Assembly (NCBI RefSeq): GCF_000769115.1
Contig: NZ_JQZV01000005.1
Span: 1 to 64,000, forward strand
DNA: 64,000 nucleotides
Origin: Porphyromonas canoris
GTDB lineage: Bacteria > Bacteroidota > Bacteroidia > Bacteroidales > Porphyromonadaceae
Direction of reading: 5' to 3'
In this document: one piece after another, positions 1 through 64,000 of the stretch
How positions within the stretch are numbered: position 1 is the stretch's first letter
Layout: each line of letters begins with the position of its first letter
Notes under the pieces: model-generated
The model's input: only the letters and a program-made list of their open reading frames with translations
Databases searched by the model: none
Told to the model about the DNA's origin: nothing
Made by a program: the position numbers and the translations under genes

Positions 1-3000
1 TACACACTCGCTGCACAGACCGTTACGGTGTATGGAAAGGTAAGCTACTTGAACTGCTATGGTCAGAAGATAACCTCCCTGGATGTGAGCAAGAACACCG
101 CTTTGACAGGATTGGTCTGCTACTCTAACAGTCTCACCTCGCTGGATGTGAGCAAGAACAAGGCTCTGACATCTCTGGACTGTGAGAAGAATAAAAACCT
201 AAGCTCCGTAAAGATCAGTAGCAGTATAAACAACTATTTGGACTGCAACGACTGCAAGCTGAGCGCGGAGACACTGAACGAGATATTCACCACGCTTCCC
301 GATGTGAAAGAGCAGACAGAAGGGAAGAAAGAGCTATATATCAAAGGTAATCCGGGTACGGCAGCGTGCAACAAGAAGATACCCGAAGACAAAGGCTGGA
401 AATTGGATGTCGGAGATACTCCTCCTCCGCCTGCCGGCAACAGCATGACGATGACGACAAAGAAAGCCGTCGGCGAGAAGATAGAGCTTTGGATCAACGC
501 CGAGCCGGCAGACCGTCCGAATGTCTGGATAGACCTGAACAACAACAAGGTCAAAGATGCAGGCGAGAGCGTAACCGGATTTAACTCCGACCAAGAGTAC
601 ACACTCGCTGCACAGACCGTTACGGTGTATGGAATGGTAAGCTACTTGAACTGCTATGGTCAGAAGATAACCTCTCTGGATGTGAGCAAGAATATAGCTT
701 TGAAAGTGTTGAACTGCTCCTATAACTATAACTCCCTCACCTCGCTGGATGTGAGCAAGAACACGGCTTTGACAACGTTGTACTGCACCGATAACTCCCT
801 CACCTCTCTGGATGTGAGCAAGAACACCGCTTTGACAGTGTTGCACTGCTACTCTAACTCCCTCACCTCGCTGGATGTGAGCAAGAACACCGCTTTGACA
901 GAGTTGTACTGCGGCTCTAACAAGTTCACCTCTCTGGATGTGAGCAAGAACACCGCTTTGACAGAGTTGAACTGCACCTCTAACTCCCTCACCTCGCTGG
1001 ATGTGAGCAAGAACACCGCTTTGACAGTGTTGTACTGTGGCTCTAACAAGTTTACCTCTCTGGATGTGAGCAAGAACACGGCTTTGACAGTGTTGAACTG
1101 CTCCTCTAACTCCCTCACCTCTCTGGATGTGAGCAAGAACACCGCTTTGACAACGTTGTACTGCTCCTCTAACTCCCTCACCTCGCTGGATGTGAGCAAG
1201 AACACCGCTTTGACAATATTCTCCTGCGAGAATAACCCGAATCTAAGCTCCTTGAAGATCTCGAGCAGCATAAAGGACGAGTTATGGATCAGAAAGTGTA
1301 AGCTGAGCGCGGAGACACTGAACGAGATATTCCGCACACTTCCCGATGTAAAAGGGCAGACAGAAGGGAAGAAAGAGCTATATATCAAAGGTAATCCGGG
1401 TACGGCGGCGTGCAACAAGAAGATAGCCAAGGACAAAGGCTGGAAATTGGATGTCGGAGATACTCCTCCTCCTCCTCCTCCTCCTCCTGCCGGCAACAGC
1501 ATGACGATGACGACAACGAGAGCCGTGGGCGAGAAGATAGAGCTTCGGATCGACGCCGAGCCGGCAGACCGTCCGAATGTCTGGATAGACCTGAACAACA
1601 ACAAGGTCAAAGATGCAGGCGAGAGCGTAACCGTATTTGGCTCCTATCAAGAGTACAAGCTCGGCTCGCAGACCGTTACGGTGTATGGAAAGGTAACCGA
1701 GTTGCTCTGCATCGCTAACTCCCTCACCTCGCTGGATGTGAGCAAGAACACGGCTTTGACAGAGTTGGGCTGCCCCTATAACTCCCTCACCTCCCTGGAT
1801 GTGAGCAAGAACACGGCTTTGACAGTGTTGTACTGCGGCTATAACTCCCTCACCTCGCTGGATGTGAGCAAGAACACGGCTTTGAGACGATTCTCCTGCG
1901 GGAATAACCCGAATCTTAGCTCCTTGAAGATCTCGAGCAGCATAAATGATGATTTGTGGGTCAACGGCTGTAAGCTGAGTGCGGAGACGCTGAACGAGAT
2001 ATTCCGCACACTTCCCGATGTAAAAGGGCAGACAGAAGGGGTGAAAGAGCTATATATCAGAGACAATCCGGGCACGTATACGTGCAACAAGAAGATAGCC
2101 AAGGACAAAGGCTGGAAATTGGATGTCGAAGATACTCCTCCTCCGCCTGCCGGCAACAGCATGACGATGACGACAACGCTAACCGTCGGCGAGAAGATAA
2201 AGCTTAAGATCTATGCCGAACCGGCAGACCATCCGAATATCTGGATAGACCTGAACAACAACAAGGTCAAAGATGCAGGCGAGAGCGTAACCGTATTTGG
2301 CACCAATAAAGAGTACACACTCGGCTCCCGGACCGTTACGGTGCATGGAAAGGTAACCGGGTTGCACTGCGGCTCTAACAAGTTCACCTCGCTGGATGTG
2401 AGCAAGAACACGGCTTTGACAGAGTTGGTGTGCTCCTCTAACTCCCTCACCTCGCTGGATGTGAGCAAGAACACGGCTTTGACAGTGTTGTACTGCTCCT
2501 ATAACTCCCTCACCTCGCTGGATGTGAGCAAGAACACGAAGTTGAAATTCTTGGTCTGCTACTCTAACTCTCTCACCTCGCTGGATGTGAGCAAGAACAC
2601 CGCTTTGAGAACGTTGAACTGCGGCTCTAACTCCCTCACCTCGCTGGATGTGAGCAAGAACACCGCTTTGACACGATTCTCCTGCGATAATAACCCGAAT
2701 CTGAGCTCCTTGAAGATCTCAAGCAGCATAAATGATGCGTTGTGGGTCTACCGCTGTAAGCTGAGCACGGAGACGCTGAACGAGATATTCCGCACACTTC
2801 CCGATGTAAAAGGGCAGACCTCCGGCGAGAAGAAGATCTGGATCAAAGGTAATCCGGGCACGGATGCGTGCAACAAGAAGATAGCCACAGACAAAGGCTG
2901 GAAATTGGATGTCGAAGATACTCCGCTTGCCGGCTACAGCGTGACGATGAGGACAACGAGAGCCGTCGGCGAGAAGATAAAGCTTCCAATCGGCGCCGAG

Positions 3001-3633
3001 CCGGCAGACCGTCCGAATGTCTGGATAGACCTGAACAACAACAAGGTCAAAGATGCAGGCGAGAGCGTAACCGAATTTGACATCAATAAATGGTACACAC
3101 TCGGCTCGCAGACCGTTACGGTGTATGGAAAGGTAACGAGGTTGTACTGCCACTCTAACTCCCTCACCTCGCTGGATGTGAGCAAGAACACCGTGTTGAA
3201 AGTGTTGGACTGCTCCTCTAACTTCCTCACCTCGCTGGATGTGAGCAAGAACACCGCTTTGACTTATTTGGACTGCTCCTATAACTCCCTCACCTCGCTG
3301 GATGTGAGCAAGAACACCGCTTTGGTATGGTTGTTCTGCTACTCTAACTCCCTCACCTCGCTGGATGTGAGCAAGAACACGGCTTTGACACGATTCTCCT
3401 GCGGGAATAACCCGAATCTTAGCTCCTTGAAGATCTCGCGCAGCATAAATGATGAGTTGTTGGTCAACCACTGTAAGCTGAGCGCGGAGACGCTGAACGA
3501 GATATTCCGCACACTTCCCGATGTAAAAGGGCAGACCTCCGGCGAGAAGAAGATCTGGATCAAAGGTAATCCGGGTACGGCAGCGTGCAACAAGAAGATA
3601 GCCACAGACAAAGGGTGGACGGTTAAAAACTGA
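1..3633 (+). CDS. Modular leucine-rich-repeat surface protein (5' end outside window)
   Basis: The frame is open from base 1 and starts inside a module: the first codons (YTLAAQTVTVYG) recur at each later module, so the true start lies upstream. About 1,210 residues are present. Five modules are visible. Each has a roughly 65-residue opening domain (containing WIDLNNNKVKDAGESV), then 3 to 9 leucine-rich repeats of 21 residues (LTSLDVSKNTAL followed by L-x-C-x-x-N), then a cap with KLSAETLNEIF and a tail with CNKKIA-DKGW. Proline linkers join the modules. A cysteine stands at the same place in nearly every repeat. The protein stops straight after the last cap, with no recognisable type IX C-terminal domain or sortase motif. 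Adhesion or protein binding is inferred from the fold only. A strong terminator follows 67 nt downstream. Confidence 0.9.
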   Translation, partial: YTLAAQTVTVYGKVSYLNCYGQKITSLDVSKNTALTGLVCYSNSLTSLDVSKNKALTSLDCEKNKNLSSVKISSSINNYLDCNDCKLSAETLNEIFTTLPDVKEQTEGKKELYIKGNPGTAACNKKIPEDKGWKLDVGDTPPPPAGNSMTMTTKKAVGEKIELWINAEPADRPNVWIDLNNNKVKDAGESVTGFNSDQEYTLAAQTVTVYGMVSYLNCYGQKITSLDVSKNIALKVLNCSYNYNSLTSLDVSKNTALTTLYCTDNSLTSLDVSKNTALTVLHCYSNSLTSLDVSKNTALTELYCGSNKFTSLDVSKNTALTELNCTSNSLTSLDVSKNTALTVLYCGSNKFTSLDVSKNTALTVLNCSSNSLTSLDVSKNTALTTLYCSSNSLTSLDVSKNTALTIFSCENNPNLSSLKISSSIKDELWIRKCKLSAETLNEIFRTLPDVKGQTEGKKELYIKGNPGTAACNKKIAKDKGWKLDVGDTPPPPPPPPAGNSMTMTTTRAVGEKIELRIDAEPADRPNVWIDLNNNKVKDAGESVTVFGSYQEYKLGSQTVTVYGKVTELLCIANSLTSLDVSKNTALTELGCPYNSLTSLDVSKNTALTVLYCGYNSLTSLDVSKNTALRRFSCGNNPNLSSLKISSSINDDLWVNGCKLSAETLNEIFRTLPDVKGQTEGVKELYIRDNPGTYTCNKKIAKDKGWKLDVEDTPPPPAGNSMTMTTTLTVGEKIKLKIYAEPADHPNIWIDLNNNKVKDAGESVTVFGTNKEYTLGSRTVTVHGKVTGLHCGSNKFTSLDVSKNTALTELVCSSNSLTSLDVSKNTALTVLYCSYNSLTSLDVSKNTKLKFLVCYSNSLTSLDVSKNTALRTLNCGSNSLTSLDVSKNTALTRFSCDNNPNLSSLKISSSINDALWVYRCKLSTETLNEIFRTLPDVKGQTSGEKKIWIKGNPGTDACNKKIATDKGWKLDVEDTPLAGYSVTMRTTRAVGEKIKLPIGAEPADRPNVWIDLNNNKVKDAGESVTEFDINKWYTLGSQTVTVYGKVTRLYCHSNSLTSLDVSKNTVLKVLDCSSNFLTSLDVSKNTALTYLDCSYNSLTSLDVSKNTALVWLFCYSNSLTSLDVSKNTALTRFSCGNNPNLSSLKISRSINDELLVNHCKLSAETLNEIFRTLPDVKGQTSGEKKIWIKGNPGTAACNKKIATDKGWTVKN
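1465..1488 (+). repeat. (CCT)8 proline-linker microsatellite
   Basis: Eight CCT codons in a row encode an eight-proline linker between the second and third modules of the LRR protein. The equivalent linkers near 421 and 2130 have four prolines and include a CCG, and the one near 2923 is reduced to a single proline. Slippage here would change linker length without breaking the frame. Confidence 0.8.
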
Positions 3634-3699
3634 TTAAGATTGAGGGGAATTTCCCTCACCCCGAAGTGGCGGGGCGTAAAATATTGTAGACAAATTCGG

Positions 3700-3737
3700 G
3701 CAGTGCCGGTGCGATAAGTGCCGGCACTGCTTTTTTT
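3700..3737 (+). terminator. Rho-independent terminator of the LRR gene
   Basis: Perfect 10-bp inverted repeat (GCAGTGCCGG and CCGGCACTGC) with an 11-nt loop, followed by seven T on the plus strand. It lies 67 nt after the LRR stop codon and just before the 22-bp repeat array. Confidence 0.9.
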
Positions 3738-4160
3738 CGCACGAAAAAAAATTTATGTGCGCACGAAAAAAAAATTACGTGCGCACGAAAAAATATTTTT
3801 GTAGGTAAGAAAAAATATTTTCGTAGGTAAGAAAATAAATTTCCGTAGGTAAGAAAAAATATTTTCGTAGGTAAGAAAAAATATTTTCGTAGGTAAGAAA
3901 AAATATTTCCGTAGGTAAGAAAATAAATTTTGTGGCCAAGAAAAAAAATTTCCGTGGCCAAGAAAAAAAATTTCCGTGGCCAAGAAAAAAAATTTCCGTG
4001 GCCAAGAAAAAAAATTTTTGTGGCCAAGAAAATAAATTTTCGTGGCCAAGAAAAAAAATTTCCGTGGCCAAGAAAAAAAATTTTCATGGGCATAGAAAAA
4101 AATTTTCATGCGGACGAAAAAATATCTGCGTGCGCAGAAAAAGTATTTTCTTTAGCATAA
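3738..4160. repeat. 22-bp tandem array, left block (A-tract units)
   Basis: About 19 head-to-tail units, nearly all exactly 22 bp (one of 21). Each unit has an A-tract or A/T palindrome (AAAATATTTT, AAAAATTT types) and a short G/C word at the junction. The junction word changes along the array in runs: GTGCGCAC first, then GTAGGTAAG, then GTGGCCAAG, then mixed forms. Since 22 is not divisible by 3 and units lack stops, several frames stay open; those translations are repetitive and I treat the block as non-coding. A-tracts spaced about two helical turns apart predict intrinsically curved DNA. Confidence 0.9.
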
Positions 4161-4177
4161 GAGTTGTGGCGATCCGG

Positions 4178-4221
4178 GTATAAAAATATATTTTCATAGG
4201 CAGGAAAATATATTTTTATAC
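4178..4221. repeat. Perfect 18-bp A/T-rich inverted repeat
   Basis: Arms GTATAAAAATATATTTTC (4178-4195) and its exact reverse complement (4204-4221) enclose an 8-nt loop. It sits between the A-tract block and the purine block of the tandem array. It has no U-tract in either direction, so it does not look like a terminator; cruciform extrusion is possible. Confidence 0.8.
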
Positions 4222-4282
4222 GAATTGGAAATATTTTTTATACTTGCGGACATATTTTTGTCTGCGCACAAAAATATATTTT

Positions 4283-5030
4283 CGTGCGAATGGGAGGAGA
4301 TTTTTTACGGAAAGGAGGAGGTTTTTGTGCGAAATGGAGGAGGTTTTTGTACGGAAAGGAGAAGATTTTTGTGCGAAAGGGAGGAGATTTTTTACGGAAA
4401 GGAGGGGATTTTTGTGCGGAAAGGAGGAGATTTTTGTGCGAAAGGGAGGGGATTTTTGTGCGGAAAGGAGAAGATTTTTGTGCGAATGGGAGGAGATTTT
4501 TGTGCGGAAAGGAGGAGGTTTTTGTGCGAAAAGAAGAAGATTTTTGTGCGGAAAGGAGGAGGTTTTTGTGCGGAAAGGAGGAGATTTTTGTGCGGAAAGG
4601 AGGAGATTTTTGTGCGAAAGGGAGGAGATTTTTGTGCGAATAGGAGGAGATTTTTGTGCGGAAAGGAGGAGGTTTTTGTGCGAATGGGAGGGGATTTTTG
4701 TGCGAAAAGGAGGAGGTTTTTGTGCGAATGGGAGGGGATTTTTGTGCGGAAAGGAGAAGATTTTTGTGCGGAAAGGAGGTGATTTTTGTACGGAAAGGAG
4801 GAGGTTTTTGTGCGAATAGGAGGAGATTTTTGTGCGGAAAGGAGGAGGTTTTTGTGCGAAAAGGAGAAGATTTTTGTGCGAAAGGGAGGAGATTTTTGTG
4901 CGAAAAGGAGGAGATTTTTGTGCGGAAAGGAGAGGATTTTTGTGCGGAAAGAAGGTTTTTTTTGTACGAAAGGGAGGAGATTTTTGTGCGAATGGGAGGA
5001 GATTTTTGTGCGTATGGAGATTTTTTTTCA
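4283..5030. repeat. 22-bp tandem array, right block (purine/T5 units)
   Basis: About 34 units of mostly 22 bp, made of GTGCG, a variable tetranucleotide (GAAA, AATG, AAAA or AAGG types), GGAGGAG or a close variant, and a run of five or six T. Variant units follow one another in a mosaic order, as in a VNTR that grows and shrinks by slippage or recombination. Units carry AGGAGG and have no stops in several frames, giving spurious open frames on both strands. The block lies between the convergent LRR and CobN-like genes. Confidence 0.9.
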
Positions 5031-5140
5031 CGGGTATGAAAGTTTTTCTCTCTCGGCAGGCAGTTTTTTTTGACTTGCGCCGAGGTGTAAGTTTTGTCCG
5101 TTTTCAGGGTATGACGGTTGGGCTTTTCATGGGATCTTTC

Positions 5141-5185
5141 GGGAGAAAAAAAGAGACCTCGAAGGGGTCTGTTCGAGGTCTCTTT
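5141..5185 (-). terminator. Rho-independent terminator of the cobN-like operon
   Basis: Perfect 14-bp inverted repeat (AAAGAGACCTCGAA at 5150-5163, its complement at 5172-5185) with an 8-nt loop. Read on the minus strand the hairpin is followed by a run of T from the A-run just below 5150. It lies about 40 nt after the stop codon of the CobN-like gene. Confidence 0.85.
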
Positions 5186-5223
5186 GGGGTTCGGATCGGC
5201 TCGGTGCCGCTCTCGGATGTTGC

Positions 5224-8200
5224 TTATCGGCGTCTTTTCTTTATCACGACAAGAATAAAGAAGAAGAGCAGGATGGCTCCGATGGCGATGACGATGCTGT
5301 TGGTGAGGATGGTCTTTGTGTCCGAGAGGTGAGAGTGGGTGAGGTTTTCTCGTTGCAGCCGGACACTCTCTTTGTCTGCTTCGGGAACGGCGGCGGCATT
5401 TTTCATCTTGGAGAGCGCGTTGTTGTAGCTCTTTGCGTCGTCCGGGCGGAGCTGTTGTGCAATATACTCCTGCAGCTTGGGGTTGGTGGCGGAGAATCCG
5501 CTGCCGGCGGATCCGAACTCTTTGACCAACCCGGCATGAAGCTCTGCAAGATGCGCCACCTTGTCCGGCGAGGCTTTCCACATACCCTTGCGGCTGCTTT
5601 CGAGCATGATGGCTGTGATCTCTTGGAAGGATGCCGGATTTATCTCTTTGAAAAACTCGTTCGTGCCGAGATTGTGAACATCTTTCACGTACATCTCGTA
5701 CATCTCGTCCCATAGTTCGTTGTCTATCACATCGGGCTTGGTGGCACTCCAGCCGAATGTGTTGGAGACGACATCGAGCACGCCTTGAGCACTGCTCGCA
5801 CCGCCTTTGAGGGTCTCTTTCACGAAGTTCGGATTGAGTATGGTGGCACGTGCTTCCACTCCGATGGCTTCTTTCAACTCCTGTATGCGGATGTTGTTGC
5901 GGTTGCGATAGTCGGCAAAGACAGCGTCCGGATCTTTCCCCGTCACGCTGCGGATGGCTGCGTTGATCCCTCCCATGAACTCATAGACATGATCGAGGCT
6001 CAACGCTCCCCAGGTATTGTTCTGACGAGGCTGAACCACCAGATCGGCATCATGCAGCACAGCCCTGAAGAGGTGTTCGTTGAATGCTCCCCACTCCTCC
6101 TCTGTTCCATACATTGCTCCCATATTGTTGATATAGGCATTGGCGATCTCCTCATCGGAAGACCAGCGATCGCTACTTGCAATGACCTCCTTGATCTTGG
6201 TGCCGTACATGCCATTGAGTCCTCCGAAGACGCGCTTGGTGGAAAGCTCCCGTGCCTCTTGCGGAGAGACGCCCTGCTCTACCAACAGACGCTCGACCTC
6301 GACGGAAGAAGACTTCACCTTGTTTTCATAGCCTTCATCCTTGGCTTCGGCTGCCATCTCCACCGCACGAGTGATATACATCAGACGAGATGCGGCAAGG
6401 TCGCGGAACTGTCCGGATGTCTGTACCACTATGTCTATACGGGGACGTCCAAGCTCGGAAGCAGGAATGAGCCTGAGATCCGTTACCCGTCCGTGAGAGT
6501 CCCTCACAGGCTCCACGCCCAACATATAAAGAGCCTGGGCAATGGTAGTACCTTCGCTTTCGATAAACTCTCCGCTCCAGAACGTGAAGCTCACCTTCCT
6601 CGGATAGTCTCCGTGCTGTTTCTTGTATCGGGCAAGAGTGGCATTGACCAGAGAGATACCATCTTCCCAAGCCTTCTCGGTGGGAGTGGCTTCGGCATTC
6701 ACGGAGTAGAGATTCCTGCCCGTCGGGACGGCAGACGGATTGGCAATGGCATCACCTCCGGAAGAGGGAGCATTGTATCCGCCGGCAAGAGCATTCAATA
6801 CTCCTTTTAGCTCGGCTTCCGGACTCTCTTCCAATGCGTTCTTATACTTTTTCACATCGTAAAGAGTACGCTCCGCCTCAACAATGGCAAAAGCTTTCTC
6901 TCTCTCCTCCTTAGTATGTTGGCGCACCTCTTTCGGCATACGTCCTCCCCCCATTGCCCTCTTGGGCGGTGCCAATAGTGTATGTGCCTCACGGATTTCA
7001 GCCGGAGAGACTCCGATAACACTGCTAACGAAAAGAGAATCGACAGCTCTGCCGGAAAGGATCTGCCGAACGACCGACTTTGCAGGAGCGAGATAATGCT
7101 CCGTAAAATAGACGTTGCTGCGGAGCTTTTCCGTATCCACCTTGCCGGAGAGGCGGTCTATGCGTGCAATACTGTAAGCAATGGGATCCGCACTCATCGC
7201 CATGACGGTGGTGAGAATCTTCTCTTTGGAATAAGGTACGCCGGTGATGTACAGCTCGCCATTTACTTTCTCATTGGCAATCTCCTCGGCAAAGTTGTCT
7301 ATCTGCTCTATCTCTTCCTGAGTATAAGGCTTGGCAGGAATGCTGTCTAAACGGAGGTAGCGGTGTATTCCAAGTGCCATGGCACTCTCTTTTACCGCTA
7401 TCGAAGCTTTGTCTTTAGGGTCGGGGGACTTGAAGTAAGCGCGTATCTTGCCTTGAAGATCCGCCAGCTGCCCTCTCGTATTGCTCTCCATGAACGGCGG
7501 CATAAGGTATGAGGTTATGGCTGCGTAGGTGCGGCGTTTGGCTATGATGCACTCTCCGATGTTTGCTATGGTGTAGTAATAGAAGTGGGGAACTGAGCCG
7601 ATAAGACGATCACTCCAGTCTGCACTGCTGAGAGCAACCTGCTTCTCCGGTGTAAATTCAAGGCTGCCGTGTGTACCGAAATGCAAAACAGCATCTGCCT
7701 TGAAGCCATGCTGCATCCAGAGGTATGAGGCAATATAAGGGTGTGGAGGTGGAGACTTTGCTCCGTGAACGATGGCAAACGCATCGTCGCCCACGGCTGC
7801 CATTGGTTGTGGAAGCAGCGCAACGTTTCCAAAGTCGAGTCTAGCCACTGCAATGGCAGGCTCTCCATCTGCTTCAGTACTCATATAGCTTCCCGGAGCT
7901 TCGCCGTAAAGGTCTGTTACTTCTTTGTACTTCTCCGGGAATATGGAGCTTTTCACCCACTCTTCATAGAGAGACTTTTTGATGAGAGCCGGATTGCCCT
8001 TTTGGAGAAACTCCTGCTGTACTCCCTCTGCATAAGGATCAAGGATAACGCCTTGAGACATGAGCATTCGTCCAAGCTCTTCCGGTGTTTCGGGAAGATT
8101 CTCTACCTTATACCCCTCTGCTCTCAAACGCAAAAGGAGATTGTGAAGAGATGGAATGGTTTCGAGGGACTGCGCTAAAAGTGTCTGCTGTCCGGCTCCT

Positions 8201-9318
8201 TTGAAGAAGTAGATGGCGAGCTTCTTTTCTGAGTTTTTCTTACCCTTGAGAGCTATTGTCCGGGAGACAATATCGGTAAAAGTGCGAAGTCTGTCCGGTA
8301 TGGTTTTGAAGAGATAAAAGCCTTCTCTGTTTTTCTCCTGTGCAATCAGAGCATAAGGGTAAACAGCTCCGTCTATCTCCGGCATCACTACTCCCTGTCC
8401 CAATATGCCGCCAACGAGTCCCATCGGATTAGCCATCCAATCTTCTTCCAACTCCAAGCTGGTAAGAGGTGTAAACAGTGGGATATTGGTCTCTTTGAGC
8501 CACTCTACCACTTCGTCCCCTTCTCCCATGGAAAGACGACCCATTGCCGTGTAAATGACAGCATCAGGATTGGCAGACTTTAGCATCTCCAGCCTTTTGT
8601 CTTTGGCAAAAATAGGATAGACATTATGCCCTGCGTTTCTCATGGAGACGATGATGCTGTCGAGGTGTTGTTTGTTACCTCTGAAAGGATTGTGCAAGCC
8701 GATGACGAGAGCTACTCGCTTTGCACCCTCTTTGTACAAGCCTTTTTTCCTGGTGTAGGCATCGTACTCGTCTATCGTAAAGAAGTGCACACCCTCTTCA
8801 AGGTCAAAGAAAACCTCCTCTATACTCTCGGTGGGCGGTTCAGGATCCGTGACTCGGAAGCTCTTTCGGTCTATATACTTTCGGACATAGTTTGCCATGT
8901 TTTGGTAATTGACCATGTTTCCCGCAGAGAGATAAGCCGAAATGGTAGCACAGTGAATACTATCCATGCTGCACATTTCGTTCCTGCTATCGGTGGAAGC
9001 GTGCATAATGATAGGGACACCCTTACTTGCCAAACGTTGCAAAGCATCACGCTCCTCCGCAGAAAGCCGAAGCCCCATACCATTGCAGATGATAAAGTCG
9101 TACCCTTTAAGCTTGTCCACATCCTCCTGCTCGTAAGCATCGAAGTGTATCATCGGGTTTTTATTCGACAAAGCTATATCCGTCGCCCTGTATGTCTTGA
9201 ATGCGTAAAGAGCTATACGGGTAGGAGAGAGATACCTTGCCCAGATGAACCAACCGGCTGCAACAAAAAGAAGCAAAACCACCGAAGTTATCAGAGAGAT
9301 CTTTACTGTTGACTTCAT
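5224..9318 (-). CDS. Membrane-anchored CobN/HmuS-like chelatase
   Basis: 1,364 residues, about the size of cobaltochelatase large subunits. A transmembrane segment follows the start (about residues 7-27), and a second one lies at the C terminus just before a KKRRR tail, so the large middle region is held at the membrane. The mid-protein motif HFGTHGSLEF, followed later by AKRR, matches the CobN signature. Family members either insert cobalt into the corrin ring (CobN) or, for HmuS-type proteins of Bacteroidales haem loci, are linked to metal removal from tetrapyrroles. Here it is the third gene after a B12-riboswitch-controlled TonB receptor, which favours a corrinoid or cobalt role over haem; that is inference. 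A 211-nt gap separates it from the upstream DUF4374 gene, so it may also have its own promoter. Confidence 0.85.
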   Translation of the reverse strand: MKSTVKISLITSVVLLLFVAAGWFIWARYLSPTRIALYAFKTYRATDIALSNKNPMIHFDAYEQEDVDKLKGYDFIICNGMGLRLSAEERDALQRLASKGVPIIMHASTDSRNEMCSMDSIHCATISAYLSAGNMVNYQNMANYVRKYIDRKSFRVTDPEPPTESIEEVFFDLEEGVHFFTIDEYDAYTRKKGLYKEGAKRVALVIGLHNPFRGNKQHLDSIIVSMRNAGHNVYPIFAKDKRLEMLKSANPDAVIYTAMGRLSMGEGDEVVEWLKETNIPLFTPLTSLELEEDWMANPMGLVGGILGQGVVMPEIDGAVYPYALIAQEKNREGFYLFKTIPDRLRTFTDIVSRTIALKGKKNSEKKLAIYFFKGAGQQTLLAQSLETIPSLHNLLLRLRAEGYKVENLPETPEELGRMLMSQGVILDPYAEGVQQEFLQKGNPALIKKSLYEEWVKSSIFPEKYKEVTDLYGEAPGSYMSTEADGEPAIAVARLDFGNVALLPQPMAAVGDDAFAIVHGAKSPPPHPYIASYLWMQHGFKADAVLHFGTHGSLEFTPEKQVALSSADWSDRLIGSVPHFYYYTIANIGECIIAKRRTYAAITSYLMPPFMESNTRGQLADLQGKIRAYFKSPDPKDKASIAVKESAMALGIHRYLRLDSIPAKPYTQEEIEQIDNFAEEIANEKVNGELYITGVPYSKEKILTTVMAMSADPIAYSIARIDRLSGKVDTEKLRSNVYFTEHYLAPAKSVVRQILSGRAVDSLFVSSVIGVSPAEIREAHTLLAPPKRAMGGGRMPKEVRQHTKEEREKAFAIVEAERTLYDVKKYKNALEESPEAELKGVLNALAGGYNAPSSGGDAIANPSAVPTGRNLYSVNAEATPTEKAWEDGISLVNATLARYKKQHGDYPRKVSFTFWSGEFIESEGTTIAQALYMLGVEPVRDSHGRVTDLRLIPASELGRPRIDIVVQTSGQFRDLAASRLMYITRAVEMAAEAKDEGYENKVKSSSVEVERLLVEQGVSPQEARELSTKRVFGGLNGMYGTKIKEVIASSDRWSSDEEIANAYINNMGAMYGTEEEWGAFNEHLFRAVLHDADLVVQPRQNNTWGALSLDHVYEFMGGINAAIRSVTGKDPDAVFADYRNRNNIRIQELKEAIGVEARATILNPNFVKETLKGGASSAQGVLDVVSNTFGWSATKPDVIDNELWDEMYEMYVKDVHNLGTNEFFKEINPASFQEITAIMLESSRKGMWKASPDKVAHLAELHAGLVKEFGSAGSGFSATNPKLQEYIAQQLRPDDAKSYNNALSKMKNAAAVPEADKESVRLQRENLTHSHLSDTKTILTNSIVIAIGAILLFFFILVVIKKRRR

Positions 9319-9366
9319 ATTGTAATCTGTAAAGAAAAAAGTATTGGCTACGCATCATATCCGTAG

Positions 9367-9374
9367 CAAAAGTA
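9367..9374 (-). promoter_or_regulatory. Possible -7 box upstream of the cobN-like gene
   Basis: TACTTTTG on the minus strand fits TAnnTTTG and lies 48 nt before the start codon in the 211-nt gap. No matching -33 TTTG is seen at the usual distance, so this is weak. Confidence 0.25.
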
Positions 9375-9529
9375 ATTATATGGGAGTAAATGTATGGATT
9401 ATCTCCTTCAAAAAGAAAAAAGACACCATGTCATCCTCTTTATTCTTTCCACGACTGTTTTCACAGCCGGAAATCTAAAAGCAAAAATGACATGGCATCT
9501 CCTATTGAGGATGTGTTAAATTAAGGATC

Positions 9530-10840
9530 TTACTCCTTGGTAAGCTTATAAAGGCGTACGGGGCGGTATTGATTCTTCACACTCATTACCTTCTCTACCT
9601 TACCTGCCTTATCTACGGAGTAAAGTCCGTTGAACTTACCTTCCTCTCTATTCGGGACGCAGACAAACAGCTTACCATCTACCACGCTAAAGACATTCAT
9701 ACGTGAAGAGATATTGGATGCCGGTATAGGAAGTTGTTTGTAGACCATTGTTGCCGGATCGAGTTCGTAATACTCCATCTCTATCTTATCTGTATTTTTT
9801 GTTCCAAACCTGTAATCGGTTTTGGAAATATGAAGATAGATCTTTCCGTTATAAGCAATCATAGATTGTGCTATGCGATGGTTGCCGAATGTTTTTTGAA
9901 TATCGAACTCCCAGTTGTCATCAAACTCGGTAGCTCCTGCCTTTATGCGGAAAACTTTCGAGTCTCCTTGAACTCCTCGTCCATTCCATCCCCAAGAGAG
10001 GTAGTAGATATTACCCTTTTCGTCTATGCTTGTAGGTGAGTTTTCTGCCTGCACAATACCCACGTTACGAACACCTTTATAAGAAATAATCTTCTCTACC
10101 TTTTTAGTGGCAATATCGGCAACAGCTACATAATAACTGTCGTACTCTTCGCCAATTTCGTTGAAAGACTTACCATTGAGAAATACCACGCTGACAAAGA
10201 GCTTACCTGCTCTTGCATCTATCGAGAATGAACCGGTACGAACAAGGTTATTCCCTTTTGCATCCACATACTTGGCATCCGGCTTGAATGCTTTGATCGC
10301 TTCATTAAAGTCTATTTCACCTGTCAGCTGCATGGTGTAAGGGTTGAAAATGCTTATTACCCTTGGCTTGTCTTCTCTGCTGTAAAATGCAGTGTTTTTA
10401 TCCAAAAAGCCAAGGCGCTTAGGGTAAAAGCTTCCTTTCACTATCGTCAAGCTCTCATTTATCACAACCTCCTTCTTGTCATTGAGAGTCAAACGGAATA
10501 CACCGGGAGTGGCAGACATCCCTTTTTTATCCTTTGCCATGGCAAAAAAATACTTTCCTAATGAGTGGTGTCCTGCTGAGGTGGAAGGATCTGAGTTGGT
10601 AAACAGATCTGTTTTAGCTATGAGATCATAAGTCTCTGTCGTACCCAACACTTTTGTCGGATCAAACGCATAGAAGCGGGTAATGTCCGCATTGGATGCA
10701 TCCTCTGCCGATAAAATGTACGGAATAGCTTCTTGCTCGTCTCCATTGTTCGGTTTGTCCGGACCTTGGGTATTACAAGCGGTAAATGCAAAAAGGCACA
10801 TGGTTAGAAGTGCCAAAGAAATTTTCCTAAAGTTCATCAT
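9530..10840 (-). CDS. DUF4374 lipoprotein (surface binding protein)
   Basis: 436 residues with a lipoprotein signal peptide; the lipobox is FTAC with the lipidated cysteine at residue 22, followed by a spacer rich in D, N, G and E typical of surface-exposed Bacteroidota lipoproteins. The rest consists of repeated beta-strand blocks and matches DUF4374, a family expected to form a beta-propeller. DUF4374 lipoproteins usually sit next to TonB-dependent receptors, and some bind siderophores for their partner. It starts 36 nt after the TonB receptor gene. A role in capturing a corrinoid or metal complex for that receptor is inferred from context and the shared riboswitch. Confidence 0.8.
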   Translation of the reverse strand: MMNFRKISLALLTMCLFAFTACNTQGPDKPNNGDEQEAIPYILSAEDASNADITRFYAFDPTKVLGTTETYDLIAKTDLFTNSDPSTSAGHHSLGKYFFAMAKDKKGMSATPGVFRLTLNDKKEVVINESLTIVKGSFYPKRLGFLDKNTAFYSREDKPRVISIFNPYTMQLTGEIDFNEAIKAFKPDAKYVDAKGNNLVRTGSFSIDARAGKLFVSVVFLNGKSFNEIGEEYDSYYVAVADIATKKVEKIISYKGVRNVGIVQAENSPTSIDEKGNIYYLSWGWNGRGVQGDSKVFRIKAGATEFDDNWEFDIQKTFGNHRIAQSMIAYNGKIYLHISKTDYRFGTKNTDKIEMEYYELDPATMVYKQLPIPASNISSRMNVFSVVDGKLFVCVPNREEGKFNGLYSVDKAGKVEKVMSVKNQYRPVRLYKLTKE

Positions 10841-10876
10841 AATGTGTGTTTAATTTTAATGTGGTTGTATATCTAT

Positions 10877-13276
10877 TCATCTTATCAGATAGACCATCTT
10901 AGCCCAAATACTTCGTCCGGCATTCTGCATCTTGAAATGGTTATACACCTCTCTGTCGAAGAGGTTACGTATTTCCAAACCCAGTTTGATACGATGCTTT
11001 CTGATTTCGGTATCGTAAGATGCTCCAATGGTATGTACATGTTGATTGGGAATAATTCTGTTCGTATTGATCTTAGACTCTCCGAAGAGACCCAGAAATC
11101 CATCCGGTTCAAAACGTCGCTCTATAAAATCGAGATAATATTGGTGTACATAGCTGTACTGCCAGTATGTTTTCAGGGTATTGTTCCGCTTTCCAAAAAG
11201 ACTTTTGAACGCATACTCTATCCCAAGATTGGCATAGAAAAATGGTGTATTGCTTATTCTCGCATCTTTATAGTGATTGTCATTCTGCATATTGTTCATG
11301 GAGCCATTGTATCGGAACTCGTTGTAGGTCAGGTTTCCATGCACTTTCACTGCATTGAATAACCTGATATATCCATCCATTTCCAAGCCAAAACCTTTGA
11401 CACTCTGCAAATTCAAAAACTGTCCTTGATATTGGTTGATCTCCTTCATCTTGATAAGATTTTCCGTGTGCCTGAAATAGGAGTTCAACTCTAAGTTATA
11501 TTGTCCCGGTTTGTGCCACTTCAGACCGATGTTGAAATTCTTACTCTGTTCCGGAGCAAGCTTGAGATTAGGTACTATAAAGGTATTATCTCCAAAGATC
11601 TCTGCCCTATCCGGCATTCGGTAGGTCTTTTCAAAAGAAGATCTCAACAGGAATCTCGGAGTAACATCATACTTTCCGGAAAGAGAAAGACTCACTCCTT
11701 TATTAAATACAGCAGGTTCATTATAGGTATCATCATGCGTTTGAGCCGTGATGAGTTTGGCTTGAAGTATCGTGTTTAGCCTTCCATTCCACCATGCCCC
11801 GGAGTGTCCCAGTCCGGCGATTAAACGATCGTAACGATATTTTCCCAAGTATGAAGGTGCTTCGTAATCGTCTCTTATAAATCGAACATGATTGTACATC
11901 ACATTCAGTGTCAGGTTTTGTTCCGAAGTAAGAGCAAGATTCAGAAGAGATCTTAGTATGGTATTGTAGCTGTTACTCTCCAATCCCACTTTACCCGGTA
12001 TGGATTTCTGCCCTCCCGACATCTCTCCACTGGAGGCAACGCCCTTATGCGGAACTCCGCGCCAATCGTAATAGGTATTTCTCAGAGTATCTACCATATT
12101 GTTGTTGATATGGCTATAAACTCCGAACAGGGTGGCATTGAGCTTGCCTTCAAACAGGCTCTTACGATAGGTCAAAGAGGGTATCAGTTTGGCATGCTCT
12201 CTTCTAAAGGCCTGTCCATAAGGCTGATTGCGTGTAGTAAAGTCATTCTGAATATCGTGGTGTAGACCGAAAGATGTCAGCCTGAACTGTATCAGATCCG
12301 CCCAACTTAGCTGTTCCACATTCACAAATCCTTCCGCATGGTACTGCTTGAATCCATTATGAAAGAGTCTTGCCTCTATAAGCATATTTCGTCCGGTGGC
12401 CTCATCCGTGATGGGAAGATTTTTTACCGGATAGTCGTTCTTAGCCAAATTGCCGAAAGCATACACTCCAACGGAGATATGCCTGCCCATTCTTCTCATG
12501 GCATTAAGAGTCGCAATATTGGAACCAAAGCTACCTATATTATAAGACAACTCGACTTCCGAGCTTTGAGGGGTCTTACTGACCAGATTGATAGCCCCTC
12601 CGAGGGCATCTATCCCTATTTCGGTTGGTAGCACACCCTTATAAACCTCTATGCGCTCTACGGCATTGACCGGAATTTTTGTGAGTCCGAAACTGGAGCC
12701 GAGGTAGTCTATCGGAATACCGTCCCGCATCAGTTTTATAGACCTGCCACTGAAACCATTGATGGTGATCTCATTTCTTGCCCCGACATCTCCCGTATTA
12801 CGAAGACGCACTCCGGGACTTGCATTAAGAAGATTCTGGATATTCGTTGCCTTTTCGTGGAATTGAGAGACATCTATCACCTCGGTTTTTATGGGATCCA
12901 ATCTCAAACGATCCGTCTTGCGAACAGCAGTAACGGCAACCTCTCCCAATACTCCTGTCTTGGTGTTGAAGTAGAAGTGTTGCAGTTTATTGGTCTGCCC
13001 TACGGTTACCACAGCTTTTTCCCTATCTCCTCCGGGCAGTTGAGCCACAACGGTATAAGTACCGGGAACGACAGGAGAGAAGATATATCTGCCGGATTTA
13101 TTGGTCTTCACCTGTTTTCCCACAGGTTCAAGCCGGACATCTATACCCTTCGTAGGATTACCATCAAGATACACCACACCGTGCAGAGCTATGGATTTAC
13201 CCTGCGCCAAAAGAGGTAAAGCAAAAAAAATAGCGACCAGCACCGGTAACACTAAAGCCAAATATCTTTTTGTCAT
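10877..13276 (-). CDS. TonB-dependent outer-membrane receptor under B12 riboswitch control
   Basis: I chose the third in-frame ATG (MTKRYLAL) because a normal signal peptide begins there and ends near LLAQG; an earlier ATG at 13312 would add 12 residues. After a carboxypeptidase-like regulatory domain (about residues 30-115) comes a plug with NASPGVRLRNTGD and INGFSGRSI and the conserved ERIEVYKG, then a beta-barrel ending in an aromatic-rich strand. It is the first gene after a cobalamin riboswitch and is followed by a DUF4374 lipoprotein and a CobN-like chelatase. Transport of cobalamin or another corrinoid is the likeliest role (BtuB-like), though sequence alone does not exclude another cobalt or tetrapyrrole ligand. 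Confidence 0.85.
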   Translation of the reverse strand: MTKRYLALVLPVLVAIFFALPLLAQGKSIALHGVVYLDGNPTKGIDVRLEPVGKQVKTNKSGRYIFSPVVPGTYTVVAQLPGGDREKAVVTVGQTNKLQHFYFNTKTGVLGEVAVTAVRKTDRLRLDPIKTEVIDVSQFHEKATNIQNLLNASPGVRLRNTGDVGARNEITINGFSGRSIKLMRDGIPIDYLGSSFGLTKIPVNAVERIEVYKGVLPTEIGIDALGGAINLVSKTPQSSEVELSYNIGSFGSNIATLNAMRRMGRHISVGVYAFGNLAKNDYPVKNLPITDEATGRNMLIEARLFHNGFKQYHAEGFVNVEQLSWADLIQFRLTSFGLHHDIQNDFTTRNQPYGQAFRREHAKLIPSLTYRKSLFEGKLNATLFGVYSHINNNMVDTLRNTYYDWRGVPHKGVASSGEMSGGQKSIPGKVGLESNSYNTILRSLLNLALTSEQNLTLNVMYNHVRFIRDDYEAPSYLGKYRYDRLIAGLGHSGAWWNGRLNTILQAKLITAQTHDDTYNEPAVFNKGVSLSLSGKYDVTPRFLLRSSFEKTYRMPDRAEIFGDNTFIVPNLKLAPEQSKNFNIGLKWHKPGQYNLELNSYFRHTENLIKMKEINQYQGQFLNLQSVKGFGLEMDGYIRLFNAVKVHGNLTYNEFRYNGSMNNMQNDNHYKDARISNTPFFYANLGIEYAFKSLFGKRNNTLKTYWQYSYVHQYYLDFIERRFEPDGFLGLFGESKINTNRIIPNQHVHTIGASYDTEIRKHRIKLGLEIRNLFDREVYNHFKMQNAGRSIWAKMVYLIR

Positions 13277-13322
13277 ACTGTCATTCATACCAAACCATAT
13301 ACCCACACGCAATCCTGCAAAC

Positions 13323-13374
13323 TAAGAGAAGCCGGGATTAGGCGTTGTGGTGCCAAATCCTCGACCTTCTCTTA
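13323..13374 (-). promoter_or_regulatory. Leader hairpin just upstream of the TonB receptor start
   Basis: Perfect 9-bp inverted repeat TAAGAGAAG / CTTCTCTTA (13323-13331 and 13366-13374) close to the start codon. It could affect initiation. It has no U-tract. Confidence 0.4.
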
Positions 13375-13460
13375 TTCTGTTTTCGAGGTATAAACCTCTT
13401 CTTTACGAGCTGTTCCTTTCTGTCAAAAGAACCAACTACACGTACAAATAATTAACGACT

Positions 13461-13506
13461 AAAAAAAGGGGGCCTACAAGGAGTATCACACTTGTTGTAG
13501 GCACCC
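13461..13506 (-). terminator. Intrinsic terminator in the B12 leader (likely expression platform)
   Basis: On the minus strand GGGTGCCTACAACAAG is followed after a short loop by CTTGTAGGCCCCC and seven T (13467-13461). This strong terminator lies inside the leader, about 185 nt before the receptor gene, so it must be bypassed for expression. Its 3' arm can instead pair with GGGCCTACA at 13695-13703, directly after the riboswitch aptamer, which would form an antiterminator. Confidence 0.75.
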
Positions 13507-13540
13507 GCGACTAAAGAAGTAGAAAAATAATTGAATGACC

Positions 13541-13642
13541 GTTAGTGTTGGTCCATCAATGGTGTATATATGAATTACGTGTGCGTATATAAAAAATTAT
13601 CCCCGACGGACTAACCACAGCCTATCGGGGACCAACACTAAC
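13541..13642 (-). promoter_or_regulatory. Nested alternative stems in the B12 leader
   Basis: A perfect 14-bp inverted repeat (GTTAGTGTTGGTCC at 13541-13554 and its complement at 13629-13642) encloses a smaller hairpin CCCCGA...TCGGGG (13601-13630). On the minus strand the inner hairpin is followed by ATAATTTTTTAT and resembles a terminator. Inner and outer stems share two bases (13629-13630), so they compete at that point. Confidence 0.6.
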
Positions 13643-13646
13643 ATTA

Positions 13647-13703
13647 TCAAACAAAAAACTACTGTTTCTTATGCGTAACTATGTCTTTGTTTGATGTAGG
13701 CCC
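13647..13703 (-). promoter_or_regulatory. Leader hairpin and candidate antiterminator strand
   Basis: A 10-bp stem (ATCAAACAAA at 13647-13656 with TTTGTTTGAT at 13686-13695) sits directly beside GGGCCTACA (minus strand, 13703-13695). That 9-mer is perfectly complementary to the 3' arm of the downstream terminator at 13470-13478. The arrangement suggests a switch between aptamer and terminator; no folding calculation was made. Confidence 0.5.
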
Positions 13704-13714
13704 GTCTCCCGCAG

Positions 13715-13950
13715 GTGTCCATCAGTCGTAAAAGGCAGGTCTTCTGACTCTCTACACTCCATTTGCATCCTTCCCAGAGATAGCCTCGTCTCGAACGTCT
13801 TTACGTTTCAGGCATCTACCAGTGGTTTCTCTGCAAACTGTGATGCTATCCGAAGATAAAACATCAAGTAGATTACAGCAGCGGGTACTGTTCCGGATTC
13901 TCACCGGATTCCCTTTTAATCAATTGAGAGTTCCCAATTGAACCATCTAC
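13715..13950 (-). ncRNA. Cobalamin (B12) riboswitch aptamer
   Basis: Read on the minus strand it has the hallmark sequences of the class: GGGAATCCGGTGAGAATCCG, then ACCCGCTGCTGTAA, and at the 3' end GTCAGAAGACCTGCC (the B12 box, 13748-13734). The order and spacing (about 140 nt between the conserved parts) fit cobalamin aptamers. Transcription probably begins at about 13948 from the promoter just upstream, so the aptamer is at the very 5' end of the message. It should reduce expression of the TonB receptor, DUF4374 and CobN-like genes when cobalamin is plentiful. Confidence 0.93.
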
Positions 13951-13954
13951 GTTG

Positions 13955-13986
13955 CAAATATACGATAGATATTTTAATTCTGCAAC
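13955..13986 (-). promoter_or_regulatory. Promoter of the B12-riboswitch operon
   Basis: TATATTTG (13955-13962) fits the Bacteroidota -7 box TAnnTTTG; a GTTG lies 20 nt further upstream (13983-13986) where the -33 TTTG is expected. The implied start site falls at the 5' edge of the aptamer. Confidence 0.55.
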
Positions 13987-14073
13987 TCCTCCCCTTCTTT
14001 TTTATCCGACACACTGTTTTTCCTCACTAAAAGAAAGATATAAAGAGGGTTCATAGAGCATTTACACTACTAT

Positions 14074-16035
14074 TCACAAGGATTTAAGCCGTTGGATGGT
14101 CTCGTTTCCCAAAGCTTCTTTTCGCCGGATATGGTCTAATACTTCCTGCACAAAAGGGTTATCCTCTACGCTGCTCTCCCCTCTTTCGGCATCCGGGACA
14201 GAAGAGAAATATATGCGTGAAGCGATATTGTACTCTTTACAGGCATCCGCATAGAGCATTCTATCCAAAGAGAGAACCGCCTGCATCCACTCCTCTACCA
14301 CTTTTATCAGGAACGGTACGGTAAGCACCTCCCTTTCCGAGAGTCCGTACCACTCTCTGAGCAGATTGTAAGACCAGTCCCACTCCAGATCATAATAGGA
14401 AGCGTGCAGATGCTCAAAAGCCCTATTGAGATCCGCAGGCGTTTTATAGAGACCATTGCGAATATTCTCCAATATCTCCTGCACCAATCTTTGAGGAGCT
14501 ATCAGTCCGCAAAGATCCACCCATTCGCCCAGCCCGGTATCATGATCCGGCTTCAGCACCTCATCTACCTCCGCTCCATTTTTCGGGATACGCTCCTGCA
14601 ACCGTTGTATAAGGGAGTTTCCGATAAACTTTACAATACCCATGCGATAAGCTTCGAGCCCTTTTTCCAGAGCAGCCGAGCGAATATTTATATTCCTATA
14701 TATATAGGTCTTGCCATGCTCACCGATGTAGCTTCTCAGTTCGCTCAGTTTCCGATGACCATTCACCATTTTAGAAATGGTGTACGGACTGAGAAGATTA
14801 AAGTTGATACAGTCCAACCTCCCCTCCTGTTCCCGTCTGTCTCGTGCAGGCCACTTCTTTGCATCGCGGATTGTACCCACACTTCTAAGGTTGGCACCGG
14901 GAACAAGATAGGTCTCATCGTTGTTCTCTATCACATAAGAAAAGGGGAAGTCCGACGTATCGACGTGGTGCACGTGCCGTCCCATAATGAGACTGAAAGG
15001 ACCTATACGCGATGGCCAAAGGATGTAAGAGTCGCTCGTCGTTTTGGATCCACGCTCTATCACGCCCTGATGAATAGGACCAAGCTTATACAAGTGATTG
15101 CTCTGGTTGGAGCCCGAACCGGCATTAAGGAAAGAGACATGCCCGGCAATAAGCAGGCTGCTCTTGTGCATAGAGACCGTGTAAGGTCCTGCAAACACAG
15201 CACACGACTCCCCATTTTCGAGCTGACAATTGGCAAAGAAAAGAGAGTCATGTGCGGAATAAAGGTGATCTATCCGGGTACTCTGCCCTATGAAACAGCG
15301 TTGTATCGTGGCTCCTCCGCTCATACTCGAACCCGAAGAGGCTATGAACTCTTTTGCCATAACATTGTGTCCGATATAGACGGGTGCATCCGGTCTGCTG
15401 TTCACACTGCACTCCTCCACATACGTGGCACCTTCTATCACTGATCCGGCTCCGATGCGGGCATTCAGGATACTCCCCGTATGCTTGATCCGGACACCAT
15501 CTTCTATCTTCCCTCTACCGCTCCGCCGTTGTGCTGCATAGGTTGCGAACAGCTCGTGAAGCCGGCTGCGAAGCAGACTGTCTCTCGTTGCCGTCACCGC
15601 CATCAGGTAAGCCGTGTGGGAGGTGAGCAGATCACACAAAATCACCTCCGTTCCTCCCGTTTCCCTGAGCACACTCACAGGCAAGCCGTTCCCGAAAGAG
15701 CTCTCCCCTTTCATGGCTATGATATTGACATTCTTTATCGTTACATCATTACCTATATCGTACTTGGAGATACACTCATGCACGTTTTCTATACAGACTC
15801 TGTCTCCTATGGTGCAGTCGTGAATAAGGGCATTGCGGATACCATTCGGGATATGGAAACCATGTTCGGAAGATCTAAACCCGGACAGATCCCCTATCCG
15901 ACACTCCCCGATAAAGGTTACATTCCGACAGCGATCCGGCAAAAAGTTCTCCGATACCGTAATCTTATCCCAATCCTCCGAAGTACATCCATTCCGCAAC
16001 AGCACTTCTATCTCACTCTGTGTAAGATGCCTCAT
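14074..16035 (-). CDS. DUF4954 protein (left-handed beta-helix, hexapeptide-repeat type)
   Basis: 653 residues, the usual length for DUF4954 proteins of Bacteroidales. Residues about 40-330 carry many imperfect hexapeptide-like repeats (for example IGDLSG, IGDRVC, IGAGSV, IGHNVM), as in left-handed beta-helix transferases. The C-terminal third is mostly helical, with no motif I recognise. There is no signal peptide, so it is probably cytoplasmic. A sugar-nucleotide or acyl transferase role is often assumed for such repeats but is not shown here. It is a single gene, with a well-formed promoter 94 nt upstream and the B12 operon behind it. Confidence 0.8.
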   Translation of the reverse strand: MRHLTQSEIEVLLRNGCTSEDWDKITVSENFLPDRCRNVTFIGECRIGDLSGFRSSEHGFHIPNGIRNALIHDCTIGDRVCIENVHECISKYDIGNDVTIKNVNIIAMKGESSFGNGLPVSVLRETGGTEVILCDLLTSHTAYLMAVTATRDSLLRSRLHELFATYAAQRRSGRGKIEDGVRIKHTGSILNARIGAGSVIEGATYVEECSVNSRPDAPVYIGHNVMAKEFIASSGSSMSGGATIQRCFIGQSTRIDHLYSAHDSLFFANCQLENGESCAVFAGPYTVSMHKSSLLIAGHVSFLNAGSGSNQSNHLYKLGPIHQGVIERGSKTTSDSYILWPSRIGPFSLIMGRHVHHVDTSDFPFSYVIENNDETYLVPGANLRSVGTIRDAKKWPARDRREQEGRLDCINFNLLSPYTISKMVNGHRKLSELRSYIGEHGKTYIYRNINIRSAALEKGLEAYRMGIVKFIGNSLIQRLQERIPKNGAEVDEVLKPDHDTGLGEWVDLCGLIAPQRLVQEILENIRNGLYKTPADLNRAFEHLHASYYDLEWDWSYNLLREWYGLSEREVLTVPFLIKVVEEWMQAVLSLDRMLYADACKEYNIASRIYFSSVPDAERGESSVEDNPFVQEVLDHIRRKEALGNETIQRLKSL

Positions 16036-16128
16036 AGCTTTCTCTGTTTATATCTTGTTCGGAGCACCTGTTTTACCGATACTCTTCATCGGTAAGACTC
16101 TCCGAAAAATGGTTTGGCAGTCCTGCAA

Positions 16129-16160
16129 CAAAGATATTAAAGCGGAATGTAAAGTACAAA
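16129..16160 (-). promoter_or_regulatory. Promoter of the DUF4954 gene
   Basis: TATCTTTG (16129-16136) and TTTG (16157-16160) on the minus strand, separated by 20 nt, match the Bacteroidota -7 and -33 boxes. They lie 94 nt before the start codon. Confidence 0.6.
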
Positions 16161-16199
16161 AAACTACTCATCCAGATCCTGAATAAAAAGGAACCTCAG

Positions 16200-16760
16200 A
16201 GGAACTTTTATATAAAAATGAAGGCTCGAAAAACTTTCCGGACAGGGCGAAAAAATTTTTGCCTGCTCGTCAGAAAAGAGGAGATAAAATCATAAACAGA
16301 TGAATAACAATCAGATACTAAAAATCTCAAATTCGGAAAAAATTTTTCCTTCGTCCGTTTCATCGCCCTTTTTCGCGTTAATAGAGGTGAATTTTATCCC
16401 GACCTCGTGTAAACATTTCCTAATAAAGAAAAGCTCCTAAAAAACATCATCTTGCGCTCAAAAACAGGTAAAAATCTCACTATCAACACTATAAATAAAA
16501 TTTCTAAACGTGTTAAGTGAATCCGGTAAACGTGTTTAATGAAATCAATAAACGTGTTTACTGAAAAATTAAACACGTTAAGCCGAAACGTTTAGTACGT
16601 TCACTCTTTTTTCTCAATAATACAGCCAATAAATGTAAACAAAAAGACCCCAAATTAACATTTCGCTCACCCTCTCAAAACGAGAAGAAAGAGCGAAAAA
16701 ATCAATCGGGGTTTTGGAGGTGTTTTTCGGGATGGAATATATAAAAAACACAATCCTATA
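16200..16760 (+). repeat. Interspersed element B, copy 1
   Basis: About 550 bp of non-coding sequence that aligns along its length, in the same orientation, with 41098-41640. Shared landmarks in order: the palindrome TTTTATATAAAA near the left end; GAAAAAATTTTT with TTCATCGCCC; a 22-bp-pitch array of TAAACRYGTTTA cores at 16505, 16527, 16549 and 16570 (spacing 22, 22, 21); and ATGGAATATATAAAAA at the right end. Both copies lie between divergent genes, with a plus-strand operon downstream. No gene is visible inside and no transposase is near. Confidence 0.75.
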
Positions 16761-16826
16761 AAAGCTCTCTTTTTATTACACGACAGAACCTATACATCAA
16801 AACAGATCAACGGAAAAACAAACATC

Positions 16827-16856
16827 TTTGATATTAAAGTTTTATTAGTACCTTTA
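16827..16856 (+). promoter_or_regulatory. Candidate promoter of the lipoprotein/TonB operon
   Basis: TTTG (16827-16830) and TACCTTTA (16849-16856) are spaced 18 nt apart, close to the Bacteroidota consensus, 64 nt before the small lipoprotein gene. Confidence 0.45.
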
Positions 16857-16919
16857 TCCACGATAAGCCAAACAGAAATTGACAATAAATTTCTTATTAT
16901 CACATATATCACTACTATT

Positions 16920-17036
16920 ATGATCACAAAGAAGTTATTTTCATTACTGATTTGCACAGTTCTCTCAGTTGGTTGTAGTAACCTAAAGACGGGCAAAGAC
17001 TTTGATTTGTCTATTGTAAAAGATCCGAAGAGCTAA
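16920..17036 (+). CDS. 38-residue small lipoprotein
   Basis: ATG to TAA in one frame. The peptide begins MITKKLFSLLICTVLSVGC, a complete lipoprotein signal peptide with the lipobox cysteine at residue 19, leaving a mature part of only 20 residues. A candidate promoter lies upstream and the next gene begins within 30 nt, so it looks like the first gene of the operon leading to a DUF4249 protein and a TonB receptor. It could also be the broken N terminus of a longer lipoprotein. I recognise no family. Confidence 0.45.
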   Translation: MITKKLFSLLICTVLSVGCSNLKTGKDFDLSIVKDPKS

Positions 17037-17062
17037 TAACAGTGAATATAAAACAAGTGAAG

Positions 17063-17971
17063 ATGACTACTGGCAAACGTCTGAAGAGATTATATATAAG
17101 TTTGATAAGAAAATCATTCACAACTTCAGATTCAATTGATATAAAAAAAACAATAAAACAGATATCACCCTTATTGACGTTTGTGCTGTTGACACTGATT
17201 GCGACCTCTTGCTTCAAGGAGCCTACCACTGCCCCTGATGTCCATTTAATCTTCTATCCAAGAGAGTGCAAGCATATATTGGCAAGCTCGCTCCAGTACA
17301 AGACAGAAAAGATTAAGGGCAATGATACGTGGACCTTTATAGATACCATACAAGATGGACAGACAGAGGCAAAGAAATTCATTCTTAGTATAATGACCGG
17401 ATCGGATAATCTACCTCTGCTTCCAAAGTACACAAAAGAAAAAGAATCGACTCCCCTACGATACTACGAGTGGTACAACTTCATGTTAAAAAAACCATCA
17501 GTTAACGCAGAAAGCGATCTTGCCTCCCATATTATCCCCTTGGAAAGACAACTCAGAGATGACTACATAAACAGTCTCCCCCGAAAACGTATAGATGGGA
17601 AGATGGCAACGCTATTAAGGGACTGGAACTACAGAGTTACCGGAATAAAGAGCCTTAGCATAAAGGCAGAAACAACGCTCTTTGGGCAGCCTGCAGGTGA
17701 AGAACTTAAACAATACTTCCATATAGACAGACTTGATCCTAAGCAAATAGTTTCCTACAAAAGCAAAAATCTGCTCTGGGGATATTCGGACGAAGAAAAG
17801 ATAACGAACATAGACCAATGGCTCTCTATGAATCCAATGGCCTCCCCCGAAATGAGACTCTGTCTTAGATCTACTCCTCCGGAAGTACCGACGGATGTAA
17901 CCTTTATCATTGAGATGGAAACAGTGGAAGGAAGAAAGATGAAAGCCACGACACAGATACGTTTGCTGTAA
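17063..17971 (+). CDS. Putative lipoprotein, tandem paralogue 1
   Basis: A close copy of the next gene. A lipobox-like stretch (LLTLIATSC) is present, but the ATG that would start a normal signal peptide in copy 2 is ATA here (codon at about 17141). The nearest upstream starts are ATG 17063, conserved in copy 2 as MTTG, or GTG 17042. They would put some 27-35 extra residues before the hydrophobic segment, so export may be impaired or initiation may be unusual. The mature protein is probably secreted to the outer membrane. I recognise no family. It differs from copy 2 mainly in a block around 17440-17515, while the flanking parts are nearly identical. Confidence 0.65.
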   Translation: MTTGKRLKRLYISLIRKSFTTSDSIDIKKTIKQISPLLTFVLLTLIATSCFKEPTTAPDVHLIFYPRECKHILASSLQYKTEKIKGNDTWTFIDTIQDGQTEAKKFILSIMTGSDNLPLLPKYTKEKESTPLRYYEWYNFMLKKPSVNAESDLASHIIPLERQLRDDYINSLPRKRIDGKMATLLRDWNYRVTGIKSLSIKAETTLFGQPAGEELKQYFHIDRLDPKQIVSYKSKNLLWGYSDEEKITNIDQWLSMNPMASPEMRLCLRSTPPEVPTDVTFIIEMETVEGRKMKATTQIRLL

Positions 17972-18073
17972 AGGAAATAATATACCAAAAGTAAGATGAC
18001 TACTGGCAGGCATCTGATGAGTAAATATATAAGTTTGACAAGAAAATCATACACAATTTTAGATTCAATTGAT

Positions 18074-18907
18074 ATGAAAAAACCAATAAAACAGATATCA
18101 CCCTTATTGACGTTTGTACTGTTGACACTGATTGCGACCTCTTGCTTCAAGGAACCTACCACCGCCCCTGATGTCCATTTAATCTTCTATCCAAGAGAGT
18201 GCAAGCATATATTGGCAAGCTCGCTCCAGTACAAGACCGAAAAGATTAAGGGCAATGATACGTGGACTTTTATAGATACCATACAAGATGGACAGGTAGA
18301 GGCAAAGAAGTTCATTCTTAGTATAATGACCGGATCGGATAATCTACCTCTGCTTCCAGAATTTATAAAAATGATGAAGGCAACATCGCTACAATATCAC
18401 GAGGGGTATAACTTGATGTTAAACAATGCGTCGGTTCATTTCGAAAGCGATCTTGCCTCCCACATTATCCCCTTGGAAAGGCAACTTAGGGATGATTATG
18501 TAAACAGTTCCCCCCGAAAACGTATAGATGGGAGAACACTGACTACACTATTGGAAGACTGGAACTACAGGGTTACCGGGATAAAGAGCCTTAGCATAAA
18601 GGCTGAAACAACGCTCTTTGGACAACCTTCGGGTACCGAACTTAAACAATACTTCTATATAGACAGGCTTAATCCGAAGCAAATAGTTTCCTACAAAAGC
18701 AAAAGTCTGCTTTGGGGATATTCGGACGAAGAAAAGATAACAAACATAGACCAATGGCTGTCTATGGGTCCGATGGCCTCCCCCGAAATGAGACTGTGTC
18801 TTAAATCTACTCCTCCGGAAGTACCGATGGATGTAACCTTTATCATTGAGATGGAAACAGTGGAAGGAAGAAAGATGAAAGCCACGACACAGATACGTCT
18901 GCTGTAA
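18074..18907 (+). CDS. Putative lipoprotein, tandem paralogue 2
   Basis: 277 residues from the ATG that gives a standard lipoprotein signal peptide, with the cysteine of LIATSC at residue 24. Duplicate of the preceding gene. The duplicated unit includes about 80 nt before this ATG, where an in-frame upstream ATG (17996) also exists. No known domain is recognised; C-terminal sequence FIIEMETVEGRKM suggests a beta-sandwich edge, but that is a guess. Position before a DUF4249 lipoprotein and a TonB receptor suggests an accessory surface protein of the same uptake system. Confidence 0.75.
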   Translation: MKKPIKQISPLLTFVLLTLIATSCFKEPTTAPDVHLIFYPRECKHILASSLQYKTEKIKGNDTWTFIDTIQDGQVEAKKFILSIMTGSDNLPLLPEFIKMMKATSLQYHEGYNLMLNNASVHFESDLASHIIPLERQLRDDYVNSSPRKRIDGRTLTTLLEDWNYRVTGIKSLSIKAETTLFGQPSGTELKQYFYIDRLNPKQIVSYKSKSLLWGYSDEEKITNIDQWLSMGPMASPEMRLCLKSTPPEVPMDVTFIIEMETVEGRKMKATTQIRLL

Positions 18908-18918
18908 AAGAGATAAAA

Positions 18919-18952
18919 AGGACACGAGAGAGAGCCTGCTCGTTCGTGTCCT
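18919..18952 (+). terminator. Hairpin after paralogue 2 (weak terminator)
   Basis: AGGACACGA (18919-18927) pairs with TCGTGTCCT (18944-18952). Only CTCTCTTC follows instead of a T-run, so it may only attenuate transcription into the DUF4249 gene. Confidence 0.45.
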
Positions 18953-18985
18953 CTCTTCATGTCCGCTTCTCTAATAAATAGACTT

Positions 18986-19954
18986 ATGAAACGACCTATC
19001 AAATATTTTCTTGTACTTATTATCCTTATCATATCCCTTTTCAACTCTTGTATAGAAGATATAGAACTCGGGAAAAACATTGGAGAGGAAAAAGTAGCAC
19101 TATCCTGCATATTGAATAACTCCGACCGGCAAACACTCTCTTTAACATGGAGCAAACCGATAAAGGGAAAGTCCGGCTGGCACCACAACGAAGTGGAGGA
19201 GGCAACGATAAGACTTTATGAAGAGGGTACTGATGTGGGGAGATTTTCCAAGTCGGGATATGGAGCATGGAGCTTAAGTTTCCGACCCACTCCCGGCAAA
19301 GAATATTCCATAGAAGCAGATGTGCCGGGCTATCCTCATACCATACGGGCAAAGACCTCTATGCCTAAAGAAGGAAAAATAACAGAACCTAAAAGTGGTA
19401 CAGCAGTCTTGATGGAAAGAAGTACGGCAATATATGTATGCAGGGAAGCGACCAATCCATATTGGATATTTTCTCTTAAATCCAGCCTCACAGATCTTAA
19501 GTATTTGACCAATAGACCAAAGGTAGAACAAGACCCTGATATAAAAATGATCTATCCCGCAATAGGAACTTCTCATAAAGATGCAGATAACTTTAATCAA
19601 TCAGGGAATAGTATAGAATTTACCAAATATGGAACAACTCCGGCATATAAGCAGTATATAAGAGTGATTCCGAATCCGGAAATCTCTTCACAAAAGCCAT
19701 ATCAATTCTCTGTACAGATACCCGGACGCGATTTCTCCTTCATTGTCTTCCGATATGCTTCGGCAGAATATGACAATTACCTTAAAAGCATTATAGAGAA
19801 AAAGAGCTTCTATGAGAATGAATATGATTTCTCCTATATCTTTGATGAACAAGAAATCTTTTCAAATATAGAGAACGGACTTGGAATATTTGGGGCTTAC
19901 TATCAATCTTCCTACTTTTATTTCCAAGCAGAATACCATAGTCCTAAATCATGA
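18986..19954 (+). CDS. DUF4249-like lipoprotein
   Basis: 322 residues from the ATG at 18986, which gives a clean lipoprotein signal (lipobox LFNSC, cysteine at residue 22); an upstream ATG at 18959 would add nine residues. The opening CIEDIELG, the beta-rich body with VEEATIRLYEEG and the PGKEYSIEADVPG segment fit DUF4249, a family regularly encoded beside TonB receptors that carry a carboxypeptidase-like domain. Its stop overlaps the next gene's start by 4 nt (ATGA), so the two are translationally coupled. It is expected to be an outer-membrane accessory of the receptor; the ligand is unknown. Confidence 0.75.
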   Translation: MKRPIKYFLVLIILIISLFNSCIEDIELGKNIGEEKVALSCILNNSDRQTLSLTWSKPIKGKSGWHHNEVEEATIRLYEEGTDVGRFSKSGYGAWSLSFRPTPGKEYSIEADVPGYPHTIRAKTSMPKEGKITEPKSGTAVLMERSTAIYVCREATNPYWIFSLKSSLTDLKYLTNRPKVEQDPDIKMIYPAIGTSHKDADNFNQSGNSIEFTKYGTTPAYKQYIRVIPNPEISSQKPYQFSVQIPGRDFSFIVFRYASAEYDNYLKSIIEKKSFYENEYDFSYIFDEQEIFSNIENGLGIFGAYYQSSYFYFQAEYHSPKS

Positions 19955-22272
19955 GAACAATCTTCCTGTTTCTGTGCACCCTATTCTTCTGCACACTGTA
20001 TTCTTTTACTGTTTTCTCCCAAACATATAAAGGAAGAGTTTTAGACAAGGAAAAGCAGACTCCTCTCTCCAGAGTAAGCATTGTACATAAGAAAAGACTT
20101 GTAGCTCTAACAGATTCTTTGGGCTATTTTGATCTTTCCATACCAACATCCGGGAAACCAATAAAAGTCTCATTACACCTTCCGGGCTATATAACAACGG
20201 AAGAAGAGCTACATACGCAAAAAGAAAATCTCCTGTTTCTATCTTTGATATCTCACAATATTGATGATGTAACAGTCTTGGGAAGACGTCTGAAAAGGGG
20301 GAATAACTCTTTTTCTTATAAACCTGTACAAGCTAAAAATATTGCAACTCTCACCGGAGAGATTGATGTGATGCGATATATGCAAATACTTCCCGGAGTA
20401 TCTCAGGGTATAGAGGGAGGATTAGGTTTCTTTGTGCGAGGAGGTGGAAATGGGAATAATAGAGTAGAACTGGATGGAGTACCTATTATTGCTCCAACTC
20501 ACCTATTTGGGATCGTCTCCACTTTCCCCTCAGACATAATTGAAAAATCAACATTCCAAATGGGAGGTATTACCGTGGCTTCCGGAGATTTACTCTCTTC
20601 TCTTCTCCAAATAGAAAGTCGTATCCCCTCCAAAAACAAATACAAAGGAAGTTTTTCTATCTCTCCATTTATCGTAGGAGGTGCCCTTGAAGGCTATTTG
20701 ATCAAAGATAAACTTTCTTACCAGATTGCCGGGAGATACTCCCTTTTAAGGGGAGAATATCTCTTGTATAAAAAGAGTTCTAAATTAGAAGGAGACTACA
20801 ACCCTCAAGTTTACGACTACTATGCAAAGTTGCATTGGAGTATCAACAATAAAAATAGCTTAGAAACAAGTATATATGGCAGCCATGACTCTTTTGATCT
20901 GGAAACAGCGAAAAGTGATAACAATGAGTTTGAAAATATGTATATGGGATGGGAAAACAGATCATATAGGTTACAATGGACATTTGATATTTCCCAATAT
21001 CTTCAAGCTCGTACCATAGCATATAAAACTCTTTTTGAAAACAGCCAACTGAGAAAGATCAATACAAAGGAGAGGTTTGCATCTACAATATGGATGGGAG
21101 GAGAAAAAGAAGAGACAACCTTCAGACAACAGTTTTACTATAATAAGAGATCTATTTCTGCCCTTGCCGGGATAGACCATGCCATACATAAGGTAACACC
21201 TCAACTTCACTCTTCCACGGATGCTAAATTTATAAAGACAGAGAAAGGTAAAACTTTCAACTATAATACAACTGCCCTCTATACAGAAGTGCAATACGAT
21301 AAACCCGGAGCATATAAAGCAAAAGGGGGATTAAGATACAACCACTACAAACTCAAGGATGGAGTCTCCTTTCAGAATATTGAAGCTCGTCTTCACACAT
21401 CCCTGTTTTTAGCCCAAAGTATTGGTATAGAAGCAACCTATGACCTCAATACCCAACACCACCATGTATTGGAGGGACTTCCTGTTGGATGGGCATTGAA
21501 CTTGATTGTTCCTGCAACCAAACGATTTGGACCGGAACGATCACAACAACTCTACATCGGAGGATTTGCAGGGACAAGAAAGCTCTATTTTACGATTGGT
21601 GGATACTATAAAAGCCTCAGCAACTTGGTTTCTTTTAAAAGTATGCTCAATCAATTTGGATCAAAGAACCCCTCATGGGAAGAAGATGTAAAACAAGGAC
21701 GCGGAGAATCTTTTGGAATAGAGCTATGGGGTGAATACAAAGATGATAAAATATCTCTATCATCAGCCTATACGCTATCACGCACAACAAGACAATACAA
21801 CGAAATCAATCAAGACAAGGAATTTCCCTTTAAGTTTGACCGAACTCACAACTTGAATATACAAGCACAATACTTGCTATGGAAAAGGACAAGATCCAAA
21901 CACAAAATCAATGGAGCCATGTATCTGACATCTGGAAACAGAGCATCCATACCTATAGCTTCTTATGTGGGAGAAACCCTTCCTTTTTGGGAAAAGGGTG
22001 TCCGATCCATACCTAACCTTGAAGAGTATCACGCTACGGTACGAACAGAAATGACTCCTAAAAACAGTTTTACTATGCCTCCATACTTTAGAATAGACTT
22101 AGGATATAACATAGAATGGCAGAGAAAAAGCTATTCTCATGAATTAGGGATCAATATATTCAACGTACTCAACCGCCATAATCCATATATAATCTTCAAG
22201 GATAGGAACCAATGGAAGCAACTTAGCATAATGCCTTTAATACCATCTATCAATTGGAGGATATGGTGGTAG
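19951..22272 (+). CDS. TonB-dependent receptor with carboxypeptidase-like domain
   Basis: 773 residues with a signal peptide ending near VFSQ. A CarboxypepD_reg-like domain (about residues 25-100) precedes a plug with LPGVSQGIEGGLGFFVRGG and VELDGVPI, followed by a long beta-barrel whose last residues are NWRIWW (terminal aromatic). The DUF4249 partner overlaps its start by 4 nt. Such receptor/DUF4249 pairs occur widely in Bacteroidota without an assigned substrate. It is the last gene of the plus-strand operon and converges on gtrA with a gap of about 35 nt. Confidence 0.85.
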   Translation: MRTIFLFLCTLFFCTLYSFTVFSQTYKGRVLDKEKQTPLSRVSIVHKKRLVALTDSLGYFDLSIPTSGKPIKVSLHLPGYITTEEELHTQKENLLFLSLISHNIDDVTVLGRRLKRGNNSFSYKPVQAKNIATLTGEIDVMRYMQILPGVSQGIEGGLGFFVRGGGNGNNRVELDGVPIIAPTHLFGIVSTFPSDIIEKSTFQMGGITVASGDLLSSLLQIESRIPSKNKYKGSFSISPFIVGGALEGYLIKDKLSYQIAGRYSLLRGEYLLYKKSSKLEGDYNPQVYDYYAKLHWSINNKNSLETSIYGSHDSFDLETAKSDNNEFENMYMGWENRSYRLQWTFDISQYLQARTIAYKTLFENSQLRKINTKERFASTIWMGGEKEETTFRQQFYYNKRSISALAGIDHAIHKVTPQLHSSTDAKFIKTEKGKTFNYNTTALYTEVQYDKPGAYKAKGGLRYNHYKLKDGVSFQNIEARLHTSLFLAQSIGIEATYDLNTQHHHVLEGLPVGWALNLIVPATKRFGPERSQQLYIGGFAGTRKLYFTIGGYYKSLSNLVSFKSMLNQFGSKNPSWEEDVKQGRGESFGIELWGEYKDDKISLSSAYTLSRTTRQYNEINQDKEFPFKFDRTHNLNIQAQYLLWKRTRSKHKINGAMYLTSGNRASIPIASYVGETLPFWEKGVRSIPNLEEYHATVRTEMTPKNSFTMPPYFRIDLGYNIEWQRKSYSHELGINIFNVLNRHNPYIIFKDRNQWKQLSIMPLIPSINWRIWW

Positions 22273-22307
22273 TCTTTTCCATTCCTATAAGAGGTTCAAA
22301 CAGAATC

Positions 22308-22742
22308 TTACTTCATATAATGCGAGTAAGTAATGAACTTGTTCAATAAGAAATTGAAAGTCGTGAAGACGCCCATAGATGCCAGCTGATTCACGAAAAC
22401 ATATTTCGGCGTAACGAGTCTGATAAGATCACACCAAGCCTCCCACGCATTGAAAGAGTGGAATGCAAAAAACTGTATGACGTAACAGAAGCCGAAAATA
22501 GAAACAAAAGAGACCAGCCTCTTTACACTCATCCGGCTGGAGAAAGTCCATCGGCTGTTCCATATAAACCCATTGATAAGCCCTGCCAAATAGCCCAATG
22601 CATTGGCTATGGAGGGTGACCAGATCAGAATTTCCTGAACAATCCAGATGACTCCCGCTGTAAGGATAGTATTAGACGCCCCTACAACACTATACTTGAG
22701 TAGCTGGGCAAAGAAAGGTCTGTGAAGTATGGTTTTTCCCAT
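22308..22742 (-). CDS. GtrA-like membrane protein
   Basis: 144 residues with four hydrophobic segments and the family sequences YSVVGASNTIL and NALGYLAGLINGFIWNSRWTF, plus FLLNKF near the end. GtrA proteins are small integral membrane proteins thought to help move polyprenyl-linked sugars across the inner membrane. It is 3 nt downstream of the GH92 gene on the same strand, an unusual partner, so a glycan role is plausible but unproven. Confidence 0.85.
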   Translation of the reverse strand: MGKTILHRPFFAQLLKYSVVGASNTILTAGVIWIVQEILIWSPSIANALGYLAGLINGFIWNSRWTFSSRMSVKRLVSFVSIFGFCYVIQFFAFHSFNAWEAWCDLIRLVTPKYVFVNQLASMGVFTTFNFLLNKFITYSHYMK

Positions 22743-22745
22743 CTC

Positions 22746-25007
22746 TTATTTAGGCATTTTGAATGATGGCGGAGGAGTCTCTGTACCCCATGTATAGTTG
22801 GGTTCAGGTCCCATTGTAAACTCAAGTGTACCGCCATCGGCTATATCTTCATGTGTAAACCATGGCTGCAAAAGAGGACGACCATTCAGGCGCACACTCT
22901 TGATGTATTTGTTCTTCAAGGAGGCACTTCTGGCATGAATGACCAGCTTTTTCCCGATACTCAAAGAGACTTCGGCATACTTGACCATGGGCGTACCTAT
23001 GGCATAGACCGGAAGACCGACCGGCATAGGATAAAAGCCCAACATGGAGAAGACAATGAAAGCAGACATACCGCCCCCGTCTTCATCTCCCGGCATTCCC
23101 ATGAGATCGTTTCTGAACCATTCGTGTATGATGGTGCGGATAAGTTTTTGTGTTCTCCACGGCTGACCTGCATAGTTGTAGAGGTAAGGAACATGGAGAG
23201 ACGGCTCGTTGGACATGGAGAACTGCCCTATGTTGGCGGTGTGATCGGGGAGACGATGGAAAAAGTTGAACTTCCATCCCGTCATCGGAGTCTGTAATGT
23301 GCTGTCGAGAGCAGCAATCATCCGATCTTTTCCTCCCATCAGGTCTATAAGGTCTGCCACATTAAAAGGAAGATCCCAGCGGTACACCCATCCGTTATTC
23401 TCGCCATAATAGGCACGCGCACCCTGTCCTCCGGAAAATGTATAGTCGAACGGCATGATAAAGTCGCCGTTCTGATCTTTGGGGTGAAAGAAGTTGGTGG
23501 CAGGATTGAAGACATTTCTGTATCCGAGAGAAAGGCGATAGTGCTCTTCCGCTTCCTCTGTCTTGCCGAGCATTTCCGCTATCCGTCCAAGGCACCAATA
23601 GTCATAAGCCGTACCCAAGGTTACGGCAATCGCCTGCCTGTTTTCCCATGAATGCACCTCCGGAGCACTTTCTTTCACTCCTTCGGGTAGTGCCGGGAAG
23701 TATCCATGCTGCCTATAAAACGCATCCAGTTCGCCTGCAGGCTTATCGCTCCAAGGAGCAAGAGTCTTCTCTTGTATCGCTTTGCGTGCAGCCTCATACC
23801 CTTTGCCAAGATCGAAATCATTAAGTCCTTTGGCATAAGCATCCGCCAAAACCGCCACACCATGGTTACTGTTCATCCGTCTGCTATCTCCCGTTATTTC
23901 CGGGAATGTCGCAAGCCAACCGTTGGAGTCCTCATCGGACATTCTGAGAAAACTGCGTATCATCTGCAGCTCCTTTACCGGATCGATCAACAGACGCAGA
24001 GGGTGTGTGGCTCTGTAAGTGTCCCAGATCCAATCGTCCGTATAATACGGACTGCCGTGATCGGGATGCACTTGTTTATCGACACCGGAATAGTAGTAGC
24101 CATCCTCTGAAATATTGATCATTCTCTCGTATGTGCGATAGAGAGAAGTATAGAAAAGACGAGCTTCGTTCTCGCTTTCTGCTGTGATCTTAATCTTTCC
24201 CAATGCTTCGTTCCAAATGGCTCGTCCTCTCTTTTCAAGCGGACGACTCTCAAAGGAGACGATCTCACGCTGTAAGTTTTTCCGTGCCTGTTCGTGAGAG
24301 ATATAGGAAACCCCGTAACGCATACACAGCTTGTTGCCGACCGGTCTGTGGAAAGTAAGAGCTACGGCAGAGCGTCTCCCCTCTTCTATCCCCTGATAGT
24401 TTGCGATATTGGTGTTGAACTCAGCATAGATGTAGAGTGTCGTGATGCTGTCCTGAAGCACTTGCGTTCCCTGTATGGCGTGCTCACAAGTCTGCTCGAA
24501 TCTTCCACTGTGAGACATTAAAGAGAGATAGATATCTTCCCTTTCCTTTGGAAGTGAGAAAGTGTATAGCGCAGACTGATGAGATGGAACGAACCCAACC
24601 TCTATGTTCTCTTGTCCCAACTCCAAAGCAACCTGATAGCTATACGGCTTGCACTCCTCTCTATCGTAGGTATAAAGGACAGGGCGAACGGAAAGATGCG
24701 GTTCGTCCAGTGTCGGAGAGAGTGAGTATGCCACCGCTCCACGGTGAGAGGTGAGCATGAGTGGCAGTCCTTCAAAGGTAAGATCGGTATAGTCCGACCG
24801 GTTGGGCGTCATCCGCATCATGCTGTTGGGCAGATGCACCATAGGATAAGTAGGAATAAGCAGATGGCTGATATTCCCCATATATGGATTGACGTAGTCT
24901 ACGGGATCGTGTTGCACCTCTTCCACGCTATCTCCTGTATTACAAGAGAAAACAGATAAAGAGAAGACAGAGAGCAGAAGCAGGGATATGAAACAAGAGG
25001 TTTTCAT
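22746..25007 (-). CDS. GH92 alpha-mannosidase lipoprotein
   Basis: 753 residues. The signal peptide ends in SVFSC (cysteine 22), so it is lipidated. Family 92 features: YVNPYMGNISH near the N terminus, DDWIWDTYRATHPL in the middle, and GDEDGGGMSAF followed by SMLGFYP near the C terminus. GH92 enzymes are calcium-dependent exo-alpha-mannosidases that trim host N-glycans or yeast mannan. The acidic motif is GDED here, whereas the second GH92 of the window has GNDD, which may reflect different linkage or context preferences. Its start abuts the stop of the upstream permease gene. Confidence 0.9.
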   Translation of the reverse strand: MKTSCFISLLLLSVFSLSVFSCNTGDSVEEVQHDPVDYVNPYMGNISHLLIPTYPMVHLPNSMMRMTPNRSDYTDLTFEGLPLMLTSHRGAVAYSLSPTLDEPHLSVRPVLYTYDREECKPYSYQVALELGQENIEVGFVPSHQSALYTFSLPKEREDIYLSLMSHSGRFEQTCEHAIQGTQVLQDSITTLYIYAEFNTNIANYQGIEEGRRSAVALTFHRPVGNKLCMRYGVSYISHEQARKNLQREIVSFESRPLEKRGRAIWNEALGKIKITAESENEARLFYTSLYRTYERMINISEDGYYYSGVDKQVHPDHGSPYYTDDWIWDTYRATHPLRLLIDPVKELQMIRSFLRMSDEDSNGWLATFPEITGDSRRMNSNHGVAVLADAYAKGLNDFDLGKGYEAARKAIQEKTLAPWSDKPAGELDAFYRQHGYFPALPEGVKESAPEVHSWENRQAIAVTLGTAYDYWCLGRIAEMLGKTEEAEEHYRLSLGYRNVFNPATNFFHPKDQNGDFIMPFDYTFSGGQGARAYYGENNGWVYRWDLPFNVADLIDLMGGKDRMIAALDSTLQTPMTGWKFNFFHRLPDHTANIGQFSMSNEPSLHVPYLYNYAGQPWRTQKLIRTIIHEWFRNDLMGMPGDEDGGGMSAFIVFSMLGFYPMPVGLPVYAIGTPMVKYAEVSLSIGKKLVIHARSASLKNKYIKSVRLNGRPLLQPWFTHEDIADGGTLEFTMGPEPNYTWGTETPPPSFKMPK

Positions 25008-26258
25008 TTAGTCGAAACGTATGCCCTTTGAGGGTTTGATGTTGATGATGATTGTTGTAGGGAGATATACGATCAAGTACAGCACCAGAAGAGAAATAAT
25101 GTTTGGCAATATAAGATTGTACCAGTTGACCTCTACCGGAACGTATGACATATAATACTGTGTGGAGTCCAGCTTCAGAATAGAAAAGCGAAGCTGCAAA
25201 AAAGCTAAAAGAAGAGCAAAGATATTACCGGCTAAAACACCCAACAGTATAATACGAAGACCTACGGTGTGGAAAATCTTCCGAAGAGTCCGGTTTCTCA
25301 TTCCTATTGCTTTGAGTGTGGAGATAGCCTGAACCTTATCCAGTATAAGGACTATAATGCCTGAAACCATCGTGGTAGCGGCAACAAAAATCAGAAGAGA
25401 GAAGATTATGAGAATGTTTGTATCCAGAATCTGCAACCAGCCGAACATTACCGGATTGAGGTCTTCTGCCCTTAAAAGAGAGATGAGTTCTCCTTTCTGT
25501 GCGATCTGTTCCAGTACTGTGTTGTAAACATGAGCCTCTACGTCCGTTCCGGTATAAGCGGAAGATGCCACAATCTTAAGCCCTCCGTAGCTGTACCGGT
25601 CCCATTCAAGAATGCCTCTTATGACATCTATCTGCGTCAGTCCGAATGAGTTGTCAAAGTCGGGAAGCCCGGTATCGAAACTTTCTAAAAGGCGAAACGG
25701 CCGAACCTTAAAGCCCATATCGGTATGGAAGAATGCACGAACCGTATCTCCCGGTTGCTTATTCAGTTGGGCAAGAGTCTTTGACGAGAGAGAAAGAGTA
25801 GGATATCCTCCACTCCGCAGAGCTGTCTCTACCTCTTTCGGATGAGCATAACGATAAAACGACTCCGCAACAAAAAGGCTGTCCACACCTGTAAATGCGA
25901 TGCCGACATAAGATGAGTCCGCCTTTATGATACCCGTATGAGTACAAAAACCTGTGGCATAGCCGTCCAGCTCCGATGCTTTTACGGAGAGAGACGAGAG
26001 TGCGACAGGAGAAGCCTGAAAAGGTATCGTATTTTGAGAGTAGGCATTCTGCGAGCTAAGTATCTGCACAGAGCCTGTTACTCCCGTGAGTTTACTCTCC
26101 AATTCATGCTTGAAGCCGGATATGATAAACCCGGACAGCAGTATCACTCCTAACCCCAAAGCTATACCCATAGCCGATAACACAGCTATGGGAGAGATAC
26201 CACGACCATCTGTCTTTCGTATAAATCTGGCAGAAAACAGGGAGGTAAGATAACTCAT
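25008..26258 (-). CDS. LolC/LolE-like ABC permease (FtsX family)
   Basis: 416 residues. One transmembrane helix near the N terminus (about 23-45) is followed by a large periplasmic domain (about 50-265) and three C-terminal helices, the MacB/FtsX permease layout. ISPIAVLSAMGIALGLGVI and the LKAIGMRNRTLRKIF segment are typical of lipoprotein-releasing permeases. The ATPase partner (LolD) is not next to it. It probably works in extracting lipoproteins from the inner membrane; the GH92 lipoprotein gene directly downstream is a possible but unproven client. Confidence 0.8.
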   Translation of the reverse strand: MSYLTSLFSARFIRKTDGRGISPIAVLSAMGIALGLGVILLSGFIISGFKHELESKLTGVTGSVQILSSQNAYSQNTIPFQASPVALSSLSVKASELDGYATGFCTHTGIIKADSSYVGIAFTGVDSLFVAESFYRYAHPKEVETALRSGGYPTLSLSSKTLAQLNKQPGDTVRAFFHTDMGFKVRPFRLLESFDTGLPDFDNSFGLTQIDVIRGILEWDRYSYGGLKIVASSAYTGTDVEAHVYNTVLEQIAQKGELISLLRAEDLNPVMFGWLQILDTNILIIFSLLIFVAATTMVSGIIVLILDKVQAISTLKAIGMRNRTLRKIFHTVGLRIILLGVLAGNIFALLLAFLQLRFSILKLDSTQYYMSYVPVEVNWYNLILPNIISLLVLYLIVYLPTTIIINIKPSKGIRFD

Positions 26259-26290
26259 CTACTTATCTATTACAACTTCACAGATATAAA

Positions 26291-26332
26291 AAAGCAGCTC
26301 CAAACAATAGGAATATCATTCAGAGCTGCTTT
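26291..26332 (-). terminator. Rho-independent terminator of the TPR gene
   Basis: Perfect inverted repeat AAAGCAGCTC / GAGCTGCTTT, followed on the minus strand by a T-run; 28 nt after the TPR gene stop codon. Confidence 0.8.
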
Positions 26333-26359
26333 CTGTTTTATAGCAGTATTTTATTCAAA

Positions 26360-27586
26360 TTATTCGCCTAATTTCTTAGAGATTTCTGCAACCTTAGCGT
26401 CATTACCCAAGTTGTAGTAGATACCTCTCAAAGCCATCAGGTATTGTGTGCTATCCGGTTCGAGTTCTACCGCTTTCTCAAAGTATGGAAGTGCTTTCTT
26501 GAATAGCTCTATCGCCTCAGCGTCATACTTCTTTGCATCTGCAGGAGAAACACCGGATTCTGTTGTTTTTGCCTTAAGAGCCACGGCTCTATTGTAATAT
26601 ACTCTACCTGTATCTATGATACTTTCGGAGTGATTAGGATCTATCGACAATGCCTTTTGGAAGCACTCCAATGCCTTGTCGGAGTCTTGCTTACCTTGGT
26701 CATAAACCTTTCCAAGAACGTTGATCAACTCAACATTTTGAGGGTCGTTTTGGATCGCCTTGGTCAAATATTCTATCGCCTCATCGTTCTTACCGCTTTG
26801 GATATAGCTGTTGATCAAGTTGAATGTAAAGAACTTTTCCTTTGGGAATATCTTTGCACCCTCAAGGATGGTACGTTGATAACCTACGCTGTCTTGAGCT
26901 TTTTTGTATGCTTCAGCCAAGAGTTGGTAAACATCGCTTCTTCTATAATCTTCTCCCTTGATAGCTTCGTACTCTTCGATAGCCAACTTAGGGTCTACGC
27001 TCTGTGCAGCAAAAGCCTTGAAAAAAGCCACCTGCATACTCACACTATCCTGCTTGGCAATAGGTGTATCCTCGAACATAGGAAGGCTCTTAATATCCAT
27101 ATAGATCTTGAAGAATGGATATGCCTCTGCGTTCTTTTGCTGGTTGAGATAGTACGAACCGGCATTGATATAGAAACCGTGATTGTCTTGAAGAGCGGAC
27201 TTGATGCCTTTTTCGTAGCGTTTCTTCACTTTGCCCTTTTCGTTTGGCATCGCATCCAGTTCGCCGGCTTTCGTATAAAGAGCATACATATCTCTCAATC
27301 CATTATAGAATGCAAGCTCATCGTATGGTTGTTGAAGAGCCATCTTCACTTTCTCGCTCTCTACCACTGTTTTCTCTACCTCTCCGGCAACAAACCATGC
27401 ATAGGCACTGTTCTTTGTTTCTTCATTTTCGAGTGTCGGCTTGATAAGCTGGCGAGCTTCCTTGATATTAGGTTTGTCCGACTTAATAAGTCGTTGCACT
27501 TGCTTTACCACCTTCTCTTGTCCCAACGCGGGAATCGCAAAAGCTGCACTCAAAATGGCTATTACTAATGTCTTTTTCATTATCAA
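26360..27586 (-). CDS. Secreted tetratricopeptide-repeat protein
   Basis: 408 residues; a signal peptide (MKKTLVIAILSAAFAIPALG, from the second ATG) is followed by TPR-like helical repeats. The clearest are around residues 270-320 (AIEYLTKAIQNDPQNVELI, then ALECFQKALSIDPNHSE) and near the C terminus (YFEKAVELEPDSTQYL). TPR proteins act as scaffolds in periplasmic or outer-membrane complexes; the partner is not evident. It is a single gene with its own terminator, downstream of gyrA. Confidence 0.8.
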   Translation of the reverse strand: MIMKKTLVIAILSAAFAIPALGQEKVVKQVQRLIKSDKPNIKEARQLIKPTLENEETKNSAYAWFVAGEVEKTVVESEKVKMALQQPYDELAFYNGLRDMYALYTKAGELDAMPNEKGKVKKRYEKGIKSALQDNHGFYINAGSYYLNQQKNAEAYPFFKIYMDIKSLPMFEDTPIAKQDSVSMQVAFFKAFAAQSVDPKLAIEEYEAIKGEDYRRSDVYQLLAEAYKKAQDSVGYQRTILEGAKIFPKEKFFTFNLINSYIQSGKNDEAIEYLTKAIQNDPQNVELINVLGKVYDQGKQDSDKALECFQKALSIDPNHSESIIDTGRVYYNRAVALKAKTTESGVSPADAKKYDAEAIELFKKALPYFEKAVELEPDSTQYLMALRGIYYNLGNDAKVAEISKKLGE

Positions 27587-27627
27587 TTGAATTTTTGATA
27601 CTGGGTTAACGAATACATTCTTTCGCC

Positions 27628-27635
27628 CAAATATA
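27628..27635 (-). promoter_or_regulatory. -7 box upstream of the TPR gene
   Basis: TATATTTG on the minus strand fits TAnnTTTG, 41 nt before the start. No clear -33 TTTG. Confidence 0.35.
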
Positions 27636-27668
27636 GCGATTTATCTTGTATCCCTATCTTTTTAACAT

Positions 27669-30185
27669 TTATTCTTCTGTTTCGATCTGCTCTTCGGAGT
27701 CTGCCTCTTCGTACTCTTCTTCTCTCTCTGCCTCTACAACGGTAACGGATGCTATCTCATCGCCATTGCTTTGAAGATTGATCAGCTTGACGCCTTGAGT
27801 GTTCCGGCTGAGCATTGAAATGCTGTCCACGGAGATCCGAATAACGATACCGGACTTATTGATTATCATCAAATCATTATCATCCGTTACATTCTTCATG
27901 CTCACAAGCTTTCCGGTCTTAGGTGTAACCTTTAGTGTGAGTACCCCCTTGGTGCCTCTGTTGGTTTGGCGATAATCTTCTATCACGGAGCGTTTTCCGA
28001 ATCCGTTCTCCGAGACAACGAGTATAGACTCGCTCTCAGGATGCTTCACGCATATAGCTCCAACCACATGGTCTTCTCCGTCATCGTCCAAACGAATACC
28101 TCTCACCCCGATACTGTTACGACCGAGAGACGGTCTTACGTGCTCCTCATGGAAGCGAACCGCTTTACCGTTACGGCTTGCAAGAAGGAACTGACAATCT
28201 CCGTTTGAAAGCAGTACGGATACCACCTTATCGTCTTCCACGAGCTTAATGGCAATGATACCGTTTGCTCTTGGTCTTGAAAACGCCTCAAGGGAAGTCT
28301 TACGCACCGTTCCGTTCTTCGTCACAAAAGTAATGTAGTGAGAACGAACGAAGTCCACATCCGTTGTAAGGTGCTTTACTCTTATGCAGGCACTGATCTT
28401 GTCATCCGGATCAATATTGAGAAGGTTCTGCACGGCTCTTCCTTTTGCTTGTCGAGAACCTTCCGGAATCTCATACACAGGCAGCCAGAAGCACTTTCCT
28501 TTCTCTGTAAAGAAAAGCATTGTGGCGTGCATGGAGGCAGAGTAGATATACTCCACAAAATCCTCGTCCCTTGTCTCAGAACCTTTAGCCCCGACACCGC
28601 CTCTGCCTTGCTGGCGAAATGCCGCCAGCGGAGTACGCTTGATATATCCGAGATGGGATAAAGTGATCACCATCTCTTCGTCCGCATAGAAATCTTCCGG
28701 ATTGAAGTTAGTGCCTGAAGAGTAGTCTATGATGGAGCGTCTGTTGTCCCCAAACTTCTCACGCACTTCAATCAGCTCATCCGAAATCACTCCGTAACAA
28801 GTGTCATCGTCTGTCAATATCTTATTGAACCACTCGATCTGTTTCTTGATCTCCTCATACTCCTCATGCAGCTTCTCCAACTCCATTCCGGTAAGCTGTC
28901 CCAAACGCATCTCGACAATATTACGCGCCTGTATTTGAGACAGACCGAAGCGAGCCATAAGCCTTTCCATCGCCTCTGTCTGACGGGAAGAAGCCTTGAT
29001 GATAGCCACCACTTCGTCTATATTATCGGTAGCGATGATACGACCTTCAAGGATATGCAGTCTGTCCTCTGCACGTTTAAGGTCGAAACGAGTCCTACGA
29101 ATCACCACCTCATGGCGATGCTTCACAAACTCACCAATAATATCCTTCAACGTCAATAGCTTCGGACGACCATTCACAAGCGCAATGCTGTTGATGCTGA
29201 ACGAGCTTTGAAGCGGAGTATATTTGTACAGTTGATTCAGAATAACATTCGCATTCGCATCCCTCTTTATGGAGATCACGATGCGTGTACCGTTCTTATT
29301 GCTGGTCTCATCTGCTATATCCGATATACCGTCTATCTTTTTCTGAGCTGCGAGTTCGGATATGTGTCGTACAAGCTCGGCTTTATTCACAAGGTACGGA
29401 AGCTCGTTTATCACGATCTGTTCATGTTGTGCTTCCGTCTCTATCTCTGCTTTTCCTCGTATCACTATCCTGCCACGACCGGTCTCATAGGCTTCCACCA
29501 CTCCGTCATAGCCGTAGATGACACCTCCGGTCGGAAAATCGGGAGCTTTGATATGCTCCATCAGCTCCTTTATGGTTATGTCTCCACGCTTCTCTATATA
29601 GGCAAGTGCTCCGTTGATAGACTCTGTAAGGTTGTGAGGAGCCATATTGGTAGCCATACCGACGGCGATACCCTGACCTCCATTCACCAAAAGATTCGGG
29701 AAACGAGTAGGCAAAACAGAAGGCTCTTTGCTGCTATCGTCATAGTTGTTCTGGAAATCTACCGTATCCTTATTGATATCCGCGAGCATCTGCATCGCCA
29801 AAGAGTGAAGACGTGCTTCCGTATACCTCATCGCTGCAGGCGAATCACCATCCACAGAACCAAAGTTGCCATGAGGATCCACCAGCTGATAACGCACCGA
29901 AAAGTCTTGAGCAAGTCTCACCAAAGCCATATATATGGAAGAGTCTCCATGCGGGTGATACTTACCCATAACATCTCCCACGATACGGGCACACTTCTTA
30001 TAAGGTTTATCGGGTGTATTTCCGAGTTCGTTCATCCCATAGAGTATTCTTCTATGTACGGGCTTAAAGCCGTCTCTCACATCCGGTAAAGCTCGGCTCA
30101 CGATCACGGACATGGCGTAGTCTATATAAGCAGACTTCATCTGCTCTTCGACATTCACCTTGATGATTTTGTCTATATGCTCCAC
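27669..30185 (-). CDS. gyrA: DNA gyrase subunit A
   Basis: Cuts and passes DNA strands with GyrB to introduce negative supercoils. I place the start at the GTG at 30185 (then [14 protein letters not shown]), because GyrA proteins normally begin a few residues before that conserved segment; the ATG at 30260 would add 25 cysteine-containing, unrelated residues. Present in order: [20 protein letters not shown], the quinolone region with HPHGDSSIY (serine at the main resistance position, so wild type), the catalytic tyrosine in [10 protein letters not shown] (about residue 123), the coiled-coil domain and the six-bladed C-terminal domain with the GyrA box [10 protein letters not shown]. The tail is acidic ([17 protein letters not shown]). 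Confidence 0.95.
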
Positions 30186-30390
30186 TGATTGTATCTTGTG
30201 TTTGTTTTTATTCTTGCAGACCGTCTCGCTCCTTGATATTGAGCAGCGAAGAGAGCCCACTCTTTGTTTATCGTGTAAAGATACAAAAAATCCAACAGAG
30301 AACGCGCTTTTTTCTACTCACGACAGCGTCTTAAAATCTTCTAAATTCTCCCCTATCTGCCCCTCTTTTCTGCTCTCATTTTTCTATTTA

Positions 30391-30563
30391 ACCTGTTCAC
30401 AAAACAGATTGATCCTATATAAAAACATGGCTAAAGCCTTAAAATATTGGGAAGCAGGGCTTGGTTTGCAGACATCAAGGCTTGAAATATGGCATTCAAG
30501 CCTTGATTTCCACAAATCGAAGTTTGAAAGGCACTTCTTAATACGATGAGAGAAAGAAGTAAA
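30391..30563 (+). repeat. Interspersed element C, copy 1 (21-bp TCAAGSCTTGA array)
   Basis: 173 bp that align with 34351-34544. From the left: ACCTGTTCACAAAACA, CCTATATAAAA, then cores related to TCAAGSCTTGA at about 30432, 30454, 30475, 30496 and 30517 (pitch 21-22 bp), then GAGAAAGAAGTAAA. Copy 2 differs by exactly one additional 21-bp unit. The core is an odd palindrome (its reverse complement swaps only the central base). The stretch 30186-30621 holds this element and the gyrA upstream region and no gene. Confidence 0.8.
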
Positions 30564-30621
30564 GCTATTCGGAGAAACTTGTGAACGTGTTTACCACATC
30601 CACGAATGGCTGTAATCGGGA

Positions 30622-33255
30622 TCACCAACTGAACCGGACACCGGCTTCCAAGGTAAATGGTCTGAGAGAATATCTCATGGAGCGAATCATGAGATCCGAG
30701 TAAAACTGCCGGACAAGCTCTTTTTCTCTTCCCAGATTTCGCCCTTCAAACCACATTTCCCAGAACTCTTTCTTATACCTTAATCCAATGGAAATATCAA
30801 AATTGTTCTCTAATTGGTCTGTCTCAGAGGTAAGAGCGAGATACTTGACAATGCCATAGAGCTGCAAAGGGTCGGTTACAGAATAATCCACGAAAAACTC
30901 TGCTCCCATATCAAAACGCCTTCTCCGACCCTCCGACTGTTGGTAGATTTTCATATCGGAAACAGAGAGATCCGCATCCAACCGGAAAGAGAGATTTTTT
31001 AATGGGAAATAGTAGATTTCAGGGCTGAGATTCACCCGTCCGGACATTACGTTCAAAACTTCGTTGTTGAATAGTACATCGTTGTGGCTAAGTAGAACTC
31101 CTCCGTTCAATTTTAAGGTCAGTCCGGCATCAAAGAATGTTTTCCCTATATCTCCCGAAAGCGTATACATCTGGTCGGTAGAGCCTTTTCGGGAGTGTAC
31201 GGATACTACTTCATTCATATTCTCATCCACAGAAAGAGATGAGAGTGTGTTCTTCAAAACAATGGAGTATCCGGCAGAAGCATTGAGGAAAAAGGCGTTG
31301 CCCGGATTCTTATAATTCCATGTCAGCGAAGTGTTACCTCGCCATTCGGACATATCCAAGCCTGTTCCCGAAGTATGCAGATACCTGTGAGTGCGGATTA
31401 TTGGAGCGGAGAGATACCTGTTTATCCCTGTCAGAGACTTGTTTAAGCCGGCATTTATCCTCCACGTATTAGAAGAAGAGGGGGTAAGATGCACATTCAT
31501 ATTCCCTCCCACAGCCCAATCGGGAGCCATGGGAAGCGATTTGCCCAACCGGTTCTTCGGATTGCTCAAACGATACCGGAAAGGCAAAGTGAATGAAAAT
31601 CTGCTCTTGATACCATTAAAAGATATTTTCGGAGTAAGCCTTGCATCTGTTTCAAACCCTTCAAAATCGTTCTCCATTTTATCTCCATTGGTGTATTCTC
31701 CGAGGGTGTGAATACGAGAAGAGTGAGCCGCAATACCTCCGGAGAGATCCAGAACAAACTTCTGCCTGAAGATCCAAGCCCACCCGGAGCTGATCTTAAA
31801 GTTCAAATCCCGGTCGTTTATCTTCTGATCGGCATACTTTTCTTTCTCTGAAAAGATTTCCAGCAGATAGTCGGGCATGGATTTGTAGCCGATTGTCGAG
31901 TAGATGGAAAAGACTCCATCGCCCAACTTCTTATCTACCTTCGTGGTGTTGTACACATTATAGATATTGGCTTTGCTGTTTTCGAGGAAATAGAGACCCT
32001 TGGAAGAGTTGATTTCTGCCCCGCTTTTTCGTCTGCCCCAAAACAGCTTGGTGCCCGATGAGAGGTAAAGAGACGGAGAGTTGTGATCATACTCCACTCC
32101 CATCATAGACGAATGCTCCGGCAAAGAGACTGCTATATCCTCTGTGAGAGTAGCGTTGGCATCTTTCCCTTTCTTACTTATATACTCGACTTTCTCCTGC
32201 GACTTATACCCATAATCGGATCCATTGTATTGGGCATTCAGCTTTAGGGTCGTGTATGTCCCTGTTTTGAAGAGCGTATTACCGGATGCAAAACCGGAGC
32301 GTCCTCGTTCATATCTCTCCTTATCCACAGGCGGTCTTGAGTATGGTAGCTTAAAGGCAGTAGCTGCAACATTTCCGACATCGGGGCTTAAGAAGTCCGT
32401 CTGCTCTGCCACATACTCTCGCCCGAAAGTGTTACCCTTACCTACCAAAAGCGTTTGACTCTTCCGATGAAAAGACATTGCCGTAACAGCGCCTCCGTAT
32501 TCTGCCTTCTTTCCACTCAATCCTCCTATTGCTTCGGCAATCCCTAACCAATGACCGAATGCTTTTTGCTTTAGACGGATATTGAGAGCAGCCTTGTCGG
32601 ACGGATCCGTATCCTTTTTTACCCTGATGGGTTGGTGGTTCTCGTACACTTGAATAGAGGCAACATCTTCCGGTCTGATATTTTTAGTTGCAAGAGCATA
32701 TCGCCCTCCCAGAAGATCCAGATCCTCTATGTAGAATTTGCTGATCTCTTTTCCATTGTACTTTATCTCCCCTGAAGGCTCGACACTGATACCGGGCAGA
32801 CGTTTAAGGACACTCTCTAAGGTTCGATCCACTTTGCGTGCAATCTGTCCGACGCTGTACGTTATGGTGTCTCCGCTCTGCCTTATCGGGTTGCTCTTTA
32901 CGGTAACATTCGGCAGCACAAGACGCTCTTCGCGAAGCCGGAAGTCTACTTCAATGGAGCTTTTATCCCTCCAGTCCGGTTTTATGCTCTCTTTGTTGTA
33001 CCCCAACAAACCGCACTCCAAGATATAGTCTTCAGATTCCGGTTTATGAGAGAGCATATACTCCCCTTTCTCATTTGTGAATGTATAGGCTATCGTCCTA
33101 TATTTCCCGGTGCCATCGCCCCTTTTAAGCCTTACCGCAGCCCGAAGAATGGGTTTGCCGGTCGCATTGTCCGTAACCGTTCCAGATATTCTGACCTGCG
33201 CAGATAAAGCTCCACAAGAGAAAAGAAGCAGAGAAAATAGAAAAAGGGATCTCAT
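30622..33255 (-). CDS. Outer-membrane beta-barrel protein with carboxypeptidase-like domain
   Basis: 877 residues with a signal peptide ending at ALSAQ. A CarboxypepD_reg-like domain (about 22-105, ISGTVTDNATGKPIL) is followed by a reduced plug-like region (VLKRLPGISVEPSGEIKYNGKEIS and the YALATKNIRPEDVASIQVYENH segment) and a long beta-barrel ending in RFSW. It resembles TonB-receptor-like outer-membrane proteins rather than classical receptors. It sits 36 nt after the GLPGLI gene, a pairing common in Bacteroidota. The function of the pair is unknown. Confidence 0.8.
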   Translation of the reverse strand: MRSLFLFSLLLFSCGALSAQVRISGTVTDNATGKPILRAAVRLKRGDGTGKYRTIAYTFTNEKGEYMLSHKPESEDYILECGLLGYNKESIKPDWRDKSSIEVDFRLREERLVLPNVTVKSNPIRQSGDTITYSVGQIARKVDRTLESVLKRLPGISVEPSGEIKYNGKEISKFYIEDLDLLGGRYALATKNIRPEDVASIQVYENHQPIRVKKDTDPSDKAALNIRLKQKAFGHWLGIAEAIGGLSGKKAEYGGAVTAMSFHRKSQTLLVGKGNTFGREYVAEQTDFLSPDVGNVAATAFKLPYSRPPVDKERYERGRSGFASGNTLFKTGTYTTLKLNAQYNGSDYGYKSQEKVEYISKKGKDANATLTEDIAVSLPEHSSMMGVEYDHNSPSLYLSSGTKLFWGRRKSGAEINSSKGLYFLENSKANIYNVYNTTKVDKKLGDGVFSIYSTIGYKSMPDYLLEIFSEKEKYADQKINDRDLNFKISSGWAWIFRQKFVLDLSGGIAAHSSRIHTLGEYTNGDKMENDFEGFETDARLTPKISFNGIKSRFSFTLPFRYRLSNPKNRLGKSLPMAPDWAVGGNMNVHLTPSSSNTWRINAGLNKSLTGINRYLSAPIIRTHRYLHTSGTGLDMSEWRGNTSLTWNYKNPGNAFFLNASAGYSIVLKNTLSSLSVDENMNEVVSVHSRKGSTDQMYTLSGDIGKTFFDAGLTLKLNGGVLLSHNDVLFNNEVLNVMSGRVNLSPEIYYFPLKNLSFRLDADLSVSDMKIYQQSEGRRRRFDMGAEFFVDYSVTDPLQLYGIVKYLALTSETDQLENNFDISIGLRYKKEFWEMWFEGRNLGREKELVRQFYSDLMIRSMRYSLRPFTLEAGVRFSW

Positions 33256-33291
33256 AAAGTAAGATTTTGGTACTCTTATATTTCAGAGCTT

Positions 33292-34128
33292 TTACTCATC
33301 TTCCAGCTCCAAATAGACGTGATCTTTTTTCGGCTGTTTGGCAAAAGTGCCACCTTTAGATGAGTTTGGTAAAGACTGATAATAAGCGACAGGATTGCTG
33401 TGGTATGCTTTGAGTTGCTTTTGAAATCTGGGATAAGTGGTCTTGGCAGGCTTGGAAAACTTATCCTTGTAGACGATACCGCCATCGGACTTCCGTACAC
33501 CAAATGCCTGAAAAGCCAGTTGTCCTGTCCGGTCCACAGCTTCCAGTATCAATCCCGGCAGCCCGTTCAGCTTCCAGGGACCATCTGCAACATCCAGCTC
33601 TTCTGTGTACCAAACATCCCAGATCCGCCCTCGGAAAGTGCCTTCTGCCTTTTTGCAGTTGTAACCGAGTATGTTTTTCTCTCCATCCAGCATCTTCCAG
33701 CTGATCTTTCCCAGCGGTTCTTCAAAAGAGAAAGGGCTGTAACTTACAGCCTGCACTACTTCCATTTCATTCTTATGGTAGTATTTATACACTTTTGCAG
33801 TCTTAAGAGATGGCCTGTTATAATCGAATGTCGTCTTCCATACAAAATCTTGAGGACCTTCAACCATCTTCATTTTAATAAAAACGGAATCGGAACGGTA
33901 ATAGCCGTAACGCATATAAGCCGAGACCTTATCCCCGATAATCAGAATATCTTCACTCTTTTCTATAACAGAGTGATCCGCTGCTTCCGGTCGAGAAAAC
34001 TCGTATAACACTTCCAACTTTGCGAGATCCAACGTATCGGGCCAAACGGCTCTCGAAAGACGACGATTCTGAGCAGTAACTCCTCCAAAAAGGAATAGTA
34101 GTGCAAATGATATGGTTAAAATTCTCAT
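33292..34128 (-). CDS. GLPGLI family secreted protein
   Basis: 278 residues with a signal peptide ending near GVTAQ. The family motif is present as LNGLPGLILE (about residues 187-196), preceded by VWYTEELDVADGPW, both characteristic of the GLPGLI family. Those proteins are probably periplasmic or surface-located, of unknown function, and are often encoded with a carboxypeptidase-domain outer-membrane protein, as here. The two-gene unit is bracketed by direct copies of element C. Confidence 0.85.
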   Translation of the reverse strand: MRILTISFALLFLFGGVTAQNRRLSRAVWPDTLDLAKLEVLYEFSRPEAADHSVIEKSEDILIIGDKVSAYMRYGYYRSDSVFIKMKMVEGPQDFVWKTTFDYNRPSLKTAKVYKYYHKNEMEVVQAVSYSPFSFEEPLGKISWKMLDGEKNILGYNCKKAEGTFRGRIWDVWYTEELDVADGPWKLNGLPGLILEAVDRTGQLAFQAFGVRKSDGGIVYKDKFSKPAKTTYPRFQKQLKAYHSNPVAYYQSLPNSSKGGTFAKQPKKDHVYLELEDE

Positions 34129-34350
34129 AGTTAATCTCTTTTCTCTTAATTCCGAGTAATAATTTATTCAATCCATGCAGCCCCAAGTTACGTAAAAATT
34201 CCTAATAAAAGCCACAAACACCTTGACAAATGTTTTTCTCCAACTTACATTTATGAGGAACAAATAGTAGAATACCGGCAGATAATCCGAATATGCTTTC
34301 CTGAAAATTCCTCTCCTTAATTACAGAATAGCTCTTCCTAAAAAGAATGA

Positions 34351-34544
34351 ACCTGCTCACAAAACAAATTGATCCTATATAAAAGTATGGCTAAAGCCTT
34401 AAAATGTTGGAAAGCAGGACTTGGTTTGCAGAGATCAAGGCTTGAAGTGTGGTTTTCAAGCCGTGAAATGTGGGACTCAAGCCTTGATTTCCACCAATCG
34501 AAGCTCAAATGATACTTCTTAACACGATAAGAGAAAGAAGTAAA
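34351..34544 (+). repeat. Interspersed element C, copy 2 (one extra 21-bp unit)
   Basis: 194 bp aligned with 30391-30563 in the same orientation. It has the extra unit TCAAGCCGTGA at about 34457, giving six cores in place of five; the length difference is exactly 21 bp. It lies between the divergent GLPGLI and patatin genes. The remainder of 34129-34685 shows no gene. Confidence 0.8.
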
Positions 34545-34685
34545 CGCATCAAACGGATCTTTTAGACAGGGTAAGAGAGAAAAAGAGTGGTGTATTCATA
34601 AAAAGTGTGTACATTTAAGAAGTGAAAAACTGACCAACCGTCAAGTGAGGAACTGTAATATCTAATTTTAGAACAACAAGTAACT

Positions 34686-35714
34686 ATGAAGTCAAAAGAG
34701 TACTTTTTTAAGAATTTAGTGTTTGAAGGAGGAGGCGTAAAAGGAATATCTTACGTGGGCGCTCTTGAAGTATTGGAGCGAGAAGGCATTTATCAAAACA
34801 TCGAACGCATTGCCGGGACTTCCGCAGGGGCTATCGTGGCGGTTCTGCTCGGCGTGGGATATACTCCCAAGGAGCTTAAAAAGATCCTGTGGGACCTTAA
34901 TTTCAACAGCTTCATGGACGATTCTTGGGGCATTATTCAAGATAGCCACAGACTGATCAACGAGTTCGGCTGGTACAAAGGAGACTTTTTCCGTTCATGG
35001 ATTGGCAATCTCATCGCTAAAAAGTTGGGCAATAGCGAAGCGACTTTTGATGATCTGAAACACTCGCTTAAAGAGTTGAACACAAAAGAGATCTATCTTA
35101 TCGGAGCCAATCTATCCACAGGTTTTTCGGAAATCTTTTCGCATGAACACACCCCGAGATTCTGTATAGCGGATGCGGCACGCATATCCATGTCTATCCC
35201 TCTCTTCTTTGCCGGCAAGCGGAGTATGCGGGGAGACCTCTATGTGGATGGTGGTCTGCTGGACAACTATCCGGTAAAAATCTTCGACAGACGCAAGTAT
35301 GTCCAATCGAATTGGAACAGAACGGACTACTACGAAAAGATAAATGAGAATCTGAAAGAGCGGAGCAGGAAGATCTCAGAGTACGTTTATAACAAACAGA
35401 CATTGGGATTCCGTCTCGACGGCAAGGAGAAAGTTGCGATGTTTAGAGACCAGGCAGAGCCTCCGAAAAGAGAGATAAAAAACTTCTGGGATTATACTCT
35501 TGCCCTGCTGGGTACGCTGATAGATGCGCAGGATAATGTTCACCTCCACTGCGACGACTGGCAAAGAACCATCTACATAGACACTTTGGGCGTAAAAGCT
35601 ACGGATTTTTCGATCAAAGAGGATAAGAAGAAAGAGCTGTTGCAGTCGGGCATCACCTACACAGAGGAGTATCTCAAGTGGTACAACAACAACGATCCGA
35701 AAGCCAATAAGTAG
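34686..35714 (+). CDS. Patatin-like phospholipase
   Basis: 342 residues. The oxyanion hole motif GGGVKG (residues 15-20), the nucleophile elbow GTSAG (serine 46) and the aspartate of the dyad in VDGGLLDNYPV are all present, so it should be an active lipid acyl hydrolase. There is no signal peptide or barrel domain, so it is unlike the exported patatins fused to outer-membrane domains and is probably cytoplasmic. It is a single gene ending in a good terminator. Confidence 0.88.
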   Translation: MKSKEYFFKNLVFEGGGVKGISYVGALEVLEREGIYQNIERIAGTSAGAIVAVLLGVGYTPKELKKILWDLNFNSFMDDSWGIIQDSHRLINEFGWYKGDFFRSWIGNLIAKKLGNSEATFDDLKHSLKELNTKEIYLIGANLSTGFSEIFSHEHTPRFCIADAARISMSIPLFFAGKRSMRGDLYVDGGLLDNYPVKIFDRRKYVQSNWNRTDYYEKINENLKERSRKISEYVYNKQTLGFRLDGKEKVAMFRDQAEPPKREIKNFWDYTLALLGTLIDAQDNVHLHCDDWQRTIYIDTLGVKATDFSIKEDKKKELLQSGITYTEEYLKWYNNNDPKANK

Positions 35715-35758
35715 GCATCGTCCGGCAAAAAAAGCAGGACAGCAGAGCCCCATAAACG

Positions 35759-35788
35759 ACAAGAGGAGATCAACTCTCCTCTTGTTTT
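35759..35788 (+). terminator. Terminator of the patatin gene
   Basis: Perfect 11-bp stem ACAAGAGGAGA / TCTCCTCTTGT with a 5-nt loop, followed by TTTTAT on the plus strand. The hairpin overlaps the 3' end of the convergent phosphatase gene. Confidence 0.75.
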
Positions 35789-36360
35789 ATATGGTCTGTA
35801 TTGTTCCACATTTTTATTATAAACCCATTGTCTTTTACTTCGACTATTCCCAACGATGTATTGGCTATCTCCGTAGTACTCTCCAACATGGTAAGAGAAG
35901 AGCCGTTGAGCAGACACCAAAGCACCTTGATGGTGAAGCCGTGGGAGATAAGCAGGACTTTCTCCTCCGCTCCCCGGTATCGCCGGCTGATTTCGGAGAT
36001 AAAGTCGGAGAGTCTTTCCGTTATGGCTTCCGGTGTTTCCGTCTCCGGAGGTGGGGCGAAGGTGGAAAAGTCTTTGGGAAAAGCTTGTCCCTGAAACGAC
36101 CCGAAGTAGCGTTCTCGCAACCTCTTATCCGAATAGAGAGAAGCCTTACCCCGATGAAAGGAGTGGATAAGCTCTGCCGTGTGGTGCGCCCGACCCAGAT
36201 CGCTGGTATAGATAGCAGAGAAAGGTATCTCCGCCACTCGCTTCCCCACCGCTTTTGCTTCTTCTATTCCTTTGGGTGAGAGCGTTCCGTCCAGCTGCCC
36301 CTGGCATATATTCCGGGCATTTTCGAGGGTCTCTCCATGTCTGATAATATAGAGTTCCAT
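35770..36360 (-). CDS. Histidine phosphatase family protein (phosphoglycerate mutase-like)
   Basis: 196 residues. The catalytic RHGET motif is at residues 7-11, with TSDLGRAHHTAE and VLLISHGFTIK supplying the other conserved arginine and histidine. The family includes alpha-ribazole-5'-phosphate phosphatase (CobC), phosphoglycerate mutases and broad phosphatases. The adjacent BtuD/FecE-type ATPase gene, 15 nt away, makes a cobalamin salvage role possible, but the sequence does not settle it. Last gene of a minus-strand run starting at rluA. Confidence 0.85.
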   Translation of the reverse strand: MELYIIRHGETLENARNICQGQLDGTLSPKGIEEAKAVGKRVAEIPFSAIYTSDLGRAHHTAELIHSFHRGKASLYSDKRLRERYFGSFQGQAFPKDFSTFAPPPETETPEAITERLSDFISEISRRYRGAEEKVLLISHGFTIKVLWCLLNGSSLTMLESTTEIANTSLGIVEVKDNGFIIKMWNNTDHIKQEES

Positions 36361-36375
36361 CTTCAGTACTGGCAG

Positions 36376-37191
36376 TTATGATCGCTCCGCACTTTTGAGA
36401 TAGCGTGCGGATATGGGAAGAATAATAGGTTTGCCCGATACGGGATTGCTGCTGACCACTACAACGGTATCGAAAACCGCTTCGATATTTTCATACGTAA
36501 GCACATCGTGAGGACGACCTTGGGCATAAGGTCTGCCACGCTTCATCATCAGGATATAGTCGCAATACTCCGCAGCCATGGAGAGATCGTGCAGGATCAT
36601 AAGGACGGTGAGCTTCTCCCTCTCGTTCAACTCCTGCAACAGATTCATGAATGCCATCTGATGCCTGATGTCGAGATGGGCTGTGGGTTCGTCCAAAAGC
36701 AGTACGGTGGGCTGCTGTGCGAGTGCAGAGGCAATGCTAAGCATCTGTTGTTCTCCTCCGCTAAGCTCTTTCATGTTCTTGTTACGGAGATGAGTGGTTT
36801 GGGTCAGCTCCATATAGTGTTCCGCCAAAGCAATATCCTCCTTTTTATCGAAGAACTGATAGCGGTCTCTGTACGGAAGTCGCCCCATCAGCACATACTC
36901 CTGCGCCGTGAGATCCACGGGATCTCTGAACTGCGTTACTATCGCCATCTCTCTGGCTTTATCCTTCAAGGAAAAGGAAGAGAGGTCTCTGCCGTTGATC
37001 TCCACCGTGCCTCTTTTCAGAGGGAGCGTGCCGGAAATTCCTTTGAAAAGCGTTGTCTTGCCCGAACCATTGGCTCCCACTATCCCGGCAAAAGCACCCT
37101 CTTCCAAAGAGAGAGATACTCCTGCGGTTTCAAAACCGGTGCTGTAGCCACAGGTAACATCTTTAAGCGAGAAAAGTGGGGTATTCGACAT
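36376..37191 (-). CDS. ABC transporter ATP-binding protein, FecE/BtuD type
   Basis: 271 residues with Walker A GANGSGKTT (lysine 45), Q-loop VTQFRDP, signature LSGGEQQ, Walker B VLLLDEPTAHLD and the switch histidine in LILHD-type MILHDLS. The sequence best fits ATPases that power import of iron-siderophore, haem or cobalamin complexes. No permease or binding protein gene is adjacent, so its partners are encoded elsewhere. It lies between mazG and a CobC-like phosphatase on the same strand. Confidence 0.88.
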   Translation of the reverse strand: MSNTPLFSLKDVTCGYSTGFETAGVSLSLEEGAFAGIVGANGSGKTTLFKGISGTLPLKRGTVEINGRDLSSFSLKDKAREMAIVTQFRDPVDLTAQEYVLMGRLPYRDRYQFFDKKEDIALAEHYMELTQTTHLRNKNMKELSGGEQQMLSIASALAQQPTVLLLDEPTAHLDIRHQMAFMNLLQELNEREKLTVLMILHDLSMAAEYCDYILMMKRGRPYAQGRPHDVLTYENIEAVFDTVVVVSSNPVSGKPIILPISARYLKSAERS

Positions 37192-37216
37192 GACGGAAAG
37201 AGGTTAAAAGAGGTGT

Positions 37217-38026
37217 TTACGACTCTGTTTCGGGAATCTGCTTTGCCTCTTCCCACCAGACATCCATCTCTTCCAAAGAGAGGTCTTTAAGCTCCACGCC
37301 ATGCGCTTTGGCTTGCTTCTCTATGTGCGTAAAGCGATGGATAAACTTTCTGTTGGTGGCTTCGAGAGCATTGTCCGGATTGAGTCCCCACAGACGAGAC
37401 ATATTGATGATGCTGAAAAGGAGATCGCCGACCTCGGCTTCCAGCTCCGCAGAGGGCTTTCCTTCCGATGAACGGAATGCCTCTTCCACTTCTGCCAGCT
37501 CCTCTTTCACTTTAGCAAAAACATCTGTACGGTTACTCCAGTCGAACCCGACATTGCGAGCCTTGTCCTGTATTCTGTATGCCTTGATCATGGAAGGCAG
37601 ACTTCGAGGCACGCCGGAGAGTACAGTCTTGTTTCCACCCTTTTCTTTCTGTTTGAGTTTCTCCCAATTGCTCTCCACTTCAGCAGCGTTGTCCACGCTC
37701 TTATCCCCAAAGATGTGAGGATGTCTGAAGATCAACTTATCCACCAAAGCGTCGCACACTTCGACAATATCGAACTCACCGTCTTCTTCACCTATCTTCG
37801 CATAGAAAGCGACATGCAGTAAGACGTCTCCGAGTTCCTTTTTAAGCTCTGCCATATTACGAGAAAGGAGCGCATCCGAAAGCTCGAATACCTCCTCTAT
37901 CGTATTTGTCCTGAGAGACTCGTAAGTTTGTTCCCGATCCCACGGGCACTTTGCCCGCAGGATGTCGAGAATATTCAGCACCCGTCCGAGAGCTTGCTGC
38001 TTCTCTTCGGGAGTATGTTTAGTCAT
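37217..38026 (-). CDS. mazG: Nucleoside triphosphate pyrophosphohydrolase MazG
   Basis: 269 residues, the length of full two-domain MazG. The N-terminal domain has CPWDREQTYESLRTN, then EEVFEL and KELGDVLLHV, the metal-binding acidic helices; the second copy is near residues 190-215 (ELAEVEEAF, LEAEVGDLLFSI). The enzyme hydrolyses NTPs and dNTPs to monophosphates and helps clear damaged nucleotides and adjust alarmone levels. It is tightly packed between dsbD and the ABC ATPase. Confidence 0.93.
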   Translation of the reverse strand: MTKHTPEEKQQALGRVLNILDILRAKCPWDREQTYESLRTNTIEEVFELSDALLSRNMAELKKELGDVLLHVAFYAKIGEEDGEFDIVEVCDALVDKLIFRHPHIFGDKSVDNAAEVESNWEKLKQKEKGGNKTVLSGVPRSLPSMIKAYRIQDKARNVGFDWSNRTDVFAKVKEELAEVEEAFRSSEGKPSAELEAEVGDLLFSIINMSRLWGLNPDNALEATNRKFIHRFTHIEKQAKAHGVELKDLSLEEMDVWWEEAKQIPETES

Positions 38027-38038
38027 ATGTCATTAAGA

Positions 38039-40021
38039 TTACTTGTTTCGTTCTTTGAACTCTCGCTTACCGGATTCCAAGAAATCCAAATACTTCGCAA
38101 CGTCTTCATCGTATGCGTAAGATGGTGCAAGAGGTTTGCCTTGAGCATCCAACAAGACGTAGTAAGGCTGTGAGTTGGTTCCGAACTTAACGCGTTGCAG
38201 ATAGCTCCACTTCTCTCCGATGCTCTTGAGTTTACGTTCTTTACCATTTTCGGTAACGATCATCGGTTCAGGCAGATTGGTTTTGTCATCCACGATAAGT
38301 GTAATGAGAACATAGTCGTTATCTATAACGCTCTTCACTTTGGGGTCTGTCCAAACGGCTGCTTCCATCTTACGACAGTTCACACAACCGAAACCGGAAA
38401 AGTCTATCATTACCGGCTTATTGTGTTTAGCCGCATAGGCCATACCTGTTTCGTAGTCGTCAAACTCTGCATGTACCTCTGCTTCGTAAAGGTTAAAGTC
38501 TTGAGTGTAGAGCGGAGGCGCGAATGCACTAACCGCTTTTAGGGGTGCACCCCACAAGCCGGGCACCATATACATGGCAAAAGCAAAGGATATGGTGGCC
38601 ATGAGAAGGCGAGGAACGGATATGCGCTTCACTTCGGAATCGTGCGGTAGAGTGATCTTACCCAACAAGTACATACCAAGAAGGGCGAAGATGATAATCC
38701 ATAGAGAAACGAACACTTCTCTATCGAGGATGCCCCAACCGTATGCAAGGTCTGCGACGGAAAGGAACTTCAATGCCAATGCAAGTTCAAGGAAACCGAG
38801 AACAACCTTTACGCTGTTGAGCCAACCACCGCTCTTCGGCATGCTTTGAAGCATATTTGGGAACACGGCAAAGAGTCCGAACGGAATGGACAACGCCAAT
38901 GCAAAACCAAACATACCCACTGCAGGTCCTACGGCATTACCGATGGTGGCAGCCTGTACAAGCAGTGTCCCGATGATAGGACCGGTACAAGAGAAAGAGA
39001 CCAACACAAGCGTGAAAGACATGAAGAAGATACTCAACAAACCTGTTGTGGCATCCGCCTTTGCATCCAACTTATTGGTCCAGGATTGTGGAAGTGTCAG
39101 CTCGAACATTCCGAAGAACGAAACCGCAAACACCACCAACAGCAAGAAGAAGATAATATTGAATACGGCACTTGTCGAAAGGTCGTTAAGCGCGCTTGCT
39201 CCAAAGATTGAAGTGATGGTCAATCCGAGAAGAAGATAGATAACGATGATGGAAAGGCCATAAGTGATAGCGTCTTTGATGGCTTTCTTGCGGTCTTTGG
39301 TTCTTTTGAGGAAGAAGCTCACGGTCATCGGTATCATAGGCCAGACACATGGTGTAAGGAGTGCCACCAAACCGCCAAGGAATCCAAATATAAATATTCT
39401 CCAAAGAGATGTATCCGTTGTTCTGGACAGAGTGGTATCTCCAAACGATTTCAACTCCTCCACAACCGGCTTCCACAGGTCGCCGATAACGGTATCTTCT
39501 CTTTTTTCAGCAGAAGCCGCCTCCATGTTGGCAGATTCACCTTCCGCTCCGGATATTACCGGACTACCTTTTTCAAAGTTAAATTCCACTCTTTCGGGCG
39601 GCAAACAGCTCTCATCATTACAAGCCATGAAGAACACTTCCCCGCTTACCTTGTAGTTTTCAGGGTCTTCGACATTAAGCTCTTGCGTGAATATAACCTC
39701 ATCGGCATACCAACGAAGGTTCATCTCGAAGTTTTTATCAAAAACATCCAACGGCTTTCTGTCCGGTGCTACCTCTCCTGAGAGGGTCATTCCGGCGAGT
39801 GTATCAAACAGAAATTCTGTTGACGAAGGACCGCCTTCAGGTAGATTCATGTCGTACACGTGCCATCCACTCTTCATCTTTGCAGTGAAGGAGATACGCG
39901 CCTTGCCGTCTGCAATGTCCGAGATAGAGATATCCCACTTTACGGCATCAGTAATCATCTGCCCCAATGCTGTATTTACCAAGAGCAGGGCAAGGGAAAA
40001 GAATAGGAATACTTTTTTCAT
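38039..40021 (-). CDS. dsbD: Thiol:disulfide interchange protein DsbD
   Basis: 660 residues. A signal peptide (to about residue 20) is followed by an N-terminal DsbD-type domain (about 20-150), eight or so transmembrane helices (about 205-490), and a C-terminal thioredoxin-like domain with GCVNC as the redox centre. The protein carries electrons from cytoplasmic thioredoxin to periplasmic thiol proteins. The start of the membrane domain has a conserved TPCVWPMIP cysteine. The gene follows rluA by 29 nt. Confidence 0.92.
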   Translation of the reverse strand: MKKVFLFFSLALLLVNTALGQMITDAVKWDISISDIADGKARISFTAKMKSGWHVYDMNLPEGGPSSTEFLFDTLAGMTLSGEVAPDRKPLDVFDKNFEMNLRWYADEVIFTQELNVEDPENYKVSGEVFFMACNDESCLPPERVEFNFEKGSPVISGAEGESANMEAASAEKREDTVIGDLWKPVVEELKSFGDTTLSRTTDTSLWRIFIFGFLGGLVALLTPCVWPMIPMTVSFFLKRTKDRKKAIKDAITYGLSIIVIYLLLGLTITSIFGASALNDLSTSAVFNIIFFLLLVVFAVSFFGMFELTLPQSWTNKLDAKADATTGLLSIFFMSFTLVLVSFSCTGPIIGTLLVQAATIGNAVGPAVGMFGFALALSIPFGLFAVFPNMLQSMPKSGGWLNSVKVVLGFLELALALKFLSVADLAYGWGILDREVFVSLWIIIFALLGMYLLGKITLPHDSEVKRISVPRLLMATISFAFAMYMVPGLWGAPLKAVSAFAPPLYTQDFNLYEAEVHAEFDDYETGMAYAAKHNKPVMIDFSGFGCVNCRKMEAAVWTDPKVKSVIDNDYVLITLIVDDKTNLPEPMIVTENGKERKLKSIGEKWSYLQRVKFGTNSQPYYVLLDAQGKPLAPSYAYDEDVAKYLDFLESGKREFKERNK

Positions 40022-40050
40022 AAAGATAATTTAGAACGGTATTTATAGGT

Positions 40051-40998
40051 CTATATTTGGTTGTCGGACTGTCTGTTTTTCAGATAACCGAACAGATGCG
40101 TGGGGAAAGAGCGTTTCAAAGAGATCCGTTTGCCGGTTTTGGGATGCGTGAAAACCAATGAGATCTGCTCCAACGCTATTCTGTCTTTAAGCGTGAACGG
40201 AGAAGAGTTTCTCTTGTCTCCCATGATCACCAATCCTTTGTTTGCCAAGACCTGACGCAGAGAGAAGATCCGTCCAAGAGAGGCATTCAGCTGGACGACA
40301 CTGCTTTCGCCATCGGTCCGAAGCAGAGAAAGCTCCACCACGGATGCGTTTCGCTCTCTGGTTTCACTCTTACTCTTCTGTTTCTTGGAGCTATCCTCTT
40401 TGTTTCTTGCAAGTGTAGAGATCTGCATCTTATTCTCGGCAGGCACGCCTCCCACTGCGGCAACAAAGATCTGTTCCTGCACAATCTTGTTCCAAGATGA
40501 GATGATAAGCTCTTTCGCTTGCAACCCTTTGGCAAAGACCACAATGCCGGAAGTCTCTCTGTCTAGCCTGTTCACCATAAAGAGCTTTGCATCCGGATCG
40601 TACTTCTTGTAGTGGTTGCTAAGCAGGCGGATAGCCGTGCGATCTCCATACTTACCGGTGGTGTCCACCGTATACTGCCCGTAGAGCTTCTCTATGACCA
40701 CGTAGTCCGAGTCTTCCCAAAGGATTTTGATTTTGGGATGATTGAACTCCTCCGGTCGGGAAACTCTTGAAATCTGCACCACATCTCTCGGAGAAAGCAG
40801 ATGCGTTGCCTGCGAAATGTACTCACTATTCACCAACACACGCTTGGCCGAAAGCAGCTGTTTGGCAGAGCTACGAGAACGAGAAGAAACGTGTACAAGG
40901 TATGGCAACAGCTCCATTGCCTCTCGCACATGATAAGTCTCCTGAATAGGATTTCCTTTCAAAGTGGGTGTTTTTCTCTTGTCTCCGGGTGTATTCAT
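40051..40998 (-). CDS. RluA-family 23S rRNA/tRNA pseudouridine synthase
   Basis: 315 residues. An S4-like RNA-binding segment (about 25-95, SAKQLLSAKRVLVNSEYIS) precedes the catalytic domain with NRLDRETSGIVVFAK, whose aspartate is the nucleophile of the family. The exact target uridine cannot be assigned from sequence. First gene of the minus-strand run rluA-dsbD-mazG-ABC-phosphatase and divergent from the carotenoid operon. Confidence 0.9.
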   Translation of the reverse strand: MNTPGDKRKTPTLKGNPIQETYHVREAMELLPYLVHVSSRSRSSAKQLLSAKRVLVNSEYISQATHLLSPRDVVQISRVSRPEEFNHPKIKILWEDSDYVVIEKLYGQYTVDTTGKYGDRTAIRLLSNHYKKYDPDAKLFMVNRLDRETSGIVVFAKGLQAKELIISSWNKIVQEQIFVAAVGGVPAENKMQISTLARNKEDSSKKQKSKSETRERNASVVELSLLRTDGESSVVQLNASLGRIFSLRQVLANKGLVIMGDKRNSSPFTLKDRIALEQISLVFTHPKTGKRISLKRSFPTHLFGYLKNRQSDNQI

Positions 40999-41020
40999 AG
41001 ACTCCGATATTTTAAGAGTA

Positions 41021-41028
41021 CAAAAATA
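41021..41028 (-). promoter_or_regulatory. -7 box upstream of the rluA-family gene
   Basis: TATTTTTG on the minus strand fits TAnnTTTG, 22 nt before the start; no -33 box is evident. Confidence 0.35.
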
Positions 41029-41097
41029 GAGAAAACTATTGACACCTTTGGTATGTGATACCTAAAATGTGTCCTTGAAGAAGAGATTTTCGGAGGG

Positions 41098-41640
41098 AGT
41101 TTTTATATAAAAATGGTCTCGCAAAAAATCTCCGAATCAGCCTTTCGGACGAGTCCCGAAGCGAGGCAGGAAAGAGTAGAAAAATCGGAACAGCAAGAGT
41201 ATCAAACGGATATAGATTTTCTCGAATTCCGAAAAAATTTTTTCTCTGTGCGCTTCATCGCCCTCTCTCAGGTTAAACAATGTAAAATCTAACACACCTG
41301 ACTGTAAATATATACTAATAGAGAAATTGCCACAAAAACGACCTTTTTACGAAGAAAACAGATAAACACCTCAAAATCAGCACAGAAGCAAAAAATTCTA
41401 AACACGTTAACCGAATCCGGTAAACGTGTTCATTGAAATCACTAAACGTGTTTACTGAAAAATTAAACACGTTAAGCCGGAAGAATATGCTCGTTTACTG
41501 TTTTGGCTTAACAAGTATTGCAATTTGTGTTAATAAAACGGGGCAAATTTAACAGTTCGGTCGTGCTCTGAAAATGACCTCTCCGATCAAAATAGAGAGA
41601 GCCCAAAGGCGGTGTATGGAATATATAAAAATCACCCTCA
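41098..41640 (+). repeat. Interspersed element B, copy 2
   Basis: Aligns over about 540 bp with 16200-16760, same orientation. It has TTTTATATAAAA at the left end, CGAAAAAATTTTTTC with TTCATCGCCC, TAAACRYGTTTA-type cores at 41399, 41421, 41443 and 41464 (spacing 22, 22, 21, identical to copy 1) and ATGGAATATATAAAAA at the right end. The segment from CCGAATCCGG to TTAAGCCG is the best conserved. No gene is visible in 40999-41875. Confidence 0.75.
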
Positions 41641-41789
41641 AAAGGCGATCGTAAAGAGTGCGAAATCGGTCTCCAAAATCTCCGGACACTACCCTGTTGT
41701 AGGCAACACATTTTTAGTCTGAGATTTGCTTTTGAAAACTCTTTTTCAGGATATGGTCAAGGTATAATGAACATGGAATGATTTTTTTA

Positions 41790-41797
41790 TATCTTTG
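41790..41797 (+). promoter_or_regulatory. -7 box of the carotenoid operon
   Basis: TATCTTTG matches TAnnTTTG, 79 nt before the crtB start codon. A -33 TTTG is not clear. Confidence 0.4.
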
Positions 41798-41875
41798 AGA
41801 AAAAGGAATTGCAGAAGAGGCTTAATATGGTCTTCGGGTATCCTTTTCAATTGTAGTATAAACACGTCCGACACT

Positions 41876-42736
41876 ATGAAGACAACCAATGCCTCCAACT
41901 ATCGTAAGTACCGCATCTGCTCGTTTGAAATGAGTCGTGGTCTGACGAAAATGTATAGCACATCATTCTATTCGGCTTCCAGTCTTTTCTCCAAAGATAT
42001 ACGTCCTGCCATACACAGCATCTACGGTTTTGTTCGTATAGCCGATGAGATCGTGGACACCTTTCACGAGCACAACCAAAAGGAGTTGTTGGATCTCTTC
42101 GAAGAGTCTTATCATCTGGCACACAAGTATGGCATCAGCACGAATCCTATCCTTTATGCTTTTCAGCTGACGGTAAAGCAGTTCGGTATTCCGGAAGAAC
42201 ACATACAGGCATTCTTGGCGAGTATGCGTGCAGATCTCGAAAAGAAGGAGTACAAGACAGCAGAAGAGACGGCAAAGTACATCTACGGTTCGGCGGATGT
42301 CGTGGGTCTGATGTGTCTGAAAGTCTTTTGCAAGGGGGACGAGAAGCTGTTCAAGGAGTTGGAGCAACCGGCCATGAAGTTGGGTTCGGCATTTCAGAAG
42401 GTCAACTTTCTCAGGGATCTGAAAGACGACTGTTTCGGATTGGGGCGCACTTATTTCCCAAATCTCCGCATAGAGAGTTTCGATGAAGCCACGAAGATGG
42501 AGCTTGTAAAAGAGATCGAACAAGAGTTTGCCGAAGCCTACAAAGGCATACAGAAGCTCCCGGAAGATGCCCGGCTCGCCGTCCTCACCGCATATAAATA
42601 TTACAAAGGTCTGCTCAACAAGATAAAGAAAACCCCTGCGGACAAACTTCTTCAGACAAGGATCCGTGTCCCGGACTATCAGAAAGGGCTGCTTTTACTC
42701 TCTGCAATCATCAAAAACCGAATAAACATTCTATGA
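41876..42736 (+). CDS. crtB: Phytoene/squalene synthase family, probably phytoene synthase
   Basis: 286 residues from ATG 41876; an in-frame upstream start at 41795 would add an unrelated 27-residue tail. The two aspartate-rich motifs for prenyl diphosphate binding are DEIVD (57-61) and NFLRDLKDD, followed by GRTYFP, as in trans-isoprenyl synthases. It should join two GGPP molecules into phytoene; squalene synthase is the alternative, but the operon with idi, a CruF-like protein and CrtI points to carotenoids. Its stop overlaps idi by 4 nt (ATGA). No GGPP synthase gene is in the window. Confidence 0.9.
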   Translation: MKTTNASNYRKYRICSFEMSRGLTKMYSTSFYSASSLFSKDIRPAIHSIYGFVRIADEIVDTFHEHNQKELLDLFEESYHLAHKYGISTNPILYAFQLTVKQFGIPEEHIQAFLASMRADLEKKEYKTAEETAKYIYGSADVVGLMCLKVFCKGDEKLFKELEQPAMKLGSAFQKVNFLRDLKDDCFGLGRTYFPNLRIESFDEATKMELVKEIEQEFAEAYKGIQKLPEDARLAVLTAYKYYKGLLNKIKKTPADKLLQTRIRVPDYQKGLLLLSAIIKNRINIL

Positions 42737-43296
42737 CTTCAAACAATACAGCAGATATGGTGGTCCTTGTGGATGCAGGCGACAACACGCTCGGCACTAT
42801 GGAAAAGATGGAAGCACACCGCAAGGGAGTGCTGCACAGAGCGGTATCCATACTGGTCTTTAACAACCGGAAAGAGTGGCTTCTGCATCGGAGAGCCCGG
42901 GAAAAATATCACGCCGGAGGGCTTTGGACCAATGCCTGTTGTACGCATCCGTTCCTGGAAGAGAGCTACGAAGATGCCGCTTGCAGGCGTATGATGGAAG
43001 AGATGGGGATAGAAGTGGAAGCGAAGAGACTTGTCCGGCTGTTCGACTTTACCTACACCGCATCTTTCGACAACGGGCTCACCGAACACGAATACGACCG
43101 AGTCTTTGCCTACATAACCGATACAGAGCCGGTTCCGAATCCTGACGAGGTCATGGATTGGAACTACTTGCCCCACGAAACATTAGACTCGGACATCCGC
43201 AACCATCCCGATCTTTACACCCCTTGGTTCAGGATCATTTACCAAAAAGCCATGGAGCATTCGGACAAGATAGAGGGCTGTTTCGAGAGAGGATAA
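42733..43296 (+). CDS. idi: Isopentenyl-diphosphate delta-isomerase, type I
   Basis: 187 residues. The nudix-type fold has the catalytic cysteine in TNACCTHP (about residue 70) and the glutamate in LTEHEYDRVF. It interconverts IPP and DMAPP, feeding GGPP formation for carotenoids. The gene overlaps crtB by 4 nt. Its stop codon lies inside the first unit of the 22-bp array that fills the gap to the next gene. The type I enzyme needs no flavin. Confidence 0.92.
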   Translation: MTSNNTADMVVLVDAGDNTLGTMEKMEAHRKGVLHRAVSILVFNNRKEWLLHRRAREKYHAGGLWTNACCTHPFLEESYEDAACRRMMEEMGIEVEAKRLVRLFDFTYTASFDNGLTEHEYDRVFAYITDTEPVPNPDEVMDWNYLPHETLDSDIRNHPDLYTPWFRIIYQKAMEHSDKIEGCFERG

Positions 43297-43410
43297 TTAC
43301 CAATCAAAAAAACGATAATTACTAAACTGAAAAACGGTAATTACTAAACTGAAAAATGGTAATTACTAAATTGAAGGATGATAATTACCATTTCCGAAAA
43401 CGATAAGCGA
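43293..43410 (+). repeat. 22-bp tandem array D (RTAATTAC cores)
   Basis: Cores ATAATTAC or GTAATTAC start at 43293, 43315, 43337, 43359 and 43381, exactly 22 bp apart, with a degenerate sixth at 43403. GTAATTAC is a perfect palindrome. Spacers are A-rich (CTAAACTGAAAAA type). The first unit contains the idi stop codon and the array occupies most of the 163-nt gap before the cruF-like gene. Confidence 0.85.
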
Positions 43411-43459
43411 AACAGAAAAAACAAGATATTTACAATCACTTTAGCAACCATAACAACCG

Positions 43460-44098
43460 ATGCAAAAACATAAAAAAGCAGATTGGCTAATCATGGCTCT
43501 CATCGCCATCTTCTACATCTTCGGTGCGCTCCAATTGGCTAACCCCGAAACCCGAACCCTATATACCGGGATGACACCTTGGGTTCTGCTCTTCTCCGTA
43601 CTATTCCTGGGGCTGTACGACAAAACCCCTAAAAGATCCGGGCTGCTGCTCTTCTCCCTCATCGTAGCAGTACTCAGCTTCGGCGTCGAAGTATGGGGAG
43701 TGGCAACGGGAGATGTGTTCGGAAGCTACTCTTACGGCAGTGAACTTGGAGTGAAGATAGCCGGAACGCCGCTGCTCATCGGTCTCAACTGGGTGCTGCT
43801 ACTCTACCTGAGCGCAGCCATATCAAGCTTCCTGCCACGTAACATCCTCTCTTGGATCATCCTGCCATCTATACTCATGGTCGGCTACGATATGGTTATG
43901 GAGCAAGTGGCACCACGTATGGACATGTGGTCGTGGGGCGGTGATGTAATCCCTGTTCAGAACTATCTCGTATGGGGAGTGCTTGCTCTGCTGTTTCATA
44001 CCCTGAGATACGTGATGAATATCACTGTCCGCAACAGAATGGCACTGTTTCTCTTCACCATCCAAGTCCTGTTCTTCCTCATCATTCTTATCGCATAA
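43460..44098 (+). CDS. Carotenoid biosynthesis membrane protein, CruF-like
   Basis: 212 residues, almost wholly hydrophobic with about six or seven helices. GVEVWGVATGDVFGSYSYG, then GVKIAGTPLLIGLNW and the YDMVMEQVAPRMDMW segment are features of the CruF/DUF422 family. Characterised members hydrate the terminal double bond of acyclic carotene ends without oxygen, giving a 1'-hydroxyl group. That hydroxyl could then carry a sugar added by the glycosyltransferase two genes downstream. The start is 163 nt after idi, beyond the array. Confidence 0.78.
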   Translation: MQKHKKADWLIMALIAIFYIFGALQLANPETRTLYTGMTPWVLLFSVLFLGLYDKTPKRSGLLLFSLIVAVLSFGVEVWGVATGDVFGSYSYGSELGVKIAGTPLLIGLNWVLLLYLSAAISSFLPRNILSWIILPSILMVGYDMVMEQVAPRMDMWSWGGDVIPVQNYLVWGVLALLFHTLRYVMNITVRNRMALFLFTIQVLFFLIILIA

Positions 44099-44099
44099 T

Positions 44100-44717
44100 A
44101 TGCTCGAAGCCCGACATCATCCCATCGTCTATCCCTTCTTTCAGTACTACACGGAGTATCTCATCCGGAGAAGATTCCATGCTGCCAAGATCATCGGGAC
44201 ATTCACGGACAGAGAGTTGCCTGTATTGCTCATAGCCAATCATATCGGATGGTGGGACGGCTTTTGGGCAATGTACCTGAAACGGAAAGTGTTCAAGCGA
44301 AAATTCTACTTCATGATGCAGGAAGATCAGCTGCTACGCTACCGCTTCTTCAACCGCACCGGAGCATTCTCCGTCAATAAAGGCAGCAGAGAGATAATCC
44401 GTTCTCTGGAATACGCCACACGGTTGCTCGAAGAGAAAGAGAATATGCTGCTGATCTATCCGCAAGGGAAACTGCAGTCCCTTTACCTATCCGAGTTCTC
44501 TTTTCAAAAGGGCATCGAACGCATCCTAAAAGATAAAAGAGAAAGCGTACAGGTGATCTTCTCCGCCAACCTTATAGATTATCTCGCCCATCCTAAGCCT
44601 ACGGTAACGATGTATATAGAAGAGTTTACCGGAGAGATGAGCCTCGACACTTTGGAAAGAGAGTATAACAGATTTTATGCCGACTGTCTCTCCCGACAGC
44701 TCCACACGGAAGAATGA
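44100..44717 (+). CDS. Lysophospholipid acyltransferase-family protein (possible carotenoid-glycoside acyltransferase)
   Basis: 205 residues. The catalytic HX4D motif is present as NHIGWWD (His48, Asp53), with NKGSREIIRS and YPQGKLQS as the later glycerol-phosphate acyltransferase motifs. No transmembrane segment is obvious. Its position directly after the cruF-like gene and before a GT2 gene recalls the acyltransferase steps (CruD, CrtO) that esterify carotenoid glycosides in other bacteria; the substrate is inferred from this context. It overlaps the next gene by 4 nt. Confidence 0.75.
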   Translation: MLEARHHPIVYPFFQYYTEYLIRRRFHAAKIIGTFTDRELPVLLIANHIGWWDGFWAMYLKRKVFKRKFYFMMQEDQLLRYRFFNRTGAFSVNKGSREIIRSLEYATRLLEEKENMLLIYPQGKLQSLYLSEFSFQKGIERILKDKRESVQVIFSANLIDYLAHPKPTVTMYIEEFTGEMSLDTLEREYNRFYADCLSRQLHTEE

Positions 44718-45823
44718 TCGAGTATATCGCATACGCCGTTTTCGGATTCGCTCTGCTGAGATTCCTGATAGCATTCCTCAACATGCTCTTCCTCGAAACT
44801 CTGCCCAAGCATCCGCGCATCGGAGAGGCAGAGAGAGGGAAAGTCTCCATCCTTATACCTGCTCGCAACGAAGCCGACAACATCTCACACCTTCTCTCCG
44901 ACCTTAAAAGAGTAAACGATGAAAGCATCCGAGAGATCATCGTACTGGACGATCAGTCCGAAGACAACACTGCCGAGATCGTTTCTCATTACTGCCGGGA
45001 CGATGCCCGTCTGCGTCTGATCTCCTCCTCATCGCTACCCGAAAGATGGCTTGGAAAGAATCACGCCTGCCACTCTCTCGCCAAAGAAGCCGAAGGAGAC
45101 TTCTTCCTCTTCCTCGATGCCGATGTTCGCTTAGAGCCTGGATTCGTAGACAGAGCCGTGGCATACTGTCAGAAGAAAAAGACAGACCTCTTCACCGTCT
45201 TTCCTACACAGGATATGGAGACATGGGCAGAGAAAGTTTCCGTTCCCAATATGCACATCATTCTACTCACGTTGCTGTTTCTGCCGCTTGTGAGACTATC
45301 ATGCTTTTCATCGCTATCGGCGGCAAACGGACAGTGCATGCTATTCAGACGAAACGCCTACAAAGCTCTCCTCCCCCACTATACCTATCGCCACAGCAAA
45401 GCGGAAGATATTGAGATCGCCCGATATTTCAAGAGAAAACGGCGCAAAGTGGCGTGTCTTACCGGAATAAAAAGCATCCACTGCAAGATGTACAGCGATC
45501 TTCAAGGAGCACTGGACGGATTTTCCAAGAACGTTACCTACTTCTTCGGCGGAGCCAATGCCTATCTCCCTGCTCTGCTGTTCTGGTCTGTAACCACCTT
45601 CGGCATCGTTCCTCTTCTGCTCTCATCCTCACCTATCTTTGCGCTGTACTATATCGGCATCGTCATCCTTACACGAGTGATGGTCTCTCTGACTGCCGGA
45701 CAGTCTCCCTTCTACAATATACTGCTCATCATTCCTCAGCAGATCATGCTTGGGGCATTCATTCTGAAATCGTGGATCAATAAGCAACGCCGGGAGTTCA
45801 GATGGAAAGGTCGTACTCTATAA
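44714..45823 (+). CDS. GT2 glycosyltransferase (possible carotenoid glucosyltransferase)
   Basis: 369 residues. An N-terminal membrane segment is followed by a GT-A domain with VSILIPARNEADNI, DDQSEDNT, LPERWLGKNHAC and the metal-binding LDADVRLEPG; acceptor-side motifs and at least two hydrophobic segments lie at the C terminus. The layout resembles carotenoid glycosyltransferases of the CruC/CrtQ kind, and the cruF-like gene two places upstream would supply the hydroxyl acceptor. Activity on another lipid cannot be excluded. The start overlaps the acyltransferase stop. Confidence 0.78.
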   Translation: MIEYIAYAVFGFALLRFLIAFLNMLFLETLPKHPRIGEAERGKVSILIPARNEADNISHLLSDLKRVNDESIREIIVLDDQSEDNTAEIVSHYCRDDARLRLISSSSLPERWLGKNHACHSLAKEAEGDFFLFLDADVRLEPGFVDRAVAYCQKKKTDLFTVFPTQDMETWAEKVSVPNMHIILLTLLFLPLVRLSCFSSLSAANGQCMLFRRNAYKALLPHYTYRHSKAEDIEIARYFKRKRRKVACLTGIKSIHCKMYSDLQGALDGFSKNVTYFFGGANAYLPALLFWSVTTFGIVPLLLSSSPIFALYYIGIVILTRVMVSLTAGQSPFYNILLIIPQQIMLGAFILKSWINKQRREFRWKGRTL

Positions 45824-45836
45824 ACAGCTAAAACAG

Positions 45837-46580
45837 ATGAAACACTTCACTCTACTATTCCTCCTGCTGCTCTTCTCTCTTCCTCTTTCGCTATCCGCAT
45901 CGGAAAAGGAGAGCATCTACAACGCATACATATATAATAATATGGAGTCGTGGAAGCGTGTCATAGACCGGATGCACACCATTAAAGAGAAAAACACAGA
46001 GCAGGAACTGGAGCTTCTCAACTTTGAATACGGCTACATCGGATGGTGTATAGGCAATAAGAAAAACAGCCTTGCCAAAACCTACATGAAGAGGATGGAA
46101 GAGAGGATGAACAGGCTCAAGAGCCGGCAGGTACGCCCTGCTCTGATGCTTGCATACGAGTCCGCCTATCTCGGATACCAGGTAGGACTGAACAAGTTCA
46201 AGGCTCCGTTCTTGGGACAAAAGAGTATATCGGCTGCCGAAAAGTCTGTAAAACAAGACCCCGACAATGCTTTCGGATACGTGCAGCTCGGCAATATAGA
46301 CTTCTATCGCCCTGCACTCTTCGGTGGTTCCAAGCCCAATGCTCTCAAGCACTACCTTACGGCAGAGCGGCTATACCTCTCGCAGAAAGAGAGCAATGCA
46401 GAAGCCAAAGACTGGAATCTGCTTGCACTCTGGATACAGATAGCCCAAACCTATGACGCACTGGATGACGTCAAACGCGCAGACGAGTATTACAAAAAAA
46501 TATTGATGGCAGAACCAAACTTCAAATGGGTGAAGGATGAGCTCTACTCCAAATTCAAACAAAAGCACAATATATCATGA
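45837..46580 (+). CDS. Secreted TPR-like protein of the carotenoid operon
   Basis: 247 residues with a signal peptide ending near LSLSAS. Helical repeats follow (AEKSVKQDPDNAFGYVQLGNIDFY and ADEYYKKILMAEPNFKWV). It starts 14 nt after the glycosyltransferase and overlaps crtI by 4 nt, so it is expressed with the pathway although no enzyme motif is present. A scaffold or carotenoid-transfer role is possible but is only an inference from location. Confidence 0.75.
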   Translation: MKHFTLLFLLLLFSLPLSLSASEKESIYNAYIYNNMESWKRVIDRMHTIKEKNTEQELELLNFEYGYIGWCIGNKKNSLAKTYMKRMEERMNRLKSRQVRPALMLAYESAYLGYQVGLNKFKAPFLGQKSISAAEKSVKQDPDNAFGYVQLGNIDFYRPALFGGSKPNALKHYLTAERLYLSQKESNAEAKDWNLLALWIQIAQTYDALDDVKRADEYYKKILMAEPNFKWVKDELYSKFKQKHNIS

Positions 46581-48067
46581 ATAAAAAAGTAACAATTATA
46601 GGCACAGGTCTTGGTGGCTTGGCAAGCGGCCTCCTGCTCTCCAAAAGAGGCTTCCAAGTATCTTTCATCGAAAAAAATAGCGAGCCGGGAGGACGTCTCA
46701 ACCGGATTCGGAAAGATGGTTTTACCTTCGACACCGGTCCCAGCTTCTTTAGTATGTCTTATGTATTCAAGGAGTTTCTGGACAAGTGCGGTGTTGAGAT
46801 GCCTTTTGAATTTGTAGAACTCGATCCGCTCTACTCGGTAAACTTCCGAGGGGATGATAAGACCTATCACCTATACAAGGATATAAAACGACTTGCCGAG
46901 CAGTTCGAGGGAGTGGAGCCGGACTTTGAGAACAAAATGAGGCGGTATCTCAAAAAATCGAGAGCGCTGTTTGAAGACACATTTGACATTGTCATCCGCA
47001 ACAACTTCGACAATATGTTCGACTACATCACCACGTTGATGCAGGTCAATCCACGCCATATACCGGTTCTTCTCAAGACATTCTGGCAACACGTTACGGA
47101 GCATTTCTCTTCAAAAGAGGCACGTCAGATCATCTCGCTGGTAGCATTCTTTCTCGGTCGCACGCCTTTCGACACCATGGCGATATACAGCCTTCTCTCC
47201 CACACAGAGTTTTGCCATGATGGCTATTACAATGTAAAAGGAGGGATGTACAACATCGTGCAGGGGCTGGTATCGGAGCTGGAAAAGTCGGGAGCCACAT
47301 TCCGGTTCGACACAGAGATTAAAGATGTCTCTTTCAGTGGAGACAAACTCACAGCCGTGATAGATAGAGAGGGCAACAGATATGAGTCCGACATTTTTCT
47401 TTGCAACGCAGACGCCGCACTGTTCAGAGGAAGAGTGTTGCACCGAAAAGCGTACAGCGAGCAAAAGTTGGCTCAAAAAGAGTGGACCATGGGCTATCTG
47501 ACGTTCTACATCGGTATTAAAGGAAAGCTGCCCCGGCTCGATCAGCACAACTACTATCTCGGCACAAACTATGAGGAGTATGCACACAATATCCTCAAAG
47601 ATCCCGATACGCTGCAAAAGCCATACTACTACGTCAATGTCATATCCAAGCACAACGACAGCTGTGCCCCTGAAGGATGCGAGAGCCTGTTCTTTGTATG
47701 TCCCGTACCCAACCTGCAATACAAAAAAGATTGGAGCGATAGAGATGAGATCGTGGACAGCATCCTTGAGGACTTCTCCAAGAGAATAGGAGAAGATATA
47801 CCCTCTATGGTGGTGTCGCGTACCATCTATACGCCCAAAGAGTGGGAGGAGAGGTTCAACCTCTATCAGGGTAGCGGTCTCGGACTATCCCACAAGATGA
47901 TGCAGATAGGTGGATTCCGCCCGGCGAATTTTGATGAAAAGTTGTTCAATCTGTTCTACGTAGGAGCTTCCACGATACCGGGTGCCGGACTGCCGATGGC
48001 TGTTATCAGCGCAGATTTGGCTTGCCGGCGGATAGAAGCTTTTGCAAACGAACAAAAGGGCAAGTAG
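46577..48067 (+). CDS. crtI: Phytoene desaturase CrtI
   Basis: 496 residues, the usual size for CrtI. The N-terminal dinucleotide-binding motif is GTGLGGLASGLLLSKRG with EKNSEPGGR following, and the C-terminal family signature GASTIPGAGLPMAV is intact. It introduces double bonds into phytoene, using FAD and no molecular oxygen as a direct substrate, giving neurosporene or lycopene-type carotenes. Only one desaturase gene and no cyclase are present here. Last gene of the seven-gene operon. Confidence 0.93.
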   Translation: MNKKVTIIGTGLGGLASGLLLSKRGFQVSFIEKNSEPGGRLNRIRKDGFTFDTGPSFFSMSYVFKEFLDKCGVEMPFEFVELDPLYSVNFRGDDKTYHLYKDIKRLAEQFEGVEPDFENKMRRYLKKSRALFEDTFDIVIRNNFDNMFDYITTLMQVNPRHIPVLLKTFWQHVTEHFSSKEARQIISLVAFFLGRTPFDTMAIYSLLSHTEFCHDGYYNVKGGMYNIVQGLVSELEKSGATFRFDTEIKDVSFSGDKLTAVIDREGNRYESDIFLCNADAALFRGRVLHRKAYSEQKLAQKEWTMGYLTFYIGIKGKLPRLDQHNYYLGTNYEEYAHNILKDPDTLQKPYYYVNVISKHNDSCAPEGCESLFFVCPVPNLQYKKDWSDRDEIVDSILEDFSKRIGEDIPSMVVSRTIYTPKEWEERFNLYQGSGLGLSHKMMQIGGFRPANFDEKLFNLFYVGASTIPGAGLPMAVISADLACRRIEAFANEQKGK

Positions 48068-48082
48068 TTTGGCTCTGTCTCC

Positions 48083-48300
48083 ATCAAGGCTTTCATAATT
48101 CGTCTATAAGGGAATAAAAAAGCATCTTAACGGCTATAAAACTCTGCTTAAACAGATTCAAAACCAAGCATCAAGACTTGAATGGCAAAAATCAAGCTTT
48201 GAAAAGTACCCATCAAGGCATGATCTCTGCAGATCGTGCCTTGATGCCATAAAAGATACAGGATAAAAGCATCTTTTATACCTGTTCAAAAAATCTTGCG
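48083..48300 (+). repeat. Interspersed element C, divergent copy 3
   Basis: Cores TCAAGACTTGA (48171), TCAAGCTTTGA (48192), TCAAGGCATGA (48213) and TCGTGCCTTGA (48234) are spaced exactly 21 bp. A further TCAAGGCTTTC occurs at 48084. The landmark CCTGTTCAAAA near 48281 matches the left landmark of copies 1 and 2, here on the other side of the array, so parts are rearranged. It fills the convergent gap between crtI and the rclC-like gene, with no gene inside. Confidence 0.7.
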
Positions 48301-48353
48301 AATACGTTTAATCTAAAAAGAGAGTATATCCGGGTATTCCATGATATACAAAG

Positions 48354-48388
48354 CAGGGTGTGCCATACCGGTATGACACACCCTGTTT
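48354..48388. terminator. Bidirectional terminator between crtI and the rclC-like gene
   Basis: CAGGGTGTGCCATACC pairs with the following GGTATGACACACCCTG with one mismatch. T-runs follow on both strands (GTTTC on plus, TTTGTAT on minus), suiting two convergent genes. Confidence 0.7.
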
Positions 48389-48413
48389 CGGTATAGAAAC
48401 CGGAGATCGAAAG

Positions 48414-49040
48414 TTATCGTTTCACGATTCTGCGAGCTGCATCCCAAGCCACGAGCAGTCCGCCGGCACTCATGATAATATCCTTGATAACAAGCCTTCC
48501 TACACCCGACAAGTATGGAAAGCCATAATGGGGCGTCGGTAAGTCTCCACCCAGATTAGGAACCCAAGACTCCGGAGTTGTTATAAGGAAAGAAAGCGTA
48601 ACGATGGACATACCAAAGGTGAGTAATCCTCCTATCAGTCCGACCTTGGGAAACCAAATACCCAAGAGGACAAAAAGCCCTATGAGAACAATCATCGTAC
48701 CAAGACCATAAGAGAAAGGATAGGTACCGTTAACCTTGTGCCAGTCTATATTCTTCTGCACCATCTTTCCTTCCGGATTTTTATGCAGTGTGTATTCCTT
48801 GACCATCTCTCCTTTATCATTCTCTACATAAGTATTGGACTTCGTGTAGAAGAAACTCATGAAAGGGCTGTTGCTTACAAAGTGCACGATACCATCGGCT
48901 TCGTATTGGCAAGCTTTAAGCCCTCCGATCCACGCCATAACCACAAAGATGGATATACGCATGAAGTTAAAGAATGGGCGCTCCAGGTTCAGAATAATTT
49001 TCCCGGATGTCTGAAAGATCTGTTCCATCAACTTTTTCAT
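48414..49040 (-). CDS. RclC/YkgB-like membrane protein (DUF417)
   Basis: 208 residues with four hydrophobic segments. Conserved features of the family are present: WIGGLKACQYEADGIV, SNSPFMSFFY, FSYGLG, TLSFLITTPESWVP and GFPYLSGVGRLVIKD. In Escherichia coli the related RclC belongs to the reactive-chlorine response under an AraC-type regulator. An AraC-family gene lies 138 nt upstream on the same strand, so a stress-response pair is plausible. Transport or redox function is unknown. Confidence 0.85.
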   Translation of the reverse strand: MKKLMEQIFQTSGKIILNLERPFFNFMRISIFVVMAWIGGLKACQYEADGIVHFVSNSPFMSFFYTKSNTYVENDKGEMVKEYTLHKNPEGKMVQKNIDWHKVNGTYPFSYGLGTMIVLIGLFVLLGIWFPKVGLIGGLLTFGMSIVTLSFLITTPESWVPNLGGDLPTPHYGFPYLSGVGRLVIKDIIMSAGGLLVAWDAARRIVKR

Positions 49041-49178
49041 ATCAACTTATTCATTTTACTATTTACACTGCAAAGTTCCGGCTTTTCAACAACGCAGGGA
49101 ATGGATAAACATGATATTAACATGGATAGATTTGACACCCATCCGGTAAAAAGCCATACGAAAAAGATTTTCCGGTAT

Positions 49179-50018
49179 TCAGTGAGGAGGTTGAGGAGGA
49201 GTAATGATGGTGATACCGACTTCATCCCTGAAGTGCTTCGGCGAAAGCCCTGTTGCCTTTTTGAAGTAACGGCTGAAGTAAAACTCGTCTTGGAAGTTCA
49301 GCATCAGTGCAATCTCTTTTATGCTCTTGTCCGTAAGGTGAAGAAGCCTTTTGGCGGCGATGATAACCCGGTCCTGTATCAATTGCGAGGGAGTTTTTCC
49401 AAATGCCTGCTTGCTCTTTCTACTCAATACTTCGGAAGAGATACCCACTTCACGGGCATAAAAAAGCACTCTCCTCTCCTCCAGATGATGCTTCTCCAAG
49501 AGCTGCTCGAACAGGAGTGCCAGTCTGTCCGTAACACTGTTCAGCTGCCCCTCCAAAGCATCTTTCTGTCTGCTGCACAAGGCAAGCAGAAGCTGGAGAT
49601 AGGTTTTGATGATAGAGGAAGTAAAAGGAAGCTCCTCTTTGTCCCGGTGCTGCTCTTCTGCAATCCGGTCTGTCAGCTCGTAAAGATAGTGCAGCAGAGA
49701 GGGCGAGACGCTCACGTAGGGTTTCAGATAGGCGTTGTTGAACAACAATCCATTGCAAGCCACCTCATATTTATGGTACTCGATACAGTAAAAGTCGCTA
49801 TGAAAAGAGAGTTGTCGATAGCTATCAGGGGGCTTTGACCATACCAAACTCTGGTAAGGTGAGAGGAATAACACCGTGTTGGCTTCCGCATCGTAATCCG
49901 TACCATCCACCATGAATGTAGAACCCTGCTCCAGAAAAACAATGGTGTAAAGAGAGGAAGTAAAACTACTTTCCGGGATATTCGGCGGAAAATCTTGTAT
50001 AGAGATTAACTGAGACAT
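49179..50018 (-). CDS. AraC-family transcriptional regulator
   Basis: 279 residues. The N-terminal cupin-like sensing domain (about 1-150) is followed by two helix-turn-helix motifs in the last 100 residues (VGISSEVLSRKSKQAFGKTP, then IALMLNFQDEFYFSRYFKKATG). The N-terminal half has two cysteines close together (FYCIEYHKYEVAC), which could sense oxidants as in RclR; that is speculation. The rclC-like gene downstream is the obvious target. Confidence 0.9.
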   Translation of the reverse strand: MSQLISIQDFPPNIPESSFTSSLYTIVFLEQGSTFMVDGTDYDAEANTVLFLSPYQSLVWSKPPDSYRQLSFHSDFYCIEYHKYEVACNGLLFNNAYLKPYVSVSPSLLHYLYELTDRIAEEQHRDKEELPFTSSIIKTYLQLLLALCSRQKDALEGQLNSVTDRLALLFEQLLEKHHLEERRVLFYAREVGISSEVLSRKSKQAFGKTPSQLIQDRVIIAAKRLLHLTDKSIKEIALMLNFQDEFYFSRYFKKATGLSPKHFRDEVGITIITPPQPPH

Positions 50019-50057
50019 AGATCTGCTTGATATATATTATATTCCAACCTCTGATGG

Positions 50058-50065
50058 CAAAGATA
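50058..50065 (-). promoter_or_regulatory. -7 box of the araC-family gene
   Basis: TATCTTTG on the minus strand, 39 nt before the start. The nearest TTTG is only 11 nt upstream, too close for a standard -33 box. Confidence 0.3.
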
Positions 50066-50278
50066 ACAACTCCCGACAAACTTTTCCCGTAAAGGTTCCG
50101 GATATTACATATTTTGTACGGATAAGCACTCCCCGCTCCCAATCATAGACATCGAATACAACAATTTGAGCATAAAAGTATAATAGAAAGGAATATTAAG
50201 TACCTTAGCAAACCGGATGAAAGGAGTTACTCACCTTTCCTTAATAGTACAAATTATGAAATAACGGATTTGACAGGT

Positions 50279-51370
50279 ATGATGAAATCTTTTTGGATAA
50301 GTGTAATACTACTGGTATTATCGGTTGGTACGATGAAAGCTCAAAATAGCAGATTCAACTCGTTTGCTCATAACGAAAGCATCGCCTACTGCATCACCTC
50401 CAAAGGCACACCTAATAACATTGTCCGCCTCGACAACAATTGGGAAATACTTCTCGCTTTAAGAGAGCCGCACACCATTAAAGCATTGGATTCGCTCAAT
50501 GTTAAGTTCACGTACAGTCAGCTGCAACTGCTTGCAGATTGGAAGTTGATCCGAAACAACAAAAACAAATTCCAAACCAATATAATAATATTGGACAGCC
50601 TGCAAACCCTCAAACTGCGCAACCATTCTAAGGAGCTATCGGAGGCTTTGGCAGGTAAAATCGGGAAAGATGTTGCCGATTTTGTGAAGCTGTTGAAGAG
50701 TGAAGGAAGAGAGCGGAACTCGTACAGCATCCTTTTCTCTTATGTTATTGATGGACTGGTATGGAAGTGTTTGGAGGAGAGAGGAGCTATCAGAAAAAAA
50801 GAACTCTCCATGAAAGAGCCCTTGTGGAGCGGTGAGTTTTGGACACTTTATCCTAAAAGAGATTTTTACTGCGGTACTAATACTCTGTCAAGCAAGGGTT
50901 ACTCGCTCAAAATCAACTGGAGTGAGGGTGCTTTTTCAAGGATAAGACCTTTTATCTCAAATACCCGACAACTGGATCTTCTCTTGAAAGACTTTGAGAA
51001 AAATGGGAAAATCACGGAAGAGAACACCATTGCCGTATTTTCCAAGTTTAATTTATTCAATGAATCCGGGCATATAACCGTACCAATCCTTGAGGAAAAC
51101 GATAAGAACTCACTCTATCTTGAGTCAAAGAAAATAGCCGACAGCATTGCGGATTTTCTGGAGCAATCTTTGGATATAGAGCTGTTGCGGAAAGAGTTTG
51201 GATTCGCAGACAAGTCGCAAGCAATCGTCATCCTGTATCACGAAATACTTTGGGATCTGCTTGCGGAGCTGGAAAACAAAAAGATAATCACGAAACCGAC
51301 TATTTTTATAGCCCCGGATACTGCCAAGGATGAAAATGTTTCGGATCTGATCTTCTTCGTGAAAAGGTAA
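50279..51370 (+). CDS. Secreted protein of unknown function
   Basis: 363 residues from the ATG at 50279, which gives MMKSFWISVILLVLSVGTMKAQ, a signal peptide; an ATG at 50270 is also in frame. The mature part is mixed helical, with several leucine- and lysine-rich segments (LLADWKLIRNNKNKFQ, ELSEALAGKIGKDVADFVKL). The alternation of about 100-residue helical blocks suggests a winged-helix-like or repeat fold, but I recognise no family. It stands alone between the AraC gene and the arginine decarboxylase, with a further promoter following it. Confidence 0.7.
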   Translation: MMKSFWISVILLVLSVGTMKAQNSRFNSFAHNESIAYCITSKGTPNNIVRLDNNWEILLALREPHTIKALDSLNVKFTYSQLQLLADWKLIRNNKNKFQTNIIILDSLQTLKLRNHSKELSEALAGKIGKDVADFVKLLKSEGRERNSYSILFSYVIDGLVWKCLEERGAIRKKELSMKEPLWSGEFWTLYPKRDFYCGTNTLSSKGYSLKINWSEGAFSRIRPFISNTRQLDLLLKDFEKNGKITEENTIAVFSKFNLFNESGHITVPILEENDKNSLYLESKKIADSIADFLEQSLDIELLRKEFGFADKSQAIVILYHEILWDLLAELENKKIITKPTIFIAPDTAKDENVSDLIFFVKR

Positions 51371-51432
51371 GCGGATGAATGATGTTTCCTTTCTTCCCGA
51401 AACCAACTATTCGAGATATAAATATTATTGTG

Positions 51433-51440
51433 TACCTTTG
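51433..51440 (+). promoter_or_regulatory. -7 box of the arginine decarboxylase gene
   Basis: TACCTTTG matches TAnnTTTG exactly, 87 nt before the start codon. No clear -33 TTTG. Confidence 0.45.
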
Positions 51441-51527
51441 CAAGGCGGAGTGAACAGGCGTATGTTCACGAACACAAAGTATTTAGGATAGATAAACAGA
51501 GAAAAGGAAATAACACGATTAGAACAG

Positions 51528-52067
51528 ATGAGTAAGATTGTAGGAAACTTAATCCCCAACACATTCTTCATCACTAAGGGTAGTGGAGAATCGGATCTGG
51601 AACTACACGCAGGGTCATACCATATGGCGCTTTACGATGCAGGTATTTCAGACTTTAACATTATGGTTTACTCTTCCGTGCTTCCTGCTACGGCAAGGTT
51701 GGTAACAATGGATGAGATAGACCTTCCTCCTTTCGGCTCGGAGCTGAAAACCATCATGTCCGTGTCTCACGGTATGCAAGATGAGTTTGTTTCTGCCGGA
51801 GTGGTGTACGCATGGATGTATAAGGATGAAAACTTTGACGAAAAGATCGGCGGTCTTGTGTGCGAAGTGAGCGGAAGGTATCGTATAGAAGAGCTTGAAG
51901 CTCGTCTTATCCGTGTAATAAATGACCTGCACGAAAAGACTTACTCCCAATACTATCTTGGCGAACTAAACTTTATCACAGAAGGTATCACCATAGAAAA
52001 GAGATATGGTACTGCCCTTGCCGGACTTTGCTTTATAGACTTTGTCCAGCCTGAAGTAAAGAAATAA
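51528..52067 (+). CDS. Pyruvoyl-dependent arginine decarboxylase
   Basis: 179 residues, the usual size. The self-cleavage site is in VYSSVLPATA: the Ser49-Ser50 bond matches the site where the chain is cut and serine 50 becomes the pyruvoyl cofactor. Preceding FFITKGSGESD and following GGLVCEVSG fit the family. The enzyme makes agmatine and carbon dioxide from arginine for polyamine synthesis or acid resistance. It has its own promoter and terminator, so it is probably a single-gene unit. Confidence 0.88.
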   Translation: MSKIVGNLIPNTFFITKGSGESDLELHAGSYHMALYDAGISDFNIMVYSSVLPATARLVTMDEIDLPPFGSELKTIMSVSHGMQDEFVSAGVVYAWMYKDENFDEKIGGLVCEVSGRYRIEELEARLIRVINDLHEKTYSQYYLGELNFITEGITIEKRYGTALAGLCFIDFVQPEVKK

Positions 52068-52111
52068 CAGTTTCCCAAATAAGGGAAGAAGATCGACATA
52101 TAAAATTCACA

Positions 52112-52159
52112 AGAAAGGGAGATCGTGCTGTAAAGTATTGTCTCTCTTTTCTGTTTTTT
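52112..52159 (+). terminator. Terminator of the arginine decarboxylase gene
   Basis: AGAAAGGGAGA pairs with TCTCTCTTTTCT (with G-U pairs), followed by GTTTTTT; 44 nt after the stop. Confidence 0.5.
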
Positions 52160-52210
52160 CAAGGGGATCTTGTAACAATCGCACTTATTCTCAAACACAG
52201 ACAATAAACA

Positions 52211-53050
52211 ATGAAATATATAGGAGCACATGTAAGTGCCAGCGGAGGAGTGGAAAATGCTCCGGTGAATGCACATCAGATAGGAGCAAACACTTTTGCC
52301 CTGTTCACCAAAAATCAGAGACAATGGGTGGCAAACCCTCTTACGGATAAAAGCATCCGCCTGTTTAAGGAGAGATGCAGTGAGTATGGCTTTGATCTGA
52401 GTAAGATATTGCCTCACAACAGCTACCTCACCAATATGGGCAGTCCGGAAGAAGATATGCGACTGAAAAGCAAAAATGCGTTTCTGGATGAGATGCAACG
52501 GTGTGAGCAGCTGGGTCTGAACCTGCTTAACTTCCACCCCGGAAGCCATCTGAACAAAATATCAGAAGAGGAATGCCTGCTGAATATTGCTCATAGCATC
52601 AACGATGTTCTGGCTGAGACCTCTTCCTGTATAGCTGTTCTGGAAAATACCGCAGGGCAAGGCTCTAACATGGGATACAGATTTTCTCATCTGGCATACA
52701 TTATAGAACATGTCGAGAATAAAGAGAGGATAGGAGTGTGTCTGGATACAGCTCACCTGTTGGCTTCGGGGTATGAAATCCGGAACAAGGAAGCCTACGA
52801 GGCTATGTGGAAAGAGTTTGAGGAGACTATCGGTTTGCAATATCTTCGAGGCATTCACCTGAATGACTCTATGAAGGATCTCGGCACTCGTGTGGACAGA
52901 CACCACAGCTTGGGCAAAGGAGTAATGGGATTGGATTTATACTCCTATGTAATGAAAGATTCGAGACTGGATAACATCCCTATTATCCTCGAAACACCCG
53001 ATGATACCATCTGGGCAGAAGAGATTGCTTACCTGCGTTCATTAGAATAG
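52211..53050 (+). CDS. nfo: Deoxyribonuclease IV (endonuclease IV)
   Basis: 279 residues, the family length. Starts with [16 protein letters not shown]. Metal ligands of the zinc-dependent AP endonuclease TIM barrel appear in [41 protein letters not shown] and the final ILETP. It nicks DNA at abasic sites in base excision repair. The following GH92 gene starts 14 nt downstream, so the two are probably co-transcribed. Confidence 0.95.
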
Positions 53051-53064
53051 AGACACCAAAAGTT

Positions 53065-55335
53065 ATGAAAGAGAGTCGTAGATATTTTGTACAGCTGCTA
53101 CTGTTCTGCTTTTTTGTATCCGGCGTCGTAGCACAAGAACCTATTAAATGGGTTAATACCCTTATAGGAACATCCAACTACGGAACAACCAATCCGGGAG
53201 CACAGCATCCGCACGGGCTTATGAACATCACTCCTTTCAATGTGATGGGCGGAGAGGGAATCAATAAGTTTGAAAAGGATAGTATGTGGTGGAGCACTCC
53301 GTTCAGCTCAAACAATAGTTTTCTTACCGGCTTCGCCCAAGTAAATCTTAGCGGTGTAGGATGCCCGGACTTAGGCTCTCTTCTTTTGATGCCGACAACC
53401 GGTGAACTGGTATTCGATCCCGTAAAGTATGGATCGGTAATGGAAGAGCAGGTGAATCAACCGGGGTATTATGCCGTAACACTTGCCAAATATAGTATCC
53501 GTGCAGAGGTTACAGCGACAGAACGCACCTCTATGGCGCGCTTTCATTTCCCTGTCGGGAAAGCAAATATTTTGCTAAACCTCGGAGAGGGACTAACGAA
53601 TGAGAGTGGAGCCATAGCGAGATTTAAGGATCAACAGACCATAACAGGCAGTAAGCTGGTCGGCTCTTTCTGCTATCACCATGATGCTGTATTCCGTCTC
53701 TATTTTGCGATGAGAATAGAGAGAACTCCTGTAAAACATGGCTTCTGGAAGCTTCAACGCTTCCTGCCGATAGACCTGGCTTGGGATAAATATACAGGGC
53801 AGTACAAACCTTATGAGGGCTTTACCCAAGAAATGTCGGGAGATAATATAGGTGTGTTCTTCTCTTACGATGTAGAAGAGCCTACCACAATCACTGTCCG
53901 AACCGGGGTATCTATGGTAAGCGAAGAGGAAGCAATGAAAAATCTTGAAGCAGAACAACCTGCCGGGCTCTCTTTTGAAACCATCGTGAGCGATGCTCAA
54001 AAGAAATGGAATAAAGAGCTATCGAAGATAAGAGTAAAAGGAGACAGTGAAAAAGACAAGATAGTATTCTACTCCGCTCTTTACCATACGCTAATCCATC
54101 CTAATATTGCGCAGGATGTTTCCGGGTCTTACAACAAGATGGAAACTCTTGAAAAGATTACACTACCACAAGGAAAGAAGAGATATACGGTATTCTCCCT
54201 ATGGGATACTTTCCGAACAGTGCATCCTCTCTACTGTATTTTGGATCCTAAGAAGCAGTTGGAGATGATTGATGTGATGCTGGATATGTACAAAGAGAAT
54301 GGTTATCTTCCGAAATGGGAGCTATACAGCCGTGAGACTTTCACAATGGATGGGGACCCTGCAGCCATTGTAATCAACGACACATGGCAACGCGGACTGA
54401 GAAACTTTGATACAAATCTGGCATTGGAGGCGATAAAACGCTCCGCCTTGGATGTTTCTAAAGAGAACAAAGTGCGTCCGAATATAGAGCTGTATGTCAA
54501 ACATGGATATGTTCCGAACCAAAAGAAGCACGACAACTGTGTCTCACAGTCTTTGGAGTATTATCTCTCAGACTTTAATGCCGCTCAGTTTGCTCTTTCC
54601 ATGGGAGATAAAGAGACTTACAAAACCCTTATCGCAAGAGCAAAAAGCTATACCAAGCTCTTCTCCAAAGAGTACAACTGCTTCAGACCAAGAATGCAAG
54701 ATGGCTCTTTCATGACACCTTTCGATCCAAGAATCGGCAAGGACTTTCAAGAAAATACCGGCTACCACGAAGGGTCGGCATGGAACTATAACTTCTACGT
54801 TCCATTTGACATCAAAAATCTGGCAAAGATGATGGGTGGAGAAAGGGTGTTTACCCAAAAACTGGATGAGACCTTCGCAAAAGGATACTATGACATGGCT
54901 AACGAGCCGGATATTGATAATGCTTATCTCTACTGCTATTTCCCTAAGTATGCTTATAGGACACAGGAGATGATTCCCGCTCTGCTGGATAAGTATTTTA
55001 CGACAGCACCGGGCGGTCTTCCCGGCAATGATGATACGGGAACAATGTCCGCTTGGGCTATTTTCTCAATGCTCGGATTCTATCCTGTTTCTGCAGGAAC
55101 ACCTATATATGCCCTTACTGCTCCGAGATTCGATGAGGTGGTTATAGAGCTGGATCAAGAGTACTATCCTCATGCTTCACTTACGATAGAAGCAAAAAAA
55201 GAATCGCCTCAATCCAAATACATTGAAGCAATTCTATTAGATGGAAAACCTTATAGGAAAGGGTATATCATCTCACATAAAGAGCTGTTTAGTGCTGAAA
55301 AATTGACATTTGTGCTGAGAGATAGAAGGCAATAA
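53065..55335 (+). CDS. GH92 alpha-mannosidase (signal peptidase I type)
   Basis: 756 residues; the signal peptide ends at GVVAQ, so it is secreted without lipidation, unlike the other GH92 of the window. Family motifs: WVNTLIGTSNYGTTNPGAQH, the central SLWDTFRTVHPLY, ENTGYHEGSAWNYNFYVP, and GLPGNDDTGTMSAW with SMLGFYP near the end. It should remove terminal alpha-mannose from host glycans using calcium. It converges on ftsQ with a gap of only 3 nt and no recognisable terminator. Confidence 0.92.
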   Translation: MKESRRYFVQLLLFCFFVSGVVAQEPIKWVNTLIGTSNYGTTNPGAQHPHGLMNITPFNVMGGEGINKFEKDSMWWSTPFSSNNSFLTGFAQVNLSGVGCPDLGSLLLMPTTGELVFDPVKYGSVMEEQVNQPGYYAVTLAKYSIRAEVTATERTSMARFHFPVGKANILLNLGEGLTNESGAIARFKDQQTITGSKLVGSFCYHHDAVFRLYFAMRIERTPVKHGFWKLQRFLPIDLAWDKYTGQYKPYEGFTQEMSGDNIGVFFSYDVEEPTTITVRTGVSMVSEEEAMKNLEAEQPAGLSFETIVSDAQKKWNKELSKIRVKGDSEKDKIVFYSALYHTLIHPNIAQDVSGSYNKMETLEKITLPQGKKRYTVFSLWDTFRTVHPLYCILDPKKQLEMIDVMLDMYKENGYLPKWELYSRETFTMDGDPAAIVINDTWQRGLRNFDTNLALEAIKRSALDVSKENKVRPNIELYVKHGYVPNQKKHDNCVSQSLEYYLSDFNAAQFALSMGDKETYKTLIARAKSYTKLFSKEYNCFRPRMQDGSFMTPFDPRIGKDFQENTGYHEGSAWNYNFYVPFDIKNLAKMMGGERVFTQKLDETFAKGYYDMANEPDIDNAYLYCYFPKYAYRTQEMIPALLDKYFTTAPGGLPGNDDTGTMSAWAIFSMLGFYPVSAGTPIYALTAPRFDEVVIELDQEYYPHASLTIEAKKESPQSKYIEAILLDGKPYRKGYIISHKELFSAEKLTFVLRDRRQ

Positions 55336-55338
55336 AAC

Positions 55339-56091
55339 TTATTCTCCTCTCTTGGTGCAAACGATCTGATTTCTATACGAAAGGTTGACAACGGAGTACT
55401 TATTCACTCCGGTACGCGGAAGTATCTTTTCGTAGAAGATATCGACCTTGCCAAGCTGTTCGTCAAAGTCTATCTTAGGACTGATACAGAATACAAACTC
55501 CCCTACTCTGGGATAGAGATAGATCTCTTTCTCTGAAACGACGTGTATAGAGCCGAAGAAGTTTCTCCATTTTTTATGCTCCTCAAGATAGTGAGCAAGA
55601 TCGAGAAGATAGGTCTGCGCTGTTTTCTCCGAAATATTTCCGGTAACCACGGGAACGTAAGCAGCTCCCTTTCTATTGGGGAAAATAATACCTTCGGCAT
55701 CTATATATGATGCCTTCTCTCCGTAGTAGAGAGCCATCAAAGGCTGTCTCTCTTCCAGCTCGATCTGCAAAGAGTGAGACTGAGGTGCAACATAGGCTGT
55801 TGCAGACTTGATATATGGGCTTTTTTCTATGAGTTCCTGTTCGAGTTTTCGGGTATCTACACTGCGAAGCACGGTATCTTTAATGCTCAAATTCAGAAGA
55901 GAAAGCACATCGGCAGGGGTTACGAATGCTTGTTCTGCCTCATGAGAGATTTCCACAGATGTTTTACTTGGGATTATTTTATTGCCATCCTCATATTTTT
56001 GAGGAGATGCAACCAAATAGGACGCAACAAATGCAGCGCACATAAGAAGTACACCAAGTATGACAACAATATGCTTGAGTCTCTGCTTCAT
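55339..56091 (-). CDS. ftsQ: Cell division protein FtsQ
   Basis: 250 residues: a short cytoplasmic tail, one transmembrane helix (about 8-28), a POTRA-like segment (VTPADVLSLLN), and the FtsQ beta-domain with LEERQPLMALYYG and YIDAEGIIFP. FtsQ links early and late divisome proteins. It follows murC by 6 nt. In most Bacteroidales ftsA and ftsZ come next, but here a GH92 gene converges from the other strand, so the division cluster is cut off after ftsQ. Confidence 0.85.
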   Translation of the reverse strand: MKQRLKHIVVILGVLLMCAAFVASYLVASPQKYEDGNKIIPSKTSVEISHEAEQAFVTPADVLSLLNLSIKDTVLRSVDTRKLEQELIEKSPYIKSATAYVAPQSHSLQIELEERQPLMALYYGEKASYIDAEGIIFPNRKGAAYVPVVTGNISEKTAQTYLLDLAHYLEEHKKWRNFFGSIHVVSEKEIYLYPRVGEFVFCISPKIDFDEQLGKVDIFYEKILPRTGVNKYSVVNLSYRNQIVCTKRGE

Positions 56092-56097
56092 GGAGGT

Positions 56098-57516
56098 CTA
56101 AGATAGTGCTTTTTTCTGTTTTTGGATGAGATATTCTTTAACCTCCGGTACCAATAACTCTATATCTCCCGCTCCAAGCATGAGATAGACATCTGCCGGA
56201 AAACGATCCAATGTCTTTGTCAACTCCGACTTGGAGCAAGAGGTCGCAATAACATTGGGAGAGATATGCTCCAAAATAAGTTCGGATGTAATTCCGGGCA
56301 TAGGCTCTTCTCTTGCCGGATAGATGGGAAGGAGAACAACTTGTGCTTCTTGAGAAAGAGCTTCGGCAAATTCTTTATAAAAATCTGCCGTACGGCTGTA
56401 AAGGTGTGGTTGAAAAATTGCCGTGAGTCTGCTATCGGGATAAAGGACTCTCACGGAACGGATGCTTGCCGCTATCTCTTCGGGATGGTGTGCATAATCG
56501 TCAATAAGGACAAAGCCCCCTTCTCCCCCGGAAAGCACTCGTTCAAATCGGCGATGAACCCCCTTAAATGAAGAGAGATTCAAACGGAGTTCTGCCTCAC
56601 TTTTTCCACATAAGTGAGCTACCGCGAGGGTTGCTGTTGCATTTTCCACATTGATTTCAATAGGAACACCAATGTGCATCTCCCGGTAAACACCTCCGGG
56701 GAAATGGAAGTCAAAGTATAGCTCACCGGATCTAAACTGTAAATTATTACTATAAAAATCTGCCTGCTCATTCTTAGCATAGGTGTAGAACTGAGCACCT
56801 TCGCGTAAGCGAGGTGTACAGGTTGCATGCTTGTGCATGACTAACCCTCCCTTAGGCGAAACAAGGGAAGTAAAATGCGAGAAGGCCTCCAAATATGCCT
56901 CTTCCGTGCCATAGATATCCAAGTGATCCGGACTGGTAGATGTAATGATGGCATAGTGAGGATGAAGGGTATGAAACGATCGGTCATACTCATCTGCCTC
57001 GGCAACTGTAAAAGAAGCATCTGCGTCCAAGAGAAGATTGCTGTTATAGTTGAGAGAAATTCCTCCAAGGAAAGCATTCACACCGACATGTTCAGATGGT
57101 ATCACTGTTTCTGCCATAAGACAAGCCAAGATGGTAGAAGTGGTGGTCTTGCCATGTGTTCCGGCAACGCAAAGAGCCTTAGAACGAGACGTAATCTCTC
57201 CCAAAGCCTGAGAACGTTTGTATAATTTGATCCCTTTATTTCTGTAATAAGACATCACGGAAGCATCAGTCGGGACAGCCGGAGTGTAGATAACGTAGGT
57301 ATCTTCCGAGCGAAAAGCTTCGGGTATAAAGTCTGAATTGTCATCATAAAAAACTTCCGCACCTTCTGCGACAAGAGCACGTGTGATATGGCTCTCTGTT
57401 CTGTCGTATCCTCCTACTTTGAATCCGTGAAGAAGAAAATATCGTGCAATAGCACTCATCCCAATTCCTCCTATTCCAATGAAGAAAATTGGAGTATAAG
57501 TCTCTTTTATATTCAT
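56098..57516 (-). CDS. murC: UDP-N-acetylmuramate-L-alanine ligase
   Basis: 472 residues. The N-terminal Rossmann motif is GIGGIGMSAIARYFLLHG, the ATP-binding motif is GTHGKTTTST, and DDYAHHPEEI is the MurC-specific segment in the C-terminal domain. It adds L-alanine to UDP-MurNAc, the first amino acid of the peptide stem. The start overlaps the murG stop by 4 nt. Confidence 0.96.
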   Translation of the reverse strand: MNIKETYTPIFFIGIGGIGMSAIARYFLLHGFKVGGYDRTESHITRALVAEGAEVFYDDNSDFIPEAFRSEDTYVIYTPAVPTDASVMSYYRNKGIKLYKRSQALGEITSRSKALCVAGTHGKTTTSTILACLMAETVIPSEHVGVNAFLGGISLNYNSNLLLDADASFTVAEADEYDRSFHTLHPHYAIITSTSPDHLDIYGTEEAYLEAFSHFTSLVSPKGGLVMHKHATCTPRLREGAQFYTYAKNEQADFYSNNLQFRSGELYFDFHFPGGVYREMHIGVPIEINVENATATLAVAHLCGKSEAELRLNLSSFKGVHRRFERVLSGGEGGFVLIDDYAHHPEEIAASIRSVRVLYPDSRLTAIFQPHLYSRTADFYKEFAEALSQEAQVVLLPIYPAREEPMPGITSELILEHISPNVIATSCSKSELTKTLDRFPADVYLMLGAGDIELLVPEVKEYLIQKQKKALS

Positions 57517-58628
57517 TCTCGCAATATCTTTTCCAAAATATCTACTATTTGTTCTGCTGCATTTACTCTGCCCAATGGACGGACATTTTCAGACAGTGTA
57601 CGACACTTTTCGTGATCATCCAAAAGAGAAAGAGCCGTGGGGATAAGAGATGTTGAGCAGTCCGCATCCTTAACCATCAATGCCGCATTCTTCTGAACCA
57701 AAGCCATGGCATTATGTGTCTGATGATCTTCGGCAACATTTGGAGACGGGACTAAGATAGATGCGAGTCCCAATGCCGAAATTTCGGATATACTACTTGC
57801 CCCGGCTCGTGAAATGACGACAGTAGCCAAAGCATAAGCTTTCTCCATTTCGTAAATAAATTTGCGTGCCACAATGTTAGAAGGCGATCCGTGTGCTTTA
57901 AGCGCAGCCTCTACTTTTTTGAAATATGCCGCCCCTGTCTGCCACAATACTTGTATGTCTGTACGTTTGGCAAGCATATCTATCTTTGCAATCACTCCCT
58001 GATTCACGCTCAATGCCCCAAGGCTGCCTCCAATAATAAGCAGTGTCGGTTTATCAGGAGATAAGCCAAAAGCTTCAGCACAAACTTCTTTAGCCGGAAG
58101 TTGATTCGTCAAACTTGCTCTGATCGGATTCCCTGTAAAGTGTATTGGAGCTTTTGGAAAAAATCTCTTCATATTGTCATAAGCGACAAAGACAGCCTTT
58201 GCTTTCTTTCCAACAATCTTATTCGTAACTCCGGCATAAGAGTTTTGCTCCTGCACCAAAGTTGTTATGCCAAGACGTTGGGCTGCTATTAAAGTAGGGG
58301 CACTGGCATATCCTCCCACTCCTATTACGGCTTGAGGCTTAATCTCTTTGATGGCTCCTTTTACCATTCTTAGGCTTTTGAGGAGACGGTAAAATACTTT
58401 GATATTTTTCCAAACCTTCTTCCTTTGCAATCCCATTATAGGAAGGAGAAGTATCTCATAACCGGCATTAGGAACTTTTTCCTCTTCCATTCGTCCTTTT
58501 GCCCCCACAAACAGAATCTTACAAGAGGGATAACGTCTCTTTATTTCGTCTGCAATAGAGATAGCGGGAAAGATATGCCCTCCTGTACCTCCGCCACTGA
58601 TAATGATATTCTTTAGCTCTTTACTCAT
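57513..58628 (-). CDS. murG: UDP-GlcNAc:lipid I GlcNAc transferase
   Basis: 371 residues. GGGTGGHIFPAISIAD near the N terminus is the lipid-linked acceptor loop; GGSLGALSVNQ, SRAGASSISE and the P-x2-AEDHQTHNA segment form the UDP-GlcNAc site. It converts lipid I into lipid II on the inner face of the membrane. It overlaps ftsW and murC by 4 nt each, so the three are translationally coupled. Confidence 0.96.
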   Translation of the reverse strand: MSKELKNIIISGGGTGGHIFPAISIADEIKRRYPSCKILFVGAKGRMEEEKVPNAGYEILLLPIMGLQRKKVWKNIKVFYRLLKSLRMVKGAIKEIKPQAVIGVGGYASAPTLIAAQRLGITTLVQEQNSYAGVTNKIVGKKAKAVFVAYDNMKRFFPKAPIHFTGNPIRASLTNQLPAKEVCAEAFGLSPDKPTLLIIGGSLGALSVNQGVIAKIDMLAKRTDIQVLWQTGAAYFKKVEAALKAHGSPSNIVARKFIYEMEKAYALATVVISRAGASSISEISALGLASILVPSPNVAEDHQTHNAMALVQKNAALMVKDADCSTSLIPTALSLLDDHEKCRTLSENVRPLGRVNAAEQIVDILEKILRE

Positions 58629-59953
58629 GATTTTCTATGTTTATGGTATCCGGTATTTTCGTCATCATAATAGGATGCATCAGTTATGGGAACTTCCGGT
58701 ATAACTTCTGTGTTAATGGCTATTGGGGTTTCTGCCCCGGACATTTGAGCAATGGCTTCTTCCTGTTGCTCTTCAAGCTCCCTACTTGCAGATAAAATGA
58801 GAGCAAAATAGATAGATGTTACAAGATAAGATGATCCTCCTTTGCTGATAAAAGGAAGAGTCTGTCCTGTAACAGGCATGATTCCTACATTTACCATCAT
58901 GTGTATGAGAGCTTGAGTACATATAATTATACCAATCCCTATGACTAAAAACTTAGGGTAAAACAATTTTAATCTGCTGGCCAGCTTTCCAATATAAAAG
59001 AGAAGCCAAATATAAAGAGCAATACACAATAGCCCGGCAATAAGACCATACTCTTCAAGGATAATTACAAATATAAAATCGGAGAAAGGCTGAGGTAAGA
59101 CAAGACGAGACTCGCTATTTCCGGGACCAACACCTGTTACTCCTCCTTTTACAATAGCAATATTGGCTTGTATCCGTTGAAAGTCTTTTCCTTCATCTTC
59201 GTTCTCTTTTTCGGTAGCATTCTTACCAATAAAGCTCTCTATCCGCGCTTTTCCCGTACCAAATCGACCCGGAATCTTATTTACAACATCCATCGGAAGA
59301 ATTAGCAATAAACAGACAAGTAAAGCTGCTCCTGCAAACATTGCTATGGTTCCTTTTATAAAGGTTCTCTTATGCACCTTCCCCAGAAAACAGAGGATGT
59401 AGGAAGTCATACCAAGGAGAAGCCCACTAGAGATATTCTGGAGAAAAATAGGAATACAGATAGCTCCGGTTGCCAACGCAATATGTATAAAAGTACGTTT
59501 GCTGGCATACTCTTCGACAGAAAGTTTGAACGCAATATAGTTGATGAGGCAAAGGCGTGCCACCTCTGAGGTTTGAAACTCAAAACCTAAGATACTGAGC
59601 CACCTCTTTCCTCCATTACGCTCAATACCCATAAATTGGGTAAGAAGAAGTAGCACAATACCCAAAATAAGCCCAAACAGAGCGAACTTACGCCACAACT
59701 TCGTTGGAATATGAGAAAAGACCACACAAACAACAAGCGCCATGATCATAAGAGCAACATGCTTAAGCATGGGAGCAAAAACAGAAGAATCATGAGCAAA
59801 TGCTTCATTGGAAATGGCAGAATAGACACTCAACAGAGACATGACCATCAGAAGAGCAATGATCATCCAAAGGGTCTTGTCCCCGGCAAATAGTTTCTTT
59901 TGATGAGAAAGATGAGTGTCCGGCAATCGATCTTTAGCTTCAAGTGTTGTCAT
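58625..59953 (-). CDS. ftsW: SEDS peptidoglycan polymerase FtsW
   Basis: 442 residues with about ten transmembrane helices. Characteristic loops include GIERNGGKRWLSILGFEFQTSE, GPGNSESRLVLPQPFSDFIFV and TGQTLPFISKGGSS. FtsW makes septal glycan with its partner class b PBP. A 50-residue acidic and polar C-terminal tail (after SASRELEEQ) is longer than in many FtsW proteins. Placed between murD and murG. Confidence 0.95.
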   Translation of the reverse strand: MTTLEAKDRLPDTHLSHQKKLFAGDKTLWMIIALLMVMSLLSVYSAISNEAFAHDSSVFAPMLKHVALMIMALVVCVVFSHIPTKLWRKFALFGLILGIVLLLLTQFMGIERNGGKRWLSILGFEFQTSEVARLCLINYIAFKLSVEEYASKRTFIHIALATGAICIPIFLQNISSGLLLGMTSYILCFLGKVHKRTFIKGTIAMFAGAALLVCLLLILPMDVVNKIPGRFGTGKARIESFIGKNATEKENEDEGKDFQRIQANIAIVKGGVTGVGPGNSESRLVLPQPFSDFIFVIILEEYGLIAGLLCIALYIWLLFYIGKLASRLKLFYPKFLVIGIGIIICTQALIHMMVNVGIMPVTGQTLPFISKGGSSYLVTSIYFALILSASRELEEQQEEAIAQMSGAETPIAINTEVIPEVPITDASYYDDENTGYHKHRKS

Positions 59954-59962
59954 AGCACTACT

Positions 59963-61327
59963 TCATAATAAGGTTTTTACAGCTTCCTTAAAACGGTCTC
60001 CTCTATCCTCATAATTCTTGAATAGATCAAAACTTGCACAACAAGGAGAGAGCAAAACCGTATTAGCACCGCACTCTTTTGCCATTTCATGTGCTCTTCT
60101 GACCGTGTCTTCCACATCCTCCGATACCACATAAGGAATACCGAGAGAGCCTAACTGCTGCTCCAATTTCTGATAATCCTTTGTCATAAATATAAGACCA
60201 AGAGAAGTTCTTTTTACCTCCTCTGCTATTGTAGTATAGTCATTACCTTTGTCTGTTCCTCCGAGTATCAATATGATATCTTTATCCGCCATGGCTCCAA
60301 GAGCATACTTCGTTGCATCTATATTGGTGGCTTTAGAGTCATTGATGTAGTGGACAGACTCCACAATCCCAGCATCTTCCATACGATGCGGAACACTCTT
60401 AAATGTTCTCAAAGCCTCTTTCAAAGCAAAAAGATCTACTCCGGCATGCAGAGTTGCTGCTATTGCTGCCATTATATTGCAGTAGTTGTGCACACCTTTC
60501 AGACTCAACTCTGATAGTTTGAACGAAAAACGTCCCTGAGGCAAAGCCACTAAAATATCATTCTCTCTTAATGAGCCAAAGTAAAGATCTGCTTCCGGTT
60601 GTTGGGTATAAAACTTAAATTTTGCAATTCCGGAAGAGATCGGATGACGCACAAGCAATTTTCTGATCTCCTCATCTTCGCCAAAATAGATTGCAAGACC
60701 ATCTGGAGCAAGATTGCAAAAAACCTTTCCCTTTGCATCAGCATATTTCTCTATATCATAATCATACCTATCAAGATGATCGGGCGTAATATTCAAAATA
60801 ATAGAAACATAAGGAGAGAATGTCGGCATATCTTCCAATTGAAAGCTGGAAAGCTCTACCACATAAATATCTCTTCGGGAATCTTCCTGCGCATATCTGG
60901 AAAGGGCAAAACCAATATTACCGGATTCGACAGCATCCCAACCGGCAGACCTTAATACATGAGCAATAAGAGAAGTAGTCGTAGTCTTTCCATTGCTTCC
61001 GGTTACGGCGATAAAATTTGCGCCCTCCATATGGCGCGCAGCAAACTCTATTTCTGATATTACTTCACATCCATTCTCTCTTAATTGTAAAATTATTGGA
61101 GCTGTTTGTGGAATACCCGGACTTTTTACCGCGATTGTTGCATCGCTTATATTTTCCCAAGTGTGTCCTCCTTCCTCGAAAAGTATTCCAGCAGAGTTTA
61201 GAGACTCCTTAACTTCAGTCGGTATATTATTCTTATCCGAGACAAAGACTTCGTATCCCTTCTTTTTCGCTAAAAGAGCAGCTTGTAGTCCACTCTCTCC
61301 GGCTCCTAAAACGACAATCTTCTTCAT
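59963..61327 (-). CDS. murD: UDP-N-acetylmuramoylalanine-D-glutamate ligase
   Basis: 454 residues from the ATG at 61327 (MKKIVVLGAGESG), which overlaps the mraY stop by 4 nt; a start at 61381 would lie inside mraY and add an unrelated 18 residues. GAGESGLQAALLAKKKG, GSNGKTTTTSLIAH and the HRMEDAG segment are diagnostic. It adds D-glutamate to UDP-MurNAc-L-alanine in the cytoplasm. Confidence 0.95.
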   Translation of the reverse strand: MKKIVVLGAGESGLQAALLAKKKGYEVFVSDKNNIPTEVKESLNSAGILFEEGGHTWENISDATIAVKSPGIPQTAPIILQLRENGCEVISEIEFAARHMEGANFIAVTGSNGKTTTTSLIAHVLRSAGWDAVESGNIGFALSRYAQEDSRRDIYVVELSSFQLEDMPTFSPYVSIILNITPDHLDRYDYDIEKYADAKGKVFCNLAPDGLAIYFGEDEEIRKLLVRHPISSGIAKFKFYTQQPEADLYFGSLRENDILVALPQGRFSFKLSELSLKGVHNYCNIMAAIAATLHAGVDLFALKEALRTFKSVPHRMEDAGIVESVHYINDSKATNIDATKYALGAMADKDIILILGGTDKGNDYTTIAEEVKRTSLGLIFMTKDYQKLEQQLGSLGIPYVVSEDVEDTVRRAHEMAKECGANTVLLSPCCASFDLFKNYEDRGDRFKEAVKTLL

Positions 61328-62586
61328 CTCAACTTCAAAGTTATGATAGTTAATATAGCAAGTATAGCACCTATTAGCCAAAATCTTGTTACAATCTTTG
61401 CTTCAGGAATAGGTGTAATAGGTTTTTGTATTATAGCATCTATCCCCTCGTTCCCCGGTTTCTGAAAGTGATGATGTAGTGGAGCCATCTTGAAGATCCG
61501 CTTACCCACTCCTTGTTTTTTCTTTGTGTATTTATAATAATATCTCTGCAATATAACGGATAGATTTTCTACAACAAATATTCCACAAAGGATGGGCAAA
61601 AGAAGTTCTTTCCTTATAACTATTGCATAAACAGCTATTATACCTCCGATGGTAAGACTTCCTGTATCCCCCATAAATACTTGTGCAGGATAAGAATTGT
61701 ACCAAAGGAATCCCATCGTTGCTCCTACAAATGCGGCTGCAAATACCACCAGTTCTTCTGCTCCGGGAATAAACATGACATTTAGATACTCAGCAAAAGT
61801 GAGGTGAGATGAGACATAAGCGAGAATACCCAGAGCCATTCCCATAAAAGCAGAAGACCCTGCTGCAAGTCCATCCAATCCATCAGTCATATTTGCGCCA
61901 TTGGAAACGGCCGTTACAATGAGAATACAGGCAATAATAAAAATGAGAAAGGTCAACATCTCCTTATGCCGGTTAAAACCAGAAACAAACCAGCTATAAT
62001 CGAAGTTGTTTTCTTTAACGAAAGGAATTGTTGTTGTGGTGGATTTCTCCGGAACAAGATTATAGGTTACGGTTATCTCCTGTGTTTCCTGATGTCTTAC
62101 CTCATGATTTTCCAAAATTACCACACTCGGACTCATGAATAGAACAACGGCAACGATGGTGCCGAGTCCTACTTGTGCAATGATTTTATACCTGCCTCTC
62201 AAGCCCTCTTTATTCTTCTTGACAAGCTTGATATAATCATCTATAAATCCTAAAACACCCAGCCAAAGAGTGGTAAGAATCATCAGTATGATGTATACAT
62301 TATTAAGCTTGGCAAAAAGAAGTACCGGTATAAGTAGAGACACGATGATGATAATCCCTCCCATAGAAGGTGTTCCTGCCTTACTCTTTTCTCCCTCTAA
62401 GTCCAATGGACGGATGATTTCCCCCAATTGCAGCAGTTGAAGTCGAGCTATAATTTTTTTCCCAACGATGGTTGCCAGCAACAAAGCCAAGACAAAAGCG
62501 ATACCGGAACGAGTTGTAACGTAAGAAAAAGCATTGATTCCCGGCACTTGCAAAGATTGCAGATAGTCTATCAGATAAGTAAGCAT
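61324..62586 (-). CDS. mraY: Phospho-N-acetylmuramoyl-pentapeptide transferase
   Basis: 420 residues with ten transmembrane helices. KAGTPSMGG, NGANMTDGLDGLAAGSS, NSYPAQVFMGDTGSL and the HHHFQ loop are the active-site sequences. It transfers phospho-MurNAc-pentapeptide to undecaprenyl phosphate, forming lipid I. Bacteroidota MraY proteins carry an insert between helices, seen here around residues 165-190. It starts 33 nt after murE. Confidence 0.96.
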   Translation of the reverse strand: MLTYLIDYLQSLQVPGINAFSYVTTRSGIAFVLALLLATIVGKKIIARLQLLQLGEIIRPLDLEGEKSKAGTPSMGGIIIIVSLLIPVLLFAKLNNVYIILMILTTLWLGVLGFIDDYIKLVKKNKEGLRGRYKIIAQVGLGTIVAVVLFMSPSVVILENHEVRHQETQEITVTYNLVPEKSTTTTIPFVKENNFDYSWFVSGFNRHKEMLTFLIFIIACILIVTAVSNGANMTDGLDGLAAGSSAFMGMALGILAYVSSHLTFAEYLNVMFIPGAEELVVFAAAFVGATMGFLWYNSYPAQVFMGDTGSLTIGGIIAVYAIVIRKELLLPILCGIFVVENLSVILQRYYYKYTKKKQGVGKRIFKMAPLHHHFQKPGNEGIDAIIQKPITPIPEAKIVTRFWLIGAILAILTIITLKLR

Positions 62587-62619
62587 AAGGATTAAGAATG
62601 GAAATAAAGCATTAGACCT

Positions 62620-64000
62620 TTACATGGATTTATAGCAGTCAAGAACCTCCTCTACATCATCAAAATGGTACTTTTCGCCACGTATTTCCTGGTAATTTTC
62701 ATGTCCCTTACCGGCGATAAGAACAACATCTCCTTTCTTCGCCAACATACATGCCGTCTTAATAGCCTGCTTTCTATCTTCAATGGTCAGTACTTGGGCT
62801 TTTTCATTTGGAAGCAGCCCGCTTTCCATCTCTTTAAGAATTTGCATTGGCTCTTCATCTCTCGGATTATCAGAAGTCAAGATAAGCTTGCTACTCCACT
62901 TTGCTCCTACTGCCGCCATGATAGGACGCTTCTCTTTATCCCGATTTCCGCCACAGCCAACGACTGTAATCAGCTCTCCTTTGCCTTGTACCAAGTCGGA
63001 AACCGTATGTAACACATTTTCTAAAGCATCAGGCGTGTGAGCATAGTCTACAACGGCCACAAATCCTCTCGGAGACATTATGGTCTGAAATCTGCCATTA
63101 ACCGGTATCAGACTACTCATAACGGGAAGTAGGACATCCTTCTCGACACCCAAGAGTCTTGCTGCACCATACACGGCCATAAGATTATATCCATTGAAAT
63201 CCCCTACGAAATGAGTAAAAATCTCTGTACCATCCATAAGCATTTCGGTACCATCCAAATGCTTTTCTATGATCTTTCCCTTAAAAGTAGAGTCGGTCTT
63301 GAGCCCATAAGTATAAACAGATGTTTTGGCATTTTGTACCATCACCATACCATTTCTATCATCCACATTGGTCAGGGCAAACGCATCTTGAGACAACTGA
63401 TCAAAAAATCCCTGTTTGGCTCTGAGATAATTATCGAATGTCAAGTGATAGTCCAGATGATCATGCGTAAGGTTCGTAAATATACCACCGGCAAATGTTG
63501 TCCCTCCTATTCTGTGTTGAACCACAGCATGAGAAGAGACCTCCATAAATGCGTAGCTACATCCCTCCTCCACCATTCTGTGCAAGAAGTATTGAAGAGT
63601 AAGAGCATCGGGAGTTGTACGAACAGCTTCTATCTGCTCATCTCCTATTCTGACACAAACCGTAGAAAGCAAGCCGACCTTATACCCCAACTTTCTGAAC
63701 ACCTCATACAGTAGTGTCGCAGTAGTTGTCTTTCCATTTGTTCCGGTAACTCCTACCAGCTTTATCTTATCAGACGGATGTCCGTAAAAATTGGCAGCTA
63801 CCATTCCCACAACAACATCGGTATGTTCTGTGCGGATAATGGCAATCTCTTCCGGCAGATCATATTCGGGAAGTTCTTCACACAAGATTGCCACAGCTCC
63901 CTTTTCTACTGCTTGACAAATAAAGTCGTGTCCATCCGAAATAGTTCCACGGATAGCAACAAAAAGATCTCCCGAATTTACCTTTCTTGAGTCGGATTGT
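62620..64000 (-). CDS. murE: UDP-MurNAc-tripeptide synthetase MurE (5' end outside window)
   Basis: The frame stays open to the window edge: codons before the internal methionine at 63894 read DSRKVNSGDLFVAIRG and GHDF, the normal MurE N terminus, so the start is upstream. ATP binding motif GTNGKTTTATLLYE, then substrate loop and GKGHENYQ near the end. The motif DNPRDEEP marks a ligase that adds meso-diaminopimelate, not lysine. First visible gene of the minus-strand peptidoglycan cluster. Confidence 0.95.
   Translation of the reverse strand, partial: QSDSRKVNSGDLFVAIRGTISDGHDFICQAVEKGAVAILCEELPEYDLPEEIAIIRTEHTDVVVGMVAANFYGHPSDKIKLVGVTGTNGKTTTATLLYEVFRKLGYKVGLLSTVCVRIGDEQIEAVRTTPDALTLQYFLHRMVEEGCSYAFMEVSSHAVVQHRIGGTTFAGGIFTNLTHDHLDYHLTFDNYLRAKQGFFDQLSQDAFALTNVDDRNGMVMVQNAKTSVYTYGLKTDSTFKGKIIEKHLDGTEMLMDGTEIFTHFVGDFNGYNLMAVYGAARLLGVEKDVLLPVMSSLIPVNGRFQTIMSPRGFVAVVDYAHTPDALENVLHTVSDLVQGKGELITVVGCGGNRDKEKRPIMAAVGAKWSSKLILTSDNPRDEEPMQILKEMESGLLPNEKAQVLTIEDRKQAIKTACMLAKKGDVVLIAGKGHENYQEIRGEKYHFDDVEEVLDCYKSM

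Follow-up and report, generated by a model that had tools for sequence, protein, structure and literature searches.

Gene content and organization of the locus

In the 64,000-nt stretch of DNA analysed here (the window), seven intact ORFs lie on the forward strand at positions 41876-48067, in the order crtB-idi-cruF-acyltransferase-GT2-TPR-crtI. The source genome, from the genus Porphyromonas and a mouth bacterium, is assembled into 14 contigs (2.2 Mb). The seven genes had been named in an initial annotation; every ORF was recovered where it had been placed, and family matches back each of the labels. The genes had also been described as packed with 4-nt overlaps, which holds for three of the six junctions (crtB/idi, acyltransferase/GT2 and TPR/crtI) but not for the other three, where the spacing is 1 nt (cruF/acyltransferase), 13 nt (GT2/TPR) and 163 nt (idi/cruF). 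The longest of these gaps is occupied by a 22-bp tandem repeat of 4.4 copies (43292-43388, forward strand), at the site where many relatives have a lycopene cyclase or lipocalin gene. An inverted repeat with a 16-bp stem at 48211-48246, 144 nt 3' of crtI, is a candidate transcript end. A TAnnTTTG promoter-like site at 41790 was discounted as evidence; 26 such sites occur across the window. Other Porphyromonas and dozens of Bacteroidales share this gene order, which is therefore not due to chance.

The first gene, crtB (41876-42736), belongs to the phytoene synthase family (SQS_PSY; PF00494, 173 bits), retains both Asp-rich motifs (DEIVD and DLKDD) and is 79% identical to its P. gingivicanis counterpart. 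Its scores against the C40 CrtB equivalog models were 74-106 bits, relative to cut-offs of 480-550. The idi gene (42733-43296) encodes a type-1 isopentenyl-diphosphate isomerase of the Nudix type, above the cut-offs of both NF002995 (161 bits; cut-off 127) and TIGR02150 (124 bits; cut-off 105.8). The next gene (43460-44098) encodes a distant member of the carotenoid 1,2-hydratases (PF04240, 74.5 bits; cut-off 25) and was classed as CruF-like only, because it missed the CruF equivalog cut-offs (TIGR03460, 56.9 of 154.7 bits; NF045693, 23.2 of 400; NF041333, 19.5 of 300). It is followed by a PlsC-type acyltransferase (44100-44717; PF01553, 36.5 bits; cut-off 23) with an HX4D motif (NHIGWWD) and a GT2 glycosyltransferase (44714-45823; PF00535, 79.6 bits) with a DAD motif, whose nearest curated models were CruG (NF045692, 121.6 bits, under the cut-off of 600) and HpnB. 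The hydratase, GT2 and acyltransferase all fall under curated equivalog cut-offs. The last gene, crtI (46577-48067), encodes a phytoene desaturase family protein matched by TIGR02734 over residues 5-488 (355.9 bits; cut-off 238.1).

Linkage of the TPR gene to carotenoid clusters

The distribution of the TPR gene among relatives, a survey recommended in the initial annotation, was determined from a scan of named genomes anchored on CrtI, the 34-row TPR profile being too diverse for that scan. A TPR homologue was directly upstream of crtI at 70 of 79 named loci (HMM count), nearly all in Bacteroidota and mostly in Bacteroidales. The gene was missing from the other nine clusters, indicating that it is not strictly required. 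Among Bacteroidales, 48 of 67 genomes had a TPR gene within 12 kb of the crtI orthologue, placed either immediately 5' of it or divergently at a distance of ~4-5 kb. The gene remains beside carotenoid genes despite several rearrangements; at loci L066-L069 it stays with crtB-idi-crtI, with cruF, acyltransferase and GT2 not local. Homologues were also found in genomes without this cluster, beside prmA, uvrB or TonB receptors.

This order-wide linkage led us to reject the TPR gene as an unrelated passenger. The earlier remark that no role of this protein in such pathways is known stands for the open-licence papers searched, but the protein is not an orphan, being conserved in Bacteroidales carotenoid clusters and related to the haemophore HusA. 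The TPR gene is the novel element of the operon; the pathway itself is of a known kind.

Relationship of the TPR protein to HusA

The TPR protein (45837-46580, forward strand; 247 aa) has a signal peptide and no further membrane segment, and is predicted to form a 12-helix solenoid (AF2 pLDDT 94). A hydrophobic N-terminus was found in 33 of 34 aligned homologues and a lipobox or later membrane segment in none of the 34. HusA, from P. gingivalis (PG_2227; PDB 6bqs and 6crl; PMC6173696), is a TPR-like haemophore that binds porphyrins. It was not found when the single TPR sequence was searched against PDB with phmmer and was recovered by profiles alone, the TPR profiles matching 6bqs at E=2.1e-9 to 2.8e-9 and the profile restricted to the non-canonical segment doing so at E=2.8e-9. 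In Foldseek, no full-length natural protein among the matches listed for the AF2 model ranked above HusA (TMq 0.57, TMt 0.68). The TPR protein resembles HusA in profile and predicted fold outside the generic TPR motif, and we class it as HusA-like, a relative of the haemophore. A receptor-linked branch of proteins homologous to the TPR protein matched 6bqs at 1.4e-17.

The HusA groove positions (PMC6173696) were the best-conserved positions of the carotenoid-linked TPR family, with a mean top-residue frequency of 0.74 vs 0.51 (p=0.0004; rank 1 among 165 slid controls). In the TPR protein itself, the bulky HusA residues M116, L123 and W130 are replaced by Ala, Gly and Ala. HusA L123, V124, W130 and Y164 correspond to G117, L118, A123 and Y157, of which only the Tyr is identical and V124 to Leu is a conservative change, so that the porphyrin-binding residues of the haemophore are not retained as a set.

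By analogy with HusA, the TPR protein may be a periplasmic carotenoid-binding or carotenoid-trafficking protein, an assignment that we hold at somewhat less than even odds. It is weakened by the loss of HusA M116, L123 and W130, by the presence of homologues outside the cluster and by HusA itself, which is reported not to bind linear tetrapyrroles (PMC6173696). Equally tentative is the wider proposal that the HusA-like fold has two uses, with one branch serving porphyrin uptake and another, in Bacteroidales, dedicated to the binding and trafficking of carotenoids (acyl-glycosides).

The protein could instead serve the membrane-bound tailoring enzymes from the periplasm, as a protein-protein scaffold or an assembly factor, and carry no ligand, since peptides are the usual partners of TPR folds and the TPR protein is translated beside GT2 and crtI and remains with them. 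This we consider rather unlikely, as conservation centres on the HusA ligand-binding positions and the gene is present at loci where GT2 and the acyltransferase are not local (L066-L069). It is less probable again that the protein still binds porphyrin or haem and is co-expressed with the carotenoid genes as one photo-oxidative or haem-handling response. Its place in the HusA-like family, the retained ligand-stacking Tyr and the synthesis of protoporphyrin by the probable host (PMC4700951) would be consistent with such a function, but HusA W130 and L123, contributors to haem binding, are among the lost residues, and the linkage to carotenoid genes extends to many free-living Bacteroidales. Moreover, no TonB receptor adjoins the TPR gene in the carotenoid clusters, and no HusB-type TonB-dependent receptor was found within or directly beside the operon in the window.

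Predicted product and pathway

Genome-wide, crtB is the only SQS_PSY gene, and there are two prenyl synthases, one short-chain and one long-chain. In one polyprenyl synthase the residue five positions ahead of DDxxD is Phe and there is no insert; in the other that residue is Ala. These residues are read here as indicators of chain length. Neither main family of lycopene cyclases (PF18916, PF05834) was found genome-wide, which rejects a cyclase of these families elsewhere in the genome, and an acyclic product is therefore expected. Members of the CrtZ/CrtW-type oxygenase families (PF00487, PF04116) were likewise absent genome-wide, and the route can therefore be oxygen-free. The initial annotation, which had proposed genome searches for a GGPP synthase and cyclases, is partly supported: the gene content agrees with its expectation of an acyclic carotene and of a hydratase route that avoids oxygen. 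Its reading of a carotenoid operon agrees with the full-length CrtI-family desaturase and the lone SQS_PSY gene; a hopanoid/squalene HpnCDE route was rejected, since HpnC and HpnD need two such genes.

The operon combines synthase, desaturase, hydratase, glycosyltransferase and acyltransferase genes without a cyclase, the gene complement of an acyclic carotenoid acyl-glycoside cluster. Our main interpretation, with a probability of roughly 0.6, is that it makes an acyclic C40 carotenoid acyl-glycoside, a pigment of orange type, and includes a periplasmic carrier. In the proposed route, in which every reaction is predicted, GGPP would come from the short-chain prenyl synthase encoded elsewhere in the genome, with Idi balancing IPP and DMAPP. 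CrtB would form phytoene, CrtI would desaturate it to lycopene, and the CruF-like hydratase would add water to the psi end without O2. To judge from the genes, GT2 would then transfer a sugar onto the resulting hydroxyl and the PlsC-type enzyme would esterify a fatty acid to the sugar. Like HusA, the exported TPR protein would accommodate in its concave groove a ligand that is flat, hydrophobic and conjugated; this ligand, the polyene or its glycoside ester, would be shielded, or moved away from the inner membrane and through the periplasm. In the open-licence papers searched, nothing relevant was found on carotenoids with crt genes in Bacteroidales or Porphyromonadaceae, and no carotenoid pigment is described there for these species.

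A C40 chain length is suggested by the CrtYcd lycopene cyclase, CrtZ and CrtW in orthologous clusters, enzymes known from C40 carotenoids. We regard as improbable a synthase yielding squalene or C30 diapophytoene, with a pigment of the C30 class known from staphyloxanthin and Planococcus. CrtB did score slightly higher against the HpnD model (117 bits) than against those for C40 CrtB (106 bits), with none of the cut-offs reached, and Planococcus combines a CruF-like hydratase, glycosyltransferase and acyltransferase with a C30 backbone (PMC8502411); the orthologous clusters nevertheless argue against it, as does CrtI, whose nearest models are those of C40 desaturases. A silent or decaying relic is just as doubtful: the operon, with TPR as marker, was found in only 3 of 12 Porphyromonas species searched, and P. 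circumdentaria has a truncated crtB and lacks idi, cruF and the acyltransferase, but the window and two relatives at 65-88% protein identity have each of the seven frames intact.

To our knowledge, little has been established about how carotenoid glycolipids of Gram-negative bacteria arrive at the membrane where they finally reside, and no dedicated periplasmic carrier was found in the open-licence papers searched. A conserved protein that is exported, bears a groove and keeps its place in carotenoid operons gives this question a single gene and a single soluble protein to work with, and ties a haemophore family to pigment biology. A genus known for its haem-based black pigment also appears, from its gene content, to include species with a complete carotenoid gene set.

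Comparison with known systems

The salinixanthin-type carotenoid acyl glucosides of Rhodothermus and Salinibacter (CrtB, CrtI, CrtY, CrtO, CruC and CruD; PMC5822342) are likewise of Bacteroidota type and have glycosyltransferase and acyltransferase genes; their tertiary hydroxyl carries glucose together with a fatty acid, a kind of decoration that is predicted for the product here. They differ in being monocyclic and ketolated by oxygen-dependent enzymes, whereas the window operon has no cyclase or ketolase; cruC is unlinked, and a HusA-like gene is not reported in that study. The Planococcus C30 pathway (crtM-crtNa-crtNb-cruF-GT-AT; PMC8502411) differs in its backbone, in its two to three CrtN desaturases and in that neither idi nor a TPR gene is reported. 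It shares a CruF-like hydratase followed by a glycosyltransferase and putative acyltransferase, with an acyclic carotenoid as the substrate, here a predicted one, and the functions of its hydratase and glycosyltransferase were demonstrated in E. coli (PMC8502411).

HusA uses the TonB receptor HusB and binds porphyrins, whereas the window protein belongs to a carotenoid operon; HusA is also nearer to the receptor-linked branch, with the window protein outside it. Both are exported, all-helical, TPR-like proteins that carry the YxPxxFGGxK signature, with homology over about 107 to 220 residues and the ligand-stacking Tyr at the same place.

Operon organization and pathway genes

The seven genes at 41876–48067 were all intact and on the plus strand, in the order crtB, idi, a PF04240 (CruF-like) hydratase gene, a PlsC-type acyltransferase (AT) gene, a GT2 glycosyltransferase gene, the TPR gene and crtI. 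Pfam/NCBIfam assignments supported all seven labels; CrtB, the hydratase and GT2 fell below curated equivalog cut-offs and are therefore only designated 'like'. The tight packing by 4-nt overlaps described in the initial annotation held at three of six junctions and failed elsewhere, as at the 163-nt idi–cruF gap, which contains a 22-bp AT-rich tandem repeat of 4.4 copies (43292–43388). This gap spans approximately 30–50 nt by tblastn coordinates in loci L037 and L148 (P. gingivicanis), and among the Porphyromonas compared it was widened by the repeat only in the window species. An inverted repeat with a 16-bp stem was located 3' of crtI. Convergent with crtI were genes for a DUF417 protein and an AraC-type regulator (48414–50018, minus strand), with size-matched counterparts also 3' of crtI in L147 and L148.

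The source genome comprises 2,197,557 bp in 14 contigs (the window being contig 10), with a mean G+C content of about 44.7 %, and encodes a single SQS_PSY gene. The residue at the fifth position before DDxxD distinguishes short-chain from long-chain prenyl synthases. A genome search returned two polyprenyl synthases, one carrying Phe at this position ahead of a DDxxD motif free of inserts, hence of short-chain type, and the other carrying Ala, hence of long-chain type. The reported lack of a cyclase extended to the whole genome, in which PF18916 and PF05834 members were both absent, as were members of the oxygenase families PF00487 and PF04116. This gene complement is consistent with an acyclic product made by an O2-free route. 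The backbone is probably C40 rather than C30, because orthologous clusters add CrtYcd, CrtZ or CrtW.

Distribution of the cluster in Bacteroidota

The closest named clusters by CrtI identity were from Porphyromonas sp. S15M_Sa_21 (88 %), P. gingivicanis JCM 15907 (84 %) and P. circumdentaria (76 %). The TPR protein was present in 126 of 393 Bacteroidales genomes searched. Among the 67 genomes tabulated with close CrtI orthologues (at least 43 % identity), the TPR gene was within 12 kb of crtI in 48, elsewhere in 12 and without a match in seven; co-occurrence was strong (odds ratio 34, p ~2e-27, a statistic that ignores relatedness).

Three architectures were observed: crtB-(idi)-(crtZ)-(crtYcd or lipocalin)-cruF-AT-GT2-TPR-crtI (A); a divergent form with TPR-GT2-AT-(crtW)-cruF-CrtD-like facing crtI-crtB-(crtYcd) (B); and crtB-idi-TPR-crtI with tailoring genes not local (C). 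The cyclase-less form of the window also occurs in Proteiniphilum and Fermentimonas MAGs. The TPR gene immediately preceded crtI in 70 of 79 named-genome loci with enough sequence. Nine of 79 clusters lacked it, and it is therefore helpful rather than essential.

Several loci departed from these arrangements. In P. circumdentaria ATCC 51356 (L149, 5876–9458) the operon is decayed: it has lost idi, cruF and AT, a truncated crtB runs on into GT2, and GT2-TPR-crtI is retained. In L042 (4175–4708), L045, L048 and L072 the slot of the cyclase gene, after idi/crtB and before cruF, is filled by a Lipocalin_2 gene, whose product is a possible second binder of a hydrophobic ligand. In one cluster group (L150, L153, L156–L159, L162) an additional gene of ~440 aa separates GT2 from the TPR gene.

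Relationship of the TPR protein to HusA

The TPR gene (45837–46580, plus strand) directly precedes crtI and encodes a 247-aa product with a signal peptide. Among 34 aligned homologues, 33 had a hydrophobic N-terminus and none had a lipobox or a later membrane segment. An AlphaFold2 model gave a confident 12-helix solenoid (mean pLDDT 94). The family profile matched the P. gingivalis haemophore HusA (PDB 6bqs) at E=2.1e-9, and at E=2.8e-9 over 107 residues after removal of the canonical C-terminal TPR. In Foldseek, 6bqs ranked third (TM 0.57/0.68), ahead of every other natural full-length protein; designed TPR proteins scored higher by summing repeats, and these matches indicate only a TPR-like fold.

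HusA is reported to hold haem in a hydrophobic groove, with L123, V124, W130 and Y164 contributing to binding and docking contacts also including M116, L122, P126, L157, Q160 and several Ser (PMC6173696). HusA numbering was recovered by HMM alignment (offset +21, checked on named residues). In the carotenoid family, the 13 mapped groove positions were more conserved than the rest (0.74 vs 0.51, p=0.0004) and ranked first of 165 slid placements. HusA Y164 corresponds to Y157, which is Y in 26, F in four and H in four of 34 sequences, and M116, L123 and W130 are replaced by A110, G117 and A123 in the window protein. The conserved positions and these replacements together suggest a groove kept under selection, with a lining that appears different from and roomier than that of HusA.

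A second branch of the TPR family, from other Bacteroidota orders, often adjoins winged-helix regulators and ~750-aa proteins; those checked were TonB-dependent receptors. Its profile matched HusA at 1.4e-17, and hhalign aligned the two branches as homologues across 223 columns (2.3e-46). The receptor-linked branch was set apart in a tree of 91 rows (SH-aLRT 99), in which type-A carotenoid-linked proteins clustered with support of 98, some rows without carotenoid neighbours among them. HusA-like genes in these other orders (L130, L133, L135, L138–L146), often accompanied by TonB-dependent receptor and HTH_34 regulator genes, are possible HusAB-like uptake systems.

Solitary HusA-like genes adjoin uvrB or prmA (L077, L078; L093, L094, L246, L249, L259) in genomes without this carotenoid cluster, those beside uvrB coming from the same family as the window; other genes also flank members in cluster-less genomes. 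The TPR family is therefore not exclusive to carotenoid clusters.

Proposed pathway and characterized systems

In the proposed scheme, the prenyl synthase, CrtB and CrtI would yield lycopene, to which the CruF-like hydratase would add a tertiary hydroxyl; at the inner membrane, GT2 and AT would then convert the product into an acyl glycoside. On the periplasmic side, the exported HusA-like protein may bind this pigment and either hold or move it. Gene order and the export signal are observed, and ligand and movement are proposals. The acyl glycoside is a product predicted from the gene content. The two nearest characterized systems are the salinixanthin-type pathway (PMC5822342) and the Planococcus C30 pathway (PMC8502411).
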